Source: Bacteroidetes bacterium OLB11
GTDB taxonomy: Bacteria > Bacteroidota > Bacteroidia > Chitinophagales > Chitinophagaceae
Length of the DNA: 36,235 bases
NCBI GenBank assembly: GCA_001567165.1
Contig: LNFQ01000066.1
Coordinates: 1 to 36,235, forward strand
Direction of reading: 5' to 3'
Each line of letters starts with the position of its first letter. Position 1 is the first letter of the stretch. A program made the translations under genes and the position numbers. Shown here one piece after another: positions 1 to 36,235 of this stretch. Below the pieces are notes generated by a model. The model made no database searches, was not told the DNA's origin, and saw only the letters and a program-made list of their open reading frames with translations.

Positions 1-483
1 TTGTAATATGGCTTATGAATATCAATTTGTTGTTTTCATTTACCTCCTTAAAAAAAGGTTTCAATCAATTCTTCTTTTGATTGAATTGGGAGATTGATAT
101 GGCAGACTTTCCATTTTGCTTGTGCTTTTTCACAATAATACTTCCATGTTCTTTCACAAGCTCCATATTCTAGATTGGTTGTTAGGACTTCATCATTTTG
201 TTTCAGTGGAAAACTTTTTGCTATCAAATTTACGGCATAAGAAGGATTGGTTACAAGCACGATGTCGTCTGCATTGCAGTTTAAAAATGTAGCGAGAGAT
301 TGTCGAGCCTGTAGTAGATTTTTTTTCAGCGTTCATAGCGATAAACTGCACAGGTTCTTTTTCCAGTTCGTACTGCCAATGGATATAATTATCAAAAATT
401 GATTTGGGACACGCACCGAATGAGCCAAAGTTTAAGTAGGTAATATTTTTGTCTAATAGGGAATCGGTTTTAAATGGGTTCAT
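1..483 (-). CDS. PLP-dependent class V aminotransferase (isopenicillin-N epimerase-like), 5' part, frameshifted
   Basis: Fold-type I PLP enzyme of the aminotransferase class V / isopenicillin N epimerase-like group; substrate unknown. The start is ATG at 483. The N-terminus reads YLNFGSFGACPKSI, typical of the family, and later segments include ADDIVLVTNPSYAVN and TTNLEYGACERTWKYY. The frame breaks twice at homopolymers: an 8-base T run (319-326), after which the frame resumes as NLLQARQSLATFLN, and a 7-base A run (50-56), after which it resumes as KEVNENNKLIFISHIT and runs off the window. Removing one base at each restores one continuous protein. The PLP-binding lysine lies outside the window. 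It follows the GLPGLI gene on the same strand with a 9-base gap, so co-transcription is possible. Family call is good; function is not resolved. Confidence 0.75.
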
Positions 484-492
484 TTTTCAGGA

Positions 493-1273
493 TTAAATAT
501 TAACATACCAAAGCATACGTTGGGCAATATTCCCCCATTGTTTTAAGCTACTGCTTAAATCGGTTTCGAGCGTTGCATAATTATTTTTGTCACCTTTAGT
601 AGGTGCTATTACTTCATCTTCATTTGCTAAATAATTTTCAACATTGGTTGCAAAGTAGGTTATGTTTAATCGAGGCATGACAATTCCTAAAATCATTCCG
701 GGGAGTCCATTAAAGCCTTCTGGGCCACCATTTGTAATGATGGCATCTGTATAAAATGCAATTACGAATATTGAATCCATGATGATTGTTTCGGCTCTTC
801 GACAATTGAAACCCGCTATAGTTCTAAATTCTTCTTTAATTTTCCATTGATAATTCCTTAATGAATCTTTGATTAAATATGATTTTTCAAAAATATTTTT
901 TTGAGAAATGCTAAGGTGATGTGTAAAATCAGAGAATACAACATTTTTTTTCAGCCGGAATTCCTCCCCACATAGATTTGTTTTCAGTGATACCATTTTT
1001 AGCTGGTTTGTAAAGCGTATTCTTTTCATTAAAGAGCAGTTCAAAAATATCTGTTTTATATTTTGGGGTATTCTTTTTAGCATTATCTGCCCACTGATTA
1101 TTCATATTATTTCGAGCTTGCATCATGTCGTCCATCATTTTATGATTGTTCAGTTTCCGCTCAAATGTAATTTTTCCTTTCAAGTTAATTGGAGGTTTGC
1201 TTGCTGCATTTTGAGCATTTGCAATTGAGCTAGTCAATAAGATGAGAATAAATAGTTGAATAGTTTTTGTCAT
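493..1273 (-). CDS. GLPGLI family exported protein, frameshifted
   Basis: Member of the GLPGLI family of Bacteroidota exported proteins, whose function is unknown. The N-terminus is a signal peptide (MTKTIQLFILILLTSSIANA, cleaved before QNA). The signature segment is EGFNGLPGMILGI, a variant of the family name motif, in the C-terminal half. One extra base in an 8-base T run (944-951) splits it; after removing a base, GIPAEK continues directly into NVVFSDFTHHLSIS, giving about 259 residues. It lies 26 bases downstream of the outer-membrane beta-barrel gene on the same strand, a pairing often seen in Bacteroidota, which suggests that the two form an operon and act together at the outer membrane. 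Confidence in the family is high. Confidence 0.85.
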
Positions 1274-1299
1274 AGCTTAATGTTTTTTCAAAGAGAATA

Positions 1300-4142
1300 T
1301 TATCTTCTACCATGTCCACCGCCTCTCATTCTTCCCATGGGTCTGTTTGGTCCACCGCTTTGAGTATTTGCCATCGGTCCTGAAGAAAAATTCCAAATGG
1401 CGGAAATCATCCAGTATCGACCTAATGTTTGAAAGTATCTTTCGGAGTTGACATTATCGTTTGTATTGCGTTCGTAGCCTTTATTTTGATTTAAAATATC
1501 ATATATAGAGGCTCTCCATTCAAGGTTTTTATTTTTCAACATTTTATAGGCCAAATATCCATTCCAAAGAAACCTGTCAAAGCTAGTATTATATGGGGCT
1601 ACGGGCGGAATGTGTTGGTAGTCGGCATCAGTTCCAATTTCAAAATTGTAGGGTAGATAAAAGTTGATGGATGCAGATGGAATGAATGAAAAATAGCTGA
1701 TATTTCGATTTGATTTAATACTATTTCTTGAATTGGAAAACATAGTTCCTAAGTCTATTGTAGCATACATGAGTTCATCTTTGCTGTAATTTAGAGAGGG
1801 TGTCAATGTGAAATTTTGTGAGTTTGTAACTCCATTCACGTTGTTGGTGATAGTGGGTCTTTGTGAAAATCCACCCCCGATATTGAGTCTTCCTTCAAAA
1901 TCTGATTTTAAAATTTTAGTATTGATTCCACCCCATAAATTTGCATTATATCCTCCATTAAGGTTGACATATTGTTTGATGGTGCGTCCTAGTCCATCAA
2001 TATAAGTATTCATAGAGATAGAATTAAAGCTGTTTGAAAATGATATGCCAGAGTAGATAGCTCTAGATGATAATACTTTATAGCTAAAGTAGTTTAGATC
2101 GAATTTTTGAGTATAACCAACTTTTAAATCGGGATTTCCAATGGTGATTTCAAGAGGATTTGAGTTGTCTTGAATTGGTTGTAGTTGGCTAATACTGGGT
2201 TGTGTGGTTGAACCGTTATAAGAAAATGTAAATCTCCTAAATTGATCAAATTTATAGTTGAAACGAAGAGTAGGGAAGAGGTTGAGTCGATTATAATCGT
2301 AGTTTAGATTTCGGATTAAATCATTTTGAGTAAACATTGAATAACGCATTCTTGTTCCAGCAGTCACATTATATTTTTTTTCATTAAATTTCAATTCAGC
2401 ACCTACGGTATGGCTAATGACTTTCGAATCAAAATCACTACTGAGAGAGTCAATTCTTAATGTGTAATCATCATCGTTTGGCAATGCTTTTTCGAGAGTA
2501 TTTTTGTTAGAATTATTTGTAGATGCGTTGAAGTTATAAGAGGTTTTTAATAAAAATTTTTTTTGATAAAGGCTCTGTATAGGTCAGTGTTGTACTTAGA
2601 TTATTGGAGAGTTGTGTTTGTTTTTTTACTTGATCTAAAATTTGATTGATTGGGTTTCCTAATTGATAAAAGACATTATCGCCTGTTTGAAGTCCAGAGC
2701 CTTCATTATTATTGTAAGTGTCGGACAAATCTAATGAAATTGTTCTTCCTGTTTTTTTGAATTTGCGATTGATTGTGATACTATTTGTGACTTTAATTAT
2801 TTTGGAATCATTGGTTGTATTTCTAGAGCTATTGTTGATGGGGCTATCATTAGTGGCAATATTATCAGTGCTATTATTTTTATTGCTTTCGATAAAAGCA
2901 ATTCGATTATTAGTTTTGTAAATTAAAGTGGTCATGCTGTCGATATTCCATGTGAATTTTGCAGATAATTTATGGGTGTTTCGACTATCAAAAGAGCTAG
3001 AGGTATCTTTGGTGAAAAATCGATTATTGGGTAAAAGGTTTTCACTATAAGAAGTTTCCCTTTTTGTTTTATTGACGCGTCCAAAAGAATAATTGGCGTT
3101 GATTTGTTCTTTTCCATCATTCCATTTATTGGCGTAATGGGCACCACCTACCCACGCTTTTGTGGTGCCTTCTGGCGTTTTTCGTCTTCCCCAGTCAATA
3201 TCATCATCGTCATCATCCGACACCCACATGAAGCCTCCATCTTCGTCCATTTGAGGTCCGCTGTCGTTGCTGGCATATTTCCCTTTATCTTCTCTGCCTA
3301 AGCTTGTCTTACCAATGCTACTCATCAGTCCATAAGCACTTAGCTGTCTTTTATTTTTAAAAGAGTTGACCATTATTTGATTTTGCCAATTGTCTTCCCA
3401 ACCACCACCAACTTCTATTTTACCAAACTCACCCTTGTTCATGTTGGCTTTTAATTTGAGATTGATTGTTTTTTCTTCTTGCCCATCATCAAAGCCTGTG
3501 AACTGTGCTTGGTCACTTTTTTTATCAAAAATTTGGACCCTTTCTACTACTTTTGATTGAATGTTTTGAGTGGCAACAGTAGGATCATCTCCAAAAAATT
3601 CTTCTCCATCAATGAGTACCTTTTGTATCTTTTCACCTTGAGCGGTTATCTCCCCTTTTTTATTCACTTGAATGCCTGGAAGCACTTTGAGCAAATCTTC
3701 GACCATCGCACCTTGTTTTACTTTAAAACTATCCGCAAGAAATTCTAACGTATCTCCTTTCACCTTAATGGCTGCAGTGTTTTTTATGATTACTTCTTTA
3801 AGCATTTGAGCTCTTTGGATTAATGGAATTTCACCTAAATCTAATTTTGTATCACTCGATTTTAATTCAATATCATCAACATAATCAACAAACAAAGCGT
3901 GTGAAGCTAGAATGATAAACCGACCTGTGTCTTTAGTAGATAGTAAAAAACTCCCATTTTGGGCAGTTCTAGTATAGGTAATTAACGTTGAATCTGATTT
4001 GCGAATTAATGAAACAGAGGCATACACAACAGGTTTTATATTAAAGGTATCTTGAAGAGTTCCTTCTATTTGCCTTACTTGTGCATTCATAAAGAAAGTT
4101 AGAAAACTAAAAAAAAAATAAGAGTAGTGCTTTTTTAAACAT
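1300..4142 (-). CDS. Outer-membrane beta-barrel protein with carboxypeptidase-regulatory-like N-domain (TonB-receptor type), frameshifted
   Basis: Large outer-membrane protein of the TonB-receptor-like 'outer membrane beta-barrel' family. In order: signal peptide; a beta-sandwich with VYASVSLIRKSDSTLITYT and NGSFLLSTKDTG (carboxypeptidase-regulatory-like); a plug-like region with DTLEFLADSFKVKQGAMVEDLLKVLPGIQV and KVLIDGEEFFGDDP; then a long barrel rich in aromatic strands, ending in a Gly/Arg-rich tail. An 8-base T run (2557-2564) splits the barrel; removing a base joins LSKK to FLLKTSYNFNAST. The start is also hidden: in-frame ATG at 4142 opens MFKKALLLFFF, and removing one base from the 10-base A run (4109-4118) continues into SFLTFFMNAQV, a complete signal peptide. 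Without that repair, the only start is ATG 4090, which lacks a signal peptide. It probably heads an operon with the GLPGLI gene. Ligand unknown. Confidence 0.85.
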
Positions 4143-4486
4143 ATTCAGCTTTATCAGAATCAAAAATAAACTATAGAGTTGTTATTGAAATCCTAAAATA
4201 AGCGTGTGAACCAAAATTTGGATTAACAAAAAAACATCAATAGACTCATTCACATTGTAACAATTACAGATGATTATTTTTACCTAAAATAGGCTTACTC
4301 AAAAACGTGAAAATCGACCAAAATTCAGGGCGAGCAGCGACCACTAACACCAAGCTGCATGATGTCAGCAGCCATCACGCAAGCGACCTTGCAAAAATCA
4401 ACCTTCTGACAAATTTCTACTTCGATTGGATTTCTAAAAGAAATTAAAATCGTAAATTTGGATCGCAACGTACAAACTTGAACAAA
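4143..4486. other. Intergenic region between barrel gene and methylase, with GC-rich patch
   Basis: About 340 bases with no coding signal, between the divergent barrel gene and the adenine methylase. Bases about 4327-4398 are clearly more GC-rich than the surroundings and contain a short inverted repeat (GCTGC...GCAGC, about 4363-4381). I do not recognise this patch. The last 30 bases carry the probable methylase promoter, listed separately. The left boundary of the accessory island probably lies here. Confidence 0.5.
4453..4460 (+). promoter_or_regulatory. Probable -7 promoter box of the methylase operon
   Basis: TAAATTTG fits the Bacteroidota -7 consensus TAnnTTTG. It lies 26 bases upstream of ATG 4487, giving a leader of about 20 bases. 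I see no clear -33 element. Confidence 0.55.
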
Positions 4487-5449
4487 ATGACTGAATATAA
4501 AATTGCAAAACCTTTCTTAAAGTGGGCAGGAGGAAAAACCCAGCTCATTTCTAACATTGAACAAGCTTTGCCGATTGATATAACACAGACAAATTTTACT
4601 TACATCGAACCATTTGTAGGGAGTGGAGCTGTTTTGTTTTGGATGTTGAACAATTTTCCAAATATGCAAAAAGCAGTCATTAATGACATTAACGAAGATC
4701 TTATCAATACCTATAAAACAATAGCGTCTAACCCAAAAGAATTGATTTCAATTCTTCAGATACTACAAAACGAATTTCATGAATTGGACAGTGATGATGA
4801 AAAAAAGAAACTTTATTATTATTCTAAGAGAGAGCGATATAACACCCGACAAGAAGAAACAGTTGGTCAATCGGCATTGTTTATCTTTTTAAATAGAACT
4901 TGTTTTAACGGTCTATATCGAGTAAATAGAAAAAACGAATATAACGTGCCAATGGGAAGTTATAAACGACCAACAATTTGTGATACTGATAATATTTTTG
5001 CAGTAAGTGAGGCATTACAAAAGGTTGAGATATTATGCGGTGACTATGAAAACACACTTAATCATGCAGAAAAAAATTCGCTCTTTTATTTTGATCCGCC
5101 ATACAAACCATTGAGCGAAACATCAAGTTTTAATTCGTATGCTAAAGACGAGTTCAATGATGATGAACAAATTAGATTGAGGGATTTTTGCCATAAACTT
5201 GACCTATTGAACCATCAATGGATTTTGAGTAATTCAGATGTTAAAGGCAAAGACATCAACGATAATTTCTTTGATGATTTGTACGCAAATTTCAACATTC
5301 AAAGAGTGGATGCAAAACGCAGCATTAATGCAAATTATAAAAATTATTTGGGCGTTCCCCTGTCGGGTCGGGCTTTCCGCTGCAATCTTTTGCTCGTACC
5401 TCACAAAAGGATTTCCACTTCAATCCCTAACGCGAAAGAAGCTGCATAA
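4487..5449 (+). CDS. DNA adenine methylase, Dam/DpnM (D12 class, alpha) family
   Basis: Class D12 N6-adenine methyltransferase, the modification enzyme of the island; family members such as Dam and DpnM methylate adenine in GATC, so GATC is the likely target (inference). Residues from ATG 4487 (320 aa): motif X FLKWAGGKTQL (10-20), SAM-binding motif I YIEPFVGSGAVLF (39-51), and catalytic motif IV DPPY (203-206). A TTG at 4478 is also in frame, but ATG 4487 fits the promoter spacing better. The C-terminus is odd: the conserved RSINAN stretch (278-283) should lead into a basic K/R-G-K segment, but instead runs into about 35 residues encoded by GC-rich, repeat-like DNA (5349-5445). The stop is immediately followed by the nuclease ATG at 5450, so the two are translationally linked. 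Function is sound; activity with the altered tail is uncertain. Confidence 0.9.
   Translation: MTEYKIAKPFLKWAGGKTQLISNIEQALPIDITQTNFTYIEPFVGSGAVLFWMLNNFPNMQKAVINDINEDLINTYKTIASNPKELISILQILQNEFHELDSDDEKKKLYYYSKRERYNTRQEETVGQSALFIFLNRTCFNGLYRVNRKNEYNVPMGSYKRPTICDTDNIFAVSEALQKVEILCGDYENTLNHAEKNSLFYFDPPYKPLSETSSFNSYAKDEFNDDEQIRLRDFCHKLDLLNHQWILSNSDVKGKDINDNFFDDLYANFNIQRVDAKRSINANYKNYLGVPLSGRAFRCNLLLVPHKRISTSIPNAKEAA
5349..5445. repeat. GC-rich hairpin element inside the methylase 3' end
   Basis: This stretch is much more GC-rich than its surroundings and is bounded by GCGTT near 5353 and AACGC near 5430, which pair. Inside, AATCTTTTG pairs with CAAAAGGATT (one bulge). It looks like a mobile or interspersed structured repeat that has become the last codons of the methylase. 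From memory, similar elements recur in other Bacteroidota genomes, but I cannot verify this here. Confidence 0.5.
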
Positions 5450-6268
5450 ATGAAAATTGTAACGACGCCTTGGAAAAATGAGTTATTCAACTTGATAAAG
5501 CAATCTCAAGAATCTATCAAGATTACTTCGCCATTCGTTAAACATAATATTTGCGAAGAAATATTAAATATAAAGAAAAGCCATATAAAATTTGAACTGA
5601 TTACAGATTTTAAACTTAGAAATATTTACTTAGGAAGTGTTGATTTAGATGCCTTAGAGAAAATCATTAATAATTCAGGTGTTGTAAAGAATTTTTCGAA
5701 GCTTCATTCTAAAATTTATTTATTCGACAATAAGAAAGCCATTATTACTTCAGGGAATTTAACAAATGGTGGTCTATTGAATAATTTCGAATATGGTATT
5801 TATACAGATGAGCAAGAAATAGTATCGAAAATAGCAAATGACTTTTACCAACTTTCTTCAAACGAAAACACAGGAATTGTCAAAAATGAGCATATTAAAG
5901 AAGTAAGGCAATTGCTTTTAAAAGTTCCGAATGAGCAGCACATTAGATTGCCCAAATTTGACATAGAAAATCAGAAAATTACAGACGCCGATGAAGATTC
6001 AATTATTTTAGATATTGATTCCATTGGAACAACCTTTAAAGGCTGGAAGTTAGAAGTTTTTAAATGTGCAAATAAAATACCTAATACCATTTTCTCATTA
6101 GCTGATATTAATACATTTGAAAAAGCCCTTAAGCAAAAATATCCCAACAACAATCATATTCCAGATAAAATTAGACAGCAATTACAAAATTTACGAGATA
6201 TTGGATTAATAGAATTTCTTGGGAATGGGAATTACAAGAAATTATGGGAAATTAGCACAACAAAATAA
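5450..6268 (+). CDS. Putative restriction endonuclease: PLD nuclease domain plus DpnI-type C-terminal winged helix
   Basis: Predicted restriction nuclease of the island (272 aa). The N-terminal half is a phospholipase-D-family nuclease with a single HKD motif: ITSPF (25-29), then LHSKIYLFD with H86, K88, D93, followed by SGNLTNGG (N103) and E114 in NNFEYG. PLD enzymes with one HKD motif, such as BfiI and Nuc, work as dimers and cut DNA without metal. Residues about 195-266 match the C-terminal winged helix of DpnI / Dam-replacing proteins: FKGWKLEVF, FSLADINTFEKALKQ, YPNNNHIPDKIRQQLQ, LRDIGLIEFLGNGNYKKLW. In DpnI that domain binds GATC sites. The gene starts directly after the Dam-family stop and precedes a DpnA-like methylase, so it occupies the restriction slot of a DpnII-like locus. 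The role as nuclease is inferred from motifs and context; whether it cuts unmethylated or methylated DNA is open. Confidence 0.8.
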   Translation: MKIVTTPWKNELFNLIKQSQESIKITSPFVKHNICEEILNIKKSHIKFELITDFKLRNIYLGSVDLDALEKIINNSGVVKNFSKLHSKIYLFDNKKAIITSGNLTNGGLLNNFEYGIYTDEQEIVSKIANDFYQLSSNENTGIVKNEHIKEVRQLLLKVPNEQHIRLPKFDIENQKITDADEDSIILDIDSIGTTFKGWKLEVFKCANKIPNTIFSLADINTFEKALKQKYPNNNHIPDKIRQQLQNLRDIGLIEFLGNGNYKKLWEISTTK

Positions 6269-6277
6269 TATGATATT

Positions 6278-6481
6278 ATGGAAGAATACGTATTTTACAC
6301 ACTTGAAGGATATACCTTTTCGCCCACTAATAAAGAACTGGAAAATATTCAAATTTTAGGATTCGAAAAAGGAGATACATTAAAAGAAGCTTTTGAAAAT
6401 TTAATAAAGAATAACAATTGGATAAAAAGTAGTGGATTCAATATAGACGAAATTAAAAATAGAAGGTTGTTTAATGATTGA
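6278..6481 (+). CDS. Small 67-residue protein in the restriction-modification operon
   Basis: Short acidic soluble protein of unknown function with no signal peptide or membrane segment. It opens MEEYVFYTLEGYTFSPTNKE and contains GDTLKEAFENLIKNNNWI and an FNIDEIKNRRL end. It starts 9 bases after the nuclease stop, and its stop overlaps the probable ATG (6474) of the decayed methylase, so it is a true operon member rather than a chance ORF. From memory, proteins of this kind occur near phage and restriction genes, but I assign no function. A regulatory or anti-restriction partner role is only a guess. Confidence 0.7.
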   Translation: MEEYVFYTLEGYTFSPTNKELENIQILGFEKGDTLKEAFENLIKNNNWIKSSGFNIDEIKNRRLFND

Positions 6482-7310
6482 TTCGATTTATAAACAAGAT
6501 AAACTCATACATATAACTCATTTTTACCTATTCGCACTATTTTTTATCCAAAAACAGTCTTTCTACTCAAAGCGGAAAAATCGTCAGTGTCAACAAAGGG
6601 AAATGGGACAAGTCAGAAGGATTTGAATACATAAATGGCTTTCATTGGTTCGTGATAAAATGAAAGAAGATGCTACCATTTGGATAAGTGGAACCATGCA
6701 CAATATTTTTTCGATTGGTCAACTACTTACTGAATTGGATTTTAAAATTTTAAACATTATCACTTGGGAGAAAACCAATCCGCCGCCAAATTTTTCGTGT
6801 AGATACTTCACTTATTCAACAGAACAAATCATTTGGGCAAGAAAAAGTAAAAAAACACCACATTATTTTAATTATGAATTGATGAAGCAATTGAATGGTG
6901 ATAAACAAATGAAAGATGTTTGGAGATTGCCTGCCATTGCTCCTTGGGAAAAATCATGTGGTAAACACCCCACACAAAAGCCACTTTCTGTATTAACTCG
7001 TTTAATTTTAGCTTCAACCAAACCTAATGCTTGGATTTTAGATCCTTTTGCAGGTAGTTCAACTACTGGTATTGCAGCTAATTTGGCAAACAGACGTTTT
7101 TTAGGGATTGACCGTGAAGAAGAATTCTTGACAATAAGCAAGAATAGAAAACTTGAAATAGATATTCCTAAAATTGCAGCAACTTATAGGCAAAAAATTA
7201 GTGGTTTTAACGACAAAAATGAATTGGAATTGTTCCTTGTAAAAGAACCACAAATAGAATATAAAACAGAAATAAACTTTGACTCAAAACGGGGCGATCG
7301 GTTAACATGA
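6474..7310 (+). pseudogene. Beta-class DNA methylase (DpnA / N4-N6 methylase family), decayed at its 5' end
   Basis: The second methylase of the island, of the DpnA-like beta class. From 6645 the protein is intact and recognisable: ATIWISGTMHNIFSIGQLL, NFSCRYFTYSTEQIIWARK, GKHPTQKPLSVLTRLILAS and the SAM-binding motif ILDPFAGSSTTGIAA, followed by FLGIDREEEF. The first 60 or so codons are damaged. ATG 6474 gives MIDSIYKQDKLIH; about 14 codons normally found before the catalytic motif are missing. At 6531-6545 the sequence reads F-A then Y-F-L-S with roughly 8 bases missing, exactly where the catalytic DPP of DPPY should be. The next frame (SLSTQSGKIVSVNKGKWDKSEGFEYIN) is lost again near 6640. 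These are not homopolymer indels, so this is probably a genuine pseudogene. An internal start would give a protein without the catalytic motif. Confidence 0.8.
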
Positions 7311-7438
7311 ACTGTACAAAAAAAATTAAACTAAATGATGAAATAGGCTTTTGTTATTATAAAAATATTGCTTTGTTATTGGTGTCATGATTGATTTTAT
7401 CTTCAATTTTTATTGTATAATTTGAATTCAATTCTGAA

Positions 7439-7720
7439 TATTTTGGTGAATTGCGAGTTAGAGGAACTGCAGTAACCGACAATGGGCAAAGTAGTGGAGC
7501 GGATTCTTTTATGAAATTGTTCGATACTGCAATGGACACTATTTCACAAGGTGGTGTGAGAAGAGGTGCTTTTGCTGCATATTTAGATATTGACCTTCCC
7601 GATATTGAAGAATTTTTACAAATAAAAGATATAGGAGGTCCACTTCAAAATTTATTTTCATTTTTTATAACTAAAGAAGGTAAGGAAAATAGCCCATTTT
7701 TTTCGAGCCTAAATTTCTAA
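7439..7720 (+). pseudogene. Fragment of ribonucleotide reductase large subunit
   Basis: About 75 codons match the central part of the ribonucleoside-diphosphate reductase alpha subunit: YFGELRVRGTAVTDNGQ, SGADSFMKLFDTAMDTISQG, GVRRGAFAAYLDIDLPDIEEF, LQIKDIGGPLQNLF. A full subunit is many times longer. No start region, cone or C-terminal cysteines are present, and after QNLF the frame runs into unrelated sequence before stopping at 7720. There is no promoter or start that would make sense of it. It is a remnant left at the right edge of the accessory island, presumably from recombination, and is not expected to function. The family match is strong; the origin is inference. Confidence 0.8.
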
Positions 7721-7775
7721 TGCATAAATTAAGTTAATCCTAATCATGCTATTTGAAAGACTTTTAAAAGAAAAA

Positions 7776-7868
7776 GGCAAGTTACTTATATCGCACCGCT
7801 ACAACTTCGTACCTTTGCTGTGTTCCCACCCTGGAGGATTAGAAGGAGCTGGTCGTATAAGACTTGCC
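7776..7868 (-). ncRNA. ffs: Signal recognition particle RNA, small bacterial type
   Basis: On the minus strand the conserved SRP domain reads CCAGGGTGGGAACACAGCAA, equivalent to the CAGGTCCGGAAGGAAGCAG helix-8 core of E. coli 4.5S RNA; the apical GGAA and the AGCA side are present. The ends pair (GGCAAG at the 5' end with CTTGCC at the 3' end), giving a rod of about 93 bases. A TACATTTG promoter box lies just upstream, and the 3' end is followed by TTTTTCTTTT, a plausible intrinsic terminator. The RNA pairs with Ffh to deliver nascent membrane proteins to the export machinery. Exact ends are uncertain by a few bases. Confidence 0.85.
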
Positions 7869-7872
7869 GATG

Positions 7873-7880
7873 CAAATGTA
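7873..7880 (-). promoter_or_regulatory. -7 promoter box of the SRP RNA
   Basis: On the minus strand TACATTTG matches TAnnTTTG and ends five bases before the GGCAAG 5' end of the SRP RNA, as expected for its start site. Confidence 0.65.
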
Positions 7881-7939
7881 CTATAATAAATTGAATTTTT
7901 TATTTTTTAAATAAAAAAATGAAACCCAAAATCAAATTT

Positions 7940-8770
7940 TTAGTCCCATTGTTGTGTTGCATTTAACCCAACTGATTGAGCATTTAGCACTCGATGCTGT
8001 TTTGAATCATTTCCAATAATGTGTAAAAATGCAATGATTTTTAGTTTCTTTTTATTGAAATAATCTTCTCTTATATTCGTTGTATAAATTCGTTCAACAA
8101 TTTCTCCTTTGGCTAATGTAATCGTATCACCAAAATTTTCAGTAATTACTTTTTTTAGAACTTGTTGATGTAGGTAATTAGAATCTGCATTCATTTGAGA
8201 AACAGATTTGATACTATCTTCCACTAAATATATGCTGAGCCTTGCATTTTTATAAAGTGTATCTTGATTGCATGCAAATATTTTAATCTCTAATTTATTA
8301 TTGATTTCATTTGAACTAATTGCAAGTCCAACCGATGTTTTTTCATTTTTTAAAATCTCCATAATATTGACTCTCCAGTTATAAATACTATAAACCACAG
8401 AATCTATTTGTGAGCCTTTAATAGCAGGTATGCGATTGATGGCTGCTCTTGGAAAGCCACTGATGCCTCCTAAATGATTTTTTATATCATTATAAAATGA
8501 TGGGATTTCAAGCCAATCTCCTTGATGAATACTCACTGGAATGATTTTTTTTGTAGCGATTTCTTTCATTGCTTTTACGCTATCTTCACCAATTGGGCAG
8601 TTGGGATTCCACTCGCCAACAAAAGATTCAAGTAATACTTTTTGAGTAAAGGAAGATGGGGCGGGGTCTATATAAATATAGTGATTGGAACTTGGACCAT
8701 TATCATCCTCTTTTTTGCAGGAAGAAATGACAAGTACTGAAATTATAAATAATGATAGCAGTTTTCTCAT
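7940..8770 (-). CDS. Omp28-related lipoprotein lacking the CxxC active site
   Basis: Lipoprotein of the Omp28-related family with a thioredoxin-like N-terminal fold. The signal ends in a lipobox (VISSC) followed by KKEDD. The fold is recognisable by comparison with the upstream neighbour: FTQKVLLESFVGEWNPNCP aligns with FTKKALLEEFTGEWCGWCP, and both end ...V.LN.TQ.WD. Here the CGWC redox pair is replaced by NPNC, so one cysteine is lost and dithiol redox chemistry is unlikely. Start ATG 8770 (MRKLLSLFII) is preferred over 8776, since it gives a compact signal peptide. It lies beyond the terminator of its homologue, so it may have its own promoter, although I see no convincing one. Role unknown. 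Confidence 0.8.
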   Translation of the reverse strand: MRKLLSLFIISVLVISSCKKEDDNGPSSNHYIYIDPAPSSFTQKVLLESFVGEWNPNCPIGEDSVKAMKEIATKKIIPVSIHQGDWLEIPSFYNDIKNHLGGISGFPRAAINRIPAIKGSQIDSVVYSIYNWRVNIMEILKNEKTSVGLAISSNEINNKLEIKIFACNQDTLYKNARLSIYLVEDSIKSVSQMNADSNYLHQQVLKKVITENFGDTITLAKGEIVERIYTTNIREDYFNKKKLKIIAFLHIIGNDSKQHRVLNAQSVGLNATQQWD

Positions 8771-8785
8771 GAACATTATAAAGAT

Positions 8786-8815
8786 AAAAAAAAAACGCTC
8801 AATGAAGAGCGTTTT
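8786..8815 (-). terminator. Intrinsic terminator after the Omp28-type gene
   Basis: Perfect 9-bp stem (AAAACGCTC / GAGCGTTTT) around a 6-base loop, followed on the minus strand by a run of T. It lies 20 bases past the stop of the gene at 8835-9744. Confidence 0.85.
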
Positions 8816-8834
8816 ATGAAATTCATTTATTCGA

Positions 8835-9744
8835 TTAGTCCCAAGCTTGGGTTTTGTTCAATTCCACTTTTTGAACATTGAATACATCTCTTGGAGTTGT
8901 GTTTGTATGTACAAAAGCAACGATTTCAACGTTATTCATATCTAAGATATTCATTGAAGATAAGTCTACATTTTTGAATTCTACAATTGTGTAGTTGTCT
9001 GGTGAAGTCAAGGTAACATCGTCTCCTTTTTCGTTTGTAACAAAACCTCTAAGAACGTGAGAGTGAGTCCAGTTAGCATCAACATTTACTTGTTGTGAGT
9101 AGTTTGATTGTCCACCTGGTGATTGAGGTACTTTATCTTCGGTAACTGCGATTGTTACTTTTCTTCCAGATAGTGGTGCATTGTAACCAATAAATACTTT
9201 AATGTCTGCATTTGTTCCGTTTAATTTTGTAACCATTGCAAGACCACAATCGGCAGTTTTATTTAAGTTTGTTTGCACTTGACTAGACCATGATCCACGT
9301 CCGGTTGCATCGGCTCTGTCAACACTTCCATTAGGAAATCCTGTAACGCCTGTAAGAGTTTGAAGCCATGAATTAAATGATGCAAGCTCCATTGGGTCGC
9401 CATCGTGCACTGCAACACCTGCTACTTTTGTTGGGTATTGAGTGAGTAATTGTTTCATCACTTCAGCTCCTTCTGGACACCAACCGCACCATTCTCCGGT
9501 AAATTCTTCTAGAAGTGCTTTTTTAGTGAAATCAACTGGTACTTTTCCAACGTCAGCTAATGGATCATTTCCATTGTTTCCATTGTTTCCGTTGTTTCCA
9601 TTGTTACCGTTATTTCCATTATTACCATTTTGGTTAGTACCGAAAGGATTTGTTCCACTCGTATTGCTATTTATTCTTTTGCAAGAAGAAAACCCAAAAG
9701 CGAGCATCGCAAAAATTGTTGAAAGAGTGATGATTTTTTTTCAT
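8835..9744 (-). CDS. Omp28-related lipoprotein with thioredoxin-like CxxC motif, start frameshifted
   Basis: Surface or outer-membrane lipoprotein of the Omp28-related family. After the lipobox (FGFSSC) there is a low-complexity linker of seven Asn-Gly-Asn type units, then the thioredoxin-like region FTGEWCGWCPEGAEVMKQL with a CGWC redox pair, and a beta-rich C-terminal half ending NKTQAWD. The true start is ATG 9744: it opens MKK, and removing one base from the 8-base T run (9734-9741) gives MKKIITLSTIFAMLAFGFSSC, a full lipoprotein signal. As printed, the frame opens only within the signal at MLAFGF. A TATATTTG promoter box lies 25 bases upstream and a strong terminator follows. Partner and substrate are unknown. 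Confidence 0.85.
9561..9638. repeat. Tandem 9-bp repeats encoding an Asn/Gly linker
   Basis: Imperfect tandem units related to TTTCCATTG (about seven copies), encoding the GNN-type linker of the Omp28 lipoprotein. In-frame copy-number change would lengthen or shorten the linker without breaking the gene. Confidence 0.75.
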
Positions 9745-9768
9745 TTTATTTTTTTTTATTTTTATTAC

Positions 9769-9776
9769 CAAATATA
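9769..9776 (-). promoter_or_regulatory. -7 promoter box of the Omp28-type gene
   Basis: Minus-strand TATATTTG, an exact TAnnTTTG match, 25 bases upstream of ATG 9744. Confidence 0.55.
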
Positions 9777-9903
9777 TTATAATTCTGTTGAATTATTAAA
9801 ATAAAATTCCACTTTTTTAGACGAAAAAGTTTTTTTTAATGGTTTGGGTGGGTTGAAAAAATTGTCATTTTTATTGTCTAAATTAAATGAATTTCCATTA
9901 GGC

Positions 9904-10734
9904 TCATTTATATGATGATTTGAGGGATTGTTTTTTTGCTTTCCTTTTTTGCATATTGGCTAGCTTAAGCATTCTGGCTAAATTTGATTCCTCTAATGAG
10001 AAGGCTCTTTCTATCCACAATTTCACAACTTCAATTAGTTCTTCTTTGGATACTTTGGTGCAAATATTGTAAAAGGGGTCATTAACGATTTTGTCTATTT
10101 CTCCACTGGTGATGAGATTGTTCATGAATAATAACCCCATACCATCTTCGCATACTTTATTAATAATTCCTAATTCAAGAATTTCATTTGCACTATATGT
10201 TTTTCCTGAATTAATAATTTCATTTGCTTTTTGATAACCTACTTTTTTGGTAAGTAAACTATAAGCACCCATGCCGGGAAATGTACCAAAAATAATTTCT
10301 GGGAAGCTAAATTTTGCTGACTCTTCTACAAGAATATAATTACCAGAAAGGGCACTCTCAAAACCACCTCCGAATGCGTTTCCTTGCACAACACAACTCG
10401 AAAATACATCTTGATTATAGTTGTTATTATAGTTGTAAACTAATTCAATACATTTAAAAGCATATTCTTGTAAATCTTTTTTCTTTTTCTCTCTTATACA
10501 ATTGACGAAAAAATCTAAATCGCCACCCAAATTCCAAATTCCTTTATTTAAGGAATACGCAACGACATATTTAATATTTTCTTTTTTGATGAAATAGACT
10601 ATCAAGTCTTTTACATGAGTGAGATTATTCAAAAAATCAATCGAATAGCAAAGTTTATCTTGCAAATCAATCCCAATCCATAGCACTTTATGGTCGCTAT
10701 CAATTCTGACTCTAAGATTATTATTTATAAACAA
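9904..10734 (-). CDS. RpfF-like crotonase (putative DSF-type cis-2-unsaturated fatty acid synthase)
   Basis: Enoyl-CoA hydratase/isomerase superfamily protein of 276 aa, close in layout to RpfF, which makes the diffusible signal factor (cis-2-unsaturated fatty acid) from acyl-ACP. Shared features: IWNLGGDLDFFVNCIR (66-81), YAFKCIELVY (91-100), VVQGNAFGGGFESALS (115-130) and FSFPEIIFGTFPGMGAYS. The two catalytic glutamates of RpfF (E141 and E161, 20 residues apart) are matched by E126 and E146, also 20 apart. The only available start is TTG 10734; no Met occurs for about 150 residues. No RpfC or RpfG sensor genes lie nearby. It is divergent from nusB and monocistronic. An ordinary crotonase of fatty-acid or isoprenoid breakdown is the alternative, but the NLGGDL...GMGAYS pattern favours the RpfF group. 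Confidence 0.7.
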   Translation of the reverse strand: MFINNNLRVRIDSDHKVLWIGIDLQDKLCYSIDFLNNLTHVKDLIVYFIKKENIKYVVAYSLNKGIWNLGGDLDFFVNCIREKKKKDLQEYAFKCIELVYNYNNNYNQDVFSSCVVQGNAFGGGFESALSGNYILVEESAKFSFPEIIFGTFPGMGAYSLLTKKVGYQKANEIINSGKTYSANEILELGIINKVCEDGMGLLFMNNLITSGEIDKIVNDPFYNICTKVSKEELIEVVKLWIERAFSLEESNLARMLKLANMQKRKAKKQSLKSSYK

Positions 10735-10801
10735 GTTAAAAAAAAATTAATGATTTTTTAAAGACAATAAAGAATCCTTTATACAAAAAGATAAAAATAA
10801 C

Positions 10802-10815
10802 CTGATAAAAATCAA
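10802..10815. promoter_or_regulatory. Candidate Fnr/Crp-type operator
   Basis: CTGATAAAAATCAA matches the Fnr consensus TTGATnnnnATCAA at nine of ten fixed positions. It lies in the divergent intergenic region about 70 bases from the TTG start of the RpfF-like gene and 150 bases from nusB. One site in AT-rich DNA could be chance. Confidence 0.35.
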
Positions 10816-10913
10816 GTAATTTATACACAGGGTGTGGAAATGTGTTATTTAAGCAATTAAAGACTATTTTTAGTTAACAACAATTATTTCATTTTTTTTT
10901 CAAATAGATTAAT

Positions 10914-10921
10914 TACTTTCG
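10914..10921 (+). promoter_or_regulatory. Possible nusB promoter box
   Basis: TACTTTCG deviates by one base from TAnnTTTG and lies 43 bases before ATG 10965. Confidence 0.35.
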
Positions 10922-10964
10922 CAACCCAAATTTTTTACATATAAGTTCTTCAATTTAATATAAT

Positions 10965-11898
10965 ATGGTCAGTAGGAGAAATATCAGAATCGGAGTTGTT
11001 CAAAGTATTTTTGAATCGAATGTTCAAGAACCTGAGCTAAATAAACAATTTGCTTTGAAAATATTTAATGGAAAGCTTAGTAACACTCAAGCTCTTTATG
11101 CAAGCATCATTCATTTAACCTATTCCATCACTCAATATGTAATCTCCTATGCTAACCAAAAAGCATCTAAACTAAGACCCACTTTTGAAGACAAAAATAT
11201 TAATACTAAAATAGCCAATAATATTTTAATGCTACAAATTAAAAGAAAATCTTTCTTTTGTTGAAGTTATAAAAAAATATAAGCTAGCTCATCTTTTTGA
11301 AGAAGATTTTATCAAAAAATTATTTATTCTTTTGATTGACACTGAGGAGTATAAACAATATATTCAAAGTCCTTTAAAAAGCCCTTTAGAAGAGAAAAAA
11401 ATTATTGACACTATCCTGCATGTTTGTATTTTTGAAAATGAAAATACGGCTAATTTTTTTAGCATGAAAAATTTATGATTGGTACACCGATTTTGAGATG
11501 GTGTATCAATGGAATGAAAAGTTTTTATATAATGTAAAACAGTTTCGTTTTGACAAAATTATTTCAGATGACAAAAAACAATTTGCAATCGATTTATTAA
11601 ATTGCTATTATGATAAAAAAAGTTTGGTTTTTGAATTAATCAAACCAAAATTAGTCAATTGGGACCCAGAACGAATTGCCACGCTTGATATGATAATCCT
11701 CCATGTTGCAATCTGTGAATTTTTATACTTTGAAACAATTCCACTGAAAGTAACTATTAATGAATATATTGATATCGCGAAGTCTTACAGCACCCACCAA
11801 AGTGGCGTATTTGTTAACGGCGTTTTTGGATAATATTCAAAAAGAACTTGGGCTTCAAAATAAAATTCATAAAATTGCATTTGAGAAAAATAAATAAT
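10965..11898 (+). CDS. nusB: Transcription antitermination factor NusB, frameshifted three times
   Basis: NusB binds boxA RNA with NusE and supports rRNA antitermination. This is the long Bacteroidota form (about 310 aa), with a helical N-terminal extension and the NusB domain at the end: FDKIISDDKKQFAIDLL, NWDPERIATLDMIILHVAICEF, IPLKVTINEYIDIAKSYST, GVFVNGVLDNIQKEL. Three indels interrupt it: the A run at 11241-11244 (one base too many; the frame resumes ENLSFVEVIKKYKL), two bases apparently missing near 11466-11475 (the frame resumes YDWYTDFEMVYQW), and the T run at 11823-11827 (one base too many). Repairing them gives one protein ending at TAA 11898. It leads the nusB, DUF1573, yajC, ftsB-like cluster. 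Such damage in a core gene argues for sequencing error. Confidence 0.85.
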
Positions 11899-11906
11899 CA
11901 TTAGTG

Positions 11907-12383
11907 ATGAAATATTTTTTAAAATTCCTTTTAGTCTTACCCATTCTGTTTTATGCATGCAATGGCACTCAATCTCAAAATTCAACAAACGCATTACCTG
12001 AAAATAAATTAAGCACCGACTTAATTAATAATCCACGTTCCATTGACCTGAATGATAGTAGTGCAAATGTTTTAGGCACTTTAAAATTTGACGATACCAT
12101 ACATCAATTTGGAATCATCAAAGATGGAGAAATCGTAGAATGTGAATTTGAAATGACAAATATTGGTCAAAAAGATATCTTTATCAATGAGGCAAAAACA
12201 TCCTGCGGATGCACAGTGCCAAGCTATCCGACTGCACCTATCCAACCAGGGCAAAAGGAAACAATCAAAGTGAAATTTGATAGTAAAAACAAAATAGGCT
12301 ATAACGAAAAATCAATAGACGTCATCACCAACGGAAACCCTTCTATCTATCATTTGTATATACAAGCTCAAGTGGATAAATGA
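11907..12383 (+). CDS. DUF1573 domain lipoprotein
   Basis: Exported lipoprotein of the DUF1573 family, common in Bacteroidota and of unknown function. The signal peptide ends in a lipobox (FYAC). The DUF1573 core has the usual pattern: IHQFGIIKDGEIVECEFEM, FINEAKTSCGCTVPSYP and PGQKETIKVKFDS, an Ig-like beta-sandwich with the conserved SCGCT. ATG 11907 is preferred; a GTG at 11904 is also in frame. It begins 8 bases after nusB and precedes yajC, an arrangement common in this phylum. The protein probably faces the periplasm. Confidence 0.85.
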   Translation: MKYFLKFLLVLPILFYACNGTQSQNSTNALPENKLSTDLINNPRSIDLNDSSANVLGTLKFDDTIHQFGIIKDGEIVECEFEMTNIGQKDIFINEAKTSCGCTVPSYPTAPIQPGQKETIKVKFDSKNKIGYNEKSIDVITNGNPSIYHLYIQAQVDK

Positions 12384-12415
12384 TATAAATTTTTATCTAA
12401 TTCAAAAATTTCATT

Positions 12416-12423
12416 TACTTTTG
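12416..12423 (+). promoter_or_regulatory. -7 promoter box of yajC
   Basis: TACTTTTG matches TAnnTTTG exactly and lies 20 bases before ATG 12444. Confidence 0.5.
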
Positions 12424-12443
12424 AACACTCTTTAATTTAAAAT

Positions 12444-12776
12444 ATGAACACTCTAAACATCTTATTCATTTTAGCTCAAGCTCAAGGCAACCCATGGCTT
12501 ACTCCTATTTTTATGTTTGCCATGATCGGCGTTATGTATTTCTTTATGATTCGCCCACAAGTGAAAAAAGCAAAAGAACAAAAAGCATTCACAAACAGTA
12601 CCAATATTGGAGATAATATCGTAACAACTTCTGGAATTCATGGGAAAATTGTCAAGTTCAATGAAGACGGTAGCATGTCTTTAGAAGTCGATAGAAACAC
12701 CGTTTTGAAAATGGACAAAAGTGCCATTTCGATGGAAATGACGCAAGCAATGAGAAAAGGCAATATTGCTAACTAA
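12444..12776 (+). CDS. yajC: Preprotein translocase accessory subunit YajC
   Basis: Small inner-membrane protein (110 aa) of the Sec holotranslocon, partner of SecDF. It has one membrane segment (PIFMFAMIGVMYFFMI), the family hallmark RPQVKKAKEQKAF right after it, and the cytoplasmic beta-rich domain IGDNIVTTSGIHGKIVKF...VLKMDKSAI. The length is normal and the reading frame intact. An own promoter box lies upstream, so it can be transcribed apart from nusB. secDF is not in the window. Confidence 0.95.
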   Translation: MNTLNILFILAQAQGNPWLTPIFMFAMIGVMYFFMIRPQVKKAKEQKAFTNSTNIGDNIVTTSGIHGKIVKFNEDGSMSLEVDRNTVLKMDKSAISMEMTQAMRKGNIAN

Positions 12777-12802
12777 TATATCTTTATTAATAATCCATAT
12801 CA

Positions 12803-13103
12803 ATGAAATATTTCGCATTCTTAAAAAATAAATTTTTCATTGTGACGATTGTTTTTATTGTATGGGTTACTTTTTTTGCCCAATACGATATCTTGTCTGT
12901 CAAAAAATCAAAGACAAGAACTCAATGAAATGAAGGAAAAGATAGAATATCTCCATCAAGAAGTAGAAAAGCAGCAAAACGAAAAACAATTATTGGAAAA
13001 CGACTCCAATACGGTTGAGCGATATGCGCGTGAAAAATATTTTATGAAAAAAGATAATGAAGATATTTATATGATAGACACTCTTACTAAACCTGAAAAA
13101 TAA
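12803..13103 (+). CDS. FtsB/DivIC-like septum formation initiator, frameshifted
   Basis: Short bitopic membrane protein of the FtsB/DivIC type, part of the division complex. ATG 12803 opens MKYFAFLKNKFFIVTIVFIV, giving a short cytoplasmic tail and one membrane segment, followed by a coiled coil (NQRQELNEMKEKIEYL, QQNEKQLLE) and the conserved NTVERYAREKYFMKKDNEDIYMI end typical of the family. One base too many in the A run 12902-12907 breaks it between ILSVK and NQRQ; repair gives about 99 residues. It follows yajC after 26 bases. The gene call is confident; naming it FtsB or DivIC is not. Confidence 0.8.
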
Positions 13104-13188
13104 AACATGAAGTCGTAATATATTTTGATTTTTCCTTATTTTTTATATCATTGAAACTTTTAATAAGTGAAAAATTAGATAGCGTAAT

Positions 13189-16038
13189 ATGTTTAAAAAA
13201 TCTGTCCTCACATTTATTGCTTCCATTGCAATCATTCAATTAAATGCTCAAGCAAAATTGATTGAAAAAATAACCAAATCAAACAGTAAGGAAATTGTGA
13301 TTCCTTATGAAAAATATGAATATCCAAATGGACTTACTTTAATTGTTCATGAAGATCATAGTGACCCCATTTGTCATGTAGATGTAACCTATCACGTAGG
13401 TTCTGCTAGAGAACAAATCGGGAAATCAGGCTTTGCTCATTTTTTTGAACACATGATGTTTCAAGGGAGTGACAATGTAGCCGATGAGCAACATTTCAAA
13501 ATTATCACCGAAGCTGGAGGAACTTTAAATGGGACTACCAATCGCGATCGAACAAACTATTTTGAAACAGTTCCCAGTAACCAACTTGAAAAAATGCTTT
13601 GGTTAGAAGCAGACCGAATGGGCTTTTTATTAGATGCCGTCACTCAACAAAAATTTGAAGTACAAAGAGCTACTGTTAAAAATGAAAGAGGACAAAACTA
13701 TGACAACAAACCTTATGGGCTCGTACAAGAAATGATTGCTAAAAATATTTTTCCTTACGGCCATCCTTATTCGTGGCTGACAATTGGATATATCGAAGAT
13801 TTGAATCGAGTGGATGTAAATGATTTGAAAAATTTCTTTTTGAGATGGTATGGGCCTAATAACGCGGTTTTGACAGTAGGTGGTGATGTCAACACTCAAG
13901 ATGTCGTACGTTTAGTAGATAAATATTTTGGAAAAATACCAAAATGCCCCGCTGTCGAAAAAACAAAATTACCTAATCCGACTTTGAATAAAGATAGATA
14001 TGTCAGCATGGTAGATCAATATGCAAAATTGCCCATTCTTGTATGTGCAATGCCGACTGTGCCTTCATTTGATCAAGATGAAATTGCTTTAGATTGTCTA
14101 GCCGAAATTATCGGTGGAGATAAAAACTCAATCCTATATCAAAACCTTGTGAAAACTCAAAAAGCAATCAGCGTTAGTTGCTATAACACCACTAGCGAAC
14201 TTGCAGGAAATTTTCAAATATTAATTACTCCAAAACCCGGTACTCCATTAGGAGATATGGAAAAAGAAATTCGACAAGCTCTTTCTGAATTTGAGAAAAA
14301 TGGGGTCAGTGATGATGCACTTGATAAATTTAAGAGTTCATTAGAAGCACAAGAAATTTATCGCCTAGAAAGTGTTTCAGGAAAAGTGTCTCAATTAGCA
14401 TCTTACCAAACATTTACTGGTAATGCGAATTATATTACAACCAATTTAGAAAGCATTAAAAAACTGACGAAAGAGGATGTGATGAGAGTCTATAATCAAT
14501 ACATTAAAAATAAACCAATGCTCATTTTAAGCGTTTTGACAAAAGGAAATGAAAACGTCATTGCAGCGAAAGATAATTACACCGTTTCAAAAGATGGTTA
14601 TGTGTCTCCAAATTATGAATATAATGGGTTGAAATATGTGAAAGCAAAAGACAATTTTGACAGAAGCAAAATGCCAAATGAAGGACCGGCAATCAACGTG
14701 AAAGTCCCACCATTCACCATTCAGAACCTAAATGATATCCGCATTATTCATTCCAAATCAGATGAGATACCCATTGTCGTTATTTCTATCGGATTAAAAG
14801 GAGGCAGAATAATGGAACAAAATGATCTATCAAAAGCAGGCTTAGGCAATTTGTTTGCAGCGATGATGAATGAAGATACAAAACAACATACTGCTGAACA
14901 AATGAATATCATGCTAGATAAATTGGGAAGTCAAATACAAGTTTCTTGTGGTTTAGATGAAATCTCAATTACAGTTCGTTCTCTAAAAGAAAATATTCAA
15001 CCAACGTTAGATTTACTCAAAGAAAGAATTTTCCAACCAGATTTTAAGCAAGAAACCCTCGATCGTATTAAAAACCAAACCCTCGAAAATATTAAAAATT
15101 CAAAAACACGTGCAGCTACGATGGCAAGCATTGTCAGTAATTATTTCCTCTTTGGGAAAAATAATGTATTGGGAACTCCTGCAATCGGAAAAGAAGAAAC
15201 AGTCAAAAACATCACCTTAAATGATATCGAAGAATACTATAAAAAGTATATTTCTTCTAACGAAATGAATATCGTGGTGGTAGGCGATTACGAAAGAAAT
15301 GATGCATTTAAACTTTCATCGATTTTTGAAAAATTACCAAAACAAAAAATAGAATATCCAAGTGTGCAAGCTCAAAGTGGAAATGCACCTAAAACTCTTT
15401 TTATTTATGATATTCCAAAGGCAGCACAAACAGAATTTAGAATCGGGAAATTAACCAATCTAAAATATGACGCAACAGGCGAATACTTTCGTTGTGGAAT
15501 CATGAATTTCTCTTTTGGAGGGGAATTTAATTCAAGATTAAACATCAATTTAAGAGAAGATAAAGGCTGGACTTATGGTGCTCGTGGCGGTTTTAACGGG
15601 AATGATTTTACCGGCTCATATTTGTTTTCATCAGGAATAAAAGCGAGCGCTACAGATAGTGCATTAATAGAAATTGAAAAGGAATTTCGTAAATTCCATG
15701 CAACCGGAATCACAACTGATGAATTGCAATTTACTAAAAATGCCATGACGCAAAGAGATGCAAGAAAGTATGAAACTCTTTATCAAAAAGCAGGATTCCT
15801 TGACAATATCTTAAAGCATAATCTCACTGCAAATTATGTAGATGAACAACACAAAAAATATTAAATGCTTTTGATAAAAAAAAATGCAGACATCCGCATC
15901 AAAGAATGGCTCGATTTTGATACCTTCAATATCATACTAGCAGGCGATTTCCAAAGTTTAAAACCCAAATTGGAGGCACTTAAATATCGAGTTGAAAAAA
16001 TTGACGAAAACGGAAATATCATTAGAGATAAAAAATAG
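13189..16038 (+). CDS. M16 family zinc metalloprotease, two-domain, 3' end frameshifted
   Basis: Exported peptidase of the M16 (pitrilysin/insulinase) family with a signal peptide (ending LNAQA). The first domain is catalytic: inverted zinc motif HFFEH (H84, E87, H88) in GFAHFFEHMMFQGS, with the third ligand probably E166 in VKNERGQNYDNKPYG. The second domain (VVISIGLKGGRI onwards) lacks the motif but has the C-terminal M16 landmark WTYGARGGF. The end is split by two compensating runs: A6 at 15853-15858 (one base short) and A9 at 15876-15884 (one base over). Repair joins VDEQHKK to ILNAFDKKNADIRIKEWLDFD and extends it to the stop at 16038, about 949 aa. As printed, it ends early at 15864. It probably degrades peptides in the periplasm. 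Confidence 0.9.
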
Positions 16039-16074
16039 AAATTGAGAATAATGCTTTTTTAAAAGGTTATTAAA

Positions 16075-17712
16075 ATGAAAAATATCTTTTATCTTTTTAT
16101 ACTAATTCTTTTTAGTGCCTGTAAAAATGATCATGCAGATTTGATTGTCTTTAATGCTAAAATATACACGGTTAATCAAAATTTCGACACCGCAACTGTT
16201 TTGGTTATTAAAAAAGGAACGATTATCAATATCGGAAATCAATCTCTTTTAGATAAATATCAGAGTGCAGAAAAATACGATGCGAAAGGAAATTTTATTT
16301 ATCCAGGATTTATGGATGCTCATTGTCATTTTACTGGCTATGCAAAAGATAAATATAAGTTAGCGTTGTTTGGAACAAAATCATTTGATGAGGTCGTTGC
16401 AAAAATAATTGCATATTCTCAACACAATCAAAGAGAATGGATAGAAGGAAGAGGCTGGGATCAAAACGATTGGGAGCAAAAAGAATTTCCTACAAAAGAC
16501 ACTCTAGATAAGCTTTTCCCGAATACACCGGTTTTTCTGATGCGAATAGATGGCCATGCTATTTTATGCAATCAAAAAGCATTGGACATTGCAGGCATTG
16601 ATGAAAATACGAAAATTGAAGGTGGTGAAATTATCAAAAATAATGGGAAGCTAACCGGAATGCTAATTGATAATGCATCTGAAATCGTGAAAAAAGTTTT
16701 GCCTACAAGAAGCGATGATGAAATCATTCAAGATTTTATAAAAGCAGAAAATGATTGTGCCTCTTTTGGTTTAACATCTGTCGTGGATTGTGGTATTGAC
16801 CACTCAACAATTGAACTTTTGAAAAAGGCATATTCTCAAAAGAAATTGTCCATTAAAACGGCTGCTATGCTTAGTTTAGATGAAGAAAATATTTCACGAT
16901 ATTTACATCAAAAACCTTACAATGATAAACAGTTGCACATTATTGGGTATAAAGTGTATGCTGACGGAGCTTTAGGATCGAGGGGGGCTTTGCTGCTTAA
17001 GGAATATGCAGATAGGCATCTCCATCTTGGGCTACAACTTATACCAACAGACAGTTTGAAAAAAATAGCCACAGAAATTGCAAAATCAAATTATCAATTA
17101 TGCGTTCATGCAATTGGAGATTCGGCAAATAGAATGGTGTTGAAAATTTATGCAGAAGTGCTTCAAGGGGAAAATGATAGAAGGTGGCGAATTGAACATG
17201 CGCAAGTCATTGATGAAGGCGATTTTCATTATTTCGGAGAATATCAAATTGTTCCATCTGTGCAACCCACACATGCTACTAGTGATATGTATTGGGCTCA
17301 AGATAGAGTGGGGGCACAGCGAATTAAAAATGCTTATGCTTATCAAAAATTGCTCATGCAAAATCAATGGATACCTTTAGGGACTGACTTTCCCGTAGAA
17401 GGGGTGAATCCTTTGCAAACTTTTTATGCAGCTGTTTTTAGAATCGACCAAAATCATTTTCCCCAAAATGGTTTTGAAATTGAAAATGCGTTGACGAGAG
17501 AACAAGCTTTAAGGGGCATGACAATATGGGCGGCAAAATCTGCTTTTGAAGAAAAAGAAAAAGGAAGTTTAGAGATAGGAAAATCTGCCGATTTTTGTGT
17601 TTTACCCATTGATTTAATGACAGCAAGCCCAGCGGAAATCAGTCAAGCAAAAGTGATGCGAACATTTATCAATGGTAGGCTCATTTTTGAAAATAAATCA
17701 AATATTCATTGA
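16075..17712 (+). CDS. Amidohydrolase family lipoprotein (YtcJ-like)
   Basis: Metal-dependent hydrolase of the amidohydrolase_3 / YtcJ-like group (545 aa), anchored as a lipoprotein (lipobox FSAC). Visible landmarks: ADLIVFNAKIYTV start of the composite domain, GFMDAHCHF metal ligands, KVYADGALGSRGALL, VHAIGDSANR, RIEHAQVI and GTDFPVEGVNP near the end, then EKGSLEIGKSADFCVL. The order and spacing are those of an intact enzyme. The substrate cannot be predicted. It starts 36 bases after the M16 gene and may be co-transcribed. One of the longer genes in the window with no indel. Confidence 0.9.
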   Translation: MKNIFYLFILILFSACKNDHADLIVFNAKIYTVNQNFDTATVLVIKKGTIINIGNQSLLDKYQSAEKYDAKGNFIYPGFMDAHCHFTGYAKDKYKLALFGTKSFDEVVAKIIAYSQHNQREWIEGRGWDQNDWEQKEFPTKDTLDKLFPNTPVFLMRIDGHAILCNQKALDIAGIDENTKIEGGEIIKNNGKLTGMLIDNASEIVKKVLPTRSDDEIIQDFIKAENDCASFGLTSVVDCGIDHSTIELLKKAYSQKKLSIKTAAMLSLDEENISRYLHQKPYNDKQLHIIGYKVYADGALGSRGALLLKEYADRHLHLGLQLIPTDSLKKIATEIAKSNYQLCVHAIGDSANRMVLKIYAEVLQGENDRRWRIEHAQVIDEGDFHYFGEYQIVPSVQPTHATSDMYWAQDRVGAQRIKNAYAYQKLLMQNQWIPLGTDFPVEGVNPLQTFYAAVFRIDQNHFPQNGFEIENALTREQALRGMTIWAAKSAFEEKEKGSLEIGKSADFCVLPIDLMTASPAEISQAKVMRTFINGRLIFENKSNIH

Positions 17713-17791
17713 CTGACAAGGATGGATTAGTATAAAAAGTTAAGATTTTTTTGAATTGAAAATAAATAAAAATTAATAACTAAGCATACCT

Positions 17792-17799
17792 TAAATTTG
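17792..17799 (+). promoter_or_regulatory. -7 promoter box immediately before the rhomboid ATG
   Basis: TAAATTTG ends at 17799 and the start codon is at 17804, so the transcript should begin at or beside the A of ATG, giving a leaderless message. Confidence 0.6.
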
Positions 17800-17803
17800 C
17801 TCT

Positions 17804-18475
17804 ATGGAACATCGCCCAATGGGAAACAGCATGATGCCTCCCGTAGTCAAAAATCTTCTAATTATTAACACCCTTGTTTTTTTTGCAACAATAGTGTTTG
17901 CAAAAATTGGATATGCAAGCGTCATTGATTCGCTTGCCTTGCATCATTGGTCATCTGATAAGTTTAGAGTATGGCAGTTAATTACGCACTTGTTTGTGCA
18001 TGGAGGAGACCCAAACGATCCCGAAATGGGATTCCTTCATTTGTTTTCTAATATGTTTGCCCTTTGGATGTTTGGAGGTATTTTGGAGAATTATTTTGGC
18101 TCAAAAAGGTTCTTGACATTTTATATGATATGTGGAGTTGGGGCTGCTATTTTATACCTTTTGGTTTTGTCATTTCAATATAGTGGAAATATGGAAATGC
18201 TCAACTATTTTAGTGCTGTAGGTGCTTCTGGTGCAGTGTTTGGTATTTTGTTTGCCTTTGGATATTTATTTCCAAATACGATTTTGCAAATCTATTTTTT
18301 GTTCCCTGTGAAAGCAAAATATTTCGTTGCATTTTATGCCCTTTTTGAATTGTATGCAGGTGTGAAAAATAATGTAGGAGATAATGTAGCCCACTTTGCT
18401 CATTTAGGGGGAATGGTTGTGGCTTTTATTCTTATAAAATATTGGAACAATAGAGATAAAAAACATTTTTATTAA
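17804..18475 (+). CDS. Rhomboid family intramembrane serine protease
   Basis: Six-helix rhomboid protease (223 aa) in the inner membrane. The catalytic pair is visible: S142 in the GASGAVFG motif and H200 in HFAHLGG. HLFSNMFALWMFG in helix 2 provides the conserved His and Asn (H79, N83) of the oxyanion site, and WQLITHLFVHGG is the L1-region landmark. The length is normal for the bacterial six-helix form. The next gene starts with TAATG overlap at 18475, so the two are translationally coupled. Substrates are unknown. The promoter box sits five bases before the start, suggesting a leaderless mRNA. Confidence 0.95.
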   Translation: MEHRPMGNSMMPPVVKNLLIINTLVFFATIVFAKIGYASVIDSLALHHWSSDKFRVWQLITHLFVHGGDPNDPEMGFLHLFSNMFALWMFGGILENYFGSKRFLTFYMICGVGAAILYLLVLSFQYSGNMEMLNYFSAVGASGAVFGILFAFGYLFPNTILQIYFLFPVKAKYFVAFYALFELYAGVKNNVGDNVAHFAHLGGMVVAFILIKYWNNRDKKHFY

Positions 18476-19327
18476 TGAATACAAAAAACTTTTCATTGCA
18501 CTCCTCTTTGTCAAAAAGTGATGTTGTCAAACTTATTATTGTTCATGCTTTGATTTTTGTATTATTAGGTTTTACGCAAGCATCATTTTTATTAACCAAT
18601 AGCAACATTCATGTTTTCAACGATTATATCTTAAATCAATTGACCTTACCACTTCAACTAAAAGGCTTTGCAATGCAACCTTGGAGTATTCTAACTCATA
18701 TATTTGTTAAGCTCGATTTTATTCAGCTTTTTACCAATCTAATTTGGTTATGGATTTTTAGCAGTGTCATTGAAGATTTAAAAGGCAACTATCGAATTAT
18801 CCCGATATACCTAGTAGGGGGTATGTTTTCAGGATTGGTTTTTATGTTATATATGTCTTTTTTTGGAACACAAATTGAACTGTCTTATTTCTCAGGCAGT
18901 ATTGGTGCATTGTGGGCTGTAGTCGGTGCAGCAGTGGGCTATAAACCAAAATATGCTTTTTCAAAACTACTCAACATGAGTATTCCGATATGGATTATCG
19001 CTGTTGTCTTTCTGATTTTTAATATCTTGATGTTTAAAAACAAATTGCTTCCTATGTCAATTTATATTGCCAGTGCCTTATTGATTGGATATAGCTATAA
19101 TACGTTCTTAGGTACTTTTTTTGAAAAGCTCACTATTTTGCTCAAAAAAAATGGATGCTTATTTAAGCAATAATGAAAAATTTTATCACGAATAGAAAAA
19201 AGAAAAAAAACAAGGATGGAGTAAAAATACTATTGACGATATTTTGGATGAAATAAATCAATACGGAATCCAATCATTGACTCAAGAAGAAAAAACGCAA
19301 TTAGAAGAGTATAGTAAACGTCTATGA
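18475..19327 (+). CDS. Rhomboid-like protein without catalytic residues (pseudoprotease), C-terminus broken
   Basis: Second rhomboid-fold membrane protein, coupled to the active one. It keeps the family outline (PWSILTHIFVKLDFIQLFTNLIWLWIF) and several membrane helices, but the serine motif is GSIG (141-144), with Ile in place of Ser, the helix-2 His is Gln (QLFTN), and there is no HxxHLGG; catalysis is therefore not expected. An A8 run (19144-19151, one base over) shifts the frame; after repair the tail contains an in-frame TAG (19193-19195) and then KKQGWSKNTIDDILDEINQYGIQSLTQEEKTQLEEYSKRL (19207-19327), a C-terminal motif typical of Bacteroidota rhomboids. The TAG may itself reflect two nearby indels. 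The stop overlaps the next gene's ATG at 19324. Confidence 0.75.
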
Positions 19328-20417
19328 GAATCATAATAAAATATGGAGCTTTGATTTGTAGTTTGCTTTTTGCTGCATTGCTTCTATTTTGTAACACAAT
19401 TCCTAATACCAATCCTTATGAATTAAGTTTTGCCGGAGTGCTTAGTTTTTTTGCTCCCATTTTTGCTTGTGTTAAATTTTTGCTTTTTTAGTTTTTTTGG
19501 ATCCTTTTTTAAAAAAATAAAATATGCTATTATTCCATTAGCTGCTTTGTTTTTTAGTTGGAATATTTATGCATCTATTTTTGCATTACATATTTTTAAT
19601 AAACAATCGTTTGAAACCAATTTGAATCAAATCAATGTGATGAGCTATAATGTTCGATTGCTCAACTTATATAAATGGAATAAAGACACAAATACTCGAA
19701 GAAAAATAATTGAAATGTTTGCTGAGCAAAACCCTACGGTGCTTTGTCTGCAAGAGTTTTACAATGGAAATGATTCCATTGGTGTTAACAATATTCAAGA
19801 CATTATGGATGCTTGTCAATATAAATATTTTGCTACTTGCGACATTAATACAACCAAAAGAGGGAAGTGGGGCTGTGTGGTATTTTCTCATTTGCCGATT
19901 GTCAAAATGCAAAACCATGATATTGATGTTTATGGAAATAATCTTTTGCAGCAAGTCGATATTCTTTTGAAAAACGAAACTATTCATTTGTTTAATGTGC
20001 ATTTAAAATCGAATCGTTTTACTTCCAATGAGTCGGATGCTATAATGAACATTGAAAAGGTACAGCTAAAAGAAAACTCGATTCATATTTTTAAAAAAAC
20101 TGAGAAGGAACGCAATCGGTCGAGGATTAGAAGCTGCTTTAGTTTCTAAGATTATTTCAAGTCAAAAAGGGAATGTCATCGTATGTGGCGATTTTAATGA
20201 TATTCCTAGTTCGTATGTTTATTTTAAAATGCGAAATAACCTTTCAGATTCATTTCTTGAAAACGATTTAGGAGTGGGATCAACTTTTATTTCTAAAATT
20301 CCGCTACTTCGAATAGATTATATTTTGCATAGCAAAAAAATAAAATGTTTAGGTTATAAAAAACTGAAATATAAATATTCAGATCATTATCCGATTATGG
20401 CAAATTTTAAAATTTAG
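19324..20417 (+). CDS. Endonuclease/exonuclease/phosphatase family membrane protein, frameshifted
   Basis: Protein with about three N-terminal membrane segments followed by an endonuclease/exonuclease/phosphatase fold. Start ATG 19324 (MRIIIKYGALICSLLFAALL) overlaps the previous stop. Fold landmarks in order: INVMSYNVRLLN, VLCLQEFYNG (catalytic Glu), KWGCVVFSHLPIV, IHLFNVHLKSNRF, VIVCGDFNDIPSS, LLRIDYILHS and YSDHYPIMANF (catalytic Asp-His). Two indels split it: T7 at 19446-19452 and A7 at 20093-20099, each one base over. After repair a single chain of about 363 aa results. It is third in an operon with the two rhomboids, an order common in Bacteroidota. Substrate (nucleic acid, sugar phosphate or lipid) is not predictable. 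Confidence 0.85.
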
Positions 20418-20443
20418 CATTCGAATGATTGCAACCGAAATCC

Positions 20444-20956
20444 TTATTCTTCTTTATATAAAATTACAAATTCCACTCGTCTGTTTTTAGCACGCCCTTC
20501 TTCAGTTTTGTTAGTTTCTATTGGCTCTCTGTCTGCCATTCCCCAAGTTTTTATTCTAACACTATCAAGGTGTAATGATACCAAGCCTGCTTTTGTTGAT
20601 AAGGCACGTGACATAGATAAGGACTCATTGAAGTGCAATTCACCAACGTTATCCGTATGCCCAATAATTAATAAATTTGTTTTGTTATATTTAATGAGCG
20701 TTTTGTAAATTAATTGTAAATTTTCTTTAAAGTCAGGTTTGATTTCGGCTGAGCCTGTTTCAAATAAAATATGACTTGAAAAAATCAATTTAATACTATC
20801 ATTTTTTATAAGAACATTTGCATCTGGAAAATTATTTTTGAGCTCCTGAAAAAGAGAGGTCATATAGCTTTGTTTTTTTGTAATTTTCGTAGTTCTACAT
20901 GAAGCAAGTTGAAAACTTACAAAAAGGGAGAGTAAAATAATCACAAATTTATTCAT
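20444..20956 (-). CDS. OmpA-domain lipoprotein
   Basis: Small outer-membrane lipoprotein (lipobox LASC) with a C-terminal OmpA-type peptidoglycan-binding domain: ILFETGSAEIKPDFKENLQ, LLIIGHTDNVGE, SLSMSRALSTKAGLVS and EGRAKNRRVEFVIL. The Asp of GHTD and the Arg of NRRVEF, which bind diaminopimelate, are present. ATG 20956 gives the neatest signal peptide (MNKFVIILLSLFVSF); 20962 is possible. The start overlaps the end of korA, so it is likely read from the korA transcript although unrelated in function. Confidence 0.9.
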   Translation of the reverse strand: MNKFVIILLSLFVSFQLASCRTTKITKKQSYMTSLFQELKNNFPDANVLIKNDSIKLIFSSHILFETGSAEIKPDFKENLQLIYKTLIKYNKTNLLIIGHTDNVGELHFNESLSMSRALSTKAGLVSLHLDSVRIKTWGMADREPIETNKTEEGRAKNRRVEFVILYKEE

Positions 20957-22817
20957 ATTCATTTTGGTTAGTTAAATATGTCAATACAAATTCTTCCAGT
21001 TCAGCTTGAGTTATTGGGGTTCCTTTTATTTTATTAAATGGAATAGCATGAATCATAAATTCACTTTTAATGATTCTGATTAATTGCCCATTGTTGATTT
21101 CTGGAATGATGACAGTTTCAAAATTATTTAAAATTTCGCTGATATTTTTAGGAAAAGGTCTTATGTATTTTAAATGACAATGAGAGACAGAAAACCCTTG
21201 TGCTATTAAGTTTTGAGAAACAACTGACAATACACCATAAGTAGAGCCCCAGCCTAATAGCAACACTTTTCCTTTGTCTGCACCATTAGTGATGGTTTGT
21301 AAAGGAATATTGTCTGAGATTAAATCAATTTTTTGTTGTCTGGTTTTCACCATGTGTTGGTGGTTGTCGGGATCATAGCTAATGTTTCCAGTGATATCTT
21401 GTTTTTCTAATCCTCCAATGCGATGTTCTAAGTGTGCGTAACCCGGCAAAACCCATGGTCTGACGAGTTGTTCATTTCTTTTGTATGGCATTAGCTTTTC
21501 TTCTCCTTCGTCTAAATGCTTTTTGAATTTTACATCAATATCTGGCAAATCTTTAGATGTAGGAAATCTCCATGGCTCAGCTCCATTTGCAATGTATCCA
21601 TCACTTAATAAAATGACTGGCGTCATGTGTTGCACTGCGATTCGGCATGCTTCTATTGCCATTTGAAAGCAGTCTGATGGTGTAGCACAGGCCAGAACAG
21701 GCATTGGTGATTCTCCATTGCGACCATAATAAGCTTGCAATAAATCGCTTTGTTCTGTTTTGGTTGGTAGGCCGGTTGAAGGGCCACCTCTTTGGATATC
21801 TATAATGACTAGAGGAATTTCAAGCATAATAGCAAGACCCATTGCTTCTGTTTTTAAAGCCATTCCAGGACCTGAAGTGGTTGTCACACCCAATGAACCT
21901 CCATAGGAAGCCCCAATAGCGGTTGTGATACCTGCAATTTCATCTTCTGCTTGAAAGGTCATAATTCCGAAATTTTTATACTTGCTTAACTCATGCAAAA
22001 TATCAGAGGCCGGAGTAATAGGGTAAGTTCCTAAAAATAAAGGAAGTTTCATTTTTTGAGAAGCAGCCACCAAACCTAACGCGAGTGCAACGTTTCCAGT
22101 GATTCCTCGATATGTACCCGGCTCAACTTGAGCTTTTGCTACTTTATATTGTGAGGTAAATATTTCAGCTGTTTCACCGTAGTAATAGCCCGCTTTTAAT
22201 GCTAAAAGATTGCTTTGTAAAACATCTGCTTGCTTACCAAATTTTTTGTTTAAAAACTTTTCTGTATTACTCATATCACGATCGTATATCCAATATAGTA
22301 ATCCTAATACAAACATATTTTTCGCACGATCTTTTTCTTTGACACCTAAAGTGGTAATATCTTTTAGTGCTTCACGTGTGAGTTTTGTAACATCAATTTT
22401 ATACACTTGAAATGAAGACAGTGATTCATTTTCGAGTGGGTTTTCTCCTTCCTCATATTTGGCCAATCTTAAATTTTTCGTATCAAATCCATCAGTGTTT
22501 GCAATGATAATTCCACCCTTTTTAATCACTTTAAGGTTTACCTTCAGTGCTGCAGCGTTCATCACAACTAATACATCACACTTGTCGCCTGGAGTATAAA
22601 TAGGTTTGGAAGAAAAATGAAGTTGAAAGCCGCTAACACCTGGCACTGTACCAATTGGGGCTCGAATCTCAGCAGGGAAATCAGGGAAAGTGGATAAGTC
22701 ATTGCCTACTAAAGCTGTATTGTTTGTAAACTGAGAACCGGTTAATTGAATACCGTCACCACTATCTCCGGCAAACTTTATGACAACTTGTTCCAGTTCT
22801 TGTATAAGATTTGACAT
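20949..22817 (-). CDS. korA: 2-oxoglutarate:ferredoxin oxidoreductase, alpha (gamma-alpha fused) subunit
   Basis: Alpha subunit of a 2-oxoacid:ferredoxin oxidoreductase, most like KorA, which oxidises 2-oxoglutarate to succinyl-CoA. It is the fused form: an N-terminal gamma-type domain (VVIKFAGDSGDGIQLTGSQF, FPDFPAEIRAPIGTVPGVSGFQLHFSS) followed by the alpha domain (PLFLGTYPITPASDILHELSK, FQAEDEIAGITTAIGASYGG, TTTSGPGMALKTEAMGLA, IDIQRGGPSTGLPTKTEQSDLL). The start is ATG 22817 (MSNLIQEL), not the longer upstream frame, because an exact promoter box lies 9 bases before it. The TPP-binding beta subunit (korB), usually adjacent, is absent from both sides here. About 622 aa, no indels. Confidence 0.92.
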   Translation of the reverse strand: MSNLIQELEQVVIKFAGDSGDGIQLTGSQFTNNTALVGNDLSTFPDFPAEIRAPIGTVPGVSGFQLHFSSKPIYTPGDKCDVLVVMNAAALKVNLKVIKKGGIIIANTDGFDTKNLRLAKYEEGENPLENESLSSFQVYKIDVTKLTREALKDITTLGVKEKDRAKNMFVLGLLYWIYDRDMSNTEKFLNKKFGKQADVLQSNLLALKAGYYYGETAEIFTSQYKVAKAQVEPGTYRGITGNVALALGLVAASQKMKLPLFLGTYPITPASDILHELSKYKNFGIMTFQAEDEIAGITTAIGASYGGSLGVTTTSGPGMALKTEAMGLAIMLEIPLVIIDIQRGGPSTGLPTKTEQSDLLQAYYGRNGESPMPVLACATPSDCFQMAIEACRIAVQHMTPVILLSDGYIANGAEPWRFPTSKDLPDIDVKFKKHLDEGEEKLMPYKRNEQLVRPWVLPGYAHLEHRIGGLEKQDITGNISYDPDNHQHMVKTRQQKIDLISDNIPLQTITNGADKGKVLLLGWGSTYGVLSVVSQNLIAQGFSVSHCHLKYIRPFPKNISEILNNFETVIIPEINNGQLIRIIKSEFMIHAIPFNKIKGTPITQAELEEFVLTYLTNQNEYE

Positions 22818-22826
22818 AACTATTTG

Positions 22827-22834
22827 CAAAGATA
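22827..22834 (-). promoter_or_regulatory. -7 promoter box of korA
   Basis: Minus-strand TATCTTTG, an exact TAnnTTTG match, ends 9 bases before ATG 22817, predicting a leader of only a few bases. Confidence 0.6.
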
Positions 22835-23248
22835 AGTCTTTTGATAATTTGAAGATTATTTTATAACAATTAATAAAATGAAATATTTGAGCAAAGAAGA
22901 TTGTTATTTGAATTATATTTAGAAGGCTAAATAGTATGATTTGCAATTGTTAAAAACAGATTTGTTTTTATAATTAATGTGCTAATTTTAAAGTCATCAT
23001 GTCCTAACAAGTAAGGATAGAGAATTAATGTGTTGAGCATAATGAGCGACTTTCAGGAACATTTCTTATTCTAGTGACGCATTTTCAACATTGTATTTCA
23101 AAAGGGTGCATGATGTAAATGATTTTGGGAAATAGGTAAAATAATTTTCGGTTTTGAAATGACTTTCCTTTTTTAGACTATTTTACATGTTTTGGTATAA
23201 ATCTATTTTTGGTTAGACTTATGTTGATAGCTAAGTATTTTCTAGTTT
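22835..23248. other. Non-coding region upstream of korA
   Basis: About 410 bases between two minus-strand genes. I see no gene, tRNA or convincing hairpin with a T run. The part near 22835-22950 is upstream promoter DNA for korA. The rest is AT-rich and unexplained. Confidence 0.5.
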
Positions 23249-24358
23249 CTATTTATTAAGAGTGAATTCTACTCTGCGATTATTTGCTTTTCCCTCAGGT
23301 GTATTGTTGTTGTCAATTGGCATAGTCTCGCCCTTGCCTTCTGTGAGTAATTTTTCTGCATCAATATCAAAATTTTTTAATCAGTGCTAGTCTCACAGCT
23401 TCTGCTCTTTTTTTTGAAAGAATAAGATTGGCATCATCGCTACCATCGCTGTCGGTGTGTCCGGTTATAGTAATTTTTCCTTGTGCTGATTTAATGACTG
23501 TTGCGGCTTGGCTCAGTGCAGCCCAAGATTCAGGTTTTATTTGAGAAGAGTTTATATTGAAGTAAATAGCGTTTGTTACAAATTTGCCTTCCTTGTCGAG
23601 TTTTGTTGGAAATTCAAGTCCTTCAGCCAATTTGAAGTTTGTGAAAAATAATCCATCTCCCCACATATTAGTGCTTAAAATAAGCGTATATACACCTTTC
23701 TTTGGCAAGCCATTGGGTAAGTCAATAAACTTCTTTTCATTAACATATAATTTTATGTGAGTCTTATTGCGTGAAATTGATATTCGGTGCACTTTCCCAA
23801 CACTCCAACCATTTTTTAAATCTTTTCTTACCAATACACGTTCATCGGTATTTTCTTTTGACGCAATACAATAAAGTAAATCGAGCGATGGATGGATATC
23901 TAACTGTATTTGAGGGTTTTCATCAAAATGAATATTATATTCTTCTCTGTTTGTTGTGTTGCTCACAAAAATCACATTTAGCCCACTTTCCATTTCGCTC
24001 ATCTTGTTTACATCAGCCCACATATCAAATTCTATCGAAAAATCTTCGGGTAATGATTTAATATTTAATGGAAAGAATAAGCCTTTTTTGGTGTTTTAAA
24101 CCATAAATATTCATCATTGGTAATTTTTTTTATTCCGGGCTTCTCCACGTCATCAGCAGCATCAAATTCAATCACTTTCCATTTTGATAAAGCATTTGAA
24201 AAGTCATCATAAAAAATGACTTTTTTCCCAGGAACGAAATCAAAATTGTTATATCCTGAAAAATTAGCATCATTTGATTCATCATTACTTTGAGCATAAA
24301 TCAAATTGATATTTGTTGTAAAGAAAAGTAAAATAATTGCAAATTTTAAGCGATTCAT
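23249..24358 (-). CDS. OmpA-domain protein with beta-sandwich N-terminal region, frameshifted
   Basis: Exported protein (signal peptide ending NLIYAQ) with a middle region resembling a LamG/jelly-roll fold (GKKVIFYDDFSNALSKWKV, FSIEFDMWADVNK, VYTLILSTNMWGDGLFFTNFKLAEG) and a C-terminal OmpA domain (AIYFNINSSQIKPESWAAL, KITITGHTDSDG, LILSKKRAEAVRLAL, EGKANNRRVEFTLNK). Two indels: the T6 run 24084-24089 is one base short, and the A4 run 23369-23372 is one base over. Repair gives one chain of about 369 aa ending at TAG 23249. The GHTD and NRR residues for peptidoglycan binding are intact. It probably tethers a carbohydrate- or protein-binding module to the cell wall. No clear operon partner. Confidence 0.85.
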
Positions 24359-24736
24359 ATAGTTAAATTTGTTTAAGTTTTGTTTTTAGGGATTGCAACA
24401 TTCAATTGACACCAAATCAGTCTAAAACAAGCTTTCCAGTTTTACTTTACAAATATAATTAAAAAAAGAAATTGTAAGCTGAGTTAGGAGAGAAAAAAAA
24501 GACTCACAAAACAGATGGAGAGCATGGTGTAGATAATGACAAGAATAAAAAGATATAACCGTTTAAAATAAAATTTTGGCTGGCAGTTAGTACCAAGATA
24601 ATAAAGCAATAAATATTGCTTAAAAAAGTTGTTTTTTTACACCGTTCATGTTGGTAATTTCTTGTTGCAAAAAAATCTTTTGGTAAATTTATCTCTTTTC
24701 GCCTTGCTAAAAGAGATTGTTGCCATGCAATGCTTT
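24359..24736. other. Non-coding region between gltA and the OmpA-domain gene
   Basis: About 380 bases without a gene. It contains two hairpins: AAGCAATA/TATTGCTT near 24604-24621 with nearby A and T runs, and a 9-bp stem at 24691-24717 listed separately. The rest is AT-rich and unexplained. Confidence 0.5.
24691..24717 (-). terminator. Hairpin downstream of gltA, possible terminator
   Basis: ATCTCTTTT and AAAAGAGAT form a perfect 9-bp stem with a 9-base loop, 20 bases past the gltA stop. On the minus strand it is not followed at once by a clean T run, so it may act as a processing or stability hairpin instead. Confidence 0.45.
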
Positions 24737-26059
24737 TTAACTTAATGTGTCGATTTCTTTATTCAACCATTTGTTGATTTGTTTGCTTGTGATAGATTTT
24801 GGTCTTTCGATAGGGAAGCCATACACTCTATCCCAACACAAACTAGCTAATACTCCCAATGCTCTTGATACGCCAAAGAGGACAGTATAGAAATCTTCTT
24901 CTATTAATCCAAAATGTTTCAATAATGAACCAGAATGGGCATCTACATTTGGCCAAGGGTTTTTGATTTTTCCGGTAGCAGAAAGGATAGGAGGAGCTAC
25001 TTCATAAATATTCCAAACAGTTTGAATCAAATCATCGTCTGGACAATGTTTTTTTGCAAATTCCATTTGTGCGATAAAGCGAGGATCTGTTTTTCTCAAT
25101 ACAGCGTGTCCATATCCTGAAACGACTTTTCCTTCTTGAAGTGTTTTGATAATAAATTCTTTGATTTGCTCTTTGGTAGGTCTGTTTGTATTAAGCTCTT
25201 TATTCATATCTTCGATCCATCGAATCACTTCTTGATTTGCTAATCCATGAAGAGGGCCGGCTAGTCCATTCATTCCTGCTGCAAAAGCTAAGTAAGGGTC
25301 GCTCAATGCAGATCCTACAAGGTGGGTTGCATGAGCACTTACATTTCCTCCTTCGTGGTCGGCATGAATTGTTAGATATAATCTCATCAATTCTCTAAAT
25401 CCTTCATTATCGAAGCCAAGCATGTGGGCAAAGTTAGCAGCCCAGTCTAGCATTCCATTGGGTTGAATATGATCGCCGTTTCGATATTTTCTTCTAAAGA
25501 TATAAGCTGCAATGCGTGGAAGTCTTGCAAGCAAGTTCATGGTGTCTTCGTAGATATATGACCAATAATCTTTTTTATTAATGCCTTCATTGTAAGCTTT
25601 TGCAAATAAAGATTCTGTTTGCAATGCCATAATTGCAATGCTAAATTGTGTCATTGGGTGTGTGTGTAGCGGAAGCGATTCGATAGCATCAAACACATAG
25701 TTTGGAACATGAGAGCGACGAGCTAATACAGCAGAAAGATGATCTACATCATCTTGTGAAGGGATTTCACCTAAAAGCATAAGATGAAAAAGTCCTTCTG
25801 GTAAAGGTTGGGAGCCTCCTTCTGCTTTGGGCAGTTTTTCAATTAATTCTGGTATTGAAAATCCTCTAAAGCGAATGCCTTCATTTGCGTCTAGGAGTGA
25901 AGTTTCTGTTACTAATCCTATGATTCCACGCATTCCTTGATATATTTGCGAAAGTTTGATCTCACCTATGACAGTTTCTCCGTTTTCTTTTATAAGTTTT
26001 TTAATGTCTTCAGAAGATTTTGTAGCGATTTTATAAAATTGTTCTTTTACTTGTCCCAT
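24737..26059 (-). CDS. gltA: Citrate synthase, eukaryotic type
   Basis: Condenses oxaloacetate and acetyl-CoA to citrate, the entry step of the TCA cycle. At 440 aa it resembles the mitochondrial-type enzyme rather than the E. coli type. The catalytic triad is visible: H235 in HADHEGGNVSAH, H271 in AGPLHGLANQE and D373 in NVDAHSG. ATG 26059 is the only sensible start. A near-consensus promoter (TAAATTCG) and a pair of direct repeats lie upstream. Intact throughout, with no indel. Confidence 0.96.
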   Translation of the reverse strand: MGQVKEQFYKIATKSSEDIKKLIKENGETVIGEIKLSQIYQGMRGIIGLVTETSLLDANEGIRFRGFSIPELIEKLPKAEGGSQPLPEGLFHLMLLGEIPSQDDVDHLSAVLARRSHVPNYVFDAIESLPLHTHPMTQFSIAIMALQTESLFAKAYNEGINKKDYWSYIYEDTMNLLARLPRIAAYIFRRKYRNGDHIQPNGMLDWAANFAHMLGFDNEGFRELMRLYLTIHADHEGGNVSAHATHLVGSALSDPYLAFAAGMNGLAGPLHGLANQEVIRWIEDMNKELNTNRPTKEQIKEFIIKTLQEGKVVSGYGHAVLRKTDPRFIAQMEFAKKHCPDDDLIQTVWNIYEVAPPILSATGKIKNPWPNVDAHSGSLLKHFGLIEEDFYTVLFGVSRALGVLASLCWDRVYGFPIERPKSITSKQINKWLNKEIDTLS

Positions 26060-26103
26060 TTGTATTTCAATTTTGTTTTTCTTGATGTATAAAATTTTGA
26101 ATG

Positions 26104-26111
26104 CGAATTTA
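26104..26111 (-). promoter_or_regulatory. Possible gltA promoter box
   Basis: Minus-strand TAAATTCG differs from TAnnTTTG at one position and lies 44 bases before ATG 26059. Confidence 0.35.
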
Positions 26112-26123
26112 ACAACTAAAATG

Positions 26124-26140
26124 TGATAAACCTGATAAAC
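26124..26140. repeat. Direct repeat TGATAAAC x2 upstream of gltA
   Basis: TGATAAAC occurs twice at a 9-base period, just upstream of the possible gltA -7 box, where an activator or repressor would bind. It also abuts the 3' end of the neighbouring DUF4296 gene. Confidence 0.45.
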
Positions 26141-26141
26141 T

Positions 26142-26515
26142 TTAGATAATTACTTTAAATTTCAATGTTTTTTTTTGTAGAAGATTCGTTTCGTTCATGA
26201 TGATCTGGTATATTGAATCTAAAAGTTCAGGCTTTGATTTATAGTAGTTTAAACTTTGTTCAAATTCTTCTTTTGTGGTATGAAATTCTTTAAAAATCGC
26301 TGCGTCAAAAATTTTTTTAAGCTATCAATATTTTTGGTCATAATGGTTGTGTTTTCTTTGGGTAATATTTGGGAATAGGATTCAGCTAAGTGCATTTGTA
26401 GTAAAATATTACTCATCGTTTGAATGGATAAATGGCTTTCTTTTTTACATTGGCTTGCAAGTAAAAAGAATATAAGTCCAACTCGTATGGATGCTTTATT
26501 TAAGTAGTTCGGCAT
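26142..26515 (-). CDS. DUF4296 domain lipoprotein, frameshifted
   Basis: Small lipoprotein of the DUF4296 family, unknown function, found mainly in Bacteroidota. Start ATG 26515 (MPNYLNKASIRVGLIFFLLA) leads into a lipobox (LLASQC). The conserved helical part is MSNILLQMHLAESYSQIL ... MTKNIDSLKK, and after inserting one base at the T7 run 26312-26318 it continues IFDAAIFKEFHTTKEEFEQSLNYY, then KPELLDSIYQIIM, the family signature, ending at 26142. The start overlaps the end of the DUF4835 gene by 20 bases, so the two are coupled. About 124 aa after repair. Confidence 0.8.
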
Positions 26516-27416
26516 ATTTATTTGCATTGCTGACATCAAGAGAAGATAGCATAGGCACTAGTTTCTGTTTGTCGGTAGAGGTGGCGTTTGCCATAAGGTT
26601 TAAGAGTTCCTCACTTTTAGCGTTCATAAAAAATTGCATTAAAATAGAGTTTGGATTTTCAGTATTTATTTTGGATAAAATAGGGATGGTTTCATTGATA
26701 GTGCTTCGTGCTGATTCATTATCTATTGTTAATAAATCTAATCCTAAACGATGATATTTATAGAAGACATCTCTCATGCCGGCAAATCGATTATTGGTTA
26801 ATTGTTCGCTGAGCCAAAAACGGTTTTTCTGATTTTCAGCTGCTTTCCAACCAGTGATTCCTTTTCCTTCAGGTGCATTGTTGACGATATTCAAAGCATT
26901 AGTATAAAAATCAGTTCCTCCTTTTAATGAAAAACTATCATAGTCTAAACCTATTATGATGTAGCAATAATAAGCAATGAGGGCTGGCAGGTTGGAAGCC
27001 AATGCATCATTTCCAGAAACTCGATTGGCATTAAATTCGATGGTTTGATATTGGAGATATTTTATAGCAATGTCTTTGTCCACATAATTAACAAGGTTAG
27101 TGGAGTAGCTGGTGTTGTAAATAGTGCGTGTTGCTTGAATGGATAAGCGACCGGTATATCCACCTTCTACGCCTTCTATTGGCTTATTGAGCAAAAGCGA
27201 AAACACGCATTCGATTCTTTCTTTTGGGTCAAAATTATCATTCCCCCATTTTCTTGTATTTACAAACTCTGTCAGTGATTGTTCTAGCGTTTTAAAAATT
27301 TTTTGATCGATTCCTTGTATCTGATCGGCATTAACCATCACTTTGCAGTTTAGCTCTTGAGCGAGAGTAGCAAGTGCTGAGGACATGATTATTATAAACA
27401 GAATTGTTTTTTTCAT
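26496..27416 (-). CDS. DUF4835 family exported protein (PorD-like)
   Basis: Exported protein (signal peptide ending ATLAQE) of the DUF4835 family, which in Porphyromonas has been linked to the type IX secretion system as PorD; I recall that link rather than see it in the sequence. Features: ELNCKVMVNADQIQGIDQKIFKTLEQSL, FVNTRKWGNDNF, YCYIIIGLDYDSFSLKGGTDFY and RSTINETIPILSKIN. 306 aa and intact. ATG 27416 overlaps the coaBC stop by four bases (ATGA). CoaBC, DUF4835 and DUF4296 form a coupled run. Confidence 0.85.
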   Translation of the reverse strand: MKKTILFIIIMSSALATLAQELNCKVMVNADQIQGIDQKIFKTLEQSLTEFVNTRKWGNDNFDPKERIECVFSLLLNKPIEGVEGGYTGRLSIQATRTIYNTSYSTNLVNYVDKDIAIKYLQYQTIEFNANRVSGNDALASNLPALIAYYCYIIIGLDYDSFSLKGGTDFYTNALNIVNNAPEGKGITGWKAAENQKNRFWLSEQLTNNRFAGMRDVFYKYHRLGLDLLTIDNESARSTINETIPILSKINTENPNSILMQFFMNAKSEELLNLMANATSTDKQKLVPMLSSLDVSNANKYAELLK

Positions 27417-28610
27417 AATGAGTTTAGATGAATGATTTTTTTTACAATATCTTTTGCGACTTCTTTTTTTGATTTTAACTCAAAATGTTCTACATTATTG
27501 TATTTATCAAAAATGGTAATTTTGTTTGTATCATAAGCAAAACCAGCCCCTGGGTCATTTAGTGAATTTAAAACAATCGCATCTGCTTTTTTTTCTTTGA
27601 GTTTTTTTTGAGCATAATTTTTTTCATCAAAGTTTTCAAGTGCAAAACCAACAATAGTTTGATTTTCTTTTTTTTATTTCACCTAAATATTTTAAAATAT
27701 CGATTGTTTTTTTTAGCTGAATTTCTATTGTTTCTGCATTTTTTTTATTCTTTTTATCTGAAACATCAACTGGAGTATAATCGGCAACAGCTGCACTCAT
27801 CACGGCAATATCCATGGTTTGAAATAGATGCACACATTCGTCATACATTTGACTTGCTGAAACAACAGGATAGATTTTGATATTTGGGTTTTGAGGCTTT
27901 AGATAAGTAGGGCCTAATACAAGATGCACTTCAGCACCTTGCTCGGCAAGAGCCTCAGCGATGGCAATTCCCATTTTTCCACTGCTATGATTTCCTATAA
28001 ACCGCACTGGGTCTATATTCTCATAAGTAGGACCCGCACTCACTAGGGCTTTTTTGTTTTGGAGTAATTGATTTTGATAAAAATGATTTTCTAATTTTTT
28101 AAATAATTCATCTGGCTCCAACATTCTACCAAAACCGATAAGTCCACTTGCCAATTCTCCATAGTTGGTGTGTAGAATATAGTGTTGATCTCTTTGTGAA
28201 AGTTTGCTGCAATTATCTTGCACGCTTTGGTGTTGCCACATATCGTGATCCATTGCAGGTGCAATTAATATAGGGCAAGTGGCAGATAGGTAAACCGCCA
28301 TCAATAAATTGTCGCATAGTCCATTTGCCATTTTGGATAAAGTGTTGGCGGTGCAGGGGGCAAATAAAATAAGGTCGCTCCAGTGAGCAAGTTGTATATG
28401 ATTATTCCATTGATGTTGTTCTTGAAGGTGGATTTGAACCGGATTTTTTGAAAGGGTACTGAGTACTAAAGGAGAAACAAATTGTGTGGCTGCGTCACTC
28501 ATCACAATTTTCACTTCAGCTCCTTGTGTCACAAGCAGTCGTACTAGCAACGGAATTTTATAGGCTGCAATGCCGCCACTGATTCCTATCAGAATTTTTT
28601 TTCCTTTCAT
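27413..28610 (-). CDS. coaBC: Bifunctional phosphopantothenoylcysteine decarboxylase / phosphopantothenate-cysteine ligase, frameshifted
   Basis: CoaBC makes 4'-phosphopantetheine for coenzyme A in two steps. The N-terminal flavin-dependent decarboxylase domain shows ILIGISGGIAAYK, the catalytic His in NHIQLAHWSDL, PCTANTLSKMANGLCDNLL and APAMDHDMW. The C-terminal ligase domain shows VSAGPTYENIDPVRFIGNHSSGKMG and AAVADYTP. An extra base in the T8 run (27668-27675) breaks it at GEIKK; repair continues ENQTIVGFALENFDEKN to VKKIIHLNSL, stop at 27413. The start is ATG 28610 (MKGKKILIG), six bases after a promoter box, so the mRNA is nearly leaderless. An essential function, so the break is probably not real. 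Confidence 0.9.
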
Positions 28611-28616
28611 GATATA

Positions 28617-28624
28617 CAAAGATG
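28617..28624 (-). promoter_or_regulatory. -7 promoter box of coaBC
   Basis: Minus-strand CATCTTTG (one mismatch to TAnnTTTG) ends 6 bases before ATG 28610. Confidence 0.45.
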
Positions 28625-28713
28625 CAATTTTTATTTAGAAAATAAATAAGGAAGCCGTTAAATATGAATGAATATTTCAGGATAAAGAAATGAGAAAGTA
28701 ATTTGATAGAGAG

Positions 28714-29130
28714 TTAGACATTCACTAGCCATTCAAAATCTCCTCTACAAATGATGTTTTTGGATTCATTGTATAAGGTGATATCTGTAATGAATAAACT
28801 TTTATTGTTTTGTTGTAATTCTAAAAAAGATTTTTTTCTTTTGAGGTTTCCAAAAAATTTCGCTTTTGAGTATATATGACCTTGGCAGGGTTTAGAAAAT
28901 TTTATTTTAGAAGAGCGAAGCATTGGATGAATGTTATCAAACAGATTTTGAAAGTTTTCATTTAAGAAAAATCCACTGCTCGTTTCAGCGAAAATGTATA
29001 AAGCACCGCCGTGAAAAGTGTTGATATGATTCTTAACGAACGGTGAATAGTTAAATTCTAGCAGGTATTCTGGATTAGAGGATATTTTTATCCCAAATTT
29101 TTGCGAAAGTGGTAGGTTTAAAATTTCCAT
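28714..29130 (-). CDS. Hotdog-fold thioesterase-like protein (DUF4442/PaaI type)
   Basis: Single hotdog domain of 138 aa, soluble. The region INTFHGGALYIFAETSSGFFLNE matches the helix motif of PaaI-type thioesterases (HGGAL...E). Later strands include KIKFSKPCQGHIYSKAKF and LFITDITLYNE. It sits between rpoZ and coaBC on the same strand, with 51 bases to rpoZ. A role in acyl-CoA hydrolysis is a family-level guess. Confidence 0.75.
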   Translation of the reverse strand: MEILNLPLSQKFGIKISSNPEYLLEFNYSPFVKNHINTFHGGALYIFAETSSGFFLNENFQNLFDNIHPMLRSSKIKFSKPCQGHIYSKAKFFGNLKRKKSFLELQQNNKSLFITDITLYNESKNIICRGDFEWLVNV

Positions 29131-29181
29131 AAATTGTAGGTTTAGTTTAAAAGGGCTATAGAGGAAGTTCTATCTCATAAA

Positions 29182-29505
29182 TTACTCTTTTTCTTTAAAG
29201 TAGATTTTATCATCTAAAAGTTCTTGAGTAGCTAAAATCGCAGGGTTTGCCATGCGTTCGTAAAATTTTGAAATTTCGATTTGTTCTTTGTTTTCGTTGA
29301 TTTCTTCTAAATTGTCGTTTAAGCTTCCAAATTCTTCTAGCTTACGATGTAATTCTTCTTTGGTTTTGGAATTAATTTGGTTTGCTCTTTTACTAATGAT
29401 CGAAATCGATTTATAGATATTTCCGGTTTTTTCTTGAATAACACTGAGGTCTTTCGCTTCAATAGTAGGATTAATCGTGCTTATTAGTAATCTTTTATTA
29501 TTCAT
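29182..29505 (-). CDS. rpoZ: RNA polymerase omega subunit (Bacteroidota type)
   Basis: 107-residue RpoZ of the Bacteroidota form. It contains EKTGNIYKSISIISKRANQINSKTKEEL, LEEINENKEQIEISKFYERM and PAILATQELLDDKIYF. ATG 29505 follows BamD directly. As printed, the frame is open from BamD into RpoZ, which would make a fused protein, but removing one base from the T7 run 29517-29523 ends BamD with TGA overlapping this ATG (ATGA), the usual arrangement. I therefore annotate two genes. Confidence 0.8.
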   Translation of the reverse strand: MNNKRLLISTINPTIEAKDLSVIQEKTGNIYKSISIISKRANQINSKTKEELHRKLEEFGSLNDNLEEINENKEQIEISKFYERMANPAILATQELLDDKIYFKEKE

Positions 29506-30306
29506 GATTTTGACAATTTTTTTAAGAGTTTGCAAAGATAATGTATTTATTTTTTCTACATCACTTCTATAAGGACTTTTTGGATATTTTCTCACAAATT
29601 CTTTATAATAAGAACTAACATCGTTCAATCTTTCTTCTTGTTTGCTTGGAATACTACTTTTGGCGTATTTGTATTTTGAGTCAATCACTCTAAAGTAGTA
29701 GTATTCTACATTTTTCGAATCGGGATATTTGCGAATGATTTGTTCATAAGCAACTGAGGCTGCTTTGAATTCGGATATTTTATAGTAAAGAGCTGCACCG
29801 TAATTGTCTTTTTCTTCTAGTTTGTTTCGAAGATTATCAATCATTTTATTAGCTTCTTTCAGTTTTTTTGAGTTTGGATGCGTGTTGATATAGGTTTGCA
29901 TTTCGCCAATAGATTTGATAGTATTGGATTGGTCTAAGGTGTAGTCTGGCGACATATAATATAAGCAAAGGCTATTCAGGTATTCACATTCTTCAGATTT
30001 ATCTGATTTTGGGAATAAGTCTGAAAAATTTTTAAAGTGATAGGATGCAGCTAAATATTGTTTTTGATTATAAAAAGTGTATGCGTATTTGTAATAAATA
30101 CTTTCAAAATTTTTTGTACCTTTATAGACAGTAAGTAATTCTTCATAAAGCGTATTGGCTTTACCAAATTGTTTTTTGTCATAATATTCATTCGCTTTTT
30201 GTAGCTTAAATGCGAAATCTTTGCTTTTGAGTATTTTTTCAAATCCCGAATTGCAAGCACTTGCAATAAAGAGAATCATCAAAAATAGAATGGGTAATTT
30301 TTTCAT
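29502..30306 (-). CDS. bamD: Outer-membrane assembly lipoprotein BamD
   Basis: BamD is the essential TPR lipoprotein of the BAM complex that inserts outer-membrane barrels. ATG 30306 opens MKKLPILFLMILFIASAC, a lipoprotein signal with lipobox. TPR-like repeats follow (FGKANTLYEELLTVYKGT, YLAASYHFKNFSDLFPKSDKS, FKAASVAYEQIIRKYPDSKN, SSYYKEFVRKYPKSPYRSDV). The 3' end depends on the T7 run 29517-29523: with one base removed it stops at 29502, giving 267 aa, normal for the family. A promoter box and a 22-base palindrome lie just upstream. Confidence 0.85.
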
Positions 30307-30317
30307 TTTAGAGGGGC

Positions 30318-30339
30318 AAATATACAAATTTGTATATTT
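30318..30339. promoter_or_regulatory. Perfect 22-bp palindrome overlapping the bamD promoter
   Basis: AAATATACAAA at 30318-30328 is followed without a gap by its exact reverse complement at 30329-30339. Its left end overlaps the minus-strand TATATTTG box (30317-30324) that lies 10 bases before bamD ATG 30306. A dimeric regulator site is plausible. Confidence 0.5.
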
Positions 30340-30447
30340 TCAAAACAAATAAAGAATTGTTATAATTTTTGGAAGGATATTTTTTAAAAGTTTAGTCGCT
30401 CAATCGTTAGAATTTTATTAATCTGTTTAAAATACAAATCATTCATT

Positions 30448-30455
30448 TACATTTG
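30448..30455 (+). promoter_or_regulatory. -7 promoter box of panD
   Basis: TACATTTG, an exact TAnnTTTG match, ends 7 bases before ATG 30463, predicting a leader of no more than a few bases. Confidence 0.6.
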
Positions 30456-30462
30456 CAGTCTT

Positions 30463-30810
30463 ATGCAGATTCAAGTATTAAAATCAAAAATACACCGAGT
30501 AAAAGTCACCGAAGCTAATTTGAATTATATAGGGAGCATTTCTATCGATTTAGATTTGATGGAAGCTGCGAATATCATTGAGCATGAGAAAGTTCAAATT
30601 GTGAATATGAATAATGGAGAACGTTTTGAAACCTATGTGATTACAGGAAAACGTGGCAGCGGAACGATATGCTTAAATGGTCCTGCGGCACGCAAAGTGC
30701 AGGTAGATGATATTGTGATTGTGATTTCTTATGCGACAATGGATTTTGAGGAAGCTAAAAAATTTAAACCTACGATTGTTTTTCCAAACGGTCATAACAA
30801 AGTGAAATAA
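30463..30810 (+). CDS. panD: Aspartate 1-decarboxylase precursor
   Basis: Makes beta-alanine for pantothenate from aspartate. The proenzyme cleaves itself between G24 and S25 to form the pyruvoyl cofactor; NYIGSISID shows the site exactly. [26 protein letters not shown] is the conserved active-site stretch. 115 aa, normal length, intact. It feeds the same pathway as coaBC, about 2 kb away on the other strand. The membrane protein gene follows after 5 bases. Confidence 0.96.
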
Positions 30811-30815
30811 TTGAT

Positions 30816-31814
30816 TTGCAAAAGAAGCTTATCAATATCGCCACATACATTTTCACGCTATTATTGTGCGCATTTTTAATATGGCTCACCGTCAAAGATT
30901 TAAATCAAGAAGATATTCAAAAAATTAAGTTTTCAATAAGTCAAGCAAAATACCTATTGCTGATTCCGATTATTATTATGGGATTTGTGAGCCATTGGAG
31001 CCGAGCAGTTCGTTGGAAATATTTGATTGAATCTCTGGATTTTCATCCGAAAACAATGAATACTTTTTTTGCAGTAATGGTCGGATATTTGGCTAATTTG
31101 GCTTTTCCAAGGTTGGGCGAAGTTTTGAAATGTACGATATTGGCTCGTTATGAAAAAATACCTGCCGATAAACTAGTAGGGACAATCATTGCGGAACGAG
31201 CATTCGATATGCTGTGTTTGGTTATTTTATTTATTGTTACTTTTTTGGTGCAAATTGATTTGGCTGCTCATTATTTCAACGAACTCATTTCACGATTTAA
31301 TCAAAACAGTGATTCTTCATTTTTAAAAATGTATTGGCTACTAGGAGCGTTGGTATTATTAATTTTACTCCTTTTTATTTTTAAAAGTTATATCAAAAAC
31401 AGTAATGTTTTTAAAAAAGTTGAAAACATCATTCAAAATATTTTGAGTGGAATTTTAAGTTTTAAAAATATGAAAAATCAAAAGGGTTTTGTTTTTCATA
31501 CGGTATTAATTTGGGCGATGTATTTTGGAATGATCCAGCTTGGATTTTATAGTATAGGAGAAACAAGTGTTTTGACTTATAAAACGGCCTTTTCTGTTTT
31601 GTCTTTTGGAAGTGTGGGAATGATATTAACGCCTGGTGGTATTGGTGCTTACACCCTTTTAGTACAAGAAATCATTTCACTTTACGGAATCGAAAATGCT
31701 TTTAGCGTAGCTATCAGTTGGATTATCTGGCTGGTGCCAACGATTATTATTCTCATTGGAGGCACTCTTTCACTTATTTTTCTACCAATTTATAACAAAA
31801 TAAAAAATGGATAA
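30816..31814 (+). CDS. Lysylphosphatidylglycerol-synthetase-like flippase domain membrane protein
   Basis: Integral membrane protein with about eight helices, of the UPF0104 / AglD-like family related to the flippase domain of MprF. Landmarks: HWSRAVRWKYLIE, VGYLANLAFPRLGEVLKCTIL (conserved NxxxPRxGE), GTIIAERAFDMLCL and MILTPGGIGAYTLLVQE. The only start is TTG 30816, 5 bases after panD, so panD translation probably feeds it. It overlaps the next gene by 8 bases. Transport of a lipid-linked substrate is a family-level inference. Confidence 0.85.
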   Translation: MQKKLINIATYIFTLLLCAFLIWLTVKDLNQEDIQKIKFSISQAKYLLLIPIIIMGFVSHWSRAVRWKYLIESLDFHPKTMNTFFAVMVGYLANLAFPRLGEVLKCTILARYEKIPADKLVGTIIAERAFDMLCLVILFIVTFLVQIDLAAHYFNELISRFNQNSDSSFLKMYWLLGALVLLILLLFIFKSYIKNSNVFKKVENIIQNILSGILSFKNMKNQKGFVFHTVLIWAMYFGMIQLGFYSIGETSVLTYKTAFSVLSFGSVGMILTPGGIGAYTLLVQEIISLYGIENAFSVAISWIIWLVPTIIILIGGTLSLIFLPIYNKIKNG

Positions 31815-32304
31815 ACTAGATGTTATTCAAAATAAAATTGTAGGTATTGATTTTCTTCAACGAATCACTTCTCAATGGCATATAACCAATAAAAAATTTG
31901 TATTTACAAATGGATGTTTCGACCTGCTGCATCGTGGACATATCACTTATTTATTACAGGCGGCCAACCTTGCTCATCATTTTGTGGTAGCGATTAATTC
32001 AGATTCTTCGGTGAAAAAACTGAAAGGCGAAAACAGACCAATTCAAGATGAAAAGCATAGAGCCTTGTTATTAGCCAACTTTGCTTTTATTGATTATGTT
32101 GTTTTATTTGATGATGAAACACCATTCGAATTGATAAATAAGCTACAACCTGATTTTTTAGTAAAAGGTGGAGATTATAAAGTAGATGAAATTGTAGGAG
32201 CAGATGTTGTGAAAAAAAATGGAGGAGAAGTGATTGTTATTCCTCTACTAGAAGGATTTTCCACAACATATACAATTCATCATATTCAACAATTAAAAGA
32301 TTAA
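31807..32304 (+). CDS. rfaE2: D-glycero-beta-D-manno-heptose 1-phosphate adenylyltransferase
   Basis: Nucleotidyltransferase for ADP-heptose synthesis, used in lipopolysaccharide core. It shows FTNGCFDLLHRGHITYL with the HxGH-type site, VVAINSDSSVKKLKGENRPI and LVKGGDYKVDEIVG. 165 aa, the stand-alone cytidylyltransferase-like form without the kinase domain. It overlaps the flippase-like gene by 8 bases. The end is 1 base from the convergent ridA gene. Confidence 0.92.
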   Translation: MDKLDVIQNKIVGIDFLQRITSQWHITNKKFVFTNGCFDLLHRGHITYLLQAANLAHHFVVAINSDSSVKKLKGENRPIQDEKHRALLLANFAFIDYVVLFDDETPFELINKLQPDFLVKGGDYKVDEIVGADVVKKNGGEVIVIPLLEGFSTTYTIHHIQQLKD

Positions 32305-32305
32305 A

Positions 32306-32686
32306 TTATCGAGCCACTATCATTGAAATCTCAACGTGCACATCTTTAGGGAGCCCTAAGACAGCCACAGTTTCTCTTGCAGGAAAATTATCGGTGAAAT
32401 AGCGAGCATACACTGTATTCACAGGGCCAAAAAGATTCATATCTGAGAGAAAAATACTCGTCTTAACTACATGGTCGAAAGTCAATCCAGCCTCAGTTAA
32501 AATAGCTTTTAAATTTTCCATTACTTGAGTTGCTTCATCCTCAATATTATTTGTTACTAATTCTGATGTAGAAGGGTTTAAAGGGATTTGACCTGAAATA
32601 AAAATCATACCATTCACTTCGATTGCTTGGTTGTATGGACCGATTGGTGCTGGTGCATTTGTTGTATTGATTACTTTTTTACTCAT
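32306..32686 (-). CDS. ridA: RidA family enamine/imine deaminase
   Basis: RidA removes reactive enamine and imine intermediates released by PLP enzymes. Trimeric 126-aa protein with the family motifs APIGPYNQAIEVNGMIFISGQ, VVKTSIFLSDM and FPARETVAV, including the substrate-binding Arg. The gene is intact and has its own TAATTTTG promoter box (32708-32715, minus strand). It converges on rfaE2. Confidence 0.92.
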   Translation of the reverse strand: MSKKVINTTNAPAPIGPYNQAIEVNGMIFISGQIPLNPSTSELVTNNIEDEATQVMENLKAILTEAGLTFDHVVKTSIFLSDMNLFGPVNTVYARYFTDNFPARETVAVLGLPKDVHVEISMIVAR

Positions 32687-32707
32687 TATCTTTTGTTTTT
32701 AAAACTT

Positions 32708-32715
32708 CAAAATTA
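32708..32715 (-). promoter_or_regulatory. -7 promoter box of ridA
   Basis: Minus-strand TAATTTTG, an exact TAnnTTTG match, 21 bases before ATG 32686. Confidence 0.5.
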
Positions 32716-32754
32716 ATACCCTAAGTTTAATTTTTATTATCTTTTATCCAATAT

Positions 32755-32762
32755 TACTTTTG
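32755..32762 (+). promoter_or_regulatory. -7 promoter box of tsaB
   Basis: TACTTTTG, an exact TAnnTTTG match, 11 bases before ATG 32774. Confidence 0.55.
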
Positions 32763-32773
32763 CTTATTATTTT

Positions 32774-33404
32774 ATGCCTTTGATTTTATATATCGACACA
32801 TCGGGTGCAAAATCTCATTCCCTTCTTTTTGATGAACACGCCATTCATGCAGAAAGACTGAGAGAGGAAGTGAATGTACACGCTAAAATGTTGAATGTAC
32901 ATATAGAAGAGATGCTAAAAGAGAAAAATTGGGCATGGCAACAAATAGGTGCAGTAATGGTGATGAATGGTCCTGGTTCTTATACAGGTTTAAGAATTAG
33001 TTTGGCTAATGCGAAAGGGTATTGCTATGCACTTGACATCCCTTTGATTTTAATTAGTCAGTTTGATTTAATGAGAGCGAGTATTTCGAGCGATGATTCT
33101 TTTTCTATCTTTATATTAAAAGCCAGAGAGAATGAATTTTTTGTCAATTATTCAGAGAAGGGGAAGGAGGTTAATCGTATTATGACTTATGAAGATTTAA
33201 AGCAATTAGTTAGCACTTCTAAATCGATTTTGTATAGCACAGATTCTAGTTTAGCAGATGAATTTTTTAGAAATTGAAATTGTAAATATTTGCAATGAAC
33301 TGATTCAATCTATTGGCATAGACTATGCTCATTCAAAACAGTTTTCCAATCGAATAGATGCAGAACCGTTTTATATGAAAGAAGTTTATTTAACAAATTA
33401 TTAG
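32774..33404 (+). CDS. tsaB: tRNA t6A biosynthesis protein TsaB, frameshifted
   Basis: TsaB is the inactive ASKHA partner of TsaD in making the t6A37 modification of tRNA. Landmarks: ILYIDTSGAKSHSLLF, HAKMLNVHIEEML and the signature MNGPGSYTGLRISLANAKGYCYAL. An extra base in the T6 run 33263-33268 breaks it at DEF; repair continues LEIEIVNICNELIQSIGIDY to FYMKEVYLTNY, stop at 33404, about 209 aa. The complete frame argues against real decay, as t6A is essential in most bacteria. Confidence 0.9.
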
Positions 33405-33436
33405 TATTTGTATTGGTGTTTTTCAAGGATAAAAAT

Positions 33437-33444
33437 TAAATTTG
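33437..33444 (+). promoter_or_regulatory. -7 promoter box of the ArsR-type regulator
   Basis: TAAATTTG, an exact TAnnTTTG match, followed by an unusually long leader (about 75 bases) before ATG 33524. Confidence 0.5.
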
Positions 33445-33523
33445 TGTCGAAAATAATAAAATTATGACCTACATCATATTATATTTTTAATTAACTATCT
33501 ATCTCTTTTTTTAATTGAAAATC

Positions 33524-33895
33524 ATGAATAAAATAGAACTTAATAACCGAAATAATCTAAATAGTAACAATTCAGAAAGAATCGTATTTTACAATTACGA
33601 TTACAAAAAAGTGGCAGTAATTATACACGCTATTCATCACAAGCTCAGGCAAGATATTATTAAACTAATAGATAAAAATCCAAATATTATTGTTTCTGAT
33701 ATTTACAAGAAATTAAGAGTGGAGCAATCAACTTGTTCTCAGCATTTAGCCATTTTAAGAAGGGCTGGAGTTCTCAGAACCAAAAGATTGGGTAAGAATG
33801 TGATGTATGATGTGAATTTTAATAGAGTAAATGAAATCAATCAATTTGTAAAACTAATATTAAATAGTTCTAAAGATTCTGATATTATCGAATAA
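33524..33895 (+). CDS. ArsR-type winged-helix transcriptional regulator
   Basis: DNA-binding regulator (123 aa) with an ArsR-like winged helix: VIIHAIHHKLRQDIIKLI, PNIIVSDIYKKLRVEQSTCSQHLAILRRAGVLRTKRLGKNVMYDVN. The recognition helix (STCSQHLAILRRAGV) is typical. It has one Cys and no CxC pair, so it is unlikely to sense metals like ArsR itself; redox sensing through one Cys is not supported either. ATG 33524 is preferred over an in-frame TTG at 33515. The neighbours give no hint of targets. Confidence 0.85.
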   Translation: MNKIELNNRNNLNSNNSERIVFYNYDYKKVAVIIHAIHHKLRQDIIKLIDKNPNIIVSDIYKKLRVEQSTCSQHLAILRRAGVLRTKRLGKNVMYDVNFNRVNEINQFVKLILNSSKDSDIIE

Positions 33896-33927
33896 TAAAG
33901 AATAAAAAAATACTTAAATAATTTGAA

Positions 33928-34569
33928 TTATCGAATTACCTCTTGCAATTCGCCTGATTCATTTATCATCAATTTATTTTCTGCATCGGGAGTAGCCATA
34001 GAGCTGTCGGTTGGAATAACGATATCAACAGCTTGTAATTCACTGAGTTTTGGTAAATCATCGATAGAATTAATGCCTAAATAATCCATGAAAGATTTTG
34101 AAGTGCTGTATGTAAGCGGTTTTCCAACCATATCTTCCATACGCCCTGAAATAACAATGAGTTCTTTTTCTAATAATTTTTGAACCGAATAATCACTGTT
34201 TACACCACGCACATATTCAATTTCTGATTTTGTAATTGGTTGTTTATAGGCAATGATGGCTAAGGTTTCGAGAGAGGCCGTAGATAATTTTTTGGTGTAC
34301 TTTTCTCCGTTCAGTTTTGCTAATGTGGGATAAAATTCTTTTTTACTTAAAAATTGGTAGCCTCCACCTATTTGTTTGATTTCAAAAGGGTAGAAATCTG
34401 ATGCGTATTTTTCAACGATAGCATTGAGTGCTGAAGAAATTTTTTCTTGATCTAATTCCCCATCTGTGGATGATTCTTGTATCAATTTAATAATGTCAAT
34501 GGCACTGATTGGTTTTTCTGAACCAAAAATAATGGCTTCACTTTGTAGCATGATTTGTTCTATCGTCAT
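33928..34569 (-). CDS. scpB: Chromosome segregation and condensation protein ScpB
   Basis: Kleisin-associated subunit of the SMC-ScpAB condensin. Two winged-helix parts are visible: IEQIMLQSEAIIFGSEKPIS and the conserved KLSTASLETLAIIAYKQPITKSEIEYVRGVNSDYSVQKLLEKELI, then GKPLTYSTSKSFMDYLGI. 213 aa, intact, with a short acidic tail. It converges on the ArsR-type gene. A TACATTTG box (34594-34601) lies 24 bases upstream. Confidence 0.93.
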   Translation of the reverse strand: MTIEQIMLQSEAIIFGSEKPISAIDIIKLIQESSTDGELDQEKISSALNAIVEKYASDFYPFEIKQIGGGYQFLSKKEFYPTLAKLNGEKYTKKLSTASLETLAIIAYKQPITKSEIEYVRGVNSDYSVQKLLEKELIVISGRMEDMVGKPLTYSTSKSFMDYLGINSIDDLPKLSELQAVDIVIPTDSSMATPDAENKLMINESGELQEVIR

Positions 34570-34593
34570 AGTATTTTATTGAATTATTTACTT

Positions 34594-34601
34594 CAAATGT
34601 A
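34594..34601 (-). promoter_or_regulatory. -7 promoter box of scpB
   Basis: Minus-strand TACATTTG, an exact TAnnTTTG match, 24 bases before ATG 34569. Confidence 0.55.
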
Positions 34602-34711
34602 AGTTCTTTGACAATCGAATGGGAAAATAGAAATTAACAGATGTGTGTAACTTTATAATATTTAACATAAACTCATTGAATTTTTAATTTTATTCACAGC
34701 GTTTTTTTAAA

Positions 34712-34719
34712 TACATTTG
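34712..34719 (+). promoter_or_regulatory. -7 promoter box of icd
   Basis: TACATTTG, an exact TAnnTTTG match, 45 bases before ATG 34765; this leaves a leader of about 40 bases. Confidence 0.55.
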
Positions 34720-34764
34720 TGCTTTCATAAATTTAATTTAAATATTTATCAATTTTTTTTAAAC

Positions 34765-35994
34765 ATGAATAAAATTAAAGTATCAAACCCAGTCGTAGAA
34801 ATTGACGGCGACGAAATGACTCGAATCATTTGGAAATTTATTAAAGACAAACTCATTTTACCTTATGTAGATGTGCCAATTCAGTATTTTGACTTGAGCA
34901 TACAACATCGTGATGAAACAAACGACCAAATAACCATTGACAGTGCAAACGCTATCAAAGCTTGTGGTGTAGGAATTAAATGTGCTACCATAACACCCGA
35001 CGAGGCTAGAGTAAAAGAGTTTAATTTAAAACAAATGTGGAAATCACCCAATGGTACTATCCGTAATATTTTAGATGGAACTGTGTTTCGTGAACCGATT
35101 GTGATAAATAATATTCCGAGGCTTGTTCCTAATTGGACAGCTCCTATCATTATTGGTCGTCATGCTTATGGTGATCAATATCGTGCAACTGACACTGTGA
35201 TTAAAGGAAAAGGAAAATTAACGATGACTTTTACCCCTGATGATGGTAGTGAGGCTCAAGTGTTTGAAGTGTTCAACTTTGATGGTGGCGGTGTTGCCCT
35301 TTCAATGTACAACACAGATGATAGTATCAGAGGTTTTGCTAGAAGCTGCTTCAATATTGCTTTGAATAAAAAATGGCCTCTTTATCTTTCAACCAAAAAT
35401 ACTATTCTAAAAAATATGATGGTAGAATTTAAAGATATTTTTGAAGAAATTTATCAAAATGAATTTAAAGAAAAATTTACCGAGGCGGGTATCACTTATG
35501 AGCATCGGTTGATAGATGATATGGTTGCCGCTGCTCTCAAATGGAATGGAAATTTTGTATGGGCTTGTAAAAATTATGATGGAGACGTTCAAAGCGATAC
35601 TGTAGCTCAAGGTTTTGGTTCTTTAGGTTTAATGACTTCCGTATTGGTAACTCCTGATGGTAAAATTATGGAAGCCGAAGCGGCTCATGGTACTGTTACT
35701 AGACATTATAGAGCTCACCAACAAGGAAAACCAACCAGCACAAACCCTATCGCTTCTATTTTTGCATGGACTCGTGGTCTTGCATTTAGAGGAAAATTAG
35801 ATAATAATCAAGAGTTGATAGATTTCTGTCATAAGCTAGAACAGGTCTGCATTGAAACCGTAGAAAGCGGTATCATGACAAAAGATTTAGCGGTTTGTAT
35901 TCACGGAAATAATGTAGTAGCAGATAAAGATTATGTGAATACCGAAACCTTTTTAGATGCTCTCGATAATGCTTTAAAAGCTAAGATTGCATAA
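34765..35994 (+). CDS. icd: NADP-dependent isocitrate dehydrogenase, eukaryotic homodimeric type
   Basis: Converts isocitrate to 2-oxoglutarate with reduction of NADP. The sequence is of the mitochondrial/cytosolic homodimeric type (about 409 aa) rather than the E. coli type: [65 protein letters not shown] and [12 protein letters not shown]. Its product is the substrate of the KorA-type enzyme in this window. ATG 34765 is chosen because the longer frame starts at TTG and overlaps the promoter box. Intact; a terminator-like hairpin follows. Confidence 0.95.
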
Positions 35995-36032
35995 TGCGGT
36001 TTCAATAATCTTTTAAACACTCTTTAAAATAG

Positions 36033-36080
36033 AAATTGCCATGGTCATTTCACTAGATTTGATTATGGCAATTTTATTTT
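36033..36080 (+). terminator. Probable terminator downstream of icd
   Basis: AAATTGCCAT (36033-36042) pairs perfectly with ATGGCAATTT (36065-36074), with a 22-base loop, followed by TTATTTTAT. The long loop lowers certainty. Confidence 0.55.
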
Positions 36081-36158
36081 ATACAAATGAAGATAAAGTA
36101 CAATACTAATTGTTGTCAATAATAAATTTAGTTGATTATTCAATGATTGAAAAATAAC

Positions 36159-36223
36159 TTAACCCAAATTACGCATTTGATTTTCTGTTATAAGAAAATT
36201 AGGATTTTAACCCAGATTACGCA
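36159..36223. repeat. Direct repeat of a 17-base unit
   Basis: TTAACCCAAATTACGCA (36159-36175) recurs as TTAACCCAGATTACGCA (36207-36223), one mismatch, with starts 48 bases apart. The unit is unlike surrounding sequence and lies at the window edge; it may be the end of a mobile element that continues outside. Confidence 0.5.
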
Positions 36224-36235
36224 ATAGCAAAAAAA

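What the first reader, a model, noticed from the sequence alone, without database searches (positions are those of the whole stretch)
4487..7310. Restriction-modification island whose nuclease is PLD fused to a DpnI-type winged helix
The 5450-6268 protein joins a single-HKD PLD nuclease (H86, K88, D93) to a C-terminal DpnI/Dam-replacing winged helix (about 195-266). It sits between a Dam-family methylase and a DpnA-like methylase, as in DpnII-type loci where the nuclease is normally a PD-(D/E)XK enzyme. Known PLD restriction enzymes (BfiI, NgoFVII) are built differently as far as I know. A metal-independent GATC-specific nuclease is a testable prediction. This is my best candidate for an undescribed system.
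Basis: partly seen in the sequence, partly recalled or inferred. Interest (0 to 1): 0.75.

Follow-up and report, generated by a model that had tools for sequence, protein, structure and literature searches.

The report
PLD-DpnI nuclease in a broken-methylase locus
A DNA-cutting enzyme that joins a phospholipase-D-type nuclease to DpnI's methyl-reading domain lies between two methylation genes that have each lost one end; it is predicted to cut methylated foreign DNA, and the locus is likely the scar of a switch from cutting unmarked DNA to cutting marked DNA.

Summary
The fusion is real: ORF 5450-6268 is a single-HKD PLD nuclease plus a DpnI-type winged helix. Its novelty and proposed restriction-modification role do not hold. 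PLD-wH fusions were published in 2024 as likely N6-methyladenine-dependent type IV enzymes (PMC11037411). Of 9 genomes with this protein tested, 6 have no TIGR00571 (Dam) match and 2 only the locus's own. The window's dam lacks the C-terminal strand kept by 25 of 25 tail-less relatives; a Flavo-1 RNA element is read in its place. The dpnA lost its start and DPPY motif and is frameshifted. Related loci hold DpnII, DpnI or PLD-wH in the same slot. dam and dpnA reach full ends in the ordinary loci counted (7/7, 8/8) and in none of the wH loci counted (0/9, 0/9). Likely story: DpnII was replaced by a methyl-directed nuclease, disarming both methylases, a PLD version of Neisseria's dam-replacing gene. 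Methyl dependence and Dam inactivity are inferred. Against: no relaxed selection on the methylase bodies; Aba4572I toxic without Dam when induced; L003 keeps an open DpnA-family gene.

The parts
4478..5449 (+). dam gene (DpnM/Dam family). Ordinary body 4478-5335, then a replaced C-terminal tail; likely inactive (inferred)
   Evidence: PF02086 and TIGR00571; aligned to an ordinary dam only to residue 286 of 307; to DpnM 2dpm only to query residue 285, against 300 for an ordinary dam
5362..5438 (-). Flavo-1 RNA element (RF01705), antisense inside the dam reading frame: the junction scar
   Evidence: 54.6 bits, E 2.6e-9; same element at the same junction in L005, L097, L105; one full-length match in G000
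5450..6268 (+). PLD-wH endonuclease, 272 aa
5486..5854 (+). PLD nuclease domain with a single HKD motif (H86, K88, D93; S101 and N103)
   Evidence: PLDc_2 residues 13-135; invariant columns; model and Foldseek
6038..6241 (+). DpnI_C winged helix with KIRQQLQ; K240 and R242 correspond to DpnI K229 and R231 (numbering worked out by hand from the alignment)
   Evidence: PF17726 5.7e-28; alignment to 4esj; role of K229/R231 from PMC4117772 passages
6278..6481 (+). conserved 67-aa small protein (precomputed label PF27350), an alternative to DpnD
   Evidence: tblastn in 9 other wH-nuclease loci, both nuclease types; label
6517..7322 (+). dpnA (N6_N4 methylase) relic: 5' end lost, DPPY degraded, frameshift near 6640; ORF 6645-7310 is its second piece
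   Evidence: matches to residues 33-86 (6517-6672) and 77-306 (6633-7322) in different frames; N6_N4_Mtase from profile position 39

Best explanation
The 5450-6268 gene encodes a PLD nuclease fused to a DpnI-type winged helix; it likely acts as a type IV enzyme that cuts DNA carrying Gm6ATC, and it likely replaced DpnII in a dam-DpnII-dpnA operon whose two methylase genes have each lost an end. Shown: the fusion, the lost ends of dam and dpnA, the Flavo-1 junction, and that DpnII, DpnI and PLD-wH occupy the same slot in related loci. Inferred: the winged helix brings the enzyme to fully methylated GATC, as in DpnI. Two PLD domains would pair into one metal-independent active site, as in BfiI and Nuc (recalled). 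The host would survive because its own GATC is not methylated. The dam reading frame, whose stop codon abuts the nuclease start codon, may serve mainly as a leader for its expression.
For: (1) Reader: KIRQQLQ is invariant in 33 aligned sequences and present in 113 of the 120 listed homologues. It includes the residues aligned with DpnI K229/R231. (2) Host Dam: of the 11 PLD-wH genomes behind, 9 were searched (not those of L007 and L087). 6 have no TIGR00571 match at E<=1e-5, 2 have only the locus's own dam, 1 (L003's) has two others. (3) Gene ends: dam reaches residue 300 or more in 7/7 ordinary loci and 0/9 wH loci; dpnA starts at residue 1 in 8/8 against 0/9 (Fisher 9e-5 and 4e-5). (4) In 29 dam loci of the order, the 4 with a replaced tail are all followed by a wH nuclease (2 PLD-wH, 2 DpnI). 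The 25 with the usual C-terminus show none, though L167 has no downstream sequence (p 4.2e-5). (5) PLD-wH and DpnI share the slot and the junction element (window, L005: PLD-wH; L096, L097, L105: DpnI). In 21 of 30 loci the nuclease is followed by DpnD or the 67-aa protein, never both. (6) Published: all clones but Aba4572I cut colony counts 100- to 1000-fold in induced Dam+ cells, and drg of Neisseria truncates dam in a similar way.
Against: No PLD-wH enzyme has been purified. Aba4572I and CbaI were less toxic in Dam- cells when uninduced, but induced Aba4572I was toxic in Dam- cells and less so in Dam+ cells, and it lies beside a methylase predicted for CGATCG. L003 has an open 337-aa DpnA-family gene (47%, aligned from residue 2) right before its PLD-wH, and L007 another N6_N4-like methylase beside its own; their specificities are unknown. 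The dam bodies of the window, L005, L011, L096 and L097 are open, and neither dam nor dpnA shows raised dN (L097-L080 dN/dS 0.08). Plainly broken dpnA copies do not show it either, so the test has little power. By pattern, 57 of 120 listed dam homologues carry a tail, 58 the usual end, 5 neither, so the tailed form is not rare. L005 has both methylase bodies open. DpnA has a natural short form, so losing 12-20 N-terminal residues is not proof of death. A broken dpnA also occurs with no wH nuclease in the stretch fetched (L083). Eight wH loci carry an apparently whole PF05869-type adenine methylase.
Confidence: 0.7

Rival explanations
1. A working type II R-M system: Dam (and DpnA in L005) methylate GATC and the PLD-wH nuclease cuts only unmethylated GATC, its winged helix having lost methyl preference.
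For: dam body open and about 80% identical to an ordinary dam, no relaxed selection; three-gene order kept in L005; induced Aba4572I toxic without Dam.
Against: dpnA is broken in the window and the Dam C-terminal strand is gone. The recognition helix matches DpnI's. Six of 9 PLD-wH genomes searched have no TIGR00571 match, where such an enzyme would cut its own host unless another methylase protects it. DpnI occupies the same slot with the same scar.
Confidence: 0.14
2. Self-conflict held in check: the tailed Dam is still active or has another specificity, and the methyl-directed nuclease is kept silent or acts only in emergencies (an abortive or regulated arrangement).
For: Open dam frames through the junction in 5 of 5 full-length relics; many tailed dams in the database; intact-looking PF05869-type methylases beside wH nucleases.
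Against: The tail runs in different frames and sequences past GRAF (33, 20 and 5 of 58 by type), so it is not one conserved protein end. Only 25-72 residues of dam are left to match in L094, L095 and L103. The dam frame ends within 3 bases of the nuclease start in 7 of 9 relics (overlap 22 and 31 in the others), which translation coupling would explain; but ordinary dam and DpnII also abut or overlap (5 of 5), so this is not specific.
Confidence: 0.11
3. A decaying locus in which the nuclease too is no longer functional.
For: dpnA is a relic; related L088 has Y in place of the catalytic H.
Against: The window nuclease is a full-length ORF with every residue invariant in the alignment, and its exact sequence occurs on 10 contigs.
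Confidence: 0.05

Closest known systems
PLD-wH endonucleases Aba4572I and CbaI (Helbrecht et al. 2024, PMC11037411)
   Same: PLD nuclease fused to a DpnI-like 6mA-reading winged helix
   Different: those are reported near type I methylases or a methylase predicted for CGATCG; the parts I read do not mention a dam/dpnA slot, the junction scar or the small partner
drg / NmeBII, the dam-replacing gene of Neisseria (PMC4269198, passages)
   Same: a DpnI-type nuclease inserted in dam, truncating it in some strains; Dam and the nuclease exclude each other
   Different: nuclease half is DpnI-like, not PLD; there beside leuS, not in a dam-DpnII-dpnA operon
Pneumococcal DpnI and DpnII cassettes (PMC3573125, passages)
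   Same: opposite-polarity GATC restriction at one chromosomal place; DpnM, DpnA and DpnII (and DpnD, recalled) have counterparts here
   Different: whole cassettes alternate there; here the middle is exchanged and methylase relics remain, and a PLD nuclease is a second occupant
BfiI and NgoFVII (PLD restriction enzymes)
   Same: PLD nuclease fold; window PLD over the RE_NgoFVII Pfam cut-off, BfiI among Foldseek hits
   Different: their specificity domains differ (recalled); here it is the DpnI winged helix

Membership tests
PLD-wH 6mA-dependent type IV endonuclease | PLD nuclease plus DpnI_C winged helix in one chain | tested here: met
PLD-wH 6mA-dependent type IV endonuclease | residues for 6mA/GATC reading kept | tested here: met
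   K240 and R242 align with DpnI K229 and R231; the authors' full motif figure was not seen
PLD-wH 6mA-dependent type IV endonuclease | no intact cognate GATC methylase in the host | tested here: inconclusive
   only the tailed dam in G000, no PF05869; other methylase families not searched; activity of the tailed dam unknown; genome 92% complete
PLD-wH 6mA-dependent type IV endonuclease | cuts Gm6ATC, spares GATC | not testable with these tools
   needs an assay
DpnII-type type II R-M system | DpnII (PF04556) nuclease in the operon | tested here: not met
   none among the four ORFs scanned; PF04556 is present in L076, L077, L080
DpnII-type type II R-M system | complete Dam (DpnM) methylase | tested here: not met
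   C-terminal strand replaced
DpnII-type type II R-M system | complete DpnA methylase | tested here: not met
   match starts at residue 33, frameshifted
dam-replacing gene (drg/DpnI kind) | DpnI-type reader nuclease at a truncated dam | tested here: met
   precedent read in passages
dam-replacing gene (drg/DpnI kind) | DpnI-like PD-(D/E)XK catalytic half | tested here: not met
   PLD instead
BfiI/NgoFVII PLD restriction enzymes | their own C-terminal specificity domain | tested here: not met
   of NgoFVII only the N-terminal PLD model matched at E<=1

The most novel reading that the evidence does not exclude
In Bacteroidia the dam-DpnII-dpnA locus is a polarity switch. Again and again its nuclease is exchanged for a methyl-reading one built on either of two unrelated catalytic folds (DpnI's PD-(D/E)XK or PLD). 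The exchange removes the 3' end of dam and the 5' end of dpnA, so restriction flips from unmethylated to methylated GATC in one step, with the dam leader kept to express the new nuclease.
Probability: 0.5. Interest if true: 0.65.

Novelty: new variant of a known kind. Interest (0 to 1): 0.47.

Why it matters
It would give a natural series of before-and-after loci showing how a host changes from a system that cuts unmarked DNA to one that cuts marked DNA without killing itself: the exchange disarms the methylases at the same time. It would show that the DpnI reader is a module that works with different scissors at one site. It also names a small protein shared by both, and gives sequence-level support for methyl dependence of PLD-wH enzymes, which the 2024 study could not purify.

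Tried and rejected
Structure of the window Dam: the AF2 job (A2, 28 rows) failed (pLDDT 44), so it says nothing on whether the tail can stand in for the lost strand.

Selection test: meant to show decay of dam and dpnA, it showed none, even for broken dpnA copies; reported as adverse or powerless.

Idea that the junction element belongs only to these loci: rejected. Once per genome in 5 of 16 genomes, but matching in 76 of 395 genomes of the class, and it is Rfam Flavo-1. It may mark an insertion-prone site and not be part of the nuclease unit.

Idea that the 67-aa protein is a DpnD: not supported (hhalign probability 0.7%).

Phages: 4 records, all matching within the winged helix. Plasmids: 66 records, none with one place covering 80% of the query. 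Viral contigs: 3 pattern matches, no relative.

Not tested: GATC avoidance in the host, REBASE, supplementary tables of the 2024 paper. Linking database proteins by equal contig length was considered in a note and dropped as too prone to chance.

Rows dropped: matches L024, L025, L026, L044, L046-L048 and L107 (divergent, interrupted, below cut-off or PLD part only) are not in the 30 loci; L085 and L086 repeat L003 and L005. In one search, 11 of 30 loci match dpnA; L003 (47%) and L007 (antisense, a short part) were set aside as other methylases, leaving 9. L083 and L084 (dpnA without wH nuclease: one broken, one at a contig end) and the distant L090-L092 are outside the 8 ordinary dpnA loci.

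Full report
What is there. The ORF at 5450-6268 carries PLDc_2 (residues 13-135) and DpnI_C (197-264). DpnI and NucT are the solved relatives found by sequence. The AF2 model (mean pLDDT 89.2) matches NucT, Nuc, SauUSI, BfiI and DpnI among others. There are 470 homologues at E<=1e-10, and the 120 listed all carry both Pfam labels. Of these 120, 113 fit the HKD pattern, 113 have KIRQQLQ and 107 have both. The helix KIRQQLQ is that of DpnI and includes the counterparts of K229 and R231; the K229A/R231A variant impairs DNA binding in DpnI (PMC4117772, abstract and passages).

Already in print. Helbrecht et al. 2024 (PMC11037411; outline, abstract, sections 16 and 19 in full, passages of others; [quoted passage not shown] They found 27 PLD-wH proteins and could not purify one. 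Aba4572I and CbaI were less toxic in Dam- cells when uninduced; on induction Aba4572I was the outlier, toxic in Dam- cells. They report that in 87% of cases no methylase lies within three genes on either side, and that for PD-(D/E)XK-wH some adjacent methylases were inactivated by frameshift. In what my searches listed (20 of 79 papers; 2 of 2), this is the only paper whose title or abstract deals with the fusion; I opened no others on that point.

Neighbours in the window. The dam is a DpnM-family gene (closest solved: 2dpm). An ordinary relative aligns with DpnM through the final strand at query residue 300; the window copy stops at 285. From there it reads through an element identified as Flavo-1 RNA, RF01705, antisense, 5362-5438, and its stop codon abuts the nuclease start codon. 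The dpnA match begins at residue 33, has YSHY where others have DPPY, and changes frame near 6640. Between nuclease and dpnA lies a 67-aa ORF.

The same locus elsewhere. Ordinary loci were found through dpnA in 395 genomes of the class (20 genomes matched; wide stretches taken from 13, of which 8 are counted as ordinary). They have C-terminally complete dam (7 of 7; the eighth stretch holds no dam) and N-terminally complete dpnA (8 of 8). The slot holds DpnII (PF04556) in L076, L077 and L080, and a PDDEXK_11 protein in L075; the neighbours tested in L079 and L082 had no Pfam match. Loci with a wH nuclease were found by protein in genome contigs (12 loci), by DpnI_C in the class (14 of 395 genomes) and by the PLD-wH alignment in the order (14 of 396). 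In the 30 loci tabulated (11 PLD-wH, 19 DpnI), 9 match the ordinary dam and 11 the ordinary dpnA. Setting aside L003 and L007, whose methylases are distant, 9 and 9 remain, and none is complete at the critical end: dam ends at residues 25-296 of 307 and dpnA starts at 12-218 of 308. L003 is an exception in kind: an open DpnA-family gene, 47% identical and aligned from residue 2, precedes its PLD-wH.

Independent check on dam. In 371 genomes of the order, 29 dam loci were read. Four carry the replaced tail, and all four are followed by a wH nuclease: G000 and G539 PLD-wH, G434 and G423 DpnI. Twenty-five keep the usual C-terminus (R-x-x-x-x-E-[LIV]-[LIV]), down to 38% identity with the dam of L075, and none shows one; L167 ends at the contig. 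Fisher p is 4.2e-5 with all rows. G434 and G423 share a genus, so the rows are not all independent, and three of the four were already known.

One event or many. Five full dam bodies from wH loci do not form one clade (AU p 3.9e-6). The dam of L097 (DpnI) groups with that of L080 (DpnII) at 92/90, with no starred branch in the tree and two long end branches. Junctions also differ: after PEK, or after PEKRGE. This fits repeated exchange or transfer between dam lineages. Flavo-1 is dispersed in Bacteroidia (76 of 395 genomes), and the papers seen (PMC9723704 and PMC2864571, passages) give it no function, so it may simply mark a break-prone site. It reaches the Rfam threshold at the junction in window, L005, L097 and L105, and not in L011, L003 or L096 (L096 matches by BLAST); it was not found in the five ordinary loci scanned.

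Partners. The 67-aa protein (label PF27350) follows the nuclease in 10 of 30 loci (4 PLD-wH, 6 DpnI), and DpnD in 11 of 30 (1 PLD-wH, 10 DpnI). Both never occur together (chance 0.003). They are not detectably related. Pneumococcal DpnI is encoded with DpnD (recalled; primer names). PLD-wH thus shares slot, scar and partner genes with DpnI, which supports a shared, methyl-directed role.

Mechanism. I take it that the winged helix binds fully methylated GATC and a PLD dimer cuts nearby without metal. The first part rests on DpnI and the 2024 study; the second on PLD enzymes in general (recalled). Losing both methylase ends in the exchange would let the cell survive the new nuclease. Neisseria offers a precedent: drg inserted in dam truncates it in some strains, and the authors state that Dam activity excludes Drg activity (PMC4269198, abstract and passages).

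Against this. The methylase bodies are not under relaxed selection. Tailed dams are common in the database (57 of 120 listed, biased because the query has the tail). L005 has all three bodies open. DpnA has a natural short form (PMC3573125, abstract and passages). A dpnA can be broken without a wH nuclease nearby (L083). L003 and L007 have open methylase genes of unknown specificity beside PLD-wH. Eight wH loci carry an intact-looking PF05869-type methylase, two of them with PLD-wH (one search finds the family in 2 of 8 genomes and not in G000). If any of these methylate GATC, the simple story fails there. The absences are limited by incomplete assemblies and by searching one family.

Verdict. 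A real gene in a published architecture, in a setting that I did not find described in the parts read: a PLD counterpart of the dam-replacing gene inside a former DpnII operon. Specificity and Dam inactivity are predictions.

Noticed in passing
L001:3668-4147, L004:1214-1714 (PLD-wH); L093, L098, L101-L104 (DpnI): A small phage-type Dam methylase (PF05869 by Pfam in L101/L016 and by genome search beside L001 and L004, the rest by similarity) with an NPPY motif lies convergent to the wH nuclease in 8 of the 30 wH loci, in 7 of them behind the 67-aa ORF. An adenine methylase beside a methyl-directed nuclease is unexplained.
   Followed up: partly
window 6278-6481 and 9 related loci: A 67-aa protein (label PF27350) follows both PLD-wH and DpnI nucleases and never co-occurs with DpnD in 30 loci.
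   Followed up: partly
window 5362-5438 (-): Flavo-1 RNA, a dispersed structured element of unknown function, is read in frame as the C-terminus of dam; frames past GRAF differ between relatives.
   Followed up: partly
L011:3593-4843, L097, L105, L010: RhuM-family genes (PF13310 in L011, the others by similarity) lie downstream of DpnI/DpnD, before the dpnA relic in L011 and L097.
   Followed up: no
L088 (G141): A PLD-wH relative with Y in place of the catalytic histidine, probably catalytically dead.
   Followed up: no
L003:4905-6795: PLD-wH behind another DpnA-family methylase (47%) with a diverged Flavo-1-like stretch between them (by eye); its genome has two TIGR00571 matches elsewhere.
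   Followed up: no
window 7451-7720: Short ORF that looks like a stray piece of a ribonucleotide reductase large subunit (read by eye, not searched).
   Followed up: no
window 7771-7876 (-): Small signal recognition particle RNA (RF04183, 93.2 bits).
   Followed up: no
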